The position numbers and the translations under genes are program-made. Shown in pieces: positions 1-64,000 of a DNA stretch of 64,000 nucleotides. This DNA is from SAR202 cluster bacterium. Lineage in GTDB: Bacteria > Chloroflexota > Dehalococcoidia > Lucifugimonadales > GCA-2719675. Position 1 is the first letter of the stretch. Every line of letters begins with the position of its first letter. The DNA lies in assembly GCA_009392295.1 (NCBI GenBank), contig VFGW01000012.1:1-64000 (forward strand), read 5' to 3'. Under the pieces are notes generated by a model. It was not told the origin of the DNA. It saw only the letters and a program-made list of their open reading frames with translations, and searched no databases.

Positions 1-76
1 AACCTAATTTTTCAGTATAAAATTTTAAAGCCTTATCCTGGTTTGAAACAGGAATACTAATAAGACTTACTTTCAT
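1..76 (-). CDS. VOC (glyoxalase/bleomycin-resistance) family protein, N-terminus only
   Basis: Only the first 25 codons lie in the window; the gene runs off the left edge. The minus strand reads ATG (74-76), then MKVSLISIPV followed by SNQDKALKFYTEKLG. This is the usual first beta strand and helix of a vicinal-oxygen-chelate domain (I-P-V, then D-x-A-L-x-F-Y-x-x-x-L-G). A GAGGT ribosome-binding site sits at 81-85. VOC proteins bind a metal and include glyoxalases, dioxygenases and resistance proteins, so the substrate cannot be told from this fragment. Confidence 0.75.
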   Translation of the reverse strand, partial: MKVSLISIPVSNQDKALKFYTEKLG

Positions 77-414
77 TTTCACCTCTTTCAACTTTATTCT
101 ACTTAAATTGACTTATACATTGCTTAAAGCATAATAGACAGAATTATAAACCTCTTTTTATAAAAATTAAACTGTCACAGATATATACCAATAAACATAC
201 AAATAGCTAAGACATACCCCCCTAACACCACACAACCCCTACAACAGACAACAACAGACAACACAGCAAACCAACGACAAAGACTAGAAAATAAAGAATA
301 AGCACGAAAATTACACAAAACAACAAATCAGCAGAGAAAATCAGGTGAATGTTTTATGGTCAAATAATGACAATTGATCAGGTGATTGATCAGGTGAACC
401 CCTAGAAACAGAAA
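77..414. other. non-coding A/C-rich stretch with short repeats
   Basis: No gene is visible in these 338 bases. From about 205 to 340 the plus strand is almost free of T and G runs and is rich in A and C, unlike the rest of the window. It contains a perfect tandem copy of ACAACAGACA (241-260). Closer to the tRNA the 8-mer TCAGGTGA occurs three times (341-348, 378-385, 390-397). The last two lie inside a perfect 12-bp tandem repeat, ATTGATCAGGTG (373-396). The promoter of the leftward VOC gene must lie between 86 and about 200, but I cannot place it. Confidence 0.6.
373..396. repeat. perfect 12-bp tandem repeat ATTGATCAGGTG x2
   Basis: Two exact, adjacent copies at 373-384 and 385-396. A partial third copy (ATCAGGTGA) lies upstream at 340-348. 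The unit contains the palindrome TGATCA. The spacing and position, just beyond the terminator of the tRNA-Cys unit, would suit binding sites for a regulator or a leftover of an integration event. Neither is shown by the sequence. Confidence 0.7.
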
Positions 415-436
415 GACCCTACATCAAAATAGGGTC
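415..436 (-). terminator. intrinsic terminator after tRNA-Cys
   Basis: GACCCTA (415-421) and TAGGGTC (430-436) form a 7-bp stem with an 8-nt loop. Read on the minus strand, the hairpin is followed by a T-rich stretch (TTTC, then TGTTTC). It lies 18 nt past the tRNA-Cys CCA end, so it would end the hup / FAH-hydrolase / tRNA-Cys transcript. Confidence 0.6.
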
Positions 437-454
437 ATTTCATAGCTAAAAAGC

Positions 455-531
455 TGGAGGCGACGATGGGATTCGAACCCATGAATAGAGGTTTTGCAGA
501 CCTCCGCCTTAAACCACTTGGCCACGTCGCC
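455..531 (-). tRNA. tRNA-Cys (GCA), CCA encoded
   Basis: The minus strand gives acceptor GGCGACG (525-531) paired with CGTCGCC (459-465). The anticodon stem is GAGGT/ACCTC around loop CTGCAAA, giving anticodon GCA. The T arm has GGGTTCGAATCCC. The discriminator base is T (U73), the main identity element for CysRS, and CCA is encoded at 455-457. The 5' end lies only 17 nt downstream of the FAH-hydrolase stop codon. No separate promoter is obvious in that gap, so the tRNA is probably cut from the FAH transcript. Confidence 0.95.
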
Positions 532-548
532 ATTGGAGGAAAACTATA

Positions 549-1433
549 TTATACCTGAATTACTGTATTTTCAACAAAACCAATACCTTCAAGATCAATT
601 CTAACAACATCTCCTATTTCCATTGGAGCGCTTGCTACACAACCACCTGTATATAAAATACTCAGTTCAGCAGGAACATCATGATCCATTACAGCAGAAA
701 CTAATTTTTCTGGCGATCGCCTATGTTCAGTAATATTACTAGTAGAATCAACAATTTCACCGTTTCTAGTAATTGTGAGATTCATTTTTAATTTTGTAGG
801 ATCAGGTAAGCTATCCGGTGTGACAATACATGGCGCTAAAGACGCACATCCTTTGAAAACTTTACTTGGGTTTAAATACCATAAAGTCTCACCAGCTAAA
901 CCACCTGCGACTTCATTTCCTGTTGAATAACCAACAATTTTGCCTTTATACATTATAACTACCAATTCCCCTTCAGAAATTGTTTTCGGTATATCAGATC
1001 GAATACCTATTTCACCAAAAGGATCAGCAAGTCTACTAGAATTACCTTTATATACTACTATTCCTCTATCACCTTCAAAAGCAACTCGACTAGGTTCAGG
1101 CAAAGTAGGAACAACATCATCAGGAACTGGTAAATTTCCCATTCCACCAGCCCACATTTCATCTGGTTGCACTGCCGCAGCTAAATAAGGACTTCTGGAC
1201 TTTTGAGAATTTTGAATCAACTCTTTGAGATCAAATGTTGCTGGAGATCCTTTAGATAAAATATTTTTTGAAATTTCATCAATCGACAGACCTGTAATAT
1301 AACTTGCATTACATAATTTTTTAAAATCATCTACTTCATCATTTAAGCTATCTAAACTACTTAAGATCCCGTCAGTCAATTCAACTGACAAACCAAAAGA
1401 TCCGTTTCCATATGCAATTCTATAATATTTCAA
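549..1433 (-). CDS. fumarylacetoacetate hydrolase (FAH) family protein
   Basis: A 294-residue protein of the FAH superfamily, whose members hydrolyse, decarboxylate or dehydrate 2-keto acids using an active-site Mg2+. The family hallmark G-Y-S-T-G-N-E-V-A-G-G (168-178) is present, followed by the W-Y-L-N-P-S-K-V-F-K-G segment typical of the subgroup that includes 2-keto-3-deoxy sugar-acid dehydratases. The C-terminal T-G-G-C and the acidic strand before the end also fit. The exact substrate is not evident. The start ATG has GGAGG 8 nt upstream. It lies 28 nt after hup and 17 nt before tRNA-Cys on the same strand, which suggests one transcript. Confidence 0.85.
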   Translation of the reverse strand: MKYYRIAYGNGSFGLSVELTDGILSSLDSLNDEVDDFKKLCNASYITGLSIDEISKNILSKGSPATFDLKELIQNSQKSRSPYLAAAVQPDEMWAGGMGNLPVPDDVVPTLPEPSRVAFEGDRGIVVYKGNSSRLADPFGEIGIRSDIPKTISEGELVVIMYKGKIVGYSTGNEVAGGLAGETLWYLNPSKVFKGCASLAPCIVTPDSLPDPTKLKMNLTITRNGEIVDSTSNITEHRRSPEKLVSAVMDHDVPAELSILYTGGCVASAPMEIGDVVRIDLEGIGFVENTVIQV

Positions 1434-1461
1434 TTTTCAAACCTCCATTTCAACTCATTGA

Positions 1462-1764
1462 TTAATCATTTAAGTTGAGTGCTAATTTATTTAAACCTGA
1501 ACCAGGGGTGAATCCAATCCTATTATGAGCTGGAATATCGACTAATTCTCCATTATCAATACCTCTAATTGGTTTTATTTTGCGAGCAGCAATTTTTCGA
1601 ATCGAAAAAGATCCAAAACCTGTCAAAACAACTTTGTCGCCATTTGCCAAAGAAGTTTTAATACTATCCAAAACAGTATTTAATACTGATTCAGCCTGAT
1701 ATCTAGGTGCACCAAGTTCATCTGCAATTTTTTCTACAATTTCTTTACGTCTTGCAGTTCCCAT
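1462..1764 (-). CDS. hup: HU/IHF family DNA-binding protein
   Basis: A 100-residue histone-like protein. It has the N-terminal helical dimerisation body (residues 1-45) and the G-F-G-S-F strand (about 52-56) that leads into the DNA-binding beta arm. The arm is atypical: the usual R-N-P-x-T-G tip reads K-P-I-R-G-I-D-N-G, so intercalation may differ from standard HU. It ends in the usual F-x-P-G-x-x-L helix. A strong GGAGGAG site precedes the ATG by about 11 nt. HU bends and compacts DNA as a dimer. It is the first gene of the hup / FAH / tRNA-Cys unit. Confidence 0.93.
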   Translation of the reverse strand: MGTARRKEIVEKIADELGAPRYQAESVLNTVLDSIKTSLANGDKVVLTGFGSFSIRKIAARKIKPIRGIDNGELVDIPAHNRIGFTPGSGLNKLALNLND

Positions 1765-1981
1765 ATATAACTATTCTCCTCCAAAAAGCTAATTAATAAA
1801 CAAATATAATATATGTCTCTGAAATAATTTCAAACTTAAAAAATAGGCAGAATTAATAAATATCTCAATTAATTGACTTTTTAATACAAATTATAAATCC
1901 AAATATCAATTCCCCAAAAACTATCCGGAATTTTCGAGTACATTAATATAAGATCCTTTAATATCTTTTAAGACATCAAAT

Positions 1982-2010
1982 TTGACGAATTTTCTTAACA
2001 CAAATAAAAT
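1982..2010 (+). promoter_or_regulatory. promoter for the lactate-permease-like gene
   Basis: TTGACG (1982-1987), a 17-nt spacer and TAAAAT (2005-2010) form a good sigma-70-type promoter. Transcription would start near 2017. That leaves a short leader containing the AGGA ribosome-binding site at 2039-2042. Confidence 0.55.
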
Positions 2011-2049
2011 CATTAATAATTTTATTAGTTATTGATTTAGGAACTCCTT

Positions 2050-3642
2050 TTGGAATATTTTGAACAATTCAGCATAATAGCAAAAATATCTTCAATAATT
2101 CCTATCCTGATTTTAATAATTACTATGACATTATTCAAATGGAGTGGACAACGATCAGGTACTGCAGGATTAATAGCAAGCATCATTATATCCTTTATTT
2201 TTTTTGGCTCTACTGTTGAAATTACGGTATTAAGTTTCTTAAAAGGAATTTCCCTTTCTTTATTTGTGTTATCCATAATTTGGTCTGCAGTCTGGCTATA
2301 TAACTTAACTGAACAAAATGGATCGATAAAAAATATAGCTAGCGTTATAACATCCTTAATTTCAAATCCTTTACATCAAGCTCTAATTATAGGCTGGTGT
2401 TTTAGCGGTTTAATTCAAGGAATAGCTGGTTTTGGTGTACCTATAGCTGTAATAGTTCCTTTATTGGTAATTATAGGTATCAACCCTTTTAAAGCATCTG
2501 CAATTGCATTAATTGGACATTCATGGGCTGTAGCTTTTGGGTCACTTGGATCGTCATATTACACACTCCAATTAATGACAAATATTAATACTGAAATTCT
2601 AGCACCTCATTTAGCTATTCTTTTTTTCTTGCCAATTTTCCTAAGTGGTCTATCGGTATCTCACATTCATTCGGGATGGAAAGGAATTATTAATAGTCTT
2701 CCATTAGTTCTCTCAATAAGTATCATTATGGCTTTATCTCAATACTTTGCAGCAAAATTGAATTCCCCACAAATTGCTTCTACTATAGCTGGTTTATTGG
2801 GATGTATATTTGCCTGGATAATAATTAATCGAACAAAATTTTTAAAAAAATATTCAACCAGAACAAAACAAACAAAAATAAATCCTGACACTCAAATTAA
2901 AACGTCTATACATATGAGTCTTTTACCATATTATCTGTTAATATTTTTTAGCTTATCATCTCAAATTCCAATTATTAAAGAAATCGGTGGAAATCTATTT
3001 TTTGCAATAGATATTCCTTCAACAGTTACTAATCTTGGATTTGCAACAAATGCGATACAAAACTTTGCAAAAATTAAATTATTATCTCACCCTGCACCAA
3101 TAATTCTTGTTTCATTATTCTTGTTTTGGATAGCAAATTTGCGATATAGAAATTCAAATTTCCAAGATCTAAAAAAAACATTTTTTAAAACTTACTATCA
3201 ATGTGTCCCCACAACATTAACAACTGTTTCAATAGTTGTGATGGCTATGATAATGACTACAACCGGAATGACAACATTAATTAGTATGATTATTGCAAAC
3301 AACACTGGCAACGCCTTCCCTGTTTTTTCTCCATTTATAGGAGCTTTAGGAACTTTTATATCAGGTAGTAACACTAGTTCAAACATCATGTTTGGAGCAT
3401 TACAACTTGAAACTGCCACAAAATTAGGGATAGGAATAGTTACAATATCAAGTATTCAAACTATTGGAGGTTCAATAGCTTCATCAATTGCACCAGCAAA
3501 AATATTAGTAGGAACAGCAATCGTAGGAATAAATGGTAAAGAAGGGGAAGTATTTAAAAAAACTATACCTTATTGCATCCTCATATTATTAATGATTGGT
3601 TTAGAAGCATGGATTTTTTCATACTTGTTAAAAGGAATATAA
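2050..3642 (+). CDS. L-lactate permease (LctP) family transporter
   Basis: A 530-residue inner-membrane protein with about 13-14 hydrophobic segments. It matches the LctP/GlcA family, which imports lactate, glycolate or related 2-hydroxyacids with protons. Supporting signatures are the Q-G-I-A-G-F-G-V-P-I segment (near 125), the G-H-S-W-A-V-A-F-G-S-L-G-S segment (near 157) and the C-terminal G-S-N-T-S-S-N-I-M-F-G-A-L-Q (near 444). The start is TTG: AGGA lies 7 nt before it and no better ATG lies nearby. Another gene in this window (31672-34575) encodes a 2-hydroxyacid dehydrogenase, so a 2-hydroxyacid substrate makes sense, but it is inferred. Confidence 0.88.
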   Translation: MEYFEQFSIIAKISSIIPILILIITMTLFKWSGQRSGTAGLIASIIISFIFFGSTVEITVLSFLKGISLSLFVLSIIWSAVWLYNLTEQNGSIKNIASVITSLISNPLHQALIIGWCFSGLIQGIAGFGVPIAVIVPLLVIIGINPFKASAIALIGHSWAVAFGSLGSSYYTLQLMTNINTEILAPHLAILFFLPIFLSGLSVSHIHSGWKGIINSLPLVLSISIIMALSQYFAAKLNSPQIASTIAGLLGCIFAWIIINRTKFLKKYSTRTKQTKINPDTQIKTSIHMSLLPYYLLIFFSLSSQIPIIKEIGGNLFFAIDIPSTVTNLGFATNAIQNFAKIKLLSHPAPIILVSLFLFWIANLRYRNSNFQDLKKTFFKTYYQCVPTTLTTVSIVVMAMIMTTTGMTTLISMIIANNTGNAFPVFSPFIGALGTFISGSNTSSNIMFGALQLETATKLGIGIVTISSIQTIGGSIASSIAPAKILVGTAIVGINGKEGEVFKKTIPYCILILLMIGLEAWIFSYLLKGI

Positions 3643-3746
3643 CTAGATAAAAACACACATCCATTAATTTTGTTTCCAGTACTGTTAAAAAACAGTCAAA
3701 ATTGCTAAAAACAGATCTCATCTATTCTTTATCTAAATAATGAAAA

Positions 3747-4112
3747 TTATTCCACATCAAATTGTTGAATCAGCTGAATAACATTATGATCAGGATCTAA
3801 AAAAGTAGCTACCCAACCTCCCCAATTTTCTTTTTCTGGAACTCTTATAAATTTCACACCTAAATCTTTAATCCTTCGATATTCATCAAAAATATCTTTG
3901 GTATTCAAATTAATCATAACCCTAAATTTTTCTTTACTAACACCTTCTATTTCACTATGAGTTCCCAAACCAAACTTAGTTGAACCAAAATCAAAAGACG
4001 CAAATTGACCTTTAATTGATTTAGGCTCAGATGCAAATATCATTTGATAAAACCTTAAAAGTTTTGGAAAATTTTCCGTCCAAATTATTGTTCCTGCAAC
4101 ACCACTAATCAA
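3747..4112 (-). CDS. VOC family protein
   Basis: A 121-residue single-domain vicinal-oxygen-chelate protein. It opens with the first beta strand and the helix W-T-E-N-F-P-K-L-L-R-F-Y, and ends with the paired strand W-V-A-T-F-L-D-P-D-H-N-V-I-Q-L-I-Q, where D-P-D-x-N and the acidic or polar residue near the end are family marks. It is one betaalphabetabetabeta pair, so it would act as a dimer. The metal ligands are not all obvious. Substrate unknown; glyoxalase, dioxygenase or binding roles are all possible. Confidence 0.82.
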   Translation of the reverse strand: MISGVAGTIIWTENFPKLLRFYQMIFASEPKSIKGQFASFDFGSTKFGLGTHSEIEGVSKEKFRVMINLNTKDIFDEYRRIKDLGVKFIRVPEKENWGGWVATFLDPDHNVIQLIQQFDVE

Positions 4113-4229
4113 AATTTTAAACCTCTTTCTGTTTTTTGGAATATTTATATTTTCAACAATTTTATTGTAAAAATCAAAAATCTCTAACTCAAAGATTAAT
4201 TTTACAATACAACTATTTTTATAGAAATG

Positions 4230-4383
4230 TATAATAATTTTGAGAGATGATGATGTGAAGATAGCTTAGGCGTTCTCAAGAAAGGAGTGTTTAATTGGAC
4301 AGTAATACTAAGGGGTGTTTAAGATAGGTGTTCTCTGAAACACCTCTGCAACGGGGCGCATAATGCGCCCCGTTCATTTTTAA
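4230..4383 (+). ncRNA. candidate small RNA (about 140 nt) with own promoter and strong terminator
   Basis: A perfect -10 box TATAAT (4230-4235) with no clear -35 precedes an unassigned transcript that would start near 4242 and end at the hairpin at 4350-4374. The segment carries related G-rich motifs: AAGGAGTGTTTAA (4282-4294) and AAGGGGTGTTTAA (4310-4322), one mismatch apart, and AGGCGTTCTC (4268-4277) and AGGTGTTCTC (4326-4335). The segment AAACACCTCT (4338-4347) can pair with either AGGGGTGTTT (4311-4320) or AGGTGTT (4326-4332), so two structures compete. A 10-codon TTG frame (4295-4327) has AAGGAG 7 nt upstream and might encode a leader peptide. Both neighbouring genes are on the minus strand. 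I could not match it to 6S, SRP, RNase P, tmRNA or tRNA-Sec. Confidence 0.45.
4350..4381 (+). terminator. strong intrinsic terminator of the candidate small RNA
   Basis: AACGGGGCGCA (4350-4360) and TGCGCCCCGTT (4364-4374) make an 11-bp, very GC-rich stem with a 3-nt loop. It is followed by CATTTTT on the plus strand. This is the most GC-rich hairpin in the window. On the minus strand no T tract follows, so it points to plus-strand transcription and does not serve the methyltransferase gene ending at 4387. Confidence 0.8.
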
Positions 4384-4386
4384 TAA

Positions 4387-5478
4387 CTAATATCTGTTAC
4401 GTAAAATCTGAGCTCCTAAAGACATTGCTCTTAATTTTTTATAAGCCTCATCAAAATCCATAGGATTTGAACTTGATGGAGCAAATCCACAATCCGGATT
4501 AAGTGTAATATTTGATTGATCAACATACTTCAAAGCTGACTCTACACGGGAAACTACTATCTCAGGAGTTTCAACATTAATATCTGTATGATCAATCACA
4601 CCTAAACCTAAAGTTTTATTTTTAGGAAATCTGTTTAAAACTTCTAAACCTCCTGCATCCGGGGTAGCAAATTCCATCGCAAATCTATCTACATTTATTT
4701 CACCTAAAGCATCTATAATCAAATCATATGGTCCTTTACTACCATGCTGTCGATTATAGTGTGCGTGACACAAATGCATACTAAAAGGAATTTCTTGAAA
4801 ATCCTCAACAACTTGATTAATTGTTGAGATCGATAAGGCTATCTCATGATCAATTTGAGAATCTGAAATATTGGATCTTTTCCTGTAATTTGGATCCACT
4901 AGCAAAGCAAGCCAAGGTTCATCAAGTTGAATTGTATTAACCCCTACTTTAATTAAATTTTTAATTTCTTGTTGAATAATTGGCACACAAGCTTTAACAA
5001 AATCATCTGAAGTTTCATATGCATTTGATGAATGTTCAGCGCTCCACATGCGTCTACCTATAGTATAAGGGGCAGGAACAGCAATAATTGTTTTTGATTT
5101 TGTTATATTTTTCAAAAAGGTTGCCTCTGAAACTGCAATATCATCAATTTTTTGCATTGGTGAAACAATTGCTGGATAGCCTAATCCTGAAACTCCTGTA
5201 GGATCAGGTATTAAATTTTTTTCAAATCCATATACAGAATCTGAAAAAACTTTGACATAACTCTCTCGTCTCCATTCCCCATCAGAAATATAATCTACTC
5301 CGGCTCTTTCCTGCATCTTGATTGCCGAAGGTACTGCTTGATCTAATAGTAATTTTGCCTCTTGTGTATCCAGTAAATTATTTTTTCTGTCCTCTATTAA
5401 ATCTTTAACCCATTCAGGCCTTGGTAAACTTCCCACTACAAAAGTTTCAAAAGATGTATCTTTATTAAATTTAGACAT
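4387..5478 (-). CDS. cobalamin-independent methionine synthase family (MetE C-terminal, core type)
   Basis: A 363-residue protein that corresponds only to the catalytic C-terminal barrel of MetE (full MetE is about 750 residues). The zinc and homocysteine site is intact: H235 and C237 (M-H-L-C-H), E269 (A-M-E-F) and C330 (N-P-D-C-G-F). L-D-E-P-W at 185-189 is also conserved. Such core-MetE proteins transfer a methyl group to a thiol. In several bacteria they make methionine from homocysteine with a corrinoid-protein donor, while relatives act on coenzyme M or other thiols. AhcY and MetK are encoded 8-10 kb away, which favours a methionine-cycle role; the donor is unknown. Confidence 0.85.
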   Translation of the reverse strand: MSKFNKDTSFETFVVGSLPRPEWVKDLIEDRKNNLLDTQEAKLLLDQAVPSAIKMQERAGVDYISDGEWRRESYVKVFSDSVYGFEKNLIPDPTGVSGLGYPAIVSPMQKIDDIAVSEATFLKNITKSKTIIAVPAPYTIGRRMWSAEHSSNAYETSDDFVKACVPIIQQEIKNLIKVGVNTIQLDEPWLALLVDPNYRKRSNISDSQIDHEIALSISTINQVVEDFQEIPFSMHLCHAHYNRQHGSKGPYDLIIDALGEINVDRFAMEFATPDAGGLEVLNRFPKNKTLGLGVIDHTDINVETPEIVVSRVESALKYVDQSNITLNPDCGFAPSSSNPMDFDEAYKKLRAMSLGAQILRNRY

Positions 5479-5537
5479 TAGCTACCACCAATTCTTTATA
5501 CTATAAAACAAATGAAATTGTTTCTTTATAGAGTTTT

Positions 5538-5566
5538 TTGAATTTACTATTTTTAAATTATAAACT
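5538..5566 (+). promoter_or_regulatory. probable promoter of hemW-selB
   Basis: TTGAAT (5538-5543), 17 nt, TAAACT (5561-5566). It lies 45 nt before hemW in the spacer shared with the divergent methyltransferase gene. The -10 is a 4/6 match, so confidence is moderate. Confidence 0.4.
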
Positions 5567-5610
5567 ATCATCGAAAAATAAACTCAATTTATTAATTATA
5601 GAATGAAAAT

Positions 5611-6801
5611 ATGCCTATTGGACTTTACATCCATATTCCATTTTGTGAAACAAAATGTTCTTATTGTGACTTTAACACTTACTCCGGAATTGAAAATTTA
5701 TTGCCAAAATATATCGAAGCAATATGTACAGAAATTAAATTATGGGGACATATAATTTCATCTGAAAAAATTAATACAATATTTTTGGGGGGAGGTACTC
5801 CCTCATATATTCCCCCTGAATCATTGGGGGAAATATTTCAAACTATCAATGAAGAAATGGATACTACTCAATGTACAGAAATCACAATTGAGTCTAACCC
5901 CAATGATTTAGCAGACATTAAAAAATTGGAATATTTTAGGGAAATTGGAATAAATAGAATTAGTATAGGAATTCAAAGCTTCAACGACAATCATCTAAAA
6001 AAAATGTCTAGACGACATTCTGCAATTGAAGGAATTAATGCCATTAAAAATGCTGAATCAGCAGGGTTTACAAATATCAACATTGATTTAATGTTTGGAT
6101 TACCAAATCAAACAAAATCTGAATGGCTAAAAACACTAGAAATAATCCCAACACTTCCTATCCAACATGTGTCTATCTATTGCCTAACAGTAGAAGAAAA
6201 CACACCTCTGTTTCATCAGATTAATAGTGGAATTGTGGCAAATCCAGACCAAGATTTAGCAGCAGAAATGTATGAGATCACATCAGATTTTATGAAGCAA
6301 CATAATTTTAGACATTATGAAATCTCTAATTGGGCTAAAAATAATATGCTTTGCACTCATAATCTAACATATTGGAAAAACCAACAATTTATCGGAATTG
6401 GCCCCGGAGCTCACTCATCACTATTTCAATATCGCTTCAGCAATATTGAATCTCCTAAAAGATATATCCAAAAACTAAAATTAAATGAAAATTTTAAAAA
6501 AACACATATCCAAAGTGAAAATATCAAAGAAATACTACATTCAATCCCTACAACTGAAAATTTTGAAAAACAAGATTCTAAAACAATGATTTCTGACACA
6601 TTGATTATGGGCCTAAGATTAGATAACGGAATAAATATTAATGAAATTGAAAAGAAATTCAATATAAAAATCGAAAAAATATTTCCTGGCAAAATCAATC
6701 AACTGGTTTCACAAAATTTAATTTTAATAAACAATAACCAAATTAAACTTTCTGAAAAAGGAAAACTATTAGGCAACGAAGTATTTCTAAATTTTTTATA
6801 A
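5611..6801 (+). CDS. hemW: radical SAM heme chaperone HemW
   Basis: A 396-residue radical SAM protein. The [4Fe-4S] motif C12-x3-C16-x2-C19 is followed by D-F, the HemW form; true coproporphyrinogen dehydrogenase HemN has an extra Cys here. G-G-G-T-P-S (near 61) binds SAM, and the N-L-x-Y-W segment and C-terminal winged-helix part are present. HemW binds heme and delivers it to membrane respiratory proteins; older annotations call it oxygen-independent coproporphyrinogen III oxidase. It is the first gene before selB, 39 nt apart, probably one operon. Confidence 0.88.
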   Translation: MPIGLYIHIPFCETKCSYCDFNTYSGIENLLPKYIEAICTEIKLWGHIISSEKINTIFLGGGTPSYIPPESLGEIFQTINEEMDTTQCTEITIESNPNDLADIKKLEYFREIGINRISIGIQSFNDNHLKKMSRRHSAIEGINAIKNAESAGFTNINIDLMFGLPNQTKSEWLKTLEIIPTLPIQHVSIYCLTVEENTPLFHQINSGIVANPDQDLAAEMYEITSDFMKQHNFRHYEISNWAKNNMLCTHNLTYWKNQQFIGIGPGAHSSLFQYRFSNIESPKRYIQKLKLNENFKKTHIQSENIKEILHSIPTTENFEKQDSKTMISDTLIMGLRLDNGININEIEKKFNIKIEKIFPGKINQLVSQNLILINNNQIKLSEKGKLLGNEVFLNFL

Positions 6802-6840
6802 TATATCTAAAAATTTAAAACCAAAAAATTACGAGTCATT

Positions 6841-8709
6841 ATGAGTATTGTGGGTACAGCAGGTCATGTAGATCATGGCAAATCAACTCTTGTAGAAAAA
6901 CTAACTGGCATTAATCCTGACAGGCTACTTGAAGAGAAAAAAAGAGGATTAACTATAGACATTGGTTTTTCATGGATGAAAGATCAAGATAACAATGAAA
7001 TTAGTTTTATAGACGTTCCAGGCCATGAAAAATTTATTTCTAATATGTTAACTGGAATCAGTGGAATAGATTTAGTTTTAATGGTAATTGCAGCTGATGA
7101 ATCCATCATGCCTCAAACTATAGAACATCTACAAATAATCAATTTATTGTCAATTAATAATGGAATCATTGCAATCACAAAAACTGACCTAATTGAAAAA
7201 GAATTCCTAAGCCTAATAAAGGATGAAATATCTGATTTGATACTAGGAACATCTATAGAAAATGCCCCTATAATTGAAACTTCCTCAAATACAGGCATTG
7301 GTATACAAGAGCTAAAAAAAGAAATTTTTTCTAAAATTAAAACCATCCCGTCAAAAACAAATATTATGAAACCAAGATTACCAGTTGACAGATCATTTTC
7401 ACTACCAGGATTTGGAACCATAGCTACTGGCACTCTATTAGACGGAACACTCTCAGTTGGACAAGAAATAATTGTTCTGCCAGAAAAATATAAAGGGAAA
7501 ATCAGATCAATCCAAACTCATCAAAATTCTATTGACTCTGCTAAACCAGGCAATAGAATTGGAATAAATCTATCAGGAATTTCACATCAACAAATTAAAC
7601 GAGGACAAACCATTGTTCTACCTAATCAACAACAAACTTCTTCTGCAGCTGATGTAAAATTAATCTCCCTTAATGAAAATATAAAACATAATTGTGTTGT
7701 AAACCTACATTTTGCGACAAATCAAACTTTATGCAAAGTAAGACTGCTAGATAGGAATGTTTTAACTAATCAATCATCCTGTTTTGCCCAAATTAAACTA
7801 AATGATCCTTTTAGTTTCCAAAAAAATGATGCTTTCATAATCAGATTAGGAAATAAAACTATTGGAGGAGGGATTATAATCGACCCACAGCCTCCTCGTC
7901 ACAAAAGAAATTCAAAACAAATCCTAGAAAGATTGAAAAATTTATCAAGTGACTCTAATGAAAAAGTAATACTAGAAATCATTGGAAAATCAATTTGCAT
8001 CAACACAAAATCCATATCTAAAATTTGCAATATTTCTCTTGAAAAAACTAGCGAATCTTTAGAAAAATTACTGAAATCAAACAAAATTTCACAACTTAAA
8101 AATAATCAATTAGATAAAAAAAATTATTTCATACAAGTTGAAAAAGAAAAAATTTTAAAAAAGAAAATTAAACAATCTTTAAATCACTACCATTTAGAAT
8201 TCCCTATGAAAAAAGGTGCCTCTAAATCATATATCTCGTCCAAAATAAAAATTAGCCCCGAAATATTCGAATTATTGCTAAACAGCCTCATAGAATCAGA
8301 AGAATTAATTCAAACGCATTCAACAATTCAATTGAAATCTCATTCCCCAAAACTATCAGATAAACAGAAAATTGAAGCAAAAAAATATATCAAAGCCTTA
8401 AAATCAAATTATTACTCTCCACCAACAGATTTTCAAATTGAAAAAGATATTTTAAATTTCCTGATTGATCAAAACAAAGTAGTACAAATTTCAGAAAACA
8501 TAATTTATTCAATTGACATATATAAAGAAATGCTTTCAAAAATTAACAAAACGCTAATTACAAAAAATATTTTCAAAGTAGATGACTTCAAAAGCTTATT
8601 CAAGACAACAAGAAAATATACCATCCCATTTTTAGAACATTTAGACGAATCATTAATCACTAAAAGGTTCGAAGATGGCAGAATAAAATATGATTCTCAA
8701 ATGCAATAA
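6841..8709 (+). CDS. selB: selenocysteine-specific elongation factor SelB
   Basis: A 622-residue translational GTPase that carries Sec-tRNA to UGA codons marked by a SECIS hairpin. It has a P-loop G-H-V-D-H-G-K-S-T (8-16), G3 D-V-P-G-H-E-K-F (58-65) and T-K-T-D (113-116). SelB-type beta-barrel domains follow, including R-F-S-L-P-G-F-G-T-like sequence near 183-193. The C-terminal third (about 355-622) is lysine-rich and corresponds to the winged-helix SECIS-binding array. The length is normal (E. coli 614). No selA, selD or tRNA-Sec is in the window. A UGA-containing reading frame that would need SelB lies at 45898-46113. Confidence 0.95.
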   Translation: MSIVGTAGHVDHGKSTLVEKLTGINPDRLLEEKKRGLTIDIGFSWMKDQDNNEISFIDVPGHEKFISNMLTGISGIDLVLMVIAADESIMPQTIEHLQIINLLSINNGIIAITKTDLIEKEFLSLIKDEISDLILGTSIENAPIIETSSNTGIGIQELKKEIFSKIKTIPSKTNIMKPRLPVDRSFSLPGFGTIATGTLLDGTLSVGQEIIVLPEKYKGKIRSIQTHQNSIDSAKPGNRIGINLSGISHQQIKRGQTIVLPNQQQTSSAADVKLISLNENIKHNCVVNLHFATNQTLCKVRLLDRNVLTNQSSCFAQIKLNDPFSFQKNDAFIIRLGNKTIGGGIIIDPQPPRHKRNSKQILERLKNLSSDSNEKVILEIIGKSICINTKSISKICNISLEKTSESLEKLLKSNKISQLKNNQLDKKNYFIQVEKEKILKKKIKQSLNHYHLEFPMKKGASKSYISSKIKISPEIFELLLNSLIESEELIQTHSTIQLKSHSPKLSDKQKIEAKKYIKALKSNYYSPPTDFQIEKDILNFLIDQNKVVQISENIIYSIDIYKEMLSKINKTLITKNIFKVDDFKSLFKTTRKYTIPFLEHLDESLITKRFEDGRIKYDSQMQ

Positions 8710-8783
8710 TCATTTTTAAAATGCCTACACAATATTAAATTATTAATATATTATATTTGAAAAAAGAGGGTTATCTACAATTA

Positions 8784-9245
8784 ATGATTATTGAAATACA
8801 ACCAGTCCCAATAGCTGTATCTTACTTATCATCTCTTCTCAGAATTGTACAAGCTGCTTTAAGAGAAACAGCATTTGCTTCAAATCACATTAATAGCAGT
8901 ATCGGAAATCAACCAATTTTACTAGCATCATTGTCTGAAAAAAATGAGAAATTATCAATTCATTTATCTTTTTCAGATCCCAAAACCAACAAAAATTTAG
9001 ATACTTTATCGAAAGAAATTTTTCAAAATTTTTTTCAAGATTTTAGCAATTATGTAAAAACACTGCCTCAGCCAAGCTTATGGGGGCCAAAATCATCTAT
9101 AAAAAATACTAAAAAACTAACTCCTTCAACTCTTGAACATAGATTAGAAGGAGTTTATAGAGAGCTTAAAAGAATACCTAAATCAAAAATTTCTTTAAAC
9201 TCTAAGACTATTTCTATAGAAGGCTTTAATCTACAATTAAACTGA
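8784..9245 (+). CDS. hypothetical protein, unrecognised
   Basis: I do not recognise this family. The frame is open from a TTG at 8757, but ATG 8784 is the more likely start because GAGGG (8765-8769) lies upstream of it, though at a long spacing of 14 nt. The resulting protein has 153 residues. It begins M-I-I-E-I-Q-P-V-P-I, has a helical region rich in A/S/L, then a hydrophilic lysine-rich half, and ends N-L-Q-L-N. It has no signal peptide, transmembrane segment or cysteine pair. It follows selB on the same strand by about 75 nt and precedes a small membrane protein. Confidence 0.6.
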   Translation: MIIEIQPVPIAVSYLSSLLRIVQAALRETAFASNHINSSIGNQPILLASLSEKNEKLSIHLSFSDPKTNKNLDTLSKEIFQNFFQDFSNYVKTLPQPSLWGPKSSIKNTKKLTPSTLEHRLEGVYRELKRIPKSKISLNSKTISIEGFNLQLN

Positions 9246-9306
9246 AAACTCACCATTATAAAATCAGATTTCATAATTCAATAAATATCTGCTATCATAC
9301 CAAATA

Positions 9307-9549
9307 ATGGACATAAACTTTAAAATACAAATTTCAATTGCAAGTTTAACTTCATCAGTTGAACTATTCCAAGATATTTTATTCCTAGTTATTTTCTTCA
9401 CAACAATATTATTAATCACCCTAATTGCAATTGATATATTCAAAACTATTTCTACAATCAAAAAATTTAAAACTAATTTTAAAGAACAATTTGACGAATT
9501 AATTAAATTCATCACAAATTCAGAAAATATAGACAATAAAGAAAAATAG
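9307..9549 (+). CDS. small single-pass membrane protein, unrecognised
   Basis: 80 residues: a short polar N-terminus, one long hydrophobic segment (about residues 24-45, rich in L, I, F, V and T), then a charged, lysine-rich tail of about 35 residues that could form a helix. There is no clear ribosome-binding site. An antisense frame covers the same bases, but the plus frame is preferred because both flanking genes are on the plus strand and it ends 9 nt before the next gene. Function unknown; a small accessory membrane subunit is possible. Confidence 0.5.
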   Translation: MDINFKIQISIASLTSSVELFQDILFLVIFFTTILLITLIAIDIFKTISTIKKFKTNFKEQFDELIKFITNSENIDNKEK

Positions 9550-9558
9550 GAAATTAAA

Positions 9559-10251
9559 ATGAATCATCAAGACTTACAAAAAATCGAAGAATTTGGTTCT
9601 GCAATGATTGCGGATGCCGTAAAAATTGACATGGAAAAAATAAGTAATAATTTGGATACTCAAATATTAAATTACACTGGCCCAGAAATTAAATCATTAA
9701 CTCCAGAATTTGGAGCTATTGCCGGTAAAATCATTACTGCTGAAGTGACTACAAATGATCCCGATTCAAACGGAATTTCCTGGGATAATTACTATGATTT
9801 GATAGATAAAGAATCATCCCCGATAATTTCTATTATAAAAGATATTGATACGAAGCATGGACGAGGTGCATCATTTGGAGATGGAATGGCTGCACTACAT
9901 AAATCGCTAGGCGTAGTAGGTGTAGTAATTGATGGTACAGTTAGAGACATCGATGGAATAAGAGAAATTAAATTACCAATATGGGGAAAAGGCTTAGTGC
10001 CTGGGCATGGCGCATTTAAACTTATCAGAGTCAACTCACAAATTTCGGTAGGCCAATTACTTATTAATCCTTCAGAAATATTAATCGCAGATTCAGACGG
10101 TTGTACTAAAATACCAAATAAACATAACATCAAAGATATTTTAAAACATGCATCAAATATCACTAACAAAGAAGTTAAAATGCATCAATTGTTAAATCAA
10201 CCTGGATTCACATATGCAAAATTCAAAAATTGGAAAAAAAGTCTCAAATAA
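9559..10251 (+). CDS. RraA / HMG-aldolase family protein
   Basis: 230 residues with the RraA fold. The core signature is seen around residues 105-165: G-D-G-M-A-A-L-H, then V-G-V-V-I-D-G-T-V-R-D, then P-I-W-G-K-G, and later the strand I-L-I-A-D-S-D-G. Members either inhibit RNase E (RraA proper) or are divalent-metal class II pyruvate aldolases, or oxaloacetate decarboxylases, acting on 4-hydroxy-4-methyl-2-oxoglutarate. The G-T-V-R-D Arg-Asp pair fits the aldolase/decarboxylase active site. No RNase E is seen here, so the catalytic role is preferred. It lies 11 nt before the Eis-like gene. Confidence 0.82.
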   Translation: MNHQDLQKIEEFGSAMIADAVKIDMEKISNNLDTQILNYTGPEIKSLTPEFGAIAGKIITAEVTTNDPDSNGISWDNYYDLIDKESSPIISIIKDIDTKHGRGASFGDGMAALHKSLGVVGVVIDGTVRDIDGIREIKLPIWGKGLVPGHGAFKLIRVNSQISVGQLLINPSEILIADSDGCTKIPNKHNIKDILKHASNITNKEVKMHQLLNQPGFTYAKFKNWKKSLK

Positions 10252-10262
10252 TCGAGTAAATC

Positions 10263-11483
10263 ATGGACGTTGAAATAAGACATATAACTGAAAAAGAACA
10301 TCAAGAATACCTCCAAATAGTTTATACAGTATTCGGAATGAAACCTGTTAAGGAGTACCTTAAAAGAAGAAAGCATACTATGGAATCAGATAGATGCTTA
10401 GCAGCATACGTTGACGGAAAAATTGTTGGCGCAAATGGTGTTCTGAGCTTTACTTTATCCGTACCTAAAGGCACGGTAAAAGCTGGTGGAATCATTGACG
10501 TTGTTGTTTACCCTACACATCGACGACAAGGAATAATGTCAAAACTAATGAAAAGGCAACTCAATGAAATTCTTAATAAAAATGAACCAATAGCATTTTT
10601 ATATAGTGCAGATAGTGGAACATATGGAAGATTTGGTTTCGGTTTAGCTACTTTCCAAGAAAGCTGGGAAATCCAACGAACTGACACAAAATTTCGGAAA
10701 ACATTAACTGATTATAATAATGCAAAAAATATAGAAATGGTTTCTGCAAAAGAAATTTCAAATATTATGCCCAAAATTTATAACGAAACTTGGTATTACA
10801 GACCAGGAATGATCAAAAGAGAAAAACCTAGATGGGATCGCTTAAAGCTTGAAATGGAAAGACAAGACATCCCAGGAATTTCCTCTTATGCATTATTCAA
10901 AAAAAACGGAAACCCTGAAGGATATGTAAATTATCGGCTAGATCTTAATACAACTGCAACTAATGGAAATTTAATGATCAATGAAATCATTTCAACTACA
11001 AATGAAGCACATCTAAATCTTCTGAATTTTTGTCTAAACATTGATGGTGTCAAAAAAATCACTTCTAAATCTAGACCATTAGATGACCCAATAACTTGGA
11101 TCTTAGAAGAACCTAGAAAATTATATAGAAATGTAGAAGATCAATTACATTTGAGAATCCTAGATGTACCCAATGCATTAATTTCTAGAAAATATAATAC
11201 TGATGGTCAAATCACTATGCTTATTAAGGACAATATTTTTGAATCAAATAACACAAAATTCATATTGAAAACATTTGGCGACATAGTTACATGTGAAAAA
11301 ACAGATTTGCCACATGATATAACTATAGATATAAGAGAATTAGGTTCACTTTATTTAGGTGGAACCAACTGGCTAAATTTATGGAAATCAAAACTTATAG
11401 AAACAAATTCTTTTGAAAAATTACAGCTAGCCGATCAAATGTTTTATAGTACTCAATCTCCATGGTGTGCAGACTATTTCTAA
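10263..11483 (+). CDS. Eis-type GNAT N-acetyltransferase
   Basis: 406 residues with the Eis three-part layout: an N-terminal GNAT domain with the acetyl-CoA loop H-R-R-Q-G-I (86-91), a second GNAT-like domain, and a C-terminal SCP2-like domain (about 300-406). The general acid Tyr is in Y-G-R-F-G-F, the classical Eis motif. The protein ends in a C-terminal Phe (A-D-Y-F), whose carboxylate is the catalytic base in mycobacterial Eis. Family members acetylate amines, including aminoglycosides and lysine side chains. The natural substrate here is unknown. Its last codons overlap an open frame of the next gene. Confidence 0.88.
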   Translation: MDVEIRHITEKEHQEYLQIVYTVFGMKPVKEYLKRRKHTMESDRCLAAYVDGKIVGANGVLSFTLSVPKGTVKAGGIIDVVVYPTHRRQGIMSKLMKRQLNEILNKNEPIAFLYSADSGTYGRFGFGLATFQESWEIQRTDTKFRKTLTDYNNAKNIEMVSAKEISNIMPKIYNETWYYRPGMIKREKPRWDRLKLEMERQDIPGISSYALFKKNGNPEGYVNYRLDLNTTATNGNLMINEIISTTNEAHLNLLNFCLNIDGVKKITSKSRPLDDPITWILEEPRKLYRNVEDQLHLRILDVPNALISRKYNTDGQITMLIKDNIFESNNTKFILKTFGDIVTCEKTDLPHDITIDIRELGSLYLGGTNWLNLWKSKLIETNSFEKLQLADQMFYSTQSPWCADYF

Positions 11484-11484
11484 A

Positions 11485-12468
11485 ATGACTATGAAAAGAA
11501 TTGCTAAAGCAAAAAATAAGTTCAACATCTTTATAGAAGAAGCCCCAATCCCAAAAATTTCTCATACTGAGGTTTTAATCAAAGCAAAATATACTTTAAT
11601 CTCAAGAGGATCAGAAATTTGGCGAAGATATGTAAGACCTGAAGCTATACAACAAAAAATGATGGGATATTGTTTAACAGGAGAAATCGTTAAAACTGGT
11701 GATTTAGTTCAATCATTTTCTGTTGGTGATAAAGTCGCAGCTGTAGCACCACATTCAGAATTTGTTTCTGTAGATACAAATAGCAAAAACTTGACACCTT
11801 CAATAGTAAAATTACCCGATGAAATCGAACTAAAAGAAGGTACCTTTTGGCCCTTAAGTACAAGCGCCGTATTATGGGTTAATGAGATTTCAAAATTGAT
11901 AACAATAAATGATCAAATAATCACAATTATGGGCCAAGGTTTAGTAGGTAGTTTAATAATGCAAGTTGCATTAAGCCAAAGACCTAAAAAAATTATTGCT
12001 GTCGATACTATTTCATATAGATGCAAATTAGCAAAAGAATTAGGTTCACATTTTGTGATAAATTCTTCAGAAAATTCACTAATTGATAATATTAACAAAA
12101 TAACAAATGAAAAAAAATCAAATGTTGTGATTGAAGCAGTAGGAGGCCCAGGTGGTAAAAATGCTTTTAAAGATTCTTTAAAAATTGTGAGCCAAGACGG
12201 AATTATTCAAGTTATAGGTCTTTATGAAAATGAACCATTACAATTCAATTCAGGGGAAATACAAGGTAAAAAAATTATTGGTGGATTCTCTACAAATACC
12301 GACAGAAAATGGGCCTCAAATCAAGCCTTGAAACTTATATCAGAAAAAAGTATTCAACCAAAAAAAATGATTTCACATAATTTTCACTATACTGAAGCAT
12401 CAACTGCTTTCGAAATGTTATACGAAAATATTTCAAATTTAATGGGAGTTGTTTTTAACTGGGATTAA
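11485..12468 (+). CDS. medium-chain dehydrogenase/reductase (zinc-type alcohol dehydrogenase-like)
   Basis: About 327 residues of the MDR superfamily. The N-terminal GroES-like part contains S-R-G-S-E. The Rossmann part has G-Q-G-L-V-G-S (near 152) and an acidic residue ending strand 2 (I-A-V-D). The Cys/His zinc ligands expected near S-R-G-S-E are absent, so this is probably a zinc-free reductase, resembling the BchC/threonine-dehydrogenase-like branch. The frame is open from a GTG at 11467, but that overlaps the preceding gene; ATG 11485, just after that gene's stop, is the simpler start. Neither has a good ribosome-binding site, which suggests translational coupling. Substrate unknown. Confidence 0.78.
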   Translation: MTMKRIAKAKNKFNIFIEEAPIPKISHTEVLIKAKYTLISRGSEIWRRYVRPEAIQQKMMGYCLTGEIVKTGDLVQSFSVGDKVAAVAPHSEFVSVDTNSKNLTPSIVKLPDEIELKEGTFWPLSTSAVLWVNEISKLITINDQIITIMGQGLVGSLIMQVALSQRPKKIIAVDTISYRCKLAKELGSHFVINSSENSLIDNINKITNEKKSNVVIEAVGGPGGKNAFKDSLKIVSQDGIIQVIGLYENEPLQFNSGEIQGKKIIGGFSTNTDRKWASNQALKLISEKSIQPKKMISHNFHYTEASTAFEMLYENISNLMGVVFNWD

Positions 12469-12471
12469 AAG

Positions 12472-12500
12472 TTGACACGAATCGATACAAGTAGTATCTT
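12472..12500 (+). promoter_or_regulatory. sigma-70-type promoter of the rhodanese gene
   Basis: A perfect TTGACA (12472-12477), 17 nt, then TATCTT (12495-12500). It begins 3 nt after the stop of the preceding gene and leaves a leader of about 60 nt. This is the best -35 box seen in the window. It probably starts a unit that includes the PfkB, ahcY and metK genes. Confidence 0.65.
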
Positions 12501-12567
12501 CGAAAAGTAGTAGTTAGAAAATTTATTTGCTTAACACTATTTATATCAAAAAGGATACTGGATACTT

Positions 12568-12924
12568 ATGGCTGCAAAAAAACACGAAGGCGAAACATTC
12601 TATCGAATTTCTGTAAAAGAAGCTTCTAGCTTACATTCTGATGAAGATATATGTTTCATAGATGTAAGAAACCAAGATGAATATGCATCAGGCCATGTTT
12701 CTGGTGCAAAATCAATACCAGTTGATGACCTACTTGGTAGAATAGATGAACTTCCATCTAATAAAAAATTATTCTTTATTTGCGCTGCTGGAGTTAGAAG
12801 TGGATTAGCTTGTGAAATGGCTGCTTCTATGGGAATTAACCCAAATCAACTTTACAATATCGAAGAAGGAACTCCTACTTGGATTGAAAATGGACACCCG
12901 ACTGATTATGGCGATGAAAAATAA
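12568..12924 (+). CDS. rhodanese-like domain protein
   Basis: 118 residues forming one rhodanese domain. I-D-V-R (31-34) begins the CH2A-like motif, and G-H-V-S-G-A (42-47) follows. The active-site loop is C72-A-A-G-V-R-S, with the catalytic Cys present. Single-domain rhodaneses carry persulfide sulfur to acceptors or handle sulfide and cyanide. The loop has the 6-residue size of sulfurtransferases. It is cytoplasmic, with no signal peptide. It has its own strong promoter and lies 45 nt before the PfkB kinase. Confidence 0.9.
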   Translation: MAAKKHEGETFYRISVKEASSLHSDEDICFIDVRNQDEYASGHVSGAKSIPVDDLLGRIDELPSNKKLFFICAAGVRSGLACEMAASMGINPNQLYNIEEGTPTWIENGHPTDYGDEK

Positions 12925-12969
12925 TCAATTATTCACAAAAATAGATTGCAACTTTGGACTTAGAAAAAA

Positions 12970-13860
12970 ATGTCAGTACTAGCTGTAGGTACTGTTGCAT
13001 ATGACACAATATCAACACCAAATAAATTTCAAAAAAATATTTTAGGTGGCTCTGCTGCTTTTTTTTCTATAGCATGTTCAAAATTTTCCAAGGTTAGCCT
13101 AATGGCTGTTGTAGGTGAAGATTTTTACCAAAAAGATACAAATCTCCTTGAGCAAAATAACATAGACCTATCTGGATTCGAAACAATTCAAGGTGAAACA
13201 TTCAAATGGTCTGGTGAATACTTTGGAAAAAATTTAAAAGATAGAAAAACCATTAAAACACAACTAAACGTGTTATCAAAGTTCAACCCAATATTATCTA
13301 AAAAACACAAAAAATCGAATTATTTGTTCCTAGCAAATATGTCACCTGAAACTCAATTAAGTGTTCTCAAACAATTTGATTCAAGACCAAATTTAGTAGT
13401 TATGGACACAATGAATTTCTGGATAGAAAATAATTATTATTCCCTGCTAAAAATGATTAACACAACAGATGTAATACTGGTAGATACTGGTGAAGCTATG
13501 CAAATAACTTCTGAAAAAAACATTAAAGATGCAGGAGAAAAATTATTACAACTTGGGCCCTCAATAGTTATAATTAAAGAAGGAGAATTGGGATCTACTG
13601 TTTTTAGTAAAGAATTTACATTTTCAGTCCCAGCGTTTAAAGTACCAGAAGTTATCGATCCAACAGGTGCAGGTGACTCGTTTGCAGGAGGTTTATTAGG
13701 TTATCTATCTCAAACAAAATCTACTTATTCTCAAAATACATTAAAAGAAGCACTCAAATATGCAACTATTCTTGGTTCATTCGCTGTAGAATCTTTCAGT
13801 GTAAATCAACTAGCAAAAATTAATTTAAATGAAATTAAATTACGAATAAATAATCTGTGA
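12970..13860 (+). CDS. PfkB family carbohydrate/nucleoside kinase
   Basis: 296 residues of the ribokinase fold. The N-terminal G-G-S-A-A-F-F-S region (about 26-33) stands in for the usual G-G-x-x-x-N. The C-terminal signature D-P-T-G-A-G-D-S-F-A-G-G includes the catalytic Asp and the anion hole. The sugar-binding N-terminal residues are unusual, so the substrate is not clear; adenosine or another nucleoside is attractive. The gene lies directly upstream of ahcY, whose reaction releases adenosine, and an adenosine kinase would pull that reaction forward. That role is inference from position only. Confidence 0.85.
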   Translation: MSVLAVGTVAYDTISTPNKFQKNILGGSAAFFSIACSKFSKVSLMAVVGEDFYQKDTNLLEQNNIDLSGFETIQGETFKWSGEYFGKNLKDRKTIKTQLNVLSKFNPILSKKHKKSNYLFLANMSPETQLSVLKQFDSRPNLVVMDTMNFWIENNYYSLLKMINTTDVILVDTGEAMQITSEKNIKDAGEKLLQLGPSIVIIKEGELGSTVFSKEFTFSVPAFKVPEVIDPTGAGDSFAGGLLGYLSQTKSTYSQNTLKEALKYATILGSFAVESFSVNQLAKINLNEIKLRINNL

Positions 13861-13901
13861 ATTTTCAATAAATCTATTTTATATTTTAAGGAGAAATCTC
13901 A

Positions 13902-15173
13902 ATGACTCAAAGCCACGCCAAAGGTGATATAAAAGATCCATCTTTAGCCCAACAAGGCATAGAAAGAATAGAATGGGCAATGAAAGAGATGCCTGTTTTA
14001 AATCAAATTAAAAAAAGATTTAAAGAATCACAGCCTTTGAAGGGAATGGTAATTTCAGGTTGTTTACACATTACTTGTGAAACAGCAAATCTTGCTTTGA
14101 CACTAAAAAGTGGTGGCGCAAAAGTATTTATGTGCGCAAGTAATCCTTTAAGTACACAAGATGATGTAGCCGCAGCTTTAACTACCCAATATGGAATTCC
14201 AACATACGCAATTAATAACGTTGACAATGAAACATACTATCAACATATAAATGCAGTCCTCGACCAAAAACCTAATGTTACGATGGATGATGGTGCTGAC
14301 TTAGTCGCAACTCTTCACACTGAAAAAATCAATTTACTCGACAACATAATTGGTGGAACCGAAGAAACAACTACTGGAGTTATACGTTTAAAAAGTCTTG
14401 CTAAAGAAAACAAGCTGAAATATCCAATAATTGCTGTTAACGAAGCTGAAACAAAACATCTTTTTGATAACCGATACGGTACTGGACAGAGTACTCTCGA
14501 CGGAATTACCAGGGCAACAAACATTCTTTGGGCTGGCAAAACTGTTGTTGTTTGTGGTTATGGATGGTGTGGTAAAGGTGTTGCTCTAAGAGCTAGAGGC
14601 ATGGGAGCTAATACAATAGTCACGGAAGTTAACCCTACTCGAGCTTTGGAAGCTGCTATGGATGGACACAGAGTGATGTCAATGTCTGAGGCATCTAAAA
14701 TCGGCGATATATTCATTACTCTAACAGGCTGCATGAATGTAATTGCAAAATCACATTTTGAATTAATGAAAAATGGGGCAATAATTGCAAACAGCGGACA
14801 TTTTAATGTAGAAATAGAAATATCTGCGTTAGAACAATTATCAAAAACAAAAAACAAAATCAGCGAAGCTATTGATGAATATATACTGCCTGATAAAAGA
14901 AAACTTTATTTACTTGGTGAAGGAAGATTAATTAACTTAGCGGCAGCAGAAGGACATCCTTCTGCTGTAATGGATATGTCTTTCGCAAATCAAGCTCTGT
15001 GCGCAGAATACTTATCCCAAGAATCAAAAAACCTTAATTTAGATGTACACAATGTGCCTGCTAAAATAGACCAGTTGGTAGGAAGTTTAAAACTTCAATC
15101 TATGAACATGTATATTGATAAATTAACCGCACAACAACAAAAATATTTAACAAGTTGGTCAATTGGAACATAA
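13902..15173 (+). CDS. ahcY: adenosylhomocysteinase
   Basis: 423 residues. It splits S-adenosylhomocysteine into homocysteine and adenosine, using tightly bound NAD. Supporting motifs are S-G-C-L-H-I-T (near 50), N-E-A-E-T-K-H-L-F-D-N-R-Y-G-T-G-Q-S (near 180-197) with the substrate-binding Lys/Asp, and the NAD-binding G-Y-G-W-C-G-K-G (near 220). The C-terminus is the Y-x-x-x-W type. The length suits the shorter bacterial and archaeal form without the 40-residue insert. An AAGGAG site lies 7-8 nt before the ATG. It is followed by metK, 46 nt on, forming an activated-methyl-cycle pair. Confidence 0.97.
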   Translation: MTQSHAKGDIKDPSLAQQGIERIEWAMKEMPVLNQIKKRFKESQPLKGMVISGCLHITCETANLALTLKSGGAKVFMCASNPLSTQDDVAAALTTQYGIPTYAINNVDNETYYQHINAVLDQKPNVTMDDGADLVATLHTEKINLLDNIIGGTEETTTGVIRLKSLAKENKLKYPIIAVNEAETKHLFDNRYGTGQSTLDGITRATNILWAGKTVVVCGYGWCGKGVALRARGMGANTIVTEVNPTRALEAAMDGHRVMSMSEASKIGDIFITLTGCMNVIAKSHFELMKNGAIIANSGHFNVEIEISALEQLSKTKNKISEAIDEYILPDKRKLYLLGEGRLINLAAAEGHPSAVMDMSFANQALCAEYLSQESKNLNLDVHNVPAKIDQLVGSLKLQSMNMYIDKLTAQQQKYLTSWSIGT

Positions 15174-15219
15174 AAACAATTCATTTTTATGTTTCATCAA
15201 ATAATTTAGGAGTTTGTAA

Positions 15220-16416
15220 ATGCAAGATAAATCCAATTCATATCTTTTTACTTCGGAATCTGTTTCAGAAGGCCACCCAGATAAAATGTGTGATCAAATT
15301 TCAGATGCTGTTTTAGATGAATGCCTAAAACAAGACAATATGAGTAGAGTAGCATGTGAAACTGCTGTAGGTACTGGATTTGCTATGGTTTTTGGTGAAA
15401 TTACAACAAATGCCAAAATCAATTATGAGGAAATAATAAAAAAGACTATTACAAAAATTGGTTACACAAATGAAGAATACGGTTACACACCAGATAATAT
15501 AAAAATTTTTAATTTTATCGGAAAACAATCCCAAGATATTAAAGCTGGTGTAGATATTGCGTTAGAAAATAGAAACGATAAATCTGATGATATCATCCAA
15601 CAAGAAGGTGCAGGTGACCAAGGCATGATGTTTGGTTACGCATGTGATGAAACAAGTGAAAAAATGCCACTAGCAATTTCTTTGGCCCACGATCTTCTTA
15701 AGAGGTTAAGTATTGCAAGAAAATCCAAAGAAATTACTTATTTGAGACCAGATTCTAAAAGTCAAGTCACATTGGAATACGATGAGAACCATAAAGTTAC
15801 TAGAGTAGACACCGTGCTTATATCTACTCAACATGATGAAAATGTTACATCTAATCAAATGAAAAATGATTTATATCAAAAAATCATCAAAGATGTTATA
15901 GACTCAAATTTACTAGACTCAAACACAAAAATTTATATTAATCCATCTGGAAGATTTGTTATAGGCGGACCTGTTGGTGATGCAGGATTGACAGGTAGAA
16001 AAATAATAGTTGATACATACGGCGGTGCAGCAAAACATGGAGGTGGAGCTTTTTCGGGTAAAGACCCTACAAAAGTTGATAGATCTGCTGCATATGCCGC
16101 ACGACACATTGCAAAAAACATTATTGAAACTAAAATTGCTAATAAAGTCGAAGTGCAGCTATCATATGCAATCGGAAAAGCGGAACCTGTATCGATAATG
16201 ATTAATACATTTGGATCTGGGAAAATTAAAGACTCACAAATTGAAAAAGCAGTCAAAAATGTTTTTGACTTACGCCCTTCTGCAATCATTTCAAGTTTAA
16301 AATTACGTAACCCTATATATGAACAAACTGCAACTTATGGGCACTTTGGTAGAAACGACCTATCTTTACCTTGGGAAAACACTGAATTTGCAAACGATTT
16401 AGAAAAATTCTTTTAA
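15220..16416 (+). CDS. metK: S-adenosylmethionine synthetase
   Basis: 398 residues. It makes SAM from ATP and methionine. It opens with the S-E-S-V-S-E-G-H-P-D-K signature. It also has the hexapeptide-like G-A-G-D-Q-G-M-M-F-G-Y (near 129-139) and the P-loop-like G-G-G-A-F-S-G-K-D-P-T-K-V-D-R-S (near 270-285). TAGGAG lies 8-9 nt before the ATG. The next gene starts 1 nt after the stop, so the two are transcribed together. Confidence 0.98.
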   Translation: MQDKSNSYLFTSESVSEGHPDKMCDQISDAVLDECLKQDNMSRVACETAVGTGFAMVFGEITTNAKINYEEIIKKTITKIGYTNEEYGYTPDNIKIFNFIGKQSQDIKAGVDIALENRNDKSDDIIQQEGAGDQGMMFGYACDETSEKMPLAISLAHDLLKRLSIARKSKEITYLRPDSKSQVTLEYDENHKVTRVDTVLISTQHDENVTSNQMKNDLYQKIIKDVIDSNLLDSNTKIYINPSGRFVIGGPVGDAGLTGRKIIVDTYGGAAKHGGGAFSGKDPTKVDRSAAYAARHIAKNIIETKIANKVEVQLSYAIGKAEPVSIMINTFGSGKIKDSQIEKAVKNVFDLRPSAIISSLKLRNPIYEQTATYGHFGRNDLSLPWENTEFANDLEKFF

Positions 16417-16417
16417 T

Positions 16418-17842
16418 ATGAATAAAATTAGATTCGGAACAGATGGCTGGCGTGGGGTCATGAACAAAACTGATTTTTCGTATGAAAATGTTTGTATTTT
16501 CACACAAGGATCTTTAAATTACCTAAAAGATATATACCCACAAAACAACTTATTAATTGTTGGTTACGATACCAGATTTAAATCCAAAGAATTTGCAGAA
16601 ATAATTAGTGAGATTGCCGCATCAAATGGATTTAAGGTACTCCTTTCAAATTCAGCTACACCAACACCTTTTATAGGGCATAACATTATCACAAATCAAG
16701 CTGTAGCAGGAATTATGGTTACAGCAAGCCATAATCCTAAACAATGGAATGGATTAAAAGTTAAACCTACATACGGTGGATCTCAAAGACCAAAAGAACA
16801 ATTATTACTAGAAAAATACATTCAAAATATCAAATCCTATCAAGAAGTTAAAAAAAATCCATCTCATAATCAAAATATCAAATTTTTCAATCCATTTACA
16901 GATTACTATTCGAATATTCAAAAAATTATAGATTTAGAATCTATTAAATCTAGCCAAATACAAATAGCAATCGATTCTATGTTTGGAGCTGGTGCAAACT
17001 ATATAAAAAAAATACTTTCTGGTAGCAACCTAACTATTCATGAAATAAATTCTGAGCCAAATCCTAAATTTCCTGGAATCAGAGCTCCTGAACCTATAGA
17101 AGAAAACTTAACAAAACTAAAAACATTTGTTCAAAAAAACAAATTTAACGTTGGGTTAGCCACAGATGGAGATGCAGATAGACTAGGACTAGTAGACTGC
17201 CATGGCAAATTTATCAATTCTTCTGATGTTTTTTCTATCCTTTGCTATTATGAAGTTGCAATTAAAAACAATTTAGGCCCCATTGTAAAATCTGTTACTA
17301 TGAGTCATAAAATCAATTCCATTTGTAAATTTTTTGATTTGGAAACCTTTGAGACTCCAGTTGGATTCAAATATTTATCCGAAAAAATGACAGAAAAAAA
17401 AGCTATTCTAGCAGGCGAAGAAAGCGGCGGCTTTGCATTTAACGATGCATTAGGAGAAAGAGACGGCATCTTAACCGGATTGAAAATTTTAGAATTTTTA
17501 TCAAAAACAAAATATACTATCCCGAAAATCTTAGAAAAACTTCAAAGCATTACAGGAGAATTCATTTATTCCAGACAAGATATCATTCTAAATGGGAGAA
17601 AAAATGATTACGAGAAAATTGTTGAAAAATTAACCGATCATAAAATGTCTACATTAGGTGGGCTTAAGATCACAAATTCTAATTCAATAGATGGTTATAA
17701 ATTCATCCTGGAAAATCAAAACTGGGCAGCAATAAGATTTTCTGGTACAGAACCATTGATCAGACTATATTCTGAGGCAAGAAATCTGAAATTAGCAAGA
17801 AAAATTATTTCTGACATGCAATCAAAACTAAACATTTCATAA
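16418..17842 (+). CDS. phosphoglucomutase/phosphomannomutase family protein
   Basis: 474 residues of the alpha-D-phosphohexomutase family. It has the phosphoserine loop T-A-S104-H-N-P, the metal loop D-G-D-A-D-R (near 248-253), the sugar loop G-E-E-S-G-G-F (near 330) and the phosphate-binding loop R-F-S-G-T-E-P. All four active-site elements are intact. The sequence alone does not tell phosphoglucomutase from phosphomannomutase or GlmM. The G-E-E-S-G sugar loop favours glucose/mannose enzymes over GlmM (usually G-E-x-S-G-H). It is coupled to metK by a 1-nt gap. Confidence 0.9.
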   Translation: MNKIRFGTDGWRGVMNKTDFSYENVCIFTQGSLNYLKDIYPQNNLLIVGYDTRFKSKEFAEIISEIAASNGFKVLLSNSATPTPFIGHNIITNQAVAGIMVTASHNPKQWNGLKVKPTYGGSQRPKEQLLLEKYIQNIKSYQEVKKNPSHNQNIKFFNPFTDYYSNIQKIIDLESIKSSQIQIAIDSMFGAGANYIKKILSGSNLTIHEINSEPNPKFPGIRAPEPIEENLTKLKTFVQKNKFNVGLATDGDADRLGLVDCHGKFINSSDVFSILCYYEVAIKNNLGPIVKSVTMSHKINSICKFFDLETFETPVGFKYLSEKMTEKKAILAGEESGGFAFNDALGERDGILTGLKILEFLSKTKYTIPKILEKLQSITGEFIYSRQDIILNGRKNDYEKIVEKLTDHKMSTLGGLKITNSNSIDGYKFILENQNWAAIRFSGTEPLIRLYSEARNLKLARKIISDMQSKLNIS

Positions 17843-17910
17843 TATTTAGTCTAGTATACTTAAATAAATTCTATATAATTTTACTATTTTAGTTACAGCA
17901 ATAAATATTC

Positions 17911-20667
17911 ATGACTAATAACAATTCCAATGAGAAGAACTTGCTATTAATAATTGATGGACATTCAATTATTTATAGGGCATGGCATGGAATTAAATTC
18001 CCTATGACATTACCGGGAACTTCTGACCCTATACATGGAGTATACGGATTTACCTCACAAATTTTCAACGCTATAAATACATTCAATCCATCACATTGTG
18101 TTGTAGCTTTTGATTTACCCAAACCTACTTTCAGACATGAAAATTTTAAAGACTATAAAAAAGATCGCCCCAAAGCACCTCCTGAATTAATCGCACAATT
18201 TCCTCCAATCAAAAAAATTATAAAAGACTTAAGAATTCCCTACTTAGAACTTGAAGGCTTTGAAGCAGATGACATTATAGGAACTTTATCGAGTCAATCA
18301 GAAAAATCAGGTATACCATCTATAATTTTAACAAGTGATTCAGACACATTTCAATTAGTATCTAAAAATGTGAAAGTTTTATTTAATTCCCCAAGTAAAA
18401 AAAATCCAATTTATAACATAGAAATGGTTAAAAAAAGATATGGTGGATTAGGTCCAGAATATGTAGCTGATTTAAAGGCATTAGAAGGAGATAAATCTGA
18501 TTCTATTCCTGGAGTACCAGGAGTAGGTTCAAAAACTGCTATTGATCTACTTACTAGGTTTGGATCAATTGAAGGTATTTTAGAAAATCTAGATAAAATA
18601 ACACCCCCAAGAATTAAATCTAATTTAGAAAAAAGTCAAAAAGATTTAATTAATTATAAATTTCTTACAAAAATAGTTACTGATGCACCAATAAATATCA
18701 CTATAGAAGAAACAAAATTCTGGAAATTTAGCCCCAATGAAATTACAAAAACTGTTAAAGAATTGGGATTCTTCAGTTTAATCAACAAAATACCTCAATT
18801 CCCCGAATATAATCAAATAACTCAAAATGCCAAAATTATTCGAACAATTCCAGATTTACAAAATATTTGTGAGAAATTAAGTAAAGCTAAGCAAGGATTT
18901 TCTTTTTCTGTAGAAATTTTTCCTACAAATTCTACAAAGCAAACAATATTGGGGATCTCTTTATTTGATGGAATTAAGGAAGAATGGTACCTCCCCTTAA
19001 ATCATCCCAATGAAAACCAAATCAAATTAGATGAATTGGTTGAATTAATTCAACCAATTTTCGAAAATAAATCCATACCTAAAATTACTACTAATAGTAA
19101 CCAAAATATCCAAGCTTTATCTGATAATGGAATTAAGATAGAAAATCTGAAATTTGACAACATAATCGCTGCCCATCTATTAGGGTACCAATCAAAAAAT
19201 ATTACAGATTTAGCTGCAGAATGCTTAAATCACCAAACACCTAATGAATATGAAATTTTCTCTGATATTAAAAAACAAATTTCAAACCTAAATATTATGA
19301 AATTTGCAAACTACTCAACTAACCAATCAAATTTGTCTTGGAAATTATATTCTCATCTCCAAAACGAAATCGAAAAGAAAAAACTCACGAAAATTTTTTA
19401 TGAAATAGAAATGGAATTTCTTTACGTTCTACATCAAATTCAATCTAATGGAATTCCTATCGATTCCGAATATCTCAACAAAATGTCAACGGAATTGTCT
19501 GAAGAAATTGAAATGATTACACAAAAAATCTACTCATCCACTGGTGAAAAATTCAATATTAGCTCTTCCCAACAACTTTCTGAAATTCTTTTCGAAAAAC
19601 TCAATTTACCTAAAATGAAAAAAACAAAAACAGGCTTTTCAACAGATGCTGCGTCTCTCATGACGCTTCAAAATCTTGTGGCTAATGAAAATCTTGAAAC
19701 ATACAAAATTCTAGAAAATATTTTAAAATATAGACATCTCACAAAAATTAAATCTACATACGTAGATACTATTCCAAAATTAACTGATCAAAAAACTGGG
19801 AAATTACATACCGTTTATAATCAAACTGGTACTACAACAGGAAGAATTTCAAGTGCCGAACCTAATGTGCAAAATATACCTATTAAAACTGATTTAGGAC
19901 TAAGAGTAAGAAAAGCATTTATCACACAATCTCAAGAAAAATCTGTTTTGATGTCCGCTGATTATTCACAAATTGAACTTAGAGTGTTAGCTCATTTCAC
20001 AAAAGATCAAAACCTTATACAGTCTTTCAAAAACAGAATCGATATTCATTCTTCAACAGCAGCCAAAATTTTCAAAGTACCTCTTGAAGATATTTCTGAA
20101 GAAATGCGCAGAATTGCAAAAATCATGAATTTCGGAGTGATTTATGGACTTAGCCCTTACGGCATCAGCCAACAGACTGGATTAACCCCTGAAGAAGGAA
20201 AAAAATTTACAGAAACGTATTTTAATGAATTCCCAGGGATATTAAAATATATTGAAAAAACTAAATTGATGACTAAAAAAGACGGCTATACTCAAACAAT
20301 ATTAGGAAAAAGAAGATATCTGCCAGAAATCAATTCTAAAGATTTTAGAATTAGATCTTCAGCTGAAAGAATGGCTATCAATATGCCAATTCAAGGAACA
20401 GCAGCAGAAATAATTAAATTAGCAATGATTAACATGCAAAAAAAACTAAATGAAAAAAAATTAAAAAGCGTTATGACAATCCAAGTACATGACGAATTAA
20501 TTTTCGAAGTACCCAAAGATGAATTGATGGAAATGGTCAACCTTGCTACCGAAATAATGAGCACTTCCCTTGAAATTCTAGTTCCTTTAGAGATTGATAT
20601 CAAGACAGGCGTTAATTGGGGACAAATGACTCCAATTAACATTCAACTAAAATCTAATTTCCTATAG
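17911..20667 (+). CDS. polA: DNA polymerase I
   Basis: 918 residues with three parts. The N-terminal 5'-nuclease (about 10-290) has D-G-H-S-I-I-Y-R, the G-F-E-A-D-D metal cluster and the G-V-G-S-K-T-A helix-hairpin-helix. The 3'-5' exonuclease-like domain (about 310-490) has lost its catalytic carboxylates: motif I reads F-S-V-E where D-x-E is needed, and the later motif reads Y-S-T-N-Q. The polymerase domain has D-Y-S-Q-I-E-L-R, R-R-x-A-K-x-x-N-F-G-V-I-Y-G and V-H-D-E. It fills gaps and removes primers; proofreading is probably absent, as in Taq polymerase. A TATAAT lies at 17874-17879. Confidence 0.96.
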   Translation: MTNNNSNEKNLLLIIDGHSIIYRAWHGIKFPMTLPGTSDPIHGVYGFTSQIFNAINTFNPSHCVVAFDLPKPTFRHENFKDYKKDRPKAPPELIAQFPPIKKIIKDLRIPYLELEGFEADDIIGTLSSQSEKSGIPSIILTSDSDTFQLVSKNVKVLFNSPSKKNPIYNIEMVKKRYGGLGPEYVADLKALEGDKSDSIPGVPGVGSKTAIDLLTRFGSIEGILENLDKITPPRIKSNLEKSQKDLINYKFLTKIVTDAPINITIEETKFWKFSPNEITKTVKELGFFSLINKIPQFPEYNQITQNAKIIRTIPDLQNICEKLSKAKQGFSFSVEIFPTNSTKQTILGISLFDGIKEEWYLPLNHPNENQIKLDELVELIQPIFENKSIPKITTNSNQNIQALSDNGIKIENLKFDNIIAAHLLGYQSKNITDLAAECLNHQTPNEYEIFSDIKKQISNLNIMKFANYSTNQSNLSWKLYSHLQNEIEKKKLTKIFYEIEMEFLYVLHQIQSNGIPIDSEYLNKMSTELSEEIEMITQKIYSSTGEKFNISSSQQLSEILFEKLNLPKMKKTKTGFSTDAASLMTLQNLVANENLETYKILENILKYRHLTKIKSTYVDTIPKLTDQKTGKLHTVYNQTGTTTGRISSAEPNVQNIPIKTDLGLRVRKAFITQSQEKSVLMSADYSQIELRVLAHFTKDQNLIQSFKNRIDIHSSTAAKIFKVPLEDISEEMRRIAKIMNFGVIYGLSPYGISQQTGLTPEEGKKFTETYFNEFPGILKYIEKTKLMTKKDGYTQTILGKRRYLPEINSKDFRIRSSAERMAINMPIQGTAAEIIKLAMINMQKKLNEKKLKSVMTIQVHDELIFEVPKDELMEMVNLATEIMSTSLEILVPLEIDIKTGVNWGQMTPINIQLKSNFL

Positions 20668-20687
20668 ATAAATAGGCATATTAATTA

Positions 20688-20716
20688 TTACTAGTAATTT
20701 GTCATTATGCTATACT
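20688..20716 (+). promoter_or_regulatory. probable promoter of the rpsB-tsf operon
   Basis: TTACTA (20688-20693), 17 nt, TATACT (20711-20716). It leaves a leader of about 85 nt before rpsB that contains the palindrome at 20738-20753. Confidence 0.5.
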
Positions 20717-20737
20717 CAGTTAAATACTATTTCACTT

Positions 20738-20753
20738 AATCGAAATTTCGATT
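20738..20753. promoter_or_regulatory. perfect 16-bp palindrome in the rpsB leader
   Basis: AATCGAAATTTCGATT is a perfect inverted repeat with no spacer, about 22 nt after the -10 box and 55 nt before the rpsB start. It could be an operator for a dimeric repressor. As RNA it would form a weak hairpin. Ribosomal protein S2 often regulates its own leader, but no known S2-binding structure is recognised here. Confidence 0.5.
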
Positions 20754-20808
20754 GGACATGCGGTAAATTTAGTATTAATCTTTGTACTGATACAGGCAGG
20801 TAAATCAA

Positions 20809-21903
20809 ATGGAACAAGAAGCTACAGAAAATGTAGGCACTGAATCTTTAGACGCAGATGCGACTAATAAAAACGAACTTTCAAACACTCCTAAAGAATC
20901 TGAAAGTTCCGATCAAACTGAGAACGATATTTCCATAGAAAATCCACCAAAACCAATTACAATGAAAAATTTATTGGAAGCAGGTGTGCACTTCGGTCAT
21001 CAAAGAAAACGATGGAACCCGAAAATGAAAAAATATATTTTTGGGGAAAGAAATGGAATCCATATTATTGATCTCCAACAAACTTTGCGTTTAACGAAAG
21101 ATGTTGCAAAATTTGCTATTGAATTGGGCTTAAGTGGTGGAAAAATTTTATTTGTTGGCACAAAAAAACAAGCTCAAGAAACTATAATTAATGGTGCTAA
21201 CAAAGCTGGGGCGTTTTATGTTACTAACCGTTGGTTAGGTGGAACTTTAACAAATTTCGAAACAATAAAAAGCAGAATCAGCGATCTAAACAAACTCGAA
21301 AATAATAAATCACAAAATCAAATTGAATCCAAATCAATTTTCGAATTAACTAAACGTGAAACTCAAAAAATAGAAAAGAATTTATCCAGATTACAAAAAC
21401 ACTTCAGTGGAATCAAGGATATGAAGAAGGTTCCAGATGCTCTTTTTGTTATTGATATTGCCAAAGAAGATATAGCTATCAAAGAGGCTGTGAAATTAAA
21501 TATACCTATCATTGCTTTAGTAGATACAGATGGAGATCCTACACCAATTGAACACATTATTCCTGGAAACGATGATGCTATTAGATCAATTCAACTAGCT
21601 ACATCTTTAATTGCAGATAACTATGTTTATGGATATCAATTAAGGTTACAAAAACTAGCTGAAATAGCTAAACAGCAAGAGCTAGAAAAAGCTCAAAAAC
21701 AAAAAATGATTTCTGAAAAAGAAAAAGTTAATAATGATGTAAATACTAAAAAAACCGAAACTGCAAAATCAGAAAAACCATCTGAGAACAAAAAAACTAC
21801 TCCAAAAACAGATACTGATAAACCAAAAACAACAAAACCCAAACAAACAAAAAAAGCATCTGAGAACAAAAAAACTACTCCAAAAACAAAAAATGATAAT
21901 TAA
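20809..21903 (+). CDS. rpsB: ribosomal protein S2 with extended ends
   Basis: 364 residues, against about 230-260 for normal S2. The S2 core runs from about 50 to 290, starting P-I-T-M-K-N-L-L-E-A-G-V-H-F-G-H and including G-T-K-K-Q-A and N-R-W-L-G-G-T-L-T-N. Before it lies an acidic, serine-rich 50-residue extension; after it a lysine/threonine/proline tail of about 75 residues with a repeated S-E-N-K-K-T-T-P-K-T block. The outer ATG is chosen because AGG lies about 8 nt upstream, while the internal ATG at 20962 has no site. S2 bridges the head and body of the small subunit; the extensions are probably disordered. Confidence 0.95.
   Translation: MEQEATENVGTESLDADATNKNELSNTPKESESSDQTENDISIENPPKPITMKNLLEAGVHFGHQRKRWNPKMKKYIFGERNGIHIIDLQQTLRLTKDVAKFAIELGLSGGKILFVGTKKQAQETIINGANKAGAFYVTNRWLGGTLTNFETIKSRISDLNKLENNKSQNQIESKSIFELTKRETQKIEKNLSRLQKHFSGIKDMKKVPDALFVIDIAKEDIAIKEAVKLNIPIIALVDTDGDPTPIEHIIPGNDDAIRSIQLATSLIADNYVYGYQLRLQKLAEIAKQQELEKAQKQKMISEKEKVNNDVNTKKTETAKSEKPSENKKTTPKTDTDKPKTTKPKQTKKASENKKTTPKTKNDN
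21779..21888 (+). repeat. 32-bp direct repeat inside the rpsB tail
   Basis: The same 32 bases occur at 21779-21810 and 21857-21888, 78 bp (26 codons) apart and in frame. They give the duplicated S-E-N-K-K-T-T-P-K-T block of the S2 tail. Identity at the DNA level suggests a recent duplication or slippage in this disordered tail. Confidence 0.85.
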
Positions 21904-21917
21904 TACAAGGTTTGCAA

Positions 21918-22421
21918 ATGAAAATATCAGCAACAATTATTAAAGAATTAAGAGATAAAACTAGTGCCGGCATAATAGATTGTAAAGAAGCTTTAGAAAA
22001 AACCAATGGCGATTTAATTAAAGCCGAAGAATTTCTTAAAAGTAAAGGAATAGCTACTGCAGCAAAAAAAGCATCTCGTGAAACAAATGAAGGTCTAATT
22101 GAATCTTATATTCATAACGGAGGAAAAGTTGGTTCTATTATAGAGATCAGCTGTGAAACAGATTTTGTAGCCAGAACAGAGGATTTCAAATCTCTTGCTC
22201 ATGATTTAGCAATGCAAGTAGCTGCAATGAACCCTAAAGTCATAGAAATATCTGAGTCTATTCAAAATGATGATATTATCGAAAATGAAGATGTTCTGTT
22301 GAATCAAGCATTTATCAAAGATCCAGAGATCTCAATTAATGATTTGATTCAACAGACTATAGCAAAAGTGGGAGAAAATATTAAAGTTCGTAGATTCATG
22401 CGATTCTCTCTAGGAGACTGA
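21918..22421 (+). CDS. tsf: translation elongation factor Ts
   Basis: About 167 residues. The N-terminal UBA-like part has L-R[14 protein letters not shown] (near 10-25), and the core has the E-T-D-F-V-A-R family mark (near 80). It recycles EF-Tu by releasing GDP. It is short, like the Thermus-type factors with a single core subdomain; E. coli EF-Ts has 283 residues. ATG 21918 is preferred to the TTG at 21912, because AAGG lies 7 nt before the ATG. It lies 14 nt after rpsB and 5 nt before pyrH. Confidence 0.96.
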
Positions 22422-22426
22422 AAATA

Positions 22427-23161
22427 TTGAAACCTTCAAGTAAAATATATTCAAGGATACTTTTAAAACTTAGTGGAGAATCCTTCAAAAGTATCAGTGA
22501 TGGGTATACAATCGATAGAGATGCTTTAGATTATTTAGCTTTAGAAATTAAAAAAATTCACACACTTGGAGTCCAAATAGGCATAGTTGTTGGTGGAGGA
22601 AATATTTGGAGAGGCGCTCAAGCACAAAAAGAAGGAATGGATAGAGCACAAGCTGATTATGCAGGAATGTTAGCTACAATAATTAATGCTCTTGCTTTAC
22701 AAGATGCCCTCGAAAGAACAGGCAAAGTAAATACCAGGACCCAAACAGCTATCAATGTCGCTCAAGTTGCTGAACCTTACATTAGAAGAAAAGCAATTAG
22801 ACATCTTGAAAAATCAAGAGTTGTAATCTTTGCTTCAGGTACTGGGAATCCTTTCATGACAACAGACACAGCTGCTGCTTTAAGAGCTACCGAAATTGAT
22901 GCAAAGATTTTAATAATGGCTAAACATAAGGCAGACGGAATTTACGAACGAGATCCTAATTTATTTCAAAATCCAAAAAAATATGAATCAATAACACATA
23001 GAGAAGTCCTCGAAAAACGGCTCGACGTAATGGATACAACTGCTCTTTCTTTATGTATGGATAATCAAATACCTATTCTAGTTTTCGATATATTTAAAGA
23101 AAACAGTTTACTAGATGCAGTTTCTATGAGAAAAGTTGGATCTATAGTCACGACTGAATAA
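22427..23161 (+). CDS. pyrH: UMP kinase
   Basis: 244 residues of the amino-acid-kinase fold. It phosphorylates UMP to UDP. It has [10 protein letters not shown] (near 10-19), [10 protein letters not shown] (near 50-59), [16 protein letters not shown] (near 142-157) and M-D-T-T-A. It starts with TTG at 22427: AGGAG (22412-22416) lies 10 nt upstream and no ATG is near. It belongs to the rpsB-tsf-pyrH-frr block conserved across bacteria. Confidence 0.97.
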
Positions 23162-23213
23162 TATCTAAATTAATTTTTTTATTTAAAAATACAAAATCAT
23201 TGGGAAGTGAAAA

Positions 23214-23783
23214 ATGTCAATAGAAACAGAAACTCTCAATTCAACAAAAAATGAAATGGAAAAAGCAATATCGTTTTATGAAATTGAACTTACTTCAATT
23301 AGAACTGGTAGAGCAGACCCTACATTATTACAAAATATAAAAGTAGATTATTATGGAACACTAACACCTCTAAATCAATTGTGTACTATATCTACCCCTG
23401 AACCAATGTCATTACTGATACAACCTTGGGATAAACAATCAATTAAAGAAATTGAGAGAGCTATCCAAAGTTCTGACTTAGGCCTTTCACCCAACAATGA
23501 TGGATCAATTATTCGAATCAACATACCCCCATTATCCACAGAACGGCGGGAAAGCTTAGTTAAAATGGTTAACAAAAAAGCTGAAGATACAAACGTAACA
23601 ATTAGAAACATCCGAAAAAACTACTTAAATAAACTTAGAGATTTAGAAAAAAACAAAGAACTATCACAAGATGAAAGTAAAACTGCCCAATCCAACCTTC
23701 AAGATATTACAAATTCTTTTACTGATGTTGCACAAAATATCACCCAAACAAAAATTGGCGAAATAATGGAAATTAACAAATAG
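23214..23783 (+). CDS. frr: ribosome recycling factor
   Basis: 189 residues, the usual length. It splits terminated ribosomes together with EF-G. It has the long-helix domain I with R-T-G-R-A-D-P-T-L-L, the small beta domain II containing Y-Y-G-T-L-T-P-L-N-Q and P-W-D-K, and the R-x-x-L-V-K-M-V-N-K helix. GGGAAG lies 8 nt before the ATG. The next gene starts 8 nt after the stop. Confidence 0.97.
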   Translation: MSIETETLNSTKNEMEKAISFYEIELTSIRTGRADPTLLQNIKVDYYGTLTPLNQLCTISTPEPMSLLIQPWDKQSIKEIERAIQSSDLGLSPNNDGSIIRINIPPLSTERRESLVKMVNKKAEDTNVTIRNIRKNYLNKLRDLEKNKELSQDESKTAQSNLQDITNSFTDVAQNITQTKIGEIMEINK

Positions 23784-23791
23784 TTTCTAAC

Positions 23792-24496
23792 ATGTCATCA
23801 TTTAACGAGAAACCTAACCATATTGCAATCATAATGGATGGAAATGGAAGATGGGCAATTGAAAAAGGTATGTCCCGAAAAGAAGGTCACTATGCAGGCT
23901 TAAAAAACATCTACAAAGTTGTTAATAATGCTTTAAATTTAAGAATCAAAAATTTATCCTTATTTGCTTTTTCTAACGAAAACTGGCAAAGAAATGATTC
24001 TGAAATTAAATATTTATTGCAACTAATGAATCAAACATTAGATGAAGATATGCAATCATTTGAAAATCAGAATGTCAAACTAAATCATATAGGCAGATCA
24101 GATAGATTACCCAAAAAAATCCAAGAAAAAATAAAACAAATTATACACAGAACTAAAAACAATACTTCAATGAACTTAAATATTGTATTTGATTTTGGTG
24201 GCAGAGAAGAAATACTAAATGCAGTCAAAAAAATCATTGCCAGCAAACCAAATACTTCAGAAATCAACCAAGAATTCTTTGAAAAATATTTATACTCAGG
24301 TGAATTGCCAGACGTAGATCTAGTTATTAGAACCTCTGGAGAAATGCGTTTAAGTAATTTTTTCTTATGGAAAGCTCATTATGCTGAATTTTATTCTACC
24401 AAAGTTAAATGGCCTGATTTTAATTTAAATGAAATGAAAAAAGCTTTATCAGATTACAATGATAGACACAGACGTTATGGCAAAACAACACCTTAA
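23792..24496 (+). CDS. uppS: isoprenyl transferase (undecaprenyl diphosphate synthase)
   Basis: 234 residues of the cis-prenyltransferase family. It has H-I-A-I-I-M-D16-G-N-G-R-W-A with the catalytic Asp, the S-x-E-N-W motif (F-S-N-E-N-W) and the C-terminal R-T-S-G-E-x-R-L-S-N-F segment. It adds isopentenyl units to farnesyl diphosphate to make the C55 lipid carrier for cell-wall and glycan synthesis. It is grouped with cdsA, dxr and ispG, so precursor and polyprenyl synthesis sit in one operon. Confidence 0.95.
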   Translation: MSSFNEKPNHIAIIMDGNGRWAIEKGMSRKEGHYAGLKNIYKVVNNALNLRIKNLSLFAFSNENWQRNDSEIKYLLQLMNQTLDEDMQSFENQNVKLNHIGRSDRLPKKIQEKIKQIIHRTKNNTSMNLNIVFDFGGREEILNAVKKIIASKPNTSEINQEFFEKYLYSGELPDVDLVIRTSGEMRLSNFFLWKAHYAEFYSTKVKWPDFNLNEMKKALSDYNDRHRRYGKTTP

Positions 24497-24516
24497 ATTT
24501 CTAAAAGGTTTTCCTA

Positions 24517-25353
24517 ATGAATGAAAAATTACTTCAAAGAAGCATAACTACTTTTATTGGATTACCAATGGTTATTCTAATAATTTGGATAAATAGCTAC
24601 AAAAATATACCTATACTAATTATTTTCACATCGATTATCGCATTTTTTGCAACTTATGAAATCTGCAAAATGGCAAAAAAAGAAAATATCCAAGTAAATA
24701 CTTTATTCACTAGTTTTTGGGCTTCAATATTAATTTTTTCAGCTACAGGAATACATTCTAATATAAATTTAAATATTATTTCTCTATGGATATTAGGAAA
24801 AATGTCTTTATTTTTAATGATATTAGGAATCAGCCGATTGGACCATCGAAGTAAAACTTTGTTTTGGATAATATCAATTTGCGGGCCATTTTATGTAAGT
24901 GCATTATTATCTTTTGCCCCAATAATCAGAAATATAAATCAAAATGGTTTTGAATGGTTACTGCTAGTATTTTTATCTACATCAATTGGTGATTCATTCG
25001 CCCTTATTTTTGGTAAACTTTTCGGAAAAAAACTCTTAGTACCTACTTTGAGTCCCACAAAAACTTGGGAAGGTGCTCTTGCAAACCTTATATCATGTAC
25101 TACATCTACTGGAATTTTTTACCTATTGCTTATCTCAACTGACTTTAACTCAACAAATTTTATTAAAATCATTATATTAGGCATTGGAATCAGTTTGTTC
25201 GGCCAAATTGGAGACTTAATGGAATCAAAAATTAAAAGATTATTAAATTCTAAAAATTCAAGTAATCTACTTCCAGGTCATGGTGGAGTATTAGATAGAA
25301 TTGATTCAATTGTTTTTAGCTTACCTTTAGTGTATTATTTCATTCAATGGTAA
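24517..25353 (+). CDS. cdsA: phosphatidate cytidylyltransferase
   Basis: 278 residues with about seven hydrophobic segments, located in the inner membrane. It makes CDP-diacylglycerol from phosphatidic acid and CTP. The C-terminal third carries the family signature: S-P-T-K-T-W-E-G, then G-Q-I-G-D-L-M-E-S-K-I-K-R, then L-P-G-H-G-G-V-L-D-R-I-D-S. The last 7 nt overlap dxr, so the two are translationally coupled. Confidence 0.93.
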   Translation: MNEKLLQRSITTFIGLPMVILIIWINSYKNIPILIIFTSIIAFFATYEICKMAKKENIQVNTLFTSFWASILIFSATGIHSNINLNIISLWILGKMSLFLMILGISRLDHRSKTLFWIISICGPFYVSALLSFAPIIRNINQNGFEWLLLVFLSTSIGDSFALIFGKLFGKKLLVPTLSPTKTWEGALANLISCTTSTGIFYLLLISTDFNSTNFIKIIILGIGISLFGQIGDLMESKIKRLLNSKNSSNLLPGHGGVLDRIDSIVFSLPLVYYFIQW

Positions 25354-26492
25354 TCGATAAAAAAGGTCTAGCTATACTTGGGTCAACAGGGTCTATTGGC
25401 CAACAAACTCTTGATATAGTAAGAGCATTTCCAAATAATTTTCAAGTGATCGCACTAGCTGCAAATAATAATATCTATTCCCTTGAAAATCAAATTAAAG
25501 AATTTAAACCTAAGTTTATATCCTTCAACAATGATGCAGAAAATAAACATCTTTTAGAGCCTTATGGATATTTTAATTCAACTATGGAAAACATGGTCAC
25601 AGATCCAGATGTAGATATTGTAATTGCGGCAACAAATAGTTGTTCTAGTTTAATTCCTATAATAGAAGCAATTAAAGCAAAAAAAGATATTGCACTAGCA
25701 AATAAAGAATCTATAGTTATGGCTGGCAATTTAATTTCTAAACTATCCAAAGAAAATAATATTAACATTTTCCCACTTGATAGTGAGCCAAATGCAATTT
25801 GGCAATGTATTAAGGGGGAAGATCTCGGGGTATATAAGTTAATTCTTACCGCATCTGGAGGTGCAGTAAGAAACCAAAAAATTAGTGATTTATCTAGACT
25901 AACTCCTAAACAAGTTTTAAATCATCCCAATTGGGAAATGGGAAGCAAAATTACTATCGACTCTTCTACATTAATCAATAAAGCACTTGAAGTGGCAGAA
26001 TCTCATTGGCTTTTTAATATCGAATGGGAAAAAATAGAAATTTTAATGCATCCTCAAAGCATAATTCACTCAATGGTTGAATTCAATGATGGTTCAATCA
26101 AAGCGCAAATGAGCCATCCTGACATGAGACTACCGATTCAATATGCATTACTACAAGAAAAAAGACAAATTAATCCTAACTTAAAAAGATTAGATCTTAA
26201 AAAAATTAATCAATTAAACTTTGAACAACTTGATAAAAACAAATACCCTTGCTTTGAACTTTCTTTAGAAACACTTAAATTAGGCCATACTTGGCCAGCA
26301 GTATTATGTGGGATTGACGAAACAGCTGTGGAATTATTCCTTAAAAATAAAATACAATTCAACCAAATTTTAACCTTAATTGAAAAAGCACTTTCTATAC
26401 ATAGACCTAAACAAAATCCAGATATCCAGCAAATTTTAGACTCATTTAATTGGGCAAAAAAAGAAGGATATCAACTGGCAAAGGAACTTTAA
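25347..26492 (+). CDS. dxr: 1-deoxy-D-xylulose 5-phosphate reductoisomerase
   Basis: 381 residues. The second DXP-pathway enzyme makes MEP from DXP with NADPH. It has the NADPH loop G-S-T-G-S-I-G-Q-Q-T-L (about 12-22), A-N-K-E-S-I-V, the metal site D-S-E-P-N-A-I-W-Q and N-H-P-N-W-x-M-G-x-K-I-T-I-D-S-S-T. The start overlaps the end of cdsA. The gene ends 1 nt before rseP. Confidence 0.97.
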   Translation: MVIDKKGLAILGSTGSIGQQTLDIVRAFPNNFQVIALAANNNIYSLENQIKEFKPKFISFNNDAENKHLLEPYGYFNSTMENMVTDPDVDIVIAATNSCSSLIPIIEAIKAKKDIALANKESIVMAGNLISKLSKENNINIFPLDSEPNAIWQCIKGEDLGVYKLILTASGGAVRNQKISDLSRLTPKQVLNHPNWEMGSKITIDSSTLINKALEVAESHWLFNIEWEKIEILMHPQSIIHSMVEFNDGSIKAQMSHPDMRLPIQYALLQEKRQINPNLKRLDLKKINQLNFEQLDKNKYPCFELSLETLKLGHTWPAVLCGIDETAVELFLKNKIQFNQILTLIEKALSIHRPKQNPDIQQILDSFNWAKKEGYQLAKEL

Positions 26493-26493
26493 A

Positions 26494-27678
26494 ATGTTTT
26501 CCTTCTTACCCAATTGGATTTTAATCATTCCAATTCTAACTTCATTAATAATAATTCATGAATTAGGACATTTTTTTACTGCAAAATATTTCGGAGTTAA
26601 AGTAGATGAGTTTGGAATAGGTTATCCTCCAAAAATTATAGGCTTCAAATATAAAGGAACATTATATTCCATTAATGCGATACCAATTGGAGGATTTGTA
26701 AAATTATACGACCATCCAAATAAAAAAAATCCAAACGATTTCTCTTCCCAAAAAATATATAAAAGAATTATAATTTTATCCTCTGGAGCTGTAATTAATT
26801 TATTATTTCCAATAATACTGTATACGATCATGTTTTTTTTCCCACACACTCAAACATATGGAACAGTAACCATTGTAGAAGTAGCTCCAAACTCGCCCGC
26901 ACAGTCTTCTGGATTAAAAACTGGAGACAAAATTTTATCAATAAATGGAAAAAATTTAATTAATCATTCGGAATTAGTCGAAGAAACAAATAACAACTTG
27001 GGTAAAACTATAACTTTAAATGTTCGTAAATCATCAAGTTTCACATCGATTCAATCATCCCCAGAAACTTCAACAATTGAAGAAATACAACTAAAACCCA
27101 GAAAAAATCCCCCCAAACGAATTGTAGTTGAAAAAGTAGAAGACCCTTTAAAACAAATTTCATTGTCAAATGCCCAAAAAATTAACCCTAACTTAAACTT
27201 AGGAGATAAGATTCAAGAAGGATCAATTGGAATTACAATTGGTTTATCCAACCCTAAACAAATTACTAGAAAAATACCACCAGAAAAAGCTTTTACAAAA
27301 GGATTTGAACAATTTAAGAATGTTCTTTCAACATCTATTTTAGGCTGGAAAAACAGTTCTTCAGAAGCAAATTTCACTGGTCCAATTGGAATTGCACAAG
27401 CTACTGGACAAATAGCATCTTTCGGTATTACTCCACTATTAAATTTTGTGGGCTTTTTAAGCATTAGTCTAGGTATATTAAATTTACTTCCTATTCCTTC
27501 TTTAGATGGAGGTAGACTTCTTTTTGTTATAATAGAATTGTTTCGGAAAGGTAAAAAACTATCTCCCCAAACAGAAAACTTAATTCATTTTGTAGGATTT
27601 TTGGGATTAATTAGTTTAATATTAATACTAAGTTACGTAGATATAGTAAGAATTATAAGTGGTCAAAAAATTTTCTAA
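26494..27678 (+). CDS. rseP: site-2 intramembrane protease RseP
   Basis: 394 residues. The zinc site H22-E-L-G-H26 lies in the first membrane helix, and the second zinc motif N-L-L-P-I-P-S-L-D-G-G lies near the C-terminus. A single PDZ domain (about 125-165: V-A-P-N-S-P-A-Q-S-S-G-L-K-T-G-D) lies between. The region after it is long and lysine-rich. It cuts transmembrane anti-sigma factors and signal peptides inside the membrane. The dxr-rseP-ispG order is common in bacteria. Confidence 0.94.
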   Translation: MFSFLPNWILIIPILTSLIIIHELGHFFTAKYFGVKVDEFGIGYPPKIIGFKYKGTLYSINAIPIGGFVKLYDHPNKKNPNDFSSQKIYKRIIILSSGAVINLLFPIILYTIMFFFPHTQTYGTVTIVEVAPNSPAQSSGLKTGDKILSINGKNLINHSELVEETNNNLGKTITLNVRKSSSFTSIQSSPETSTIEEIQLKPRKNPPKRIVVEKVEDPLKQISLSNAQKINPNLNLGDKIQEGSIGITIGLSNPKQITRKIPPEKAFTKGFEQFKNVLSTSILGWKNSSSEANFTGPIGIAQATGQIASFGITPLLNFVGFLSISLGILNLLPIPSLDGGRLLFVIIELFRKGKKLSPQTENLIHFVGFLGLISLILILSYVDIVRIISGQKIF

Positions 27679-27733
27679 TTTAAAACAAATTTTCATTATT
27701 TATTAATCTACTACCACAAACAGAGAGGACACA

Positions 27734-28879
27734 TTGAGACAAAGACGAATCACAAAACCTGTTTTTGTTGGAGATATAAAAATTGGAGGAGATGCTCCTA
27801 TTTCTGTCCAATCTATGACAAAAACTGATACAAAAAACATCCCTGCAACAGTCAATCAAATTAAACAACTCGAAAAAGCAGGTTGTGAAATTGTTCGATG
27901 TGCAATCCCAGATCTTGATTCAGCAAAAGCAATTTCAGAAATCAAAAAACAAATCAAAATACCTTTAGTAGCTGACATTCATTTCCATCACGAATTAGCA
28001 CTTAAATCTATTGAAAATGGAATTGATTGTTTAAGATTGAATCCAGGAAATATCCGTGATTCAAGTAAAGTGAAATTAATTGTTACCGAAGCAAAAGCAA
28101 GGCAAATCCCAATTAGAATTGGAGTCAATTTTGGAAGTTTACCTCCAGTAGGATCTATAGGTTCCAGCAAAGGAATCTCTCGCCATAAAGATGGAGTAAA
28201 TAAATTGCCCAAATCATCCAATGAGGCTAAAGGAGAATATTCTGCTGTAGACCATATGATTAATACAGCATTATGGGAAATCGACATATTAGAAAGCTTA
28301 GGATTTGATTCGATCAAAATTTCTCTTAAATCTTTTGATATTTCTACTACAGTTGAAGCTTACAAAAGAATGGCTAGACTTGTACCTTACCCTTTTCATC
28401 TAGGAATTACTGAATCTGGAACATTAAAATCAGGATCTATAAGAAGTTCTATTGGATTAGGTATTTTACTTTATGAAGGTATAGGAGATACGATTCGGGT
28501 CTCTTTAAGCGATGATCCATCAGAAGAAATTTTTACAGGATTTGAAATTCTTAAATCTCTTGAATTAAGAAAAAATCATCCTATATTAGTAGCTTGCCCT
28601 AGCTGCGGAAGAGCTGATGTAGATGTTGTTTCTCTTGCAAATTCAGTAGAAAATATGCTAAAAAATATCAAAACTCCTGTAAAAGTTGCAGTGATGGGCT
28701 GTGAAGTAAATGGTCCTGGTGAAGCTAAAGATGCTGATGTAGGAATTGCTGCAGGAGCAGGTAAAGCAATTATATTCAGAAAAGGTAAAAAATCAAAAAT
28801 AGTAAGCGAAACTGAAATGCTTTCTGCATTAATAAGTGAAATAAAATCTGTTGAAAAAGAAATGCAACAAATTTCTTAA
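27734..28879 (+). CDS. ispG: 4-hydroxy-3-methylbut-2-en-1-yl diphosphate synthase
   Basis: 381 residues. This [4Fe-4S] enzyme converts MEcPP to HMBPP in the DXP pathway. The N-terminal TIM barrel starts near S-V-Q-S-M-T-K-T-D-T. The cluster ligands are in C-P-S-C-G (near 286-290) and G-C-E-V-N-G-P-G-E-A (near 318), including the conserved Glu. It starts with TTG at 27734, supported by GAGG 5 nt upstream. IspH, the next enzyme, is encoded at 42830. Confidence 0.97.
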   Translation: MRQRRITKPVFVGDIKIGGDAPISVQSMTKTDTKNIPATVNQIKQLEKAGCEIVRCAIPDLDSAKAISEIKKQIKIPLVADIHFHHELALKSIENGIDCLRLNPGNIRDSSKVKLIVTEAKARQIPIRIGVNFGSLPPVGSIGSSKGISRHKDGVNKLPKSSNEAKGEYSAVDHMINTALWEIDILESLGFDSIKISLKSFDISTTVEAYKRMARLVPYPFHLGITESGTLKSGSIRSSIGLGILLYEGIGDTIRVSLSDDPSEEIFTGFEILKSLELRKNHPILVACPSCGRADVDVVSLANSVENMLKNIKTPVKVAVMGCEVNGPGEAKDADVGIAAGAGKAIIFRKGKKSKIVSETEMLSALISEIKSVEKEMQQIS

Positions 28880-28893
28880 ATTAAAAAATAATA

Positions 28894-30600
28894 ATGAAAC
28901 TAAGTAATAATTTTGGAAAAACTCAAAAAGAAACGCCTGTTGATGCTGAATTAATTAGCCATCAATTATTAATCAGATCCGGATTGATCCACCAAGTTGC
29001 TTCGGGAATTTATAGTTACATGCCTATTGCCTGGAAAGCAATTAAAAAAATAGAAAATATTGTTCGAGATGAAATTAATAAAACTGGAGGACAAGAAATT
29101 AGAATGCCAGTCCTGCAGCCACAGGAAATTTGGGATATAAGTGGAAGAACAGAAATATTCGGTCTAGACTTGTTTAAGCTTTCAGATCGTAGAAAACGAA
29201 AACTTGTTATGGCTCCTACTCATGAAGAAATATTAACCTTAATGGTAAAAACCCATGTCAATACATATAAAGATTTACCTCTTATAATATACCAAATACA
29301 AACAAAATTTAGGGATGAAACAAGGCCTAGAGGGGGGCTAATTAGAGTCCGAGAATTTGATATGAAAGATGCGTATTCCTTTGACATTTCCGATCAAGGT
29401 CTCGATCAAAATTATAATTCAATGATCACTGCATATAAAAACATATACAATCGAATAGGCCTAGAAACCATTCAGGTAGAAGCTGACAGTGGCGCAATCG
29501 GTGGAAAAGATTCCCATGAATTCATGGCTGTTTCAAAAATTGGGGAAGATACAATTTTAAAATGTACACAATGTAATTACGCCGCCAACTCTGAAAAAGC
29601 AGAATTTATTCGTGTCCAACAAAAAAATTATTCTGAAAAGAATCTACCCTTAGAACAAATTTCTACTCCAGCAATCAAAACAATTGAATCATTAAATAAA
29701 AATTTATCTATAGATACAGATCAAATACTTAAAACTTTAATATATTTAGATCCTGAAAACCAACCAATAGCTGCAGTGATACGTGCAGATTTAGAAATTA
29801 ATGAAACTAAATTAAGTAACCTTAACGAAGGTAAGGATTTAAGACTAGCTACTCCTGAAGAGCTCAATAAGATTAATATCCCTTACGGATTCGCATCTCC
29901 TATTCAATTAGAAAATGTCAAAATAATTGCTGACACCTCAATTAATTTTGGAAACAACTACATCATAGGTTCAAACCAAGAAAACATTCATTATAAAAAT
30001 GCAAATTACCCAAGAGATTTTATCGCAAGCCTTGTAAGTGATATTGGACTTGCTAAGCCTGAGCATTTATGTGTGAAATGTAACAATAAACTAGAACTTA
30101 AAAAAGGAATTGAAGTTGGACATGTCTTTAAGTTAGGGACAAAATATTCTGAAAAATTGGGGGCAATGTATATTAATAAAGAAAACAAGCAAATTCCAAT
30201 AATCATGGGATGCTATGGTATAGGAATTGGGCGCTTACTTTCAGCTGTAATTGAACAAAATAATGATGAAAAAGGAATCATTTTCCCCAAATCTATAGCA
30301 CCTTTTGATGCAATGCTTTCTGTAATAAATACCAAACAGGAAAAAATGCAAAAAATAGCAGGCGAATTTTATTTAAATCTTCAAAAAGAAGGATTAGATA
30401 TACTATTTGACGACAGGGATGAATCACCTGGTGTAAAATTTAAAGACTCAGATCTAATAGGGTTACCATTTAGAATAGTTTTAAGTGAAAGAAATTTACA
30501 AAACAACCAAATTGAAATACAAGAAAGACAATCAGGAAAGACCGAATTAATTCCTTTTGAATCTGCTATAGAAAAAATCAAAATGAAAATAAAACAATGA
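28894..30600 (+). CDS. proS: prolyl-tRNA synthetase (bacterial type)
   Basis: 568 residues. It has class II motif 2 (F-R-D-E-T-R-P-R-G-G-L-I-R-V-R-E-F) and motif 3 (G-C-Y-G-I-G-I-G-R). A central editing (INS) domain lies between motifs 2 and 3 (about 220-390), with an I-x-K-T-L-type strand. An anticodon-binding domain lies at the C-terminus (D-D-R-D-E-S-P-G-V-K-F-K-D). Its stop codon overlaps the next start by 4 nt. Confidence 0.96.
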   Translation: MKLSNNFGKTQKETPVDAELISHQLLIRSGLIHQVASGIYSYMPIAWKAIKKIENIVRDEINKTGGQEIRMPVLQPQEIWDISGRTEIFGLDLFKLSDRRKRKLVMAPTHEEILTLMVKTHVNTYKDLPLIIYQIQTKFRDETRPRGGLIRVREFDMKDAYSFDISDQGLDQNYNSMITAYKNIYNRIGLETIQVEADSGAIGGKDSHEFMAVSKIGEDTILKCTQCNYAANSEKAEFIRVQQKNYSEKNLPLEQISTPAIKTIESLNKNLSIDTDQILKTLIYLDPENQPIAAVIRADLEINETKLSNLNEGKDLRLATPEELNKINIPYGFASPIQLENVKIIADTSINFGNNYIIGSNQENIHYKNANYPRDFIASLVSDIGLAKPEHLCVKCNNKLELKKGIEVGHVFKLGTKYSEKLGAMYINKENKQIPIIMGCYGIGIGRLLSAVIEQNNDEKGIIFPKSIAPFDAMLSVINTKQEKMQKIAGEFYLNLQKEGLDILFDDRDESPGVKFKDSDLIGLPFRIVLSERNLQNNQIEIQERQSGKTELIPFESAIEKIKMKIKQ

Positions 30601-31670
30601 AAACCCCCAACTTTTCAAAAACTTCAAATTTAAAATTTATAGATTCGAAAAATTTATTTGAATCGTCAGAAATTCAAAATCCGAGCACTCCTAGTGTAGT
30701 AAAACTTAATGATGGTAAATTAATTTTACTTTTCAACTGTAATTTTCAACCAATAGATAAAAAAAATAGCACTGTAATGATTTCTGAATCCAAAAATTTT
30801 GGAGAATCTTGGGCAACTCCAAAACCAATATACAATTATTCTGGATGGGATTGTATCTCTATGGGCGGCATTGCTAGAATATCTGACAATCATTTAATGA
30901 TAATTATTGGGAGAATAAAAATTGACCACTCTTTGGGTGGTGATGAGCCTTTCAGTGGATTCTACACTACATCAAAGCACTCTTTTGATCAGGGGCAAAC
31001 TTGGTCAAAAGAAGAAAAAGAAATTAACATTTTCCCATTTTGGACAGAATTATATGGCACAAGCAACCCTCACTTTATTTCATCAAATAAATTAATGTGG
31101 GCTTGTATGGGTACCAAAGGTAGAGACCAAGGTTGGCATTCTGGTGTAACATTTTCTTCATATCCTCACACTACTTTTGAGCCTCCAACAGTGATTGCTG
31201 AAAATGAAAATAGAAATTATAGTGATATAGACATCCTCCAATTGTCAAAATCACATTATTTATCTGTAATTCGTGAACATGTTACAAAAAATTCAGTTTC
31301 TTCATACTCAACTGATTCAGGAAAAACATGGTCAGAAATTCAAAAAACTGGGTTTCAAGGTGCAAATATAAAACTTTTTCAATTATCATCTGGCGCAATA
31401 ATATGTACATATAGAAATGAAAATCTCAACCCTAAAGGAATTTCTATTAGTCAATCAATAGACAACGGTAACTCCTGGGAAAATATTGGTCAGCTATATG
31501 AACCAGATGATCCTTCGGATGTTGAGCACACACCTGGTTCATTATGTGGATACCCAGACATGGTAAAAATTAATGACACAGAAATATTATCCTTTTTCCA
31601 TACTTATCCTGACAAATCCGGAAAAATTTCTCTCAGACAAACAAAACTTATTGATTTAAGTCAGCAATAG
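30597..31670 (+). CDS. sialidase-fold (Asp-box) protein
   Basis: 357 residues with at least three Asp-boxes: S-F-D-Q-G-Q-T-W, S-T-D-S-G-K-T-W and S-I-D-N-G-N-S-W. This indicates a six-bladed propeller of the exo-sialidase/BNR type. No signal peptide is visible, so it should be cytoplasmic. Whether the sialidase catalytic arginines are present is unclear; many such proteins act on other sugars or have no known activity. It overlaps proS by 4 nt and ends 1 nt before a convergent gene. Confidence 0.75.
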   Translation: MKTPNFSKTSNLKFIDSKNLFESSEIQNPSTPSVVKLNDGKLILLFNCNFQPIDKKNSTVMISESKNFGESWATPKPIYNYSGWDCISMGGIARISDNHLMIIIGRIKIDHSLGGDEPFSGFYTTSKHSFDQGQTWSKEEKEINIFPFWTELYGTSNPHFISSNKLMWACMGTKGRDQGWHSGVTFSSYPHTTFEPPTVIAENENRNYSDIDILQLSKSHYLSVIREHVTKNSVSSYSTDSGKTWSEIQKTGFQGANIKLFQLSSGAIICTYRNENLNPKGISISQSIDNGNSWENIGQLYEPDDPSDVEHTPGSLCGYPDMVKINDTEILSFFHTYPDKSGKISLRQTKLIDLSQQ

Positions 31671-31671
31671 T

Positions 31672-34575
31672 CTACTCAATCAATAAAGAAGCAAAAAGCT
31701 CCATAGAATGAAATGACCTTTTCCCAAGTAAATGTTTAATTTGTTGCCTACAAGAAATACCATCACTAACTAATATAAAATCATCTGATTGACTGCTAAT
31801 CTTATCTGTCAAATTTTGTTTAGCCATTTTGATCGATATGTCATAATGCTCTGACTCAAATCCAAATGTCCCTGCCATTCCACAACAACCTGATTGAATC
31901 TCTTCAACAACAACTGTAGGTAACAAATTTAATAGTTGACTGATTTTTTTAGAACCAAATAATGCTTTTTGATGACAATGTCCATGAAATAAAATTTTTT
32001 TATCGATAGATTTAAATAATTTTACTGGTAACCCTCCAGCAAAATCTCTAGCTATCAAATCCCCCACAAGCAATACATTATTTTTAATTTTTTTTATATC
32101 TAAATCTTGACTAACCAAATCTGGATAATCATCAAAAATTGTTAACAAACAGCTAGGTTCAATACCCACAATAACTGAATCCTCATCAATAATTTCAGAT
32201 AAAACCCGAATGTTTTCATCAGCTAAAGATTTTGCTTGTCTCAACATACCTTTAGACAAAAATGGTTTGCCACAACATTTGATTTCAGGAATTATAACTT
32301 CATAACCTAAAGCTCTCAAAACTTTATAAGTATCTCGCCCAACCTCAGGATAATTGTAATTTGTAAAAGTATCGGTAAAAAGAATTACCTTTGATAATTT
32401 ATTCTTTTTATATAAAGAATTATCCTTATGGTTTTTATACCAATCCACAAATAAATTTTGCGCAAATTCGGGAATTTGTCGTCTATGATCAATACCTATA
32501 AAACTAAATAAAATTTTTCTTAATATGTCATTCCTAATTACCCAATTAGAAATTGGTGCTAAAGCGGATCCAAATTGAGCAAACTTTCTAAAATTTCCAA
32601 AAATAAAATCCCTCAATGAGTATCTGTTATTTTGGTAATATTGATATAAAAATTCATATTTCAATTTAGTCATATCCACATTTGATGGACATTCCGACTT
32701 ACAAGCCTTACATTCTAAGCATAAATCTAAAACTTCTCTAATTCTGTGAATCGAACTATCAGATTTCAAATCACCAGAAATATAACCTCTCAATGCGTTG
32801 GCCCGACCCCTCGTGGAATGTTCTTCATCTCTAGTAACCATATATGATGGACACATCGTACCATTACCAATTTTTTTACAAGCAGCTTGACCATTGCACA
32901 TCTCAATTGCAGAAGAAAAACCATTTTCTTTATAAAAATTGAAAATTGTTTCGGGATTTTCAGTTTTATAATTTGGTCCTATTTTTAGATTTTCTTGAAT
33001 ATCTTGAGAATCTACAATTTTGCCTGGATTCATCATGTTATTTGGATCAAATGCTACCTTAACATCATTAAATGCTCGATAAATTTTTGAACCAAACATT
33101 TTCTGATTAAAAGAACTCCTAACCAATCCATCTCCATGTTCTCCACTTAATGAACCCCCAAATTCAAGTACAAGATCACTTACAGAATTTGCAATCGAAA
33201 TCATTTGTTCAACACCAACATGTTTTTTTAAATTGATCACGGGCCTAATATGTAAACAACCCACGCTAGCATGTCCATAATACCCCGCAGTAGTACCATT
33301 TTCTTTAACAATTAAGTCAAATTTTCGAACAAAATCAGGTAATGATTCAGGAGGCACAGCTGTATCTTCTACGAAAGGAATTGGTTTAGCATCTCCAGGG
33401 GAATTCATCATTAAGCCTAAACCTGCTTTACGAACATTCCAAACTTTATTTTGATCAGAATTTGATATCAATCTAACTACAGAATAACCTAATTTCTTAG
33501 ATTTGATTAAATTTTCTAAAGAATTAAGCTTGCCTTCAACTTCAGAGAATGTATTACCGGTATATTCAACTACTAATAAAGCCTTCGGTTTACCTTCAAT
33601 AAAATCCATCATTTTTGAATAAACAATATTAGATTTAGCCTGGTTCAGAATCATCTCTCCAATCATTTCAACAGCTGAAGGCTGTGATTCCAAAATCAAA
33701 GGAGTAGCTTCCATTGATTTAAACATATTATCAAAATGCACAACTCCTAAAGCTTTAATCTTTGGAATACCTACTAAATTTATCTTTGCTTCAGTGATTG
33801 TAATTAATGTGCCTTCAGAACCTGTGACAAATCTTGCCATATTCATATTCTCGGGATCCACTAATTCATCCAAATTATACCCAGAAACTCTTCTTTGAAT
33901 TTTTGGGAACCCATTAAGTATTTCTTTTCTATTACTAGAAATAACTGTAGCTAACTTCCTATAAATCTGTGCTTCAAAAGAATCTCCCACAGATTTTGAA
34001 TCAAAACTTACGCTAGACAATTCAGAAAATTTTACTTGATCTCCATTAGATAAAACTGCACTAATTTCAATCACATTATCTACGGTTTTGCCCCATACAA
34101 TCGAATGTGCTCCACATGAATTATTTCCTATAGCTCCACCAACGTTTCCTCTACTACTTGTGCTAGGATCTGGAGAAAACAATAAATTCGAACCTTTTAT
34201 CTTATGATTCAATTCATCTAAAATTATCCCTGGTTGAACTCGTGCCCATTTTTCTTCGCTATTTACTTCAAGGATGCGATTTAAATATTTGGAAAAATCT
34301 ATAACTAACGCTCTTCCAACTGTCTGACCAGCAAGACTAGTTCCACCGCCTCTTGGTAAAATTGGCACTTTAAATTCATTCGCAACTTCAATAGTGGCAA
34401 CAACATCATCAATAGACTTAGGTATGACAATTCCTAATGGCTCAATCTGATAAATACTAGCATCTGTTGAATATATCATTCGGGTTACTTTATCAAATTT
34501 GACTTCTCCATCAATTGACCTAAGTAAACTCTGAGATAATTCTTTTATTTCTTCAAGATTGTGTTCTGTATTCAT
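31672..34575 (-). CDS. FAD-linked and Fe-S 2-hydroxyacid dehydrogenase (GlcD-GlpC-type fusion)
   Basis: About 967 residues in one chain. The N-terminal FAD-binding PCMH domain has P-R-G-G-G-T-S-L-A-G-Q-T (near 55). An FAD-oxidase C-terminal domain follows, with S-G-E-H-G-D-G. Next come two [4Fe-4S] sites: C-N-G-x3-C-x8-C-P, then C-L-E-C-K-A-C-K-S-E-C-P. Two CCG domains end the protein, with C-C-G-K-P and S-G-C-C-G-M-A-G. Such fusions oxidise D-lactate, D-2-hydroxyglutarate or glycolate and pass electrons to quinone. The frame opens 7 codons upstream with TTG, but ATG 34575 is preferred. With malate synthase G (49668) a glycolate route is possible. Confidence 0.9.
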   Translation of the reverse strand: MNTEHNLEEIKELSQSLLRSIDGEVKFDKVTRMIYSTDASIYQIEPLGIVIPKSIDDVVATIEVANEFKVPILPRGGGTSLAGQTVGRALVIDFSKYLNRILEVNSEEKWARVQPGIILDELNHKIKGSNLLFSPDPSTSSRGNVGGAIGNNSCGAHSIVWGKTVDNVIEISAVLSNGDQVKFSELSSVSFDSKSVGDSFEAQIYRKLATVISSNRKEILNGFPKIQRRVSGYNLDELVDPENMNMARFVTGSEGTLITITEAKINLVGIPKIKALGVVHFDNMFKSMEATPLILESQPSAVEMIGEMILNQAKSNIVYSKMMDFIEGKPKALLVVEYTGNTFSEVEGKLNSLENLIKSKKLGYSVVRLISNSDQNKVWNVRKAGLGLMMNSPGDAKPIPFVEDTAVPPESLPDFVRKFDLIVKENGTTAGYYGHASVGCLHIRPVINLKKHVGVEQMISIANSVSDLVLEFGGSLSGEHGDGLVRSSFNQKMFGSKIYRAFNDVKVAFDPNNMMNPGKIVDSQDIQENLKIGPNYKTENPETIFNFYKENGFSSAIEMCNGQAACKKIGNGTMCPSYMVTRDEEHSTRGRANALRGYISGDLKSDSSIHRIREVLDLCLECKACKSECPSNVDMTKLKYEFLYQYYQNNRYSLRDFIFGNFRKFAQFGSALAPISNWVIRNDILRKILFSFIGIDHRRQIPEFAQNLFVDWYKNHKDNSLYKKNKLSKVILFTDTFTNYNYPEVGRDTYKVLRALGYEVIIPEIKCCGKPFLSKGMLRQAKSLADENIRVLSEIIDEDSVIVGIEPSCLLTIFDDYPDLVSQDLDIKKIKNNVLLVGDLIARDFAGGLPVKLFKSIDKKILFHGHCHQKALFGSKKISQLLNLLPTVVVEEIQSGCCGMAGTFGFESEHYDISIKMAKQNLTDKISSQSDDFILVSDGISCRQQIKHLLGKRSFHSMELFASLLIE

Positions 34576-34648
34576 AAAAAACACCAAACCAATCAAAGTA
34601 AATGTCTAAAAAAATTTTAATCAATACTTTGATATCAAATAATGACAA

Positions 34649-35473
34649 TCAAGAAACTTTCATTATTTCGTACTGAATCAAACCTCTAGGAGTATGAACA
34701 TCAACAACTTCACCCACTTCTTTCTTATACACAGCTTTTCCTATAGGAGATAAATTAGAAATTCTACCATCAAATGGTCTAGCTTCAGGAGCAGCAACAA
34801 CCATATATTTTACTTTACGTTTAGATTTAACATCCATTAAAACAACCTTAGAGCCCAAATTAATAAAACTAGAAGCTTCATTAGATTCAATTACACCGTA
34901 GTTTGCAAGCATATTTTCAATCTCATCAATTCTAGCAACTAATTTGCCCATTTCCTGTCTAGCAGCCTCTAGGGGGGCATTCTCCCTTACATCTCCATCA
35001 GCAGCAGCCCTTTTGATTTCATCTGTAATTGGTTGTCTGTCATTTTTCAAAGATTTTAATTCACGATTTAACTCAGCAATACCTTGTTTCGTCAAAGACT
35101 CTTTATTATCTGAAGATGACTTAACTTTTCGAAGACCAGAAGATTTAATCAAAGAATTTTTCCTAGGTCGACGAAGTCTAACATGTTGAGAAAGGTTTGT
35201 GTTGATAAAACCTTCTTTGTAAGCATAAACTAATAATTTTTTAACTTCTGTCAATCGATTTGCAGAATTTTCAATTCCCAATCTAAGAATAGCATTTTCA
35301 TTATATTCTCCAACTTCAGGTGCTGAAATTTTCTCCATTTGTTTATCTGGACCACACCACTGAGAAAATCGATAAAGTTCCTGTAAATAATCCGAATTTC
35401 GATTTTTTTGACTTAAAGAAGAAATATATAGCATAATAACTTCTTGTACAGAGGCTAGATCATTTGCACCCAA
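34649..35473 (-). CDS. greA: GreA-type elongation factor with an N-terminal core-binding-like domain
   Basis: 274 residues, against about 158 for normal GreA. Residues about 123-274 are GreA: an N-terminal coiled coil with tip D-G-D-V-R-E-N-A-P (159-167), keeping the Asp and Glu that act in RNA polymerase, then the FKBP-like C-terminal domain (S-P-I-G-K-A near 244). It rescues backtracked RNA polymerase by RNA cleavage. Residues about 7-103 look like the SAM-like core-binding domain of tyrosine recombinases (Y-x-x-S-L, F-S-Q-W-C-G, A-Y-K-E-G-F-I-x-x-N). A basic linker (103-122) joins them. The TTG start has AAGGAG 6 nt upstream, so the extension is real. Confidence 0.88.
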   Translation of the reverse strand: MGANDLASVQEVIMLYISSLSQKNRNSDYLQELYRFSQWCGPDKQMEKISAPEVGEYNENAILRLGIENSANRLTEVKKLLVYAYKEGFINTNLSQHVRLRRPRKNSLIKSSGLRKVKSSSDNKESLTKQGIAELNRELKSLKNDRQPITDEIKRAAADGDVRENAPLEAARQEMGKLVARIDEIENMLANYGVIESNEASSFINLGSKVVLMDVKSKRKVKYMVVAAPEARPFDGRISNLSPIGKAVYKKEVGEVVDVHTPRGLIQYEIMKVS

Positions 35474-37101
<1,628 letters not shown>

Positions 37102-37107
37102 AAATCT

Positions 37108-39402
37108 TTAATCGTCTTCTTTTTTATTTGATTGAGACTTATCAGCGGTATTTTTTAAAATTTCAGACCAACTAGATTCCCCTGAAATTTGATTTCCAGA
37201 TCTAAAAGATAACAAAGTTTTCCTAAATCTTAACAATAAAATAATTATTGCTACAACAAGAACCATTAACAAATAACCAAGAAAGTTCCAAGATTCTTCA
37301 CTGAAATATAAGGTTTGAGGCGGCGGAACAGGTGTAGGTTCAAGTGCTGCTTTATATTCGCTACTCCTAAACACTCCACTACCTAAAGTTCCAGCATATA
37401 TGATATTATCATTAACAAAATTTGGCGAAATATCTATAACCGAAACATAATCATTAAACAAACCAAAATTAATTTGATCCCATGTTTCACCAGAATCATC
37501 AGACTTATAAATCCCCTCATTAGGTAACCCAACAAACATAGTCCCATTGGGTGAAATTTTCACTGAGGAAATCATTTTTTGAGAAGATGGCAAACCATTA
37601 GACATGCTAATCCAAGTTTCTCCAAAATCATTAGACTTAAAAGCTCCTAAATTACTACCAATAATTATCAGGCCATTCTCAGAATATTCTGAAGAGAAAT
37701 CAATAGAATGAACTGAAATATTATTTAAAGTTTCATTATTAATTTTATCCCAAGTATTTCCTCCATCAATGGATCTATACAAAAAATCTCCTAGAGTTCC
37801 AGTAAGTATAGTTTGATCCTCAGCAAAATTTGGAGAAGTACTTATTTCTAATATCCTACTTTTAATGTAAGTTTCACTAAGATTATTCCAAGTTTGTCCA
37901 CCGTTCTCAGATTTGAAAATTCCTAATGATGTAGCTATAAATAAAGTGAAATCTTGTGCAAAGTTGTTCGAAATATCTATCGCCTGAATAACTCTTTCGC
38001 CAACTTCAGAACCAATAGATATATAATTCCAACTGTCTCCCCTATCGACAGATTTATACAATCCTGACTTACCTGTAACAAAAACAATCCCGTCATTTGA
38101 ATAATTTGGAGAGATATCTAACATCCACATTTTTAAATCTTTTAAACCTGAATTTGCTTGCATCCAAGTCTCTCCTCCATTGGTAGATTTAAAAATTCCC
38201 GTATTATTAGTTCCTGCAAAAACAGTTCCATCATTAACAAAATTTGGAGATACAGTTATTGTCCTAATTGTTGAAACTGTAAGACCTTCAGTAACTTTAT
38301 CCCATTTAATACCACGATCATTTGAAGAAAAAAGGCCTGCAGATGTTCCTGAAAAAATCATCCCATCATCATTAAAATTTGGGGATAAAGCAAGCGATCT
38401 AATTTGCTTGTCTTGTAAATTACGGCCATATACTTCTTCCTTTTTAGTATCATTAACTCTAGTCCAAGATTCTCCAGCATTCTCAGATTTGAAAATCATA
38501 CCAAAAGAAGCACCTATATAAATTGTTTTATCATTATAATAATTATTTGATAAGTCTATAGTTCTCACATAAGCATTATCTAAACCATTTTCACTTTTGC
38601 TCCAAGATCTTCCATAATTTCTAGACAAATATAATCCTTCACCAGGCATTGCCAAAAATACAGTCCCATCATTTGAATAATCAGTCGACAAAACGATTTT
38701 TTGAATGAATTTATCAGGCAACCCATTACCAGTAAACTCCCAAGTTAAGCCTGAATTAGTTGAAATAAATACACCCTTATCAATAGTACCTGCAAAAAGA
38801 GTTTGGTCATTTGAGTAGTTTGGAGATATTCCCAATGCAAGAACGTATTTGCTATCTAAGCCTTTCTTAAACTGTAACCATGATGCTCCTCTATCTACTG
38901 AACGATAAATATATGCCCCAAAAACTCCTATAAATACAGTTCCATCATTTGAATAATTTGGAGAGATAGCAATTGCTTCTAAACTAGAAGGTGTCTTAGA
39001 GCTATTAGATCTAATTTCTGGGCCTTTAAAAACCATAACCCAAGATTCTCCAGCATTATATGTTACAAATAACTCTCCTCTAGATGTTCCAACAAATAGA
39101 GTTTGGTCATTTGAGTAGTTTGGAGATATTGCAATGGTTGGAACTAATTTTCTACCTATTCCTTTAGTAGCTTGACTCCAAGACTTTCCTTTATCAACAG
39201 ATTTATAAACACCTTTATTAGTTCCAATAAAAATAGTACCATCCTGTTCAAATGTTGGCGAAAATGCTATAGACCAAGGCGTCCCACCCAATGGACCTAA
39301 GGATTTCCACCCAGATGCTAATAAAATTTCAGAATTAAAGCTAAAAAAAACTAATAAAAACAGAATGATAAAACTAGATTTTTTATAAAATAATTGCAAC
39401 AT
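37108..39402 (-). CDS. secreted/anchored beta-propeller protein with about 14 BNR-type repeats
   Basis: 764 residues. An N-terminal signal peptide (about 1-30) is followed by about 14 repeats of roughly 50 residues, each carrying S-P-N-Y-S-N-D-x-T-x-F-x-G-T and then S-x-D-x-G-x-x-W. After a proline-rich linker (P-T-P-V-P-P-P) there is one membrane helix (about 705-728) and a charged tail, so the propellers face outside. Fourteen repeats would make two seven-bladed propellers, like YCF48/sortilin-type proteins. Binding of a protein or polysaccharide is likely; enzymatic activity is not evident. It is the last gene of the aminotransferase-asd-dapA run, 15 nt after dapA. Confidence 0.8.
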   Translation of the reverse strand: MLQLFYKKSSFIILFLLVFFSFNSEILLASGWKSLGPLGGTPWSIAFSPTFEQDGTIFIGTNKGVYKSVDKGKSWSQATKGIGRKLVPTIAISPNYSNDQTLFVGTSRGELFVTYNAGESWVMVFKGPEIRSNSSKTPSSLEAIAISPNYSNDGTVFIGVFGAYIYRSVDRGASWLQFKKGLDSKYVLALGISPNYSNDQTLFAGTIDKGVFISTNSGLTWEFTGNGLPDKFIQKIVLSTDYSNDGTVFLAMPGEGLYLSRNYGRSWSKSENGLDNAYVRTIDLSNNYYNDKTIYIGASFGMIFKSENAGESWTRVNDTKKEEVYGRNLQDKQIRSLALSPNFNDDGMIFSGTSAGLFSSNDRGIKWDKVTEGLTVSTIRTITVSPNFVNDGTVFAGTNNTGIFKSTNGGETWMQANSGLKDLKMWMLDISPNYSNDGIVFVTGKSGLYKSVDRGDSWNYISIGSEVGERVIQAIDISNNFAQDFTLFIATSLGIFKSENGGQTWNNLSETYIKSRILEISTSPNFAEDQTILTGTLGDFLYRSIDGGNTWDKINNETLNNISVHSIDFSSEYSENGLIIIGSNLGAFKSNDFGETWISMSNGLPSSQKMISSVKISPNGTMFVGLPNEGIYKSDDSGETWDQINFGLFNDYVSVIDISPNFVNDNIIYAGTLGSGVFRSSEYKAALEPTPVPPPQTLYFSEESWNFLGYLLMVLVVAIIILLLRFRKTLLSFRSGNQISGESSWSEILKNTADKSQSNKKEDD
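38798..39130 (-). repeat. 33-bp identical repeats within the propeller gene
   Basis: The same 33 bases occur at 38798-38830 and 39098-39130, exactly 300 bp (100 codons, two repeat units) apart. Other repeats in the gene have drifted, so this pair suggests a recent two-unit duplication or gene conversion. Confidence 0.8.
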
Positions 39403-39417
39403 GTTGATCCTAAAACA

Positions 39418-40311
39418 CTAAGAAGGATATTTAATATCAATTTCAAAATCAGAAATAATATTATCAAATTTATTAACAAAATCAGTGTCAGGTTCATACA
39501 ATGGTAGCCTTACACCTCCCACTGGAAATCCAGATATATTTAAAGCATATTTCACAGGAATTGGATTAGTCACCCAAAATAAAGCTTTAAATAATGGCAA
39601 CAATTTTCTATGTTGCATTGCTGCATCAGAAAATTTTCCAGACAAAATCAATGTGATCATATCTTTTATCTGCAATCCAATAATATTGGAAGCAACACTT
39701 ACAATACCATATCCACCAACAGACATGACTTGAAAAGTCTCATCATCATTACCACTCCATACCAAAAAGTCATCAGGGGAACTATCTATTATTTGAGTAA
39801 TTTGAAATTGATCACTAGAAGCTTCTTTTATTCCAATAATATTATCTATTTCTGCCAACCTCAAAGTTGTACCTAAGTCCATATTTAAAGAAGTTCTAGA
39901 AGGTACATTATAAAGAATCCCTGGAATGCTTACAGCCTCAGCTATACTTTTAAAATGTCGATACAATCCTTCTTGAGTTGGTTTATTATATGAAGGAACA
40001 GTTAACAACAGTGCGTCAACACCAATCTTTTCTGCTTCTAAAGATAACTCCAAAGATTTTTTATGATTATTATCAGTAGTTCCTGCAATCACAGATACAT
40101 TATCGCCAACTTCTGATTTTATTTCAGAAAACAATCTTAATTTCTCATCATCAGACATGGAAGGAGACTCGCCTGTTGTTCCACCCACCAATAAACCATC
40201 ACTACCAGACTCTATCAATGCAGAAGCTAATTTTCTGGATTTAATATAATCGACATCACCCTGATCATTAAAAGGAGTAATCATCGCAGTAATTAGACGA
40301 CCAATTTTCAT
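39418..40311 (-). CDS. dapA: 4-hydroxy-tetrahydrodipicolinate synthase
   Basis: 297 residues of the class I aldolase fold. It has G-G-T-T-G-E-S (42-48), Y-N-V-P-S-R-T with the catalytic Tyr, and G-I-K-E-A-S with the Schiff-base Lys. It joins pyruvate and aspartate semialdehyde, the first committed step to diaminopimelate and lysine. It follows asd (51 nt away) on the same strand. The N-acetylneuraminate-lyase branch is a possible alternative, but the asd context supports DapA. Confidence 0.93.
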   Translation of the reverse strand: MKIGRLITAMITPFNDQGDVDYIKSRKLASALIESGSDGLLVGGTTGESPSMSDDEKLRLFSEIKSEVGDNVSVIAGTTDNNHKKSLELSLEAEKIGVDALLLTVPSYNKPTQEGLYRHFKSIAEAVSIPGILYNVPSRTSLNMDLGTTLRLAEIDNIIGIKEASSDQFQITQIIDSSPDDFLVWSGNDDETFQVMSVGGYGIVSVASNIIGLQIKDMITLILSGKFSDAAMQHRKLLPLFKALFWVTNPIPVKYALNISGFPVGGVRLPLYEPDTDFVNKFDNIISDFEIDIKYPS

Positions 40312-40362
40312 TTTAAATCCTTAAGAGTTGACCCATAAATTTTTTAAAAAATAATTATAATA

Positions 40363-41379
40363 TTATACAACTAAATTCATTTGAATCATAGAATCAAAGA
40401 TTTGCAATGCATTCAATGCAGCACCTTTTCTAAGATTATCATTTACAATCCATAAAGCCAAAACATTAGATCGGTAATTATCCAACCTTATACGACCAAC
40501 AAAAACATCATCTTTGCCTTCAGAATTGATTGGCGTAGGATAAGTATTATTTGTTAAATCATCCAAAACTTTAATTCCTGAAAAATTATTCAGACTTCCT
40601 AAAGCTTCATCAAGTTTTACATCATCTTCAAATTCTATATGAACTGACTGACTATGACTTACAAATACAGGGACACGTACACAAGTTGCTGAAATTTCTA
40701 GATCTGGTCGATGTAAAATCTTTTTTGTTTCTAAAATCATCTTCATTTCTTCTTTGGTATAGCCATTGGGCTGTAAATCATCAATATGTGGAAAAAGATT
40801 AAAAGCAATTTGATGTGGATAAACATCATTATCAAATTTTTCACCTGAAATAATCTGTTTAGATTGTTTTAATAACTCAGACACAGCCGCAGAGCCAGTC
40901 CCTGAAACAGACTGATATGTGTCAGTAATAACTCTTATAGGGCGACTCAATTTAGTTAAACATCCTAATACCATTGCAAGTGGAGTAGTAGAACAATTTG
41001 GTATAGAAACAATTCCTTTATGATCCATCAAATCTTTAGAATTAATTTCTGGAATAACTAAAGGTACTTCATCAGACAATCTAAATGCAGAACTGTCATC
41101 GATTACAACTGCACCACTTTTAACTGCCAAATCAGCAATAGATTCACTAATATCTGTAGTTGCAGAAATAAAAACAAAATCAGAATCTAAAAATGAATCA
41201 TCATTAATTTCTTCAATCACTAAATGATTATCCAAATAATCTAGTTTTTTACCCAAAGATCTTTTAGATGCAAATACTCTTAATAAACTAGAAGGATATT
41301 TCCTATCCTCTAACATTTTAAGAAAAACAGTACCTACCGCACCTGTTGCACCTACAATCGAGATATTATGTTTATACAT
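40363..41379 (-). CDS. asd: aspartate-semialdehyde dehydrogenase
   Basis: 338 residues. It has the NADP-binding G-A-T-G-A-V-G near the N-terminus, the catalytic Cys in S-I-P-N-C-S-T-T-P (about 125-133), the Q-S-V-S-G-T-G segment, and C-V-R-V-P-V-F-x-S-H with the catalytic His region. It reduces aspartyl phosphate to aspartate semialdehyde for lysine, threonine and methionine. It sits between the aminotransferase and dapA in one minus-strand unit. Confidence 0.96.
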   Translation of the reverse strand: MYKHNISIVGATGAVGTVFLKMLEDRKYPSSLLRVFASKRSLGKKLDYLDNHLVIEEINDDSFLDSDFVFISATTDISESIADLAVKSGAVVIDDSSAFRLSDEVPLVIPEINSKDLMDHKGIVSIPNCSTTPLAMVLGCLTKLSRPIRVITDTYQSVSGTGSAAVSELLKQSKQIISGEKFDNDVYPHQIAFNLFPHIDDLQPNGYTKEEMKMILETKKILHRPDLEISATCVRVPVFVSHSQSVHIEFEDDVKLDEALGSLNNFSGIKVLDDLTNNTYPTPINSEGKDDVFVGRIRLDNYRSNVLALWIVNDNLRKGAALNALQIFDSMIQMNLVV

Positions 41380-41454
41380 ATATAATCCAATCCATCTAAT
41401 AATTAAAATGTTATTAAATTATATGACAAAAAATAGGAATAACTAAATAATTAA

Positions 41455-42621
41455 TCAAGAACTGCTCTGAACAAATTGGTTTATTTTTTCTAACGCCTTC
41501 TCAATATTTTCAACGGAATTTGCAAAAGAAAACCTAAGATGACCTTTTCCAAATTCACCAAAAGACTCACCAGCTAAAGATGCTACTCCAAAATCTTGCA
41601 ACAATTTATCTGCAAAAACCCTACTGTCCATACCAGTATCTTTAATACTAGGAAATACATAAAAAGCACCGTCAGGCATAGGACAATTAATCCCATTAAT
41701 TGAATTTAAACCATTCACAATGATATGCCTTCTTCTATCAAATTCTTCAACTATCTCTAACGCTCTTTCTTGAGAACCAGTGATCGCTTCAGCAGCAGCA
41801 ATTTGTGTAAATGAAGCAGTACAAGAAACTGAATTTGTAGATAATTTTGAAATAGATTCAACAAGTCCAATTGGCATCACTCCATATCCAATTCTCCAAC
41901 CAGTCATGGCATACGTTTTAGACAAACCATCTAAGATTATAGTACGGTCAGTCATTCCATTAAAACTTGAGATACTCTGAAAATCTCCACCATATAAAAA
42001 ACGTCTGTAAATTTCATCAGACAAAACAATTATGTTATTTTCAGAAGCTAACTCAGATAACTTTTTCAATGCAGATTGACTAACTATGCTACCACAGGGA
42101 TTATTAGGTGAATTAACTATAATCATTTTTGTTTTAGGAGTTATGCTTTCAACCACTTTATCTAAATCAATATCAAAATTCAAATCCATAGATAATTCCA
42201 TTGGAACTGGTACTCCACCAACAAAATTTATCATAGATTCATAAATTGGAAAGCCTGGGTTAGGATATAAAACTTCATCTCCAGCGTCAATCAAAGCCAT
42301 AATTACAAAAAACATTATTGGTTTTGCTCCAGGTGTAATAACAACATTTTCTCCAGAAACATCTATCCCCCTGGTCTCTCTAACCTCTTGAGCAATTGTC
42401 TCCCTAACTTCCATCAACCCAGGAGAAGGACCATAATGAGTATACCCATTTGACAAAGCAGATCTACCAGCTTCAACAATATTACTTGGAGTATCAAAAT
42501 CTGGTTCACCAATTTCTAAATGAATGATTTCTTTTCCTTCTGCCTCCAGTTTTTTAGCTTTAGCTAAAACTTCGAAAGCTGTTTCAGTTCCAAGCCTATC
42601 CATTCTTGAAGCTAACTTCAT
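41455..42621 (-). CDS. class I/II PLP aminotransferase (aspartate aminotransferase-like)
   Basis: 388 residues of fold type I. It has I-G-E-P-D-F-D-T-P (37-45), N-S-P-N-N-P-C-G (about 170), the Schiff-base Lys in G-L-S-K-T-Y-A-M-T-G-W-R-I-G-Y, and the C-terminal R-F-S-F-A carboxylate-binding Arg. The sequence is closest to the Igamma aspartate aminotransferases. Because asd and dapA follow, it may supply aspartate or act in the diaminopimelate route. LL-diaminopimelate aminotransferase is an alternative I cannot exclude. AAGGAG lies upstream of the ATG. Confidence 0.9.
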   Translation of the reverse strand: MKLASRMDRLGTETAFEVLAKAKKLEAEGKEIIHLEIGEPDFDTPSNIVEAGRSALSNGYTHYGPSPGLMEVRETIAQEVRETRGIDVSGENVVITPGAKPIMFFVIMALIDAGDEVLYPNPGFPIYESMINFVGGVPVPMELSMDLNFDIDLDKVVESITPKTKMIIVNSPNNPCGSIVSQSALKKLSELASENNIIVLSDEIYRRFLYGGDFQSISSFNGMTDRTIILDGLSKTYAMTGWRIGYGVMPIGLVESISKLSTNSVSCTASFTQIAAAEAITGSQERALEIVEEFDRRRHIIVNGLNSINGINCPMPDGAFYVFPSIKDTGMDSRVFADKLLQDFGVASLAGESFGEFGKGHLRFSFANSVENIEKALEKINQFVQSSS

Positions 42622-42764
42622 CTTAACGCTCCTTTAATATCCTCATTATAAACGTACATAATCAAATAACTATTTAATAAATCTAGCATATCAAAAAATC
42701 AAAATATACACCATCTCTGTATAAAAAAGTGTAGAAAATATATATATTTGTTTCAATAATCCCT

Positions 42765-42770
42765 TATAAT
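42765..42770 (+). promoter_or_regulatory. -10 box upstream of ispH
   Basis: A perfect TATAAT without a clear -35, 60 nt before the ispH start. The AAGGAG site at 42813-42818 lies 11 nt before the ATG, rather far. Confidence 0.35.
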
Positions 42771-42829
42771 CTAAATAAATTCCAATGATTGATACAGTAT
42801 CTCTAGGACTAAGGAGAAAATATTAGAAA

Positions 42830-43729
42830 ATGATAGTATTTCTTGGATCCCCAAGAGGATTCTGCGCAGGGGTTGTAAGAGCAATTGACAGCGTAGATAT
42901 TGCCTTGGAAAAATACGGTCCACCAATATATGTAAAGCACCAAATTGTCCACAACTCATATGTTGTTAAACAAATTGAACAAAAAGGAGCAATTACTGTA
43001 GAAAAAGTATCTGAAATCCCTGAAGGTTCTAAAGTTGTTTTCTCAGCTCATGGTTCTGCTCCCGAAGACTATATTGAAGCTAAAACTAGAAACCTACATG
43101 TTTTAGATGCAACTTGCCCATTAGTTACTAAAGTCCATAATGAAGCCAAAAAATATTCTAAAGATGGTCGAAAACTCATTTTAGTAGGACACGAAGGACA
43201 CCAAGAAGTTATTGGAACTATGGGGCAAGAAAAAATGCATCTTATTGATGATAGAAAAAAAAATGAAGATACTCTGCCCTCATGGCAAAAAGATACTCCT
43301 ATAACTATATTAACTCAAACTACACTATCTGAGGATGACACACAAATATCTATTTCCAAAATACAAAAAAATTTCAATAATGTAGTTGTTAAAAATGACA
43401 TTTGCTACGCAACAACTAACAGACAAAATGTAGTGAAAAAATTATCTAAAATGGTAGATATCATACTAGTAATCGGTTCAGCAAACAGCTCTAACTGCAA
43501 CCGATTAAGGGAAGTTGCTGAATCATATGGTGTTGTAGCTAAGTTAATCAATTCACCAAAACAGATTTCAAAAAAGTGGCTGCAAAATGTAAAAAATGTA
43601 GGCATCACTTCGGGGGCTTCTACTCCAGAAGAACAAATTGATTTAGTAATTGATTTTTTAAACCCAGATAAGGTGATACCTATAGTAGGCGCAAATGAAG
43701 ATATATCATTCAAAATGCCTGAAATTTAA
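42830..43729 (+). CDS. ispH: 4-hydroxy-3-methylbut-2-enyl diphosphate reductase
   Basis: 299 residues. This iron-sulfur enzyme makes IPP and DMAPP, the last step of the DXP pathway. The three cluster cysteines are present: G-F-C12-A-G-V, D-A-T-C-P-L-V-T-K-V-H (near 96) and N-S-S-N-C-N-R-L. H-G-S-A-P (near 74) and T-Q-T-T-L-S also match. The C-terminal G-A-S-T-P-E fits. Other pathway genes in the window are dxr and ispG. Confidence 0.97.
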   Translation: MIVFLGSPRGFCAGVVRAIDSVDIALEKYGPPIYVKHQIVHNSYVVKQIEQKGAITVEKVSEIPEGSKVVFSAHGSAPEDYIEAKTRNLHVLDATCPLVTKVHNEAKKYSKDGRKLILVGHEGHQEVIGTMGQEKMHLIDDRKKNEDTLPSWQKDTPITILTQTTLSEDDTQISISKIQKNFNNVVVKNDICYATTNRQNVVKKLSKMVDIILVIGSANSSNCNRLREVAESYGVVAKLINSPKQISKKWLQNVKNVGITSGASTPEEQIDLVIDFLNPDKVIPIVGANEDISFKMPEI

Positions 43730-43757
43730 TAATAAAATGATTAATATTTGAAGTAAT

Positions 43758-44459
43758 ATGAATATCACTTTAGAAAGTTTAAAATACGGTGCTCAAAAAG
43801 CTAAAGGTACTGTAATAATTATAGATGTTTTTAGAGCCTTCACAACTGCAGCTGTAGCATTTAATAAAGGTGTCCATTCGATAATATTAACTAAAGAGAT
43901 TGAAGAAGCTTCACAATTAAAACAAAAACAAATTACTGATTTAACCATGGGTGAAGTCAATGGAATCAAACCTTCAGATTTTGATTATGGTAACTCCCCA
44001 CATGAAATTTCAACTGCAAAAAATCTTTCGGGATTAAAGATTGCTCAATCAACCAGATCTGGAACATTGGGTGTATCTTTAGCCGCTAAAACACAAAAAA
44101 ACAATAATATTTTTGTAACAGGTCTAATGACTGCAAAAAGTACATCAGATATAATCAAAGCTCGAAACCTTGATGAGATATATATTGTAGCCATGGGATA
44201 TCAAGGAATTGAAAAAACTGATGAAGATGAAATTTGTGCTTTGTATATAAAAAGTTTACTCCAAAACAAACCACTAAATAAAAAATATGTTATAGATGTA
44301 ATTCTAAAATCAAATAGTACTAAACAATTTAATGATATTACCCAACCACAATTTCACCCAAAAGATTTAGATCATGCTTTGAAAATTGACAGTGAAAAAT
44401 TTGCTATGGAAGTTACTATACAAAACAAATTACTAGTCCTGCAAAAAATTTATAATTGA
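43758..44459 (+). CDS. comB: 2-phosphosulfolactate phosphatase family (ComB)
   Basis: 233 residues. It has D-V-F-R-A-F-T-T-A (near 23-31), G-E-V-N-G (near 67), D-Y-G-N-S-P-H-E-I and T-R-S-G-T, all ComB family marks. ComB removes phosphate from 2-phosphosulfolactate to give sulfolactate. This is a step toward coenzyme M in archaea, and in bacteria toward sulfolactate metabolites. ComA is not in the window. The next gene is a 2-hydroxyacid dehydrogenase of the type that includes sulfolactate dehydrogenase, which fits an organosulfonate role; this is inference. Confidence 0.85.
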   Translation: MNITLESLKYGAQKAKGTVIIIDVFRAFTTAAVAFNKGVHSIILTKEIEEASQLKQKQITDLTMGEVNGIKPSDFDYGNSPHEISTAKNLSGLKIAQSTRSGTLGVSLAAKTQKNNNIFVTGLMTAKSTSDIIKARNLDEIYIVAMGYQGIEKTDEDEICALYIKSLLQNKPLNKKYVIDVILKSNSTKQFNDITQPQFHPKDLDHALKIDSEKFAMEVTIQNKLLVLQKIYN

Positions 44460-44490
44460 TTTAAATGAGTAATTTTCTGAAACATACAAT

Positions 44491-45459
44491 ATGAAATCAC
44501 ATAATTTTTCCATAGTAATTCCAGGGGATCATCCTTTACAAATTAAAGGCTCTAAACATCTAAAAAGATTGGAGGAGTATGGGGAAATCACTCTCTTCGA
44601 TTCTTTACCAAAAAACCTTGACGAACAAATAGAAAGAGTTCAAAATGCAGACATAATATTGAATACACGTGCAAGTATAAAATGGAATTCTGATTCTATC
44701 AAAAAATTAACAAGACTAAAAATGATTGCAACTTGTGGTGTTGGGTTAGACAATATAGATCTAAAAGCTGCTAAAAAATCCAATGTTCTAGTTTGCAACC
44801 AGCCTGGTGTAAATTCAATATATGTTGCTGAACATGTAATAGCTCTCATGTTTTCTTTAGCAAAAAGAACTGCTTATCAAACAGTGCAAATAAAAAAAGG
44901 CAATTGGAGCTCAATACCAAATTATTTTTTAAATGGTAAAACCATAGGGTTAATTGGAACCGGGAATATTGGATCAAAAATAGCTGAAACAGCTAATCAT
45001 TTAGGAATGAATGTTATAGCTTGGACTTTTAACCCATCAATTCAAAAAGAACAATCTTTAAATCTTAAATATGTCTCCTTCAAAAAGCTCATTCAAGAAT
45101 CAGATGTTATTTCTATTCAAGTAAAATTAACTCCTGATTCAGAAAAAATACTAGGCGAAAAGGAATTTAAAATAATGAAGAAAAATGTACTAGTTATTAA
45201 CGCAGCTAGAGGGGGACTTATCGATTCTAATGCATTAATAAAATATCTAGAAAACGGACATATTGGTGGCGCAGCCTTGGATGTGTTTGAAATTGAACCT
45301 ATACCAAAATCACATCCTATACTTAATTGTGATCAAATCATTCTAACTCCTCACAATGCAGATTTAACCCCAGAATGTATAGATGCATTAAACTCAGGCG
45401 CGGTTGATAATATCATCTCATTTATTGAAGGAAATCCTATTAACATTGCAAACGTTTAA
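44491..45459 (+). CDS. D-isomer 2-hydroxyacid dehydrogenase
   Basis: 322 residues like D-3-phosphoglycerate dehydrogenase without its regulatory domain. It has the NAD loop G-T-G-N-I-G (near 156), the catalytic Arg in N-A-A-R-G-G, the Glu in F-E-I-E-P and the His in T-P-H-N-A. The substrate could be phosphoglycerate, glycerate or sulfolactate; the adjacent comB makes sulfolactate worth testing. It lies 31 nt after comB and 11 nt before the RidA gene, probably one operon. Confidence 0.88.
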   Translation: MKSHNFSIVIPGDHPLQIKGSKHLKRLEEYGEITLFDSLPKNLDEQIERVQNADIILNTRASIKWNSDSIKKLTRLKMIATCGVGLDNIDLKAAKKSNVLVCNQPGVNSIYVAEHVIALMFSLAKRTAYQTVQIKKGNWSSIPNYFLNGKTIGLIGTGNIGSKIAETANHLGMNVIAWTFNPSIQKEQSLNLKYVSFKKLIQESDVISIQVKLTPDSEKILGEKEFKIMKKNVLVINAARGGLIDSNALIKYLENGHIGGAALDVFEIEPIPKSHPILNCDQIILTPHNADLTPECIDALNSGAVDNIISFIEGNPINIANV

Positions 45460-45470
45460 TTAAAAACACC

Positions 45471-45866
45471 ATGAACATAAAAAACAAAAGAATTAATTTC
45501 GAAAATATTTATCCCGCAGGAAAAATTTATACTAGAGGAGTCAAATCTGGAAATACTTTATTTTTATCAGGAACAACAGCAAAAAAATCATCTGCACAAG
45601 GAGGATCACCTCTAGAACAACTAGATGTAATTTTGTATAGAATCACAGCAATGGTAAAATCTGAAAACGGTAAACCAAGCGACATAGTGAAATTAACAAC
45701 TTTTGTAACAAATAAATCTCACTGGTGGCCCATTAATTCAGATCATGAAAAAATATATCAAAAATATTTTGGTAAAGAACTGCCTACTAACTCAATCATT
45801 GAAGTCAGAGGACTAGTAGAAGAAGGGTTAGATATAGAAATTGAAGCAATAGCTATAATAACTTAA
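45471..45866 (+). CDS. RidA/YjgF family protein
   Basis: 131 residues of the Rid family. The Arg that binds the substrate carboxylate is in E-V-R-G-L (near 113). The N-terminal strands have G-N-T-L-F-L-S-G-T-T-A. RidA proper removes reactive enamines and imines made by PLP enzymes. The sequence around the active site is less close to canonical RidA, so it may belong to Rid1-7 subgroups with other substrates. It ends just before a hairpin shared with the convergent selenoprotein gene. Confidence 0.85.
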   Translation: MNIKNKRINFENIYPAGKIYTRGVKSGNTLFLSGTTAKKSSAQGGSPLEQLDVILYRITAMVKSENGKPSDIVKLTTFVTNKSHWWPINSDHEKIYQKYFGKELPTNSIIEVRGLVEEGLDIEIEAIAIIT

Positions 45867-45876
45867 ATAAACTAAA

Positions 45877-45895
45877 ATGAAGCTCACGGCTTCAT
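45877..45895 (-). promoter_or_regulatory. candidate SECIS hairpin (and/or terminator) of the Uxx-star gene
   Basis: On the minus strand, ATGAAGC and GCTTCAT form a 7-bp stem around a CGTGA loop. The stem starts 11 nt after the in-frame UGA at 45907-45909, and the G in the loop is about 20 nt from it. That lies within the 16-37 nt window of bacterial SECIS elements. A T-rich stretch (TTTTAGTTTATTT on the minus strand) follows, so the same hairpin may also end the transcript. The plus-strand side has no T run. Confidence 0.5.
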
Positions 45896-45897
45896 AA

Positions 45898-46113
45898 TCA
45901 AAAAGTTCACCCAACTCCTTTAAAGCCAACAATTACATTCTCTCCATCAACTACCACAGGAGTTATTCGTTCCCCTCCTGTTAAATCTTCTACTTTAGAC
46001 CAAGCTTCATTGTTTAATTTTAGATCAACTTCCTTATAATCAATTCCATCTCTATCTAATTCTTCTTTCAATGCTGCTGAATAATCACAGTCCGGATGCG
46101 TATATACAATCAT
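45898..46113 (-). CDS. Uxx-star family glutaredoxin-like selenoprotein
   Basis: Read with UGA as selenocysteine this is a 71-residue protein. Without it the frame ends at 45907 after G-V-G. The first 68 residues are a glutaredoxin-like fold with Cys in H-P-D-C-D-Y-S (7-13) and the cis-Pro in I-T-P-V-V-V. Continuing through the UGA at 45907-45909 gives Sec-Thr-Phe and then UGA stop (45898-45900). This is the U-x-x-stop ending of the Uxx-star glutaredoxin-like (seleno)protein family. A hairpin at SECIS distance follows and SelB is encoded at 6841. AGGA lies 7 nt before the ATG. Cys-10 and Sec-69 could form a redox pair. Its partner is unknown. Confidence 0.72.
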
Positions 46114-46138
46114 AATTTCATCCTATTAATTAATATTT

Positions 46139-46165
46139 TTGAGTATTTGCCTATTAATATATAAT
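46139..46165 (+). promoter_or_regulatory. probable promoter of the M19 peptidase homologue
   Basis: TTGAGT (46139-46144), 15 nt, TATAAT (46160-46165). The spacer is short by 2 nt. Transcription would start near 46172, which argues against the open TTG frame at 46139 being the translation start. Confidence 0.4.
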
Positions 46166-46201
46166 ACTGCACATATATATAAAACACCATTGGTCACAAA
46201 A

Positions 46202-47413
46202 ATGAAAAAAAAGAAACAATTGATCTCAACTAATGAAGCAAAAATATTACATGAAGAATCTCTTGTGATTGACAGTCAACAACCTCCAATTACTACAGGT
46301 TTAATATTTACAGAAGCTATGAAAATTGAACTGCTTACAATGGAAAAATTAGGCTATTCAAGAAGCCAAGCTATTGAAAAACTTTCCCAAATAGCTACGG
46401 ATGAAATAATCAATTCAAAATCGTCTAGAAATGAATACATGTCAATTTGGAAAAAATCAGGAGTAAATATCGCTAGTGGAACTTATAGTGTTGGCAGTCC
46501 AATAGAGAACGCTTTTGAAAATTCAGTCGAAAAGATTTCTCAAGCAAAAAAATATGTCCAAGCGCTCAATGGTGAATTAAATCTCATACTTAATTCACAA
46601 GATATAGAGGACACATTCAAATCTAATAAAAGAGGGTTAATCCTTGATTTCCAAGACACTATTCCTTTTGGCACTAATCTAGATAATATAAATTATTTCT
46701 ATGAACTTGGGCTTAGAGTTGTACAATTAACATATAACTTAAGAAATCTAGTGGGTGATGGTTGTACTGAAAGATACCAAACAGGTCTTAGTTATTTTGG
46801 CAAAACAGTTGTGGAACGATTAAACGATCTAAATATGGCAATAGATGTAAGTCATTCTAGTCAACAAGTAGGTTGGGATGCACTAGAAGTATCTAAATCA
46901 CCAATAATTATCACTCATTCATCTAGCAACCAGATTTGTTACCACGATAGAGGTAAGGATGATGATCTAGCAAAAGCTATTGCAGATAAAGGTGGCTTCT
47001 TTGGAGTTGTAATTGTACCAGGCTTCATTCAAGATAATGGTACAATCGCAACATTAGATGATTTTGCAAGACATGTTGTACATCTAGTAAACGTTATGGG
47101 CATTGATCACGTAGGAATTGGTAGTGATATATGCGCAAATGGACCGGAAACCGGGGTAATTTTTGATTCGGAATTCCCCGAAAATATGCCTGGACAAATA
47201 TTATATTACAAACAAAATCCTGAGGAGTTTAATTGGGGCGGCTTTAGAGACTACCATAGATTAACCCCTGAATATAGAATTCAGGGATACAAAAATTTTG
47301 GAGATTGGCCAAACTTGACTGTCAAACTTGCAGAATGGGGCTTTAACGAGATAGAGCTAAAGAAACTCCTTGGGTTAAATTACTTAAGATATTTTAAAGA
47401 AGTAGTCGGATAA
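46202..47413 (+). CDS. membrane-dipeptidase (peptidase M19) family protein, altered metal site
   Basis: 403 residues from ATG 46202; the upstream TTG lies in the promoter. The fold is clear: V-V-Q-L-T-Y-N-L-R-N-L-V-G-D-G, A-I-D-V-S-H-S-S, I-I-T-H-S-S, and G-I-G-S-D. However, the first metal ligands are replaced: the usual D-x-H-x-D near the N-terminus reads I-D-S-Q-Q-P-P, the bridging Glu position reads D-F-Q-D, and L-T-H-N reads L-T-Y-N. Two metal-binding His residues remain (S-H and T-H-S). It may use one metal or have another activity. It lies 44 nt before an aminotransferase. Confidence 0.82.
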   Translation: MKKKKQLISTNEAKILHEESLVIDSQQPPITTGLIFTEAMKIELLTMEKLGYSRSQAIEKLSQIATDEIINSKSSRNEYMSIWKKSGVNIASGTYSVGSPIENAFENSVEKISQAKKYVQALNGELNLILNSQDIEDTFKSNKRGLILDFQDTIPFGTNLDNINYFYELGLRVVQLTYNLRNLVGDGCTERYQTGLSYFGKTVVERLNDLNMAIDVSHSSQQVGWDALEVSKSPIIITHSSSNQICYHDRGKDDDLAKAIADKGGFFGVVIVPGFIQDNGTIATLDDFARHVVHLVNVMGIDHVGIGSDICANGPETGVIFDSEFPENMPGQILYYKQNPEEFNWGGFRDYHRLTPEYRIQGYKNFGDWPNLTVKLAEWGFNEIELKKLLGLNYLRYFKEVVG

Positions 47414-47457
47414 ATTAAAGAAAATAATTTCAAATACAATATTAATAAGGGAAACCA

Positions 47458-48816
47458 ATGTCAAAAAAACAAGACATCGATCTGAATCATATTTTCGTAC
47501 CAAATTTTAATCCACTCGCAAATCCTCATATTAACCGTCCATTAATAGTCACCAAAGGGATGGGGATAAAAGTCCAAGATGAAAAAGGAACTTGGTGGAC
47601 TGATGGTCATTCTTCGTATATGTCAGTAAATATAGGTTACGGCAGAAAAGAAATGGCTGAAGTTTCAAAAAATGAATCATTGAAATTAAATCTATATCCT
47701 CCACAATCTATAGGATTGCCGACAATTAACCTCGCAAACAAACTTGTTGAAATTTGTCCAGGAAATATGGCAAAGGTATTTTTTACATCAAGTGGCAGTG
47801 AAGCAAATGAAACAGCAATCAAATTAACAAAATCATATTTCAATCGAACTGGTGAAAAAGATAGATTCAAAATTATTAGCCGAAAAGGTTCATATCATGG
47901 AGCAACAACAGGATTAGCTTCTCTTGGTTTTGAAACAATTGAACCTGATCAAACTATCTTCCCTCAATACCCTACAAATATATATGTCCCACTACCTGTC
48001 CCATCTAATTGCGAGTTTGGAGCTACCTCTCCAGATGAATGCACTCAAAAATGTATTGATGCAACAAAAAAAATTATTTTAGATAATGATCCAGATTCCA
48101 TAGCTGCTTTCATAGCTGACTTAATACCAACTAAACCAGGTGCAGCTATTCCAGGACCCGGATATTGGGAACAAATTCGAGAAATTTGTGATGATTTTGG
48201 GATACTTTTGATTATAGATGAAATTGTTACAGGATTTGGAAGAACAGGAAAAATGTTCGCATCAGAACACTGGAATATCTCCCCAGATATTCTGACATTG
48301 GCAAAAGGAATTACTAGTTCCTATTCACCACTTGCAGCAACTTTAATATCTGAAAAAATTGCTAATCAATTCAATCCACCAAATAAGTTTTTTAAACATG
48401 TATTTACTTCATCAGGGAATCCAATAGGAGCTGCACTTGGTTTGAAAAACATTGAAATTATAGAAAATGAAAATTTAATTGAAAATTCCAAAGTACTAGG
48501 TGATTATTTCAAAACCCAACTCGAATCTCTACAAAAGCACCACTCTTTTCTAATAAAAGATGTTAGAGGTTTAGGTATGTTATTAGCATTAGAATTTGTT
48601 TCCCCCAAGGAAATTCAAAACCAATATAAAAAAGCAGATCAAATTGAAACAATATTCAATAAATTTTTATATACAAATAAATTATTACTTAAACTAGCTA
48701 ATAACATACTTGGAATTGGACCTTCTCTTTCAATCAAAAAAAATGAAATAGATGAGATTATTGAGATTATAAAAGTTTGTCTCTTACAAACTGAAAAGGA
48801 ACTTAATAATAACTAA
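47458..48816 (+). CDS. class III PLP aminotransferase
   Basis: 452 residues. It has S-G-S-E-A-N-E-T-A-I-K (near 105-115), the Schiff-base Lys in L-T-L-A-K-G-I, D-E-I-V-T-G-F-G-R-T-G, and the S-Y-H-G-A-T segment. It is like the aminotransferases that act on omega-amino groups (taurine-pyruvate, beta-alanine-pyruvate, GABA). The substrate cannot be fixed. It is preceded by GGGAAA in a short gap and forms a likely unit with the M19 gene. Confidence 0.9.
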   Translation: MSKKQDIDLNHIFVPNFNPLANPHINRPLIVTKGMGIKVQDEKGTWWTDGHSSYMSVNIGYGRKEMAEVSKNESLKLNLYPPQSIGLPTINLANKLVEICPGNMAKVFFTSSGSEANETAIKLTKSYFNRTGEKDRFKIISRKGSYHGATTGLASLGFETIEPDQTIFPQYPTNIYVPLPVPSNCEFGATSPDECTQKCIDATKKIILDNDPDSIAAFIADLIPTKPGAAIPGPGYWEQIREICDDFGILLIIDEIVTGFGRTGKMFASEHWNISPDILTLAKGITSSYSPLAATLISEKIANQFNPPNKFFKHVFTSSGNPIGAALGLKNIEIIENENLIENSKVLGDYFKTQLESLQKHHSFLIKDVRGLGMLLALEFVSPKEIQNQYKKADQIETIFNKFLYTNKLLLKLANNILGIGPSLSIKKNEIDEIIEIIKVCLLQTEKELNNN

Positions 48817-48919
48817 ATAATTCCCTGATATTTAATTTCATTTTATGTTAGACTAAAATATGTATTTATATTAACAAACAGTCTCTTTGAGACTCAATTA
48901 TTAAAGATTTGAGGTTTGG

Positions 48920-49615
48920 GTGAAGAAATTATTCGAAAGAAATTTAAAATTCATAGGAATGGGTAAAAAACAAGAAGATTTTCCAGAAATAGATTTATCT
49001 GATAGAGTAGCGATATTTATAGATGGTAGTAATTTGTACCATAGTTTAGAAGAAAACTGTAATAGGTTTGATGTAGATTTTAATTCATTAACAAGAAAAC
49101 TGTGTAAAGGCAGAAAATTATACAGAGTTTATTATTATAACGTTACTAGAGACTCTGACCGAGAACAACAAGCTTTCAGTCAGCAAAAAAGATTTTTCGG
49201 AGCTCTATATAACACTCCATTCTTGGAAGTACGACTTGGGAATTACAAATTGAGAAAAGACCAAGCAGTAGAAAAAGGTGTAGATATCATGATGGCTACA
49301 GATCTACTGCAATATGCATGGGCAGATCTATATGATGTTGCAATTATGGTCACTGGAGATGGAGATTTTTCATATGCAGTTAAAACTGTTAAAGATTTAG
49401 GTAAACATGTAGAAGTAGCAGCATTTGAAGCAAATCTTTCATTAGAATTATTACAAATTGCTGATTCACGTGAATTTCTAACACCAGAATATTTCAAAGA
49501 GTTGTGGAGTAAAGAAAAAAGTACTACAACAGATACTAAAACTAGATCTCATTCTAGTTCAAGGACATCTACTACTAGATATAAAAAGAGGACATGGAAT
49601 CAGCCTAAACGCTAA
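48920..49615 (+). CDS. NYN-domain RNase-like protein (LabA/DUF88)
   Basis: 231 residues. A NYN (PIN-like) domain covers about 28-190: V-A-I-F-I-D-G-S-N-L-Y-H with the metal-binding Asp (near 36), D-I-M-M-A-T-D near 125, then V-T-G-D-G-D-F-S-Y. The last 35 residues are basic, rich in S, T, R and K, and may bind RNA. Such proteins are predicted metal-dependent nucleases acting on structured RNA. It starts with GTG at 48920, with GAGG 5 nt before it. Confidence 0.88.
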   Translation: MKKLFERNLKFIGMGKKQEDFPEIDLSDRVAIFIDGSNLYHSLEENCNRFDVDFNSLTRKLCKGRKLYRVYYYNVTRDSDREQQAFSQQKRFFGALYNTPFLEVRLGNYKLRKDQAVEKGVDIMMATDLLQYAWADLYDVAIMVTGDGDFSYAVKTVKDLGKHVEVAAFEANLSLELLQIADSREFLTPEYFKELWSKEKSTTTDTKTRSHSSSRTSTTRYKKRTWNQPKR

Positions 49616-49667
49616 ATAATTTAATTCTTTACTAGATAGTTTAATAATTTCATAATTCGGGGGCATA

Positions 49668-51845
49668 ATGAAATCCAAATTTATCAATCAAGGAAAAATT
49701 AAAATAGCTAAACCTCTATACGATTTGGTAAATGATGAAATCATTCCTGGTACTGGAATTGATCCTGACAATTTTTGGATTTCTTTAAGTAAAATCATCA
49801 CAGATCTTGGTCCTGAAAATATAAAGTTACTGCACAAAAGAACCCAAATCCAAAATCAAATAGATAATTGGCATAAAAACAACAAAATTTTTGATGTTAA
49901 AAAATATAAATCTTTCTTGAAAAAAATTGGATATATTGAACCAAAATCTCCTCAATTCAAAATTTCAACAAAAAATATTGATGATGAAGTATCCAATATT
50001 CCAGGTCCTCAATTAGTAGTTCCGGTTGATAACGCTAGATTCGCAATTAATGCTGCTAACGCAAGATGGTGGAGTCTTTATGATTCTCTTTACGGCACAG
50101 ATATACTACAAGAAGAAAAAAATTCTAAAAAAACCTATCCATATAATCCGCATAGAGGCGCACAAGTTGTATCTTATTCTACAATTCTTCTAGATAAAAT
50201 TTTCCCAATCAAAGATGCAAGTTATTCACATGTATCTAATTTTTCATTAAAAAAAATTAACTCAAAATTTCATTTAGAAATCACACTAACTGATAAAAGG
50301 GTTACTCAACTAGGTGATTCAACACAGTTTATTGGGTTTAACCAAGATTCCAAAAAAAATATCACCAGCATTCTACTAAAAAACAATGATCTACATGTCG
50401 AAATACAAATTGATAGAAAACATCCAATAGGAATTCAACATCCCGCTGGAATCAAAGATATTTTATTAGAATCTGCTATAACAACCATACAAGACTTTGA
50501 AGATTCTGTAGCTGCTGTTGACGTAGATGATAAAGTCAAAGCATATCGTAATTGGACAGAATTAATGAAAGGGACATGTACTGCTGAACTCACAAAAAAT
50601 GGAGAAACAATAAGACGTTCTTTAAATCCTGATAAAAATTTTACTTCTGATAAAGGAAAAAAAATAATCTTACATGGCAGAAGCCTTCTTCTAGTTAGAA
50701 ATGTTGGTATGCATATGTACACAGATTCAATCCAAACAATTTCAGGTGAAAATATACCAGAAGGTTTTATGGATGCAATGATCACGTCTTTATCTGCAAT
50801 CCATGATATTAAAAACAAAAACAAATTACCTAATAGTAGAAAAAAAAGTATTTATATTGTTAAACCTAAGATGCACGGACCTAAAGAAGTATCTCTCACT
50901 ATTAAATTATTCTCACTAGTAGAAAAAGCTCTTGATCTGCCAAAAAACACAATAAAAATTGGAATAATGGATGAAGAAAGAAGAACAACTGTAAATTTAA
51001 AACAATGTATTTATGAAGCAAGGGAACGAATAATTTTTATTAACACTGGATTTTTAGATCGAACCGGTGATGAAATTCATACAAGTATGGAAGCCGGACC
51101 GGTTTTACCAAAAGACGAAATAAAAGAACAAGATTGGTTAGAGGCTTATGAAAATCAAAACGTAGACATAGGAATTGAATGCGGATTAATTGGGAAAGCC
51201 CAAATTGGAAAAGGTATGTGGGCAATGCCTGATGAAATGAATTCAATGATGCAAACAAAAGTATCTCATACAAAATCAGGAGCTAATACAGCATGGGTCC
51301 CTTCACCTACAGCTGCAGCCCTACATTCAATCCATTACCATTTAATTACAGTTAAAAAAGTACAAAAAAACATCTCTTCAAGAAGGCAAATTAATTTTGA
51401 AAAATTAATTTGTCCGCCACTGTTAAATAGAAAACTAAATAAAAAAGAAATAGTTCAAGAACTAGAGAACAATGCTCAAGGAATTTTAGGTTATGTATCG
51501 AGGTGGGTGGGACAAGGAATCGGCTGTTCTAAAATTCCTAATATCAGTAATATAGGCCTAATGGAAGATCGTGCAACTTTAAGAATTTCAAGTCAACATA
51601 TTGTAAATTGGTTATATCATAAAATCACCAATCCACAAGAAGTTACAAGAATTTTCAAAAAAATGGCTAAAATCGTAGACGATCAAAACTCCACTGACGA
51701 AAACTATACTCCAATGTCGCAAGATTTTAATCAAAGCATAGAATTTAAAGCAGCGCTTGATTTAGTCTTCAAAGGTAGGGATACTACTAATGGTTATACT
51801 GAACCAATTTTGCACTCTAAAAGATCATATATTAAGAACAACTAA
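49668..51845 (+). CDS. glcB: malate synthase G
   Basis: 725 residues, the length of the G isoform (A isoforms have about 530). It condenses glyoxylate and acetyl-CoA to malate. It has G-I-M-D-E-E-R-R-T-T-V-N-L-K with the catalytic Arg, F-L-D-R-T-G-D-E-I-H-T-S-M-E-A-G-P with the metal ligands, and K-A-Q-I-G-K-G-M-W-A-M-P-D. GGGGG lies about 6 nt before the ATG. No isocitrate lyase is in the window; glyoxylate may instead come from glycolate through the FAD/Fe-S dehydrogenase at 31672. Confidence 0.96.
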   Translation: MKSKFINQGKIKIAKPLYDLVNDEIIPGTGIDPDNFWISLSKIITDLGPENIKLLHKRTQIQNQIDNWHKNNKIFDVKKYKSFLKKIGYIEPKSPQFKISTKNIDDEVSNIPGPQLVVPVDNARFAINAANARWWSLYDSLYGTDILQEEKNSKKTYPYNPHRGAQVVSYSTILLDKIFPIKDASYSHVSNFSLKKINSKFHLEITLTDKRVTQLGDSTQFIGFNQDSKKNITSILLKNNDLHVEIQIDRKHPIGIQHPAGIKDILLESAITTIQDFEDSVAAVDVDDKVKAYRNWTELMKGTCTAELTKNGETIRRSLNPDKNFTSDKGKKIILHGRSLLLVRNVGMHMYTDSIQTISGENIPEGFMDAMITSLSAIHDIKNKNKLPNSRKKSIYIVKPKMHGPKEVSLTIKLFSLVEKALDLPKNTIKIGIMDEERRTTVNLKQCIYEARERIIFINTGFLDRTGDEIHTSMEAGPVLPKDEIKEQDWLEAYENQNVDIGIECGLIGKAQIGKGMWAMPDEMNSMMQTKVSHTKSGANTAWVPSPTAAALHSIHYHLITVKKVQKNISSRRQINFEKLICPPLLNRKLNKKEIVQELENNAQGILGYVSRWVGQGIGCSKIPNISNIGLMEDRATLRISSQHIVNWLYHKITNPQEVTRIFKKMAKIVDDQNSTDENYTPMSQDFNQSIEFKAALDLVFKGRDTTNGYTEPILHSKRSYIKNN

Positions 51846-51868
51846 ACATTATTTTCAAATACAATTTA

Positions 51869-51898
51869 TTGAACCTTATTATGTTGCTATGATACAAT
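51869..51898 (+). promoter_or_regulatory. promoter of rpsO-pnp
   Basis: TTGAAC (51869-51874), 18 nt, TACAAT (51893-51898). It leaves a leader of about 45 nt before the TTG start of rpsO. Confidence 0.55.
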
Positions 51899-51947
51899 AT
51901 AAAAAAGATGTAAATAATAATAAATATGAAATTTAGGAACTGGACAG

Positions 51948-52217
51948 TTGGGTCTAGACACAAGTACAAAAAAACAAATTATTAATGATCATAAATTAAA
52001 TGATAGTGATACAGGTTCTACCGAAGTACAAATTGCTATCCTAACTAAAAGAATACTTGGATTAACTGATCATTTAATACAGCACAACCACGATGAAATC
52101 ACCCGCAGGGGACTCTTAAGATTGGTTAGCCAACGAAGAAAGTTGCTTAGATATTTGAAATCTGAGAACACACAGAGATATCTCTCTATAATTGCTACTC
52201 TCAATTTAAGAAAATAA
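51948..52217 (+). CDS. rpsO: ribosomal protein S15
   Basis: 89 residues, the usual length. It has D-T-G-S-T-E-V-Q-I-A, L-T-x-H-L-x-x-H-x-x-D and R-R-x-L-L-R-Y-L-K. It binds 16S rRNA early in 30S assembly. It starts with TTG at 51948, with AGGA (about 51935-51938) upstream. It is followed by pnp, as in many bacteria. Confidence 0.97.
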   Translation: MGLDTSTKKQIINDHKLNDSDTGSTEVQIAILTKRILGLTDHLIQHNHDEITRRGLLRLVSQRRKLLRYLKSENTQRYLSIIATLNLRK

Positions 52218-52274
52218 CTCCTCTCTTCTTACACACTTGTATTCCTTTTCTCATGTAGTCATGGAGAATGAACA

Positions 52275-54548
52275 ATGTCTGAAAAAACTTTTGAACGTAC
52301 AATTGCTAATAAAACTTTCACAATCAGCACGGGTAAATTGGCACAACAATCCAATGGGTCTGTTGTAATTAGCCAAGATGAAAACATGCTACTTGTAACA
52401 TCTACAAGCAGCGTAGCTAGAGATGGAGCTGGTTTTTTCCCTTTAACTGTTGAAGTAGAAGAAAGAATGTATGCCAGAGGGAAAATTCCGGGAAGTTTTT
52501 TTAAAAGAGAAGGACGTCCTAGCACAGATAGTATCTTAATTTGCAGATTAACTGATAGGACATTGAGACCTTTGTTTCCTAAAGGTTACAGAAATGAAGT
52601 GCAAGTAGTAGCAATGCCTCTATCTTTAGATTTAGAAAACCCTTTTGATATATTATCAATTTTAGGCTCATCAATATCATTAGGTATTTCAGACATCCCT
52701 TTCGAAGGACCTGTTTCAGCTTGCCGAATAGGTTATATAAATGAAGAATTTGTAATAAATCCTACCTTCGAAGAATTAGAAAATAGTACCCTAGACTTAC
52801 TAGTTTGTGGAACTGAATCAGGTGTAACAATGATAGAAGCTGATGGACAAGAAATTGAAGAATCTATCATGGAAGAAGCAATTAAAATCGCACAAAATAT
52901 TAATTCTGAATTCATAGAATTTCAAAAAGAAATTATTAAAAACATTGGAAAAGAAAAAGCTGAATTTCAATCGTTTGCACCTCCTGAGGAACTCGTACAA
53001 TCTATAAAAGAAATCATTGGCAATGAACTTAATGAGGCAATGTCAAATTCAAAATCTAAGTCTGAAACCTCTCAAAAAACAACAGAAATTAAAGAAAAAG
53101 TATCTTCTGAACTCAGTGAAAAATTTTCTGAAAATCAAATTGATGAAGCATTCGAACTTGAGATTGAATCTATATTTAGATCTAAAATACTTATAGATAA
53201 TTTACGACCTGATGATCGAAAACTTACACAACTACGAAAAATAGATTGCGATGTTAGCCTCTTACCTAGAACTCACGGTAGCTCCTTATTTACACGTGGA
53301 GAAACTCAAATTTTAGGAGTCACTACCCTTGGGCCTCTAACTGATGCTCAAAAATTAGATAATATGTCCCCAATAGATAAAAAAGAATTTATGCTTCACT
53401 ATAATTTTCCTCCATATAGCGTAGGTGAAACTGGAAGACTAGGATTCACTGGAAGACGGGAAATTGGACATGGAGCTTTAGCTGAAAAAGCTCTTGCGCC
53501 TGTGTTACCTGATCAAACTGATTTCCCTTACACAATTCGTATTGTTGCTGACACAATGAGTTCAAACGGAAGTACATCAATGGCTAGCACATGTGCTGGT
53601 TCATTATCCCTAATGGATGCAGGTGTACCTATAAAATCTCATGTGGCAGGAATATCAATAGGGTTAGTAAGTGGAGAAAACGACGAATTCACAACCTTAA
53701 CAGATATCCAGGGACTAGAAGATCATTTTGGAGATATGGACTTCAAAGTAGCAGGAACAGAAAATGGTATCACAGCAATTCAACTTGATATAAAAGTTCA
53801 ACATATTTCACTTGAAATTGTAAAAGAAGCCTTAGATCAAGCTAAAATTGCAAGACTAGAAATTCTTAAAAAAATGGAACAAGCTATTGATCAACCTAGA
53901 GAAGAATTAAATAAATATGCTCCTAAAATGACAAAAATCAATATACCTGTTGATAAAATAGGATTGGTAATTGGCCCAGGTGGAAAAACAATTAAAGACA
54001 TAGTTGAAAAAACAGAAGCTACATTAGACGTACAAGATGATGGGACCATATTTGTCGCATCTAGTAATTCTGAATCTACAAATATGGCGATTGAAATGGT
54101 TGAAAATCTTACAAAAGAAGTAGAAGTAGGAGAAATATATACTGGTAAAGTTGTGAAAATTGCTGATTTTGGAGCTTTCGTACAGATACTACCTGGCAAA
54201 GATGGTTTAGTACACATTAGCGAGCTATCACAAGAACGAGTTGAGTATGTAGAAGACGTAGTTGAATTAGATCAAGAAATTACAGTAGAAGTTATCAGAA
54301 CAGAAAATGGAAAAATTTCACTATCTAGAAAAAGGTTACTGACTGATGATGAAGTTGAAGCTGATGAAATTCAACTTAAAGAAAATCGAGATTCTGATAG
54401 AAGAAGCAATTCCAAAAATGGTGGTAGAGGACGAGATTCCGGTGGTAGAGGACGAGATTCCGGTGGTAGAGGCAATTTCAGAGGTGGAGGAAGAGGACGA
54501 GATTCCGGTGGTAGAGGCAATTTCAGAGGTGGAGGAAGAGGACGCTAA
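52275..54548 (+). CDS. pnp: polyribonucleotide nucleotidyltransferase (PNPase) with RGG-rich tail
   Basis: 757 residues. Two RNase PH domains (about 10-220 and 320-540), joined by a helical part with a lysine/serine-rich insert (about 255-285), are followed by KH (I-G-P-G-G-K-T-I-K, near 573) and S1 domains (T-G-K-V-V-K-I-A-D-F-G-A-F-V, near 627). It degrades RNA from the 3' end with phosphate. The last 40 residues are repeats of G-G-R-G-R-D-S and N-F-R-G-G-G-R-G-R, an RGG-type RNA-binding tail not usual for PNPase. GGAG lies 8 nt before the ATG. Confidence 0.97.
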   Translation: MSEKTFERTIANKTFTISTGKLAQQSNGSVVISQDENMLLVTSTSSVARDGAGFFPLTVEVEERMYARGKIPGSFFKREGRPSTDSILICRLTDRTLRPLFPKGYRNEVQVVAMPLSLDLENPFDILSILGSSISLGISDIPFEGPVSACRIGYINEEFVINPTFEELENSTLDLLVCGTESGVTMIEADGQEIEESIMEEAIKIAQNINSEFIEFQKEIIKNIGKEKAEFQSFAPPEELVQSIKEIIGNELNEAMSNSKSKSETSQKTTEIKEKVSSELSEKFSENQIDEAFELEIESIFRSKILIDNLRPDDRKLTQLRKIDCDVSLLPRTHGSSLFTRGETQILGVTTLGPLTDAQKLDNMSPIDKKEFMLHYNFPPYSVGETGRLGFTGRREIGHGALAEKALAPVLPDQTDFPYTIRIVADTMSSNGSTSMASTCAGSLSLMDAGVPIKSHVAGISIGLVSGENDEFTTLTDIQGLEDHFGDMDFKVAGTENGITAIQLDIKVQHISLEIVKEALDQAKIARLEILKKMEQAIDQPREELNKYAPKMTKINIPVDKIGLVIGPGGKTIKDIVEKTEATLDVQDDGTIFVASSNSESTNMAIEMVENLTKEVEVGEIYTGKVVKIADFGAFVQILPGKDGLVHISELSQERVEYVEDVVELDQEITVEVIRTENGKISLSRKRLLTDDEVEADEIQLKENRDSDRRSNSKNGGRGRDSGGRGRDSGGRGNFRGGGRGRDSGGRGNFRGGGRGR
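54420..54545 (+). repeat. tandem repeats coding the RGG tail of pnp
   Basis: Two adjacent 21-bp units (54420-54440, 54441-54461), each GGTGGTAGAGGACGAGATTCC-type, are followed by a 45-bp unit (54462-54506) and a near-complete second copy of it (54507-54545). All are in frame and nearly identical, so copy number may vary between strains. The G-rich coding is unlike the AT-rich surroundings. Confidence 0.9.
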
Positions 54549-54641
54549 CTATAGTCTTGATATCAATTGACATGTAAAATACTTGATAAGATCGTGTAAA
54601 ATTTACGAATAATAATCTTCATTTCAAATTTAGGAGAAATT

Positions 54642-55436
54642 ATGTCAAGAATAAGAGTTGTTGTCCATGGTGCCCTAGGTAAAATGGGACAAGAAGTTAT
54701 TAAAGCTGTACATAAAGATTCAGATACAGAACTTACAGGTGTAGTAGATAAATATTTATCGAAAGACTCTGAGAACATTCCAAATTGCCCAATCACTGTA
54801 CCTTCATCGAATAATATTTCCGAACTTCTACTTAACACAGATGTCATTGTAGATTTCAGCAACTCAGAAGCTGCATCAGAACTAATCAAAATTGCACCCA
54901 AATCAAAAACACATTTAGTTATTGGATCTACAGGAATAACTGAAGAAATTTATCAAGAAGCAAGGAAGCAATCTGAAGAAAATAATACTGGAATTGTTAT
55001 TGCACCAAACTTTGCAATGGGAGCTGTGTTAATGATGCATTTAGCCAAAATTGCTGGGAAATGGTTTGAATATGCTGATCTGATTGAAATGCATCATGAA
55101 GGTAAAATTGATTCCCCTTCAGGCACAGCAATAGCAATTGCAGAGTCTGCTGGTCAAGACCGAAAATCTAAATTTCAATCTCCTACATCTGAAAAAGAAT
55201 TAATTAAAAATGCTAGAGGTGGAGTATCCAAAACAGGTGTTTCTATACATAGCGGAAGAATGCCTGGGCGAGTTGCATTTCACGAATTAGTATTTGGGCA
55301 TCTAGGTCAGACTTTAACAATCAAGCATGATTCAATTAATAGAGAAAGTTTCATGCCTGGGGTGATTTTAGCAGTTAAAGCTGTATCAAAAACTCCAGGA
55401 TTAACAATAGGTTTAGAAAAAATTATGGGATTATAA
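54642..55436 (+). CDS. dapB: 4-hydroxy-tetrahydrodipicolinate reductase
   Basis: 264 residues. It has the NAD(P) loop G-A-L-G-K-M-G (10-16), D-F-S (near 72), G-S-T-G, P-N-F-A-M-G-A and the E-M-H-H-E-G-K-I-D-S-P-S-G-T-A catalytic motif with His and Lys. It makes tetrahydrodipicolinate in the diaminopimelate/lysine path, working after DapA (39418). TAGGAG lies about 7 nt before the ATG. The next gene starts 2 nt after the stop. Confidence 0.96.
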   Translation: MSRIRVVVHGALGKMGQEVIKAVHKDSDTELTGVVDKYLSKDSENIPNCPITVPSSNNISELLLNTDVIVDFSNSEAASELIKIAPKSKTHLVIGSTGITEEIYQEARKQSEENNTGIVIAPNFAMGAVLMMHLAKIAGKWFEYADLIEMHHEGKIDSPSGTAIAIAESAGQDRKSKFQSPTSEKELIKNARGGVSKTGVSIHSGRMPGRVAFHELVFGHLGQTLTIKHDSINRESFMPGVILAVKAVSKTPGLTIGLEKIMGL

Positions 55437-55438
55437 AA

Positions 55439-56122
55439 GTGAGATCTTTATATGTTGTTTCTACACCTATAGGTAATTTACAAGATATTACCTTAAGAGC
55501 GATTGATACTCTAAAATCAGTGGATAAAATCATATCTGAAGATACAAGAATAACCAAAAGATTACTTGCCAAATTTGAAATAAATACTAAAACTATTAGT
55601 TATCATAAGTATAATCAAAAATCTAAATTGCCAAAAATATTACAAGAACTTTCTTATTCAAATATGGCATTAGTTTCTGATGCTGGAACGCCTGCCATTA
55701 ATGATCCTGGAGCCCTACTAATTTCTGAAGCTAGAAAAATAAATACTCGAATCATTCCAATCCCTGGTCCTTCTGCAATCACCTCAGCATTATCTATTTC
55801 AGGATTAAATTCGGATAGTTTTATACACCTAGGCTTTTTACCCAACAAAAAATCTAAAAAACAAAAAACTCTTTTAAATGCAAAAAACAATACTATACCC
55901 ACACTTTTTTTTGAATCTCCCTATCGTATTGAAGCAACAATCAACCTTATAATAGAAGTCATGGGAGATAGAAATATTATTGTGTGTAGAGAAATGACAA
56001 AAATTCATGAGGAAATTTATCAAGGACAAGCATCTGAATCATTGAAAATTATTTCCACTATAAAAGGTGAGTTCACAATAATAATTTCACCTAACACTGA
56101 AAAAATTAATAACACCCTTTAA
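55439..56122 (+). CDS. rsmI: 16S rRNA (cytidine-1402-2'-O)-methyltransferase
   Basis: 227 residues of the tetrapyrrole-methylase fold. It has T-P-I-G-N-L-x-D-I-T-x-R-A, E-D-T-R-x-T-x-R-L, S-D-A-G-T-P-x-I-N-D-P-G and P-G-P-S-A-I. It methylates the ribose of C1402 in the decoding centre. It starts with GTG at 55439. It is shorter than E. coli RsmI (286 residues), mainly because the C-terminal domain is missing; the catalytic core is complete. Confidence 0.94.
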   Translation: MRSLYVVSTPIGNLQDITLRAIDTLKSVDKIISEDTRITKRLLAKFEINTKTISYHKYNQKSKLPKILQELSYSNMALVSDAGTPAINDPGALLISEARKINTRIIPIPGPSAITSALSISGLNSDSFIHLGFLPNKKSKKQKTLLNAKNNTIPTLFFESPYRIEATINLIIEVMGDRNIIVCREMTKIHEEIYQGQASESLKIISTIKGEFTIIISPNTEKINNTL

Positions 56123-56181
56123 AGCATTACACCTTAAATTCTAGTAAAATAAATATAGATCTCAAAAAGGTTACATGACGA

Positions 56182-57855
56182 ATGAATGAAAAAATACTAA
56201 TATGTGTTGCTTGGCCGTATGCAAACGGATCTTTGCATATAGGTCAGACCGCTGGTGCCTACATACCAGCAGATATTTTTGCAAGATACCATAGAGCAAA
56301 AGGAAATAAAGTGCTTATGGTTTCAGGAAGCGACTCACATGGTACTCCAGTAACTCTAACTGCTGAAGATTCAGGTATTTCTCCAGAAGAAGTCTTTCAA
56401 AAATATCACCAAGAATTTCTAAAAAACTGGGAACAATTAGGAATTACTTTTGATCTATTCACTTCAACCCATACCAAAAATCATGAAAAAGTTGCACAAG
56501 ATATATTCTTGAAATTATATGAAAAAAAATTGATCTATAAAGACTTTATGACTCAACCATTTTGTGCACAAGACAAAAGATTCTTAGCGGACAGATATGT
56601 AAATGGTACTTGCCCAAAATGTAATGATAATAATGCAAGAGGAGATCAATGTGATAATTGTGGAGTTACTTTAGATCCCAAAGATTTAATTGAAATGAAA
56701 TGCAAACTATGTGATTCAACTCCTATCCTAAAGGAAACTGAACATTTCTTTTTAAAACTCAGTGCCTTCGAGGAGACATTAATTTCTTGGTTAAAAACCA
56801 AAAATAAATGGAAACCAAATGTAAAAAACTTCTCAATGTCATATATTAAATCTGGATTAAAAGATAGACCAATCACTAGAGATATCGAATGGGGAATTCC
56901 TGTACCACTACCAAATTATGAAAACAAAAAATTATATGTGTGGTTCGAAGCTGTAATCGGATATCTTTCTGCGTCAATTGAATGGTCAGACAATCAGGAA
57001 TCAGAAATTACTTGGGAAGATTTTTGGAAATCTTCTGCAAAAAGCTATTATTTCATGGGTAAAGATAATATTCCTTTCCACAGTATTATTTGGCCTGCTA
57101 TTTTAATTGGATACGAAAACCTTAATTTACCTCACGAAATTCCAGCTAATGAATATTTAAATATTGAAGGTTCAAAACAATCAACAAGTAGAAATTGGGC
57201 TGTATGGCTACCAGAATATTTGTCACTTTATGACCCAGATCCACTCAGATACGCGATCGCATCAAATATGCCTGAAAATAGTGACTCTGACTTCTCATGG
57301 AAAGAATACATTCGTGCAAATAATGATGAATTAGTTGCTACATTTGGAAATCTTGTTAACAGAGTAATGACACTAGTACATAAGAATTTCGATAGTAAAA
57401 TACCAGAAAGTGAAATATTAGACACAGACTCAAATAAACTACTAGAAAATTGCAAAAATCAATTCATACAAATCAGTGAAGATATTGAAAAATGCAAATT
57501 CAGATCAGGTTTAATGAAAGCCATGGCTTTAGCAAAGGCAGCAAATCAATATTTAGACCATCGAGAACCTTGGAAAACAATCAAAACGGATCTTGAAATG
57601 ACTAAGACCACAATTTGGACATGCTTATCAGTGATTAATTGTCTCAAAGTTGTTTTATATCCATATTTACCTTTTTCTTCACAAAAATTACATACTATAC
57701 TTGGTTTTACTGACAATCATGAAGATTCTATTAAATGGTACTGGGACAAAAAATTACTAGTTTCCGGTACAAAAATTCAAAAAAGTGATCCTTTATTTAA
57801 AAAATTAGACGATTCCATTATTGAAACTGAAACAAATAAAATAGGCAAAAATTGA
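56182..57855 (+). CDS. metG: methionyl-tRNA synthetase
   Basis: 557 residues. The class I signature is P-Y-A-N-G-S-L-H-I-G (HIGH, near 14-20). The zinc knuckle C-P-K-C and C-D-N-C, then C-K-L-C, lies at about 144-180. The KMSKS position reads S-K-Q-S-T-S, a variant seen in archaeal-type enzymes. The tRNA-binding C-terminal EMAP-like domain is absent. Its stop overlaps the next start by 4 nt. Confidence 0.95.
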   Translation: MNEKILICVAWPYANGSLHIGQTAGAYIPADIFARYHRAKGNKVLMVSGSDSHGTPVTLTAEDSGISPEEVFQKYHQEFLKNWEQLGITFDLFTSTHTKNHEKVAQDIFLKLYEKKLIYKDFMTQPFCAQDKRFLADRYVNGTCPKCNDNNARGDQCDNCGVTLDPKDLIEMKCKLCDSTPILKETEHFFLKLSAFEETLISWLKTKNKWKPNVKNFSMSYIKSGLKDRPITRDIEWGIPVPLPNYENKKLYVWFEAVIGYLSASIEWSDNQESEITWEDFWKSSAKSYYFMGKDNIPFHSIIWPAILIGYENLNLPHEIPANEYLNIEGSKQSTSRNWAVWLPEYLSLYDPDPLRYAIASNMPENSDSDFSWKEYIRANNDELVATFGNLVNRVMTLVHKNFDSKIPESEILDTDSNKLLENCKNQFIQISEDIEKCKFRSGLMKAMALAKAANQYLDHREPWKTIKTDLEMTKTTIWTCLSVINCLKVVLYPYLPFSSQKLHTILGFTDNHEDSIKWYWDKKLLVSGTKIQKSDPLFKKLDDSIIETETNKIGKN

Positions 57856-58850
57856 ATCCCAAGAGTCGTAATTTACTGGCTAAAATATATTCCCCTATTA
57901 ATGATAGCCTTGAAAATGTTAAGTCGGAAATTAGCAACCTTTCAAAACATCAAATAATTAATAAGGAATTCTCATTTTTATCAAAGCTACTGATGCACTC
58001 ACTTAATTCATCAGGTAAAAAATTAAGACCTGCAATAACTTTACTTTGTTCTGGATTTGGCAATCATAATTTTAAAAATGTTGAAAAAATGGCAAGCGCA
58101 ATTGAATTACTGCATATTGCTACTTTAGTTCACGACGACACTGTAGATGATTCAAATTTCAGAAGAGGACAAAAAACTATAAGTAGCCTATGGGGAGATA
58201 ATGCAGCTGTTTTAATTGGAGATTATATCTTTGCTACCGCTGCCTCTTTTGTATGTGAAACTAACTCAATACCGGTAATAAAAAGATTTTCTGAAACTAT
58301 TATGGAGCTTTCAATGGGTGAATTAAACCAAATGTCCTCTTTATATAAATTAAACCAAACAAAAGAAAAATATTTTAAAAGAATTTATCACAAAACAGCA
58401 TCATTATTTTCCACATCTTCTGAATCTGGAGCAATACTAAGTAATACAGATCAAAAAACAATCAATGCTTTAAAAAACTTTGGATACAACTTGGGAATGG
58501 CATTTCAAATAACAGATGACATCTTAGATTTTATTGGAGATCCTCAAAAAACTGGTAAACCAACAGAATCTGATCTTGCAAAAGGGATTTTGACATTACC
58601 ATCTATTATTTCAATAGAAAAAAATCCTAAAAACAATCCTATAATACAATTTTTCAAAGAGCCCTCAAATAATACATTACTTCATAAAGCAATTGAAAAT
58701 GCATCAGAAAAATCTAATATCTCAGATTCATTAAAAATTGCTAAGCAATTTTGTCAAATTGCTTTAAATGAAATAGATTACCTACCTGAAAATAGCCACA
58801 AAACTGCTCTAACCCATCTTGTGGAATATGTTTTAACTAGAGAAAAATAA
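57852..58850 (+). CDS. trans-polyprenyl diphosphate synthase
   Basis: 332 residues of the all-alpha prenyltransferase family. The first aspartate-rich motif is H-D-D-T-V-D-D (near 93) and the second D-D-I-L-D-F. G-K-K-L-R-P-A (near 55) and the G-D-Y motif are also present. The spacing and length suit a long-chain synthase that makes the quinone side chain (octaprenyl/heptaprenyl type) rather than farnesyl diphosphate; this is inference. The start is TTG, overlapping metG. It ends directly against a convergent gene with no gap. Confidence 0.9.
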   Translation: MNPKSRNLLAKIYSPINDSLENVKSEISNLSKHQIINKEFSFLSKLLMHSLNSSGKKLRPAITLLCSGFGNHNFKNVEKMASAIELLHIATLVHDDTVDDSNFRRGQKTISSLWGDNAAVLIGDYIFATAASFVCETNSIPVIKRFSETIMELSMGELNQMSSLYKLNQTKEKYFKRIYHKTASLFSTSSESGAILSNTDQKTINALKNFGYNLGMAFQITDDILDFIGDPQKTGKPTESDLAKGILTLPSIISIEKNPKNNPIIQFFKEPSNNTLLHKAIENASEKSNISDSLKIAKQFCQIALNEIDYLPENSHKTALTHLVEYVLTREK

Positions 58851-59852
58851 TTACCCTGAATTAAAAACAACAAAAATTCCTAAAATATATATCAATATGA
58901 CTATTAAAGGAGATGGTGTCTTGAATGAATAAATATTCATTTCTCTCTTTTGGTAAAGTTGTACCAAGCATAAGCCAATTAAAATTGTTGCAAAAATCCC
59001 TGCTAATAAATGACTAGTATCTGAACTTGAAAATAAAGACCCATTAGTATAAAAAATATCAGCAACACCTAAAGCAGCAATATTGAAAGAATTGCTTCCA
59101 AAAAGAGCACTTACACCCAAATCTGGAGCTCCAATCTTAAATGCTGCTGCTGCTGCTGTAAACTCTGGCAAACTTGCAACAAAACCTAAACCTAAAACTC
59201 CAATAAAGCTTTGAGATATATTCGAGAATTCAGATATTTTTTCAGAACTATAAGTTAATAAAGGAGCCGCAATAAAAATCATTGCTGCTGAAATAAAAAA
59301 TAAAATCCAATGTTTTTTTATTGAAGTATTTTGAGAATCATGTTCCTTAATATTTCCCTCACTAGAATCAGAAAAACTATTTTGATATAAAAATTTCGAA
59401 GTTAAAAAATACAAAATAATTAATAATATTCCAAAAGGAGAAACCCCAAATATTTTTATATGATTTGAAAAAACAATCATTAATACACCTACAAAAGTAA
59501 GCGAAAAAGCAAATGTCGCAACCCAAACTTGTAATTTCAATAAATTTTTAAAAATATTTGAACCACCAAAAATTAACACTAAAATTGAAAATTTGGCCAT
59601 ATTAATCATATTAGCTCCAAAAATAGTTCCCAGGGCTAAGCTTGGAGAATCTAGCAACACAGCACTAACTACAGTAACTAATTCAGGTAAAGAAGTAGCT
59701 CCCGCAACTAACAGAGATCCTACCCAAACTCTACCTAAACCTGAATGTTCTGCAATCGCATCACCAGATTTTGCTAATAATATGCCACTTACAATAACTA
59801 CTGCAGCAGATAATAAAAATATTAACAAAGATGCAGAAAAATTAATCTCCAT
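58851..59852 (-). CDS. calcium/sodium antiporter family membrane protein
   Basis: 333 residues with about ten hydrophobic segments. It has the two alpha-repeats of the CaCA family: S-L-L-V-A-G-A-T-S-L-P-E-L-V-T (near 46-60) and G-L-G-F-V-A-S-L-P-E-F-T-A-A (near 220), with G-T-I-F-G-A-N-M-I-N and A-L-F-G-S-N-S-F-N. The Glu residues that bind the ion are in both repeats. It lies in the inner membrane and exports Ca2+ against Na+ or K+. Confidence 0.88.
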   Translation of the reverse strand: MEINFSASLLIFLLSAAVVIVSGILLAKSGDAIAEHSGLGRVWVGSLLVAGATSLPELVTVVSAVLLDSPSLALGTIFGANMINMAKFSILVLIFGGSNIFKNLLKLQVWVATFAFSLTFVGVLMIVFSNHIKIFGVSPFGILLIILYFLTSKFLYQNSFSDSSEGNIKEHDSQNTSIKKHWILFFISAAMIFIAAPLLTYSSEKISEFSNISQSFIGVLGLGFVASLPEFTAAAAAFKIGAPDLGVSALFGSNSFNIAALGVADIFYTNGSLFSSSDTSHLLAGIFATILIGLCLVQLYQKREMNIYSFKTPSPLIVILIYILGIFVVFNSG

Positions 59853-59881
59853 TAAATTGCCTCAAAATATTTACGAAAAAT

Positions 59882-62071
59882 TTATATTTCTTTTCTTTGA
59901 TTGTAGACAAGTAAATCATTCCTTCCATCCCATTTGTTCAAAAACCGTTTATAATTCTTTTGACTTAATTCATTTACTCTCTCTAAAGAATATTCCTCTA
60001 ATACCCAATGTTCATGTTTTTTTACAGGTAATTTTTCAAAAGAAAATATGTCATATCCCAAATTTTTGATCTGCAAACTAAAGTCTAAATCTAAATTTCT
60101 GTAAAACCTAAAATTCTCTCGCATCAAACCTACATCTGACAAAATACTCCTATTGAAAGCAAAGCAATACGCCTGTATAGCATCAACATAATTACCAAAT
60201 TTATTTTCTTCATGAAAATGTCTGAAATCATTCGATATTAATCCTTGAATTCCACAAGCACCAACTTTACTATCTGCCAGTACGTTTTTAATTGGCGTTG
60301 CTATATCTCCAATTATTTCAACACTAACATCCATCAACACAAGAATCTTTCCCTTACTTTGTTTTAAAATAATATTTTTTGCAGTAGCTTCTCCATAATT
60401 ATGATCTAAATGAATCACTCTAATATTTTGATTTTGTTTATTTAACTTTTTTAGATAATCATATACTAAAATATTTGTTGAATTATTTACTATCAATAAT
60501 TCAAAGTTATTTAGTTTAAATATTTTCAAAAATCCATTTGCAAATCTTTTTATATCATCTAAATTGTTTCGAGCAATCACTCCTACCGAAATTTCAAATC
60601 TAGATTCTTGAAACGGGAAAGAGTCAATTTCTTTGGGAGATTTCAAATCCTGAGAATAATTATTTTTATTCTCCCAATTATCCAAAAGTCTAATTCTAGA
60701 ATCTTTTGAAAAATCTTCTATAATATACCCATCCTTCAATATATTTGAACGAATTTTATCAGCTTCAAAATAATTTCCATTTTCACGAAGAGAAAAACGC
60801 AAAGACATTTTGTCTTTAATTTTTTGGTCAATTTTATACCTTGAATGTGACTCTAAACCTAATCCAAAAACTTTGTCAAAATATAATAACAATTGAAACT
60901 TATTAGAATCTGACAAATCTGATCGAATTACTTCCCACATATAAGATAAAGCTAGAGGTAAATTCAAATTATCTTTCACAAATTGATCAAATTTCAATTT
61001 ATAATTCTCAATAAAAATTTGATCTGCAGAACTATTTTTCACTACATTATGTGACCATATCCAAATCCTGTGTCGGATTTTTCTTAAAGCATTTTGTGCT
61101 GCCCTCATAGAAGAAATTGAGAAATGTAAACGATTATAATATCTAGAGGTTAAACATAAATATCGAAATGCAATTGGGTCAAATCCTTTACTCTCCAAGT
61201 CAGTAACAGTTAAATCATTCATTTCTGATTTTGACATCTTTACACCATCCCATAAAAGATGCTGGCCATGTACCCACGTTTTTACAGTTTGTGCACCATT
61301 AAATGCATCTGATTGTGCAATTTCATCCTCATGATGGGGAAATAAATTATCTACACCTCCTGTATGAATATCTATGGTTTGACCTAAATATTTTATAGAC
61401 ATTGCTGAACATTCAATATGCCATCCTGGGAATCCTTCCCCCCAAGGACTTTTCCATTTCAACTCTCTACCAGCTTCAGCTTTCTTCCATAAGGTAAAAT
61501 CTCTAGGATCCAATTTATTTGTATCCTGCTCAACCCTAACTGCTGAAAGTAAATCATTCCCATTATTTCCAGATAAAATCCCATAATCCTTCCATTCATC
61601 TACTTTATAATATACATTTCCAAACATTTCATACGCAAAACCATCCGATAATAATTTCTGAATAATTTCAATCATCTCATTAATATTATCTGTAGCTTTA
61701 GGGAAAAATTCTGCTGGAATAATGTTAAGTTTTTTTTCATCTCTAAAAAACTCTAAAGTATAAAAATCAGCTATCTCACTAGCTGTTTTATTCTCACTAA
61801 TCGCTGCAGCTACAACTCTATCTTCTCCTACCTCTAATCTATCCTGTCTCATATGCCCAACATCGGTAATATTTTTCACTTGCATTATATTAACCTTTGA
61901 ATCCAAAGAAATCACGCGACGTATCCAGTCTGCCATCAAATATGTTCGCATATTCCCTAAATGAGCACTGCGATAAACAGTAGGACCACAAGAATATATT
62001 TTAACTTGAGTTTGATTTTTTGAAATTGCAGATTTAAAATTCCCTGTCATGGAGTCTTTGATTATTAGCAA
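59882..62071 (-). CDS. cysS: cysteinyl-tRNA synthetase fused to a GT2-type glycosyltransferase domain
   Basis: 729 residues, against 461 in E. coli. Residues 1 to about 470 are a full CysRS: C-G-P-T-V-Y (28-33), A-H-L-G-N (HIGH site), zinc ligands in H-I-E-C-S-A and H-H-E-D-E, and K-M-S-K-S. After a linker, residues about 495-729 resemble a GT-A family 2 domain: I-S-V-G-V-I-A-R-N-N, L-L-I-V-N-N-S, L-M-D-V-S (where a DxD would be) and D-L-D-F-S-L-Q-I-K-N-L-G-Y. There is no break or stop between them. A cognate tRNA-Cys lies at 455-531. Activity of the extra domain is unproven. Confidence 0.92.
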   Translation of the reverse strand: MLIIKDSMTGNFKSAISKNQTQVKIYSCGPTVYRSAHLGNMRTYLMADWIRRVISLDSKVNIMQVKNITDVGHMRQDRLEVGEDRVVAAAISENKTASEIADFYTLEFFRDEKKLNIIPAEFFPKATDNINEMIEIIQKLLSDGFAYEMFGNVYYKVDEWKDYGILSGNNGNDLLSAVRVEQDTNKLDPRDFTLWKKAEAGRELKWKSPWGEGFPGWHIECSAMSIKYLGQTIDIHTGGVDNLFPHHEDEIAQSDAFNGAQTVKTWVHGQHLLWDGVKMSKSEMNDLTVTDLESKGFDPIAFRYLCLTSRYYNRLHFSISSMRAAQNALRKIRHRIWIWSHNVVKNSSADQIFIENYKLKFDQFVKDNLNLPLALSYMWEVIRSDLSDSNKFQLLLYFDKVFGLGLESHSRYKIDQKIKDKMSLRFSLRENGNYFEADKIRSNILKDGYIIEDFSKDSRIRLLDNWENKNNYSQDLKSPKEIDSFPFQESRFEISVGVIARNNLDDIKRFANGFLKIFKLNNFELLIVNNSTNILVYDYLKKLNKQNQNIRVIHLDHNYGEATAKNIILKQSKGKILVLMDVSVEIIGDIATPIKNVLADSKVGACGIQGLISNDFRHFHEENKFGNYVDAIQAYCFAFNRSILSDVGLMRENFRFYRNLDLDFSLQIKNLGYDIFSFEKLPVKKHEHWVLEEYSLERVNELSQKNYKRFLNKWDGRNDLLVYNQRKEI

Positions 62072-62094
62072 TAAATTACCCCTAAAACAAAAAA

Positions 62095-63525
62095 TTACAA
62101 AGTGATAACTCTTAACAAATTTGTGCCTCCAGAAACACCTATAGGTAATCCGGCTACTAAGACTATAACATCACCTTTTTTCATCTTTTTAAATTGTTTA
62201 GAATAACTATCAGCAAGATTGAAAAAATCATCCACATTATTTAATCTAGAAATAGTAAATGGAAAAACCCCCCAACTAAGAGTTAACTGATAAGAAGTTC
62301 TTTCCGTGGAAGTCAATGCTAATATAGGTGCTCGAGGCCTATATTTTGAAACACGAACAGCTGTACTTCCAGACTCGGTAAAAGCAACAAGAAAATCAGC
62401 ATTCAATTGGTTTGATGTTTGAACTGAAGAATATGCAATAGCATCGCTCGTGTCAGGTTCCAAATAATTTCTTTTATCAACTAAAATCTTTTCATAAGAC
62501 AAACTAGATTCCGCTTCATGTGCAATTTCAGCCATTACTCTTACTGCATCCAAAGGGTATGTTCCAATTGAAGTTTCAGCTGAAAGCATTATTGCATCTG
62601 TACCATCATAAATTGCGTTTGCTACATCAGTTACTTCAGCTCGAGTTGGTATAGGAGAATTTATCATTGACTCTAACATCTGAGTTGCAGTAATAACTGG
62701 TTTTCCAACATTATTACATTTAAAAATTAATTCTTTCTGAATGGTAGGCAGTTTTGACATCTTCACTTCTACTCCCATATCTCCTCTAGCTACCATAATT
62801 GCATCACTCACTGATAATATTTCATCAAAATTATCTAAAGCTTCTGAACGTTCGATTTTTGCAACAATTAGCGGAGATGTATTCAGTTGATTAAGAATTT
62901 TTTTTACGGATATTACATGAGATTTATTTGTAACAGTTGAAAGGGCAACAAAATCTGCACCGTATTCAGCTGCAAACTCCAAAGCTGAGATAGCATTTTG
63001 ATCTGGGAAAGGTAAAGAAGGACTTCTTCCTGGAGTTGCAACACCTCTTTTTTCAGTAAGCTTACCTCCTACTACCACTTTACAAAAAACCTGAACTCCT
63101 TCAACTTTTTCAACCAATAACTCCATCAAACCATCATTGAGTAAGATCACAGAACCTACATTCACATCATTATGAATACCTGGTGGAGAAACTGAAACTA
63201 TATTTTCATCACCAATAAAATCGCTATCACTGGTAAGAATTATTTCTTGTTGTTCTTCTAATAATACATATGCTTCTTTCAAATCACCTGTTCTATATTT
63301 AGGTCCAGGAACATCCACCAAAATTCCAACTCTTGAATCTAATTTTTGAGAAGCCTGTCGTACTTTATGAAAAGAATCTATATGTTGTTGCAAAGTTCCA
63401 TGGGAAAAATTCAACCTTGCAATACTCATTCCAGATTGAATCAATTCCATTATTACATCTTCAGAACTCGTTGAGGGCCCCAAAGTACATATCATTTTAG
63501 TCTTTGGTAATTTCATCAATTCCAT
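62095..63525 (-). CDS. pyk: pyruvate kinase
   Basis: 476 residues. It makes pyruvate and ATP from PEP and ADP. It has K-M-I-C-T-L-G-P-S-T (near 11-20), R-L-N-F-S-H-G (near 36), the catalytic K-I-E in A-K-I-E-R, M-V-A-R-G-D-M-G-V-E, and T-Q-M-L-E-S-M. The C-terminal allosteric domain is present. An AGGAA site lies 8 nt before the ATG. It ends 23 nt before the CysRS gene. Confidence 0.97.
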   Translation of the reverse strand: MELMKLPKTKMICTLGPSTSSEDVIMELIQSGMSIARLNFSHGTLQQHIDSFHKVRQASQKLDSRVGILVDVPGPKYRTGDLKEAYVLLEEQQEIILTSDSDFIGDENIVSVSPPGIHNDVNVGSVILLNDGLMELLVEKVEGVQVFCKVVVGGKLTEKRGVATPGRSPSLPFPDQNAISALEFAAEYGADFVALSTVTNKSHVISVKKILNQLNTSPLIVAKIERSEALDNFDEILSVSDAIMVARGDMGVEVKMSKLPTIQKELIFKCNNVGKPVITATQMLESMINSPIPTRAEVTDVANAIYDGTDAIMLSAETSIGTYPLDAVRVMAEIAHEAESSLSYEKILVDKRNYLEPDTSDAIAYSSVQTSNQLNADFLVAFTESGSTAVRVSKYRPRAPILALTSTERTSYQLTLSWGVFPFTISRLNNVDDFFNLADSYSKQFKKMKKGDVIVLVAGLPIGVSGGTNLLRVITL

Positions 63526-63581
63526 TACATTTCCTAAACTTACATGAAAGATTATTGAATAATGATATACAAATTTCTTTA

Positions 63582-63587
63582 TATAAT
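63582..63587 (+). promoter_or_regulatory. -10 box upstream of the zinc-ribbon gene
   Basis: A perfect TATAAT at 63582-63587, without a good -35, in the spacer between pyk and the divergent gene. The leader that follows contains an AGTATA-AATG-TATACT inverted repeat (63614-63629). Confidence 0.35.
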
Positions 63588-63657
63588 ACTATCGATTAGG
63601 TAGAGAAAAATGTAGTATAAATGTATACTTTCTAAAAAAATACTACAAGGTCAAATA

Positions 63658-64000
63658 ATGGATTCTATTCATTCAATGTATGAATTGCAAAAAATTGATT
63701 CTAAATTAGACAAGTTACAAAATAATATCCTGAAAATTAACAAAGAATTATCAGACTCTAGTAATTTAGAAAATGCACAAAATAAAATACAACAAGCAAA
63801 TTCAAAGCTTTCTGAATTAGAAAAATTCAAACGTAAATCTGAAAATAAATTATCCGACATCAATATAAAATCTATTGATACTGAAAAACAACTCTATAGT
63901 GGCTCTATATCTAATCCTAAAGAACTTGAAGCTTTAGAAAATTCTCAGATTTTTTTAAATCAAGAAAAAACTGAAGAAGAAAATAAACTCCTTCAAATCA
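63658..64000 (+). CDS. coiled-coil zinc-ribbon (C4-type, zf-RING_7) protein, N-terminal part
   Basis: The first 114 codons are in the window; the gene continues past the right edge. ATG 63658 has AAGG 7 nt upstream. The visible part is a long charged helix of coiled-coil type (Y-E-L-Q-K-I-D-S-K-L-D-K-L), followed by Y-S-G-S-I-S-N-P-K-E-L-E-A-L, the hallmark of the C4-type zinc-ribbon family (DUF164/CdsZ). The expected C-terminal zinc ribbon lies outside. The family's role is poorly known; links to translation control have been proposed. Confidence 0.85.
   Translation, partial: MDSIHSMYELQKIDSKLDKLQNNILKINKELSDSSNLENAQNKIQQANSKLSELEKFKRKSENKLSDINIKSIDTEKQLYSGSISNPKELEALENSQIFLNQEKTEEENKLLQI

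Follow-up and report, generated by a model that had tools for sequence, protein, structure and literature searches.

A predicted UXX-star family 2 selenoprotein of a marine SAR202 cluster bacterium with one in-frame UGA for selenocysteine and a second as stop codon

The window, by which we mean the whole 64-kb stretch of DNA that was analysed, carries on its minus strand an ATG at 46113 that opens a reading frame (46113-45907) encoding MIVYTHPDCDYS...GFKGVG up to a first UGA. From this UGA onward, the codons are TGA ACT TTT TGA TTA TGA, so that the frame continues as Sec-Thr-Phe to a second UGA 9 nt further on; with TGA read as U throughout, it stays open to 74 codons. This continuation had been proposed in a sequence-only reading, the coordinates of which were exact, including those of the UGAs at 45909-45907 and 45900-45898. 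UGA is the stop codon at the end of 8 of the 51 genes in the window. The following features were identified:

6841..8709, plus strand: selB, encoding the Sec-specific elongation factor (TIGR00475, 337 bits; PF09106)
45877..45895, minus strand: SECIS-type hairpin that begins 11 nt downstream of the Sec UGA, with a 7-bp stem and the loop CGUGA (folding and comparison)
45892..45894, minus strand: third in-frame UGA, in the 5' arm of the hairpin and past the stop; no coding role is expected
45898..45900, minus strand: second UGA, predicted to be the true stop (most relatives use UAG or UAA)
45901..46113, stop excluded, minus strand: predicted coding sequence of a UXX-star family 2 selenoprotein, 71 aa with Sec69 (frame and family match)
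45907..45909, minus strand: first UGA, predicted to encode Sec69 (Cys, TGC or TGT, in 61 relatives)
46078..46089, minus strand: CxxS active-site motif C9-D-Y-S12, codons 9-12 (C9 is invariant in the alignment)

The protein read through the first UGA matched NCBIfam model NF041211 (UXX-star (seleno)protein family 2) over the entire profile (1-71 of 71) with 121.2 bits, the cut-off being 100, and the subfamily model NF041212 with 98 bits (cut-off 66). The models of UXX-star families 1 and 3 and of the HUGP fusion all remained below their own cut-offs, and the Pfam glutaredoxin model PF00462 gave 39 bits (cut-off 22.9). The Uxx-star glutaredoxin-like identity suggested earlier was thus borne out by both family 2 models. 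A 2026 review on the selenoproteins of prokaryotes (PMC13188914) includes family 2, with the motif GxGU. In the window gene, the ending U-T-F-stop places Sec exactly three codons before the stop, as is typical of this family; the full-length match, the G-x-G-U-x-x-stop end and the alternation of Sec with Cys are shared as well. Nothing essential differs, the stop being UGA rather than UAG or UAA, as in about one fifth of the Sec relatives. Judged by its sequence, the protein is a further member of an already named selenoprotein family, and its double UGA is an ordinary variant. An ordinary annotation had been expected to miss the Sec residue, but a pipeline using the NCBI models should not, since the family is already modelled there.

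Decoding of UGA as Sec requires a dedicated machinery, and its components are present. SelB is encoded inside the window, as had been noted, and the genome (assembled to 1.45 Mb in 25 contigs) was found to encode SelA (526 bits), SelD (344 bits) and a tRNA-Sec with the anticodon UCA, as well as RF2. All three components for which a genome search had been proposed (selA, selD and tRNA-Sec) were therefore recovered. SelD contains an in-frame UGA within the motif CGGUAS (L004 1480-2530, G000 contig C6), and SelD of this SAR202 genome is thus, by its sequence, probably itself a selenoprotein.

We then compared the gene with its relatives. A contig scan of genomes returned 31 loci, almost all from organisms named Chloroflexi, SAR202 or Dehalococcoidia. 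Within the order, 191 of the 250 genomes searched carried family 2, and extending the family 2 search to the whole phylum added almost nothing beyond the order. We read 165 distinct relatives with one profile, and the Sec column held UGA in 104 and Cys (TGC or TGT) in 61, so that the predicted replacement of the UGA by a Cys codon was indeed found. Two of the 104 Sec genes had no stop in the stretch read; in 101 of the 102 readable ones, the stop lay exactly three codons after Sec. These 101 stops comprised 47 UAG, 33 UAA and 21 UGA, and on the tree the stop codon changed 38 times in total, 14 times between UGA and another stop. A conserved position with a frequently switching codon shows the second UGA to be a true terminator and the two-UGA end to be one of several common forms. 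Thus, the earlier assignment of the first UGA to Sec and of the second to termination is supported by both the Cys relatives and the conserved stop, whereas the notion that the two-UGA ending is something special was not upheld, since 21 of 102 Sec members have it. Homologues all ending at G-V-G, or a genome lacking selA, selD and tRNA-Sec, had been named as evidence that would speak against the assignment; neither was what we found. Cys relatives often ended one or two codons later. One Sec member (L034 3071-3086) carried an added residue and ended U-A-F-E-stop, with the stop at +4, and a single Dehalococcoidia chromosome (L040 3001-3455) harbored a tandem pair of Cys-form UXX-star genes.

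In a further step, the region downstream of the Sec codon was analysed. The hairpin consists of the stem ATGAAGC (45895-45889), the loop CGTGA (45888-45884) and the stem GCTTCAT (45883-45877). It starts 11 nt from the first UGA and 2 nt from the second, as had been reported from the sequence. Its fold z score was -2.3, and an equally good hairpin occurred in that place in about 1% of shuffles of the single window sequence. In an AT-rich genome, the window hairpin taken alone is thus only modestly unusual; much stronger evidence comes from the comparison of relatives. A stem of 5 bp or more without mismatches, located at SECIS distance, was found in 98 of 103 Sec genes (25% in shuffled sequences) and in 22 of 60 Cys genes, which corresponds to chance level (31% in shuffled sequences). 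This position-limited test split Sec from Cys genes much more clearly than did the folding energy of the 3' region by itself, for which separation was moderate (mean z of -1.4 in Sec and -0.4 in Cys genes). A five-pair stem could be fitted in 46 Sec genes; pairing was kept in 223 of 230 cells, with several standard pairs per position, although pairing and a G at loop position 2 belonged to the fitting rule and those counts are biased towards structure. Loop position 3 was U in 39 of these genes and G in 7. An Rfam search of the hairpin region gave no match. The loop centre lay 23 nt from the Sec UGA whether the second stop was UGA, UAA or UAG, indicating that the first UGA is the one marked by the hairpin, with no compensation when the second stop is also UGA. 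That spacing decides which UGA is read as Sec, as proposed previously, agrees with this constant position, from which we infer it.

The best overall explanation, to which we assign a probability of about 95%, is that the gene encodes a 71-residue UXX-star family 2 selenoprotein in which Sec69 is decoded from the first UGA and the second UGA stops translation. The hairpin 11 nt downstream would hold SelB with Sec-tRNA-Sec in place to decode the first UGA; Thr and Phe would be added next, and the ribosome would terminate at the second UGA, read by RF2. Only 2 nt from this codon, the hairpin would be at the wrong distance to place SelB, and RF2 could act. Distance would thus be the simplest rule separating the Sec UGA from the stop UGA. 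Comparative sequence data argue for a genuine Sec UGA followed by a stop UGA, confirming the initial observation and supporting a real selenoprotein in SAR202-type bacteria. Each of the three stop codons is used at this position in one member or another, and family 2 therefore offers a natural test set for discrimination between a Sec UGA and a stop UGA nine bases apart.

Alternatively, translation might already end at the first UGA, giving a protein of 68 aa (...GVG), and the hairpin might be merely an intrinsic transcription terminator. Indeed, the hairpin together with the following TTTAGTTTAT was terminator-like by score, and the downstream gene is convergent, a setting where a terminator is expected. 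However, the exact-length U/C-x-x-stop end is conserved in Sec relatives, Cys substitutes for the UGA in homologues, the hairpin is not above chance in Cys members and a U-run is missing after the hairpin in many relatives. We thus regard this explanation as very improbable, although the window hairpin could serve as both SECIS and terminator. Still more improbable is the reading of two or all three UGAs as Sec to give a longer product: the UGAs lie near one another in a single frame that can be read to 74 codons, but 80 of the 101 Sec relatives stopping at the second position have UAG or UAA there, and the hairpin begins only 2 nt after the second UGA. A chance occurrence of UGA-x-x-UGA was also considered and rejected.

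An AlphaFold2 model of the protein (pLDDT 97) showed an NrdH/glutaredoxin fold, with a structural similarity to NrdH and Grx of Z about 10; the top Foldseek match was Mycobacterium tuberculosis NrdH (4hs1), with 41% identity over 63 columns. The window protein has the thioredoxin-like fold of NrdH redoxins and glutaredoxin 3 (PDB 4hs1, 4fiw, 4tr1, 3grx), and its N-terminal active-site Cys likewise opens helix 1. In contrast to these proteins, its chain finishes about where their last helix would begin, and it has CxxS with a Sec near the C terminus instead of CxxC. Mammalian thioredoxin reductase is a flavoenzyme that ends in GCUG-stop and has a eukaryotic SECIS in the 3' UTR. Its C terminus resembles that of the window protein in that a Sec next to the end works with a Cys, but its fold is unrelated.

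The presence of Sec or Cys at the C-terminal position went together with the form of the active-site motif. Position 12, the second of the Cys pair, was Ser in 101 of 101 Sec members, leaving out three GGGU-type relatives from outside the order that have Sec together with CPYC. Among the 61 Cys members, it was Cys in 58 and Thr in 2, giving CxxC or CxxT in 60 of 61. The sole Cys member with CxxS (L086; G157 C16) ends Cys-Val-Cys-UGA, and its extra C-terminal Cys may take over. On the tree, four Sec/Cys changes coincided with four Ser/Cys changes, few of them on well-supported branches. With about four evolutionary changes behind it and poor resolution of the tree, a real coupling is suggested but not proven by these sequence data; it was not found in the literature searched (the primary publication by Haft and Tolstoy, 2025, was not included). 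The pattern suggests that the C-terminal Sec partners a single N-terminal Cys. The product would then most likely be a small thiol/selenol redox protein with Cys9 and Sec69 as the working pair, Sec69 forming a transient Se-S bond with Cys9 of the CxxS motif. Tentatively, and at slightly under even odds, the resolving Cys has in effect moved, the C-terminal Sec replacing the second Cys of CxxC (CxxS with U69 versus CxxC with C69). A less likely but real alternative concerns function only and leaves the decoding unchanged: Sec69 might bind a metal or metalloid instead of acting as the redox partner of Cys9. According to the 2026 review (PMC13188914), binding of metals or of unknown substrates is a possible role for the Sec residues of SaoB, SaoC and UXX-star proteins, and a Cys9/Sec69 metal site would give the identical Sec/CxxS pattern; on the other hand, Sec accompanies the loss of the second active-site Cys, as expected if it assumes a redox role. 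The coupling of Sec to CxxS provides a testable idea of the role of a C-terminal Sec and is the part worth following.

Finally, the window gene is isolated: a dipeptidase-like gene diverges from it on one side and a Rid-family gene converges on it from the other, and these neighbors provide no functional clue. In eleven SAR202-type loci (L018-L023, L025, L026, L036, L037 and L039; about 1900-3300), the UXX-star gene lies 48-90 nt 3' of a signal-peptidase-like gene, which weakly matches the model of the Ni superoxide dismutase maturation protease, and a divergent Ni superoxide dismutase gene adjoins. In the genome of the window, Ni superoxide dismutase is encoded elsewhere. This adjacency raises a possible link of UXX-star to Ni superoxide dismutase or oxidative stress, and the neighborhoods point weakly to oxidative-stress or thiol redox work. 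In three loci (L024, L027 and L030), the UXX-star gene is followed, 200-290 nt further on, by an open reading frame fragment that matches the ResA-like WAxxUGC selenoprotein family; as this fragment begins past the expected Sec motif, it may represent an adjacent second selenoprotein gene.
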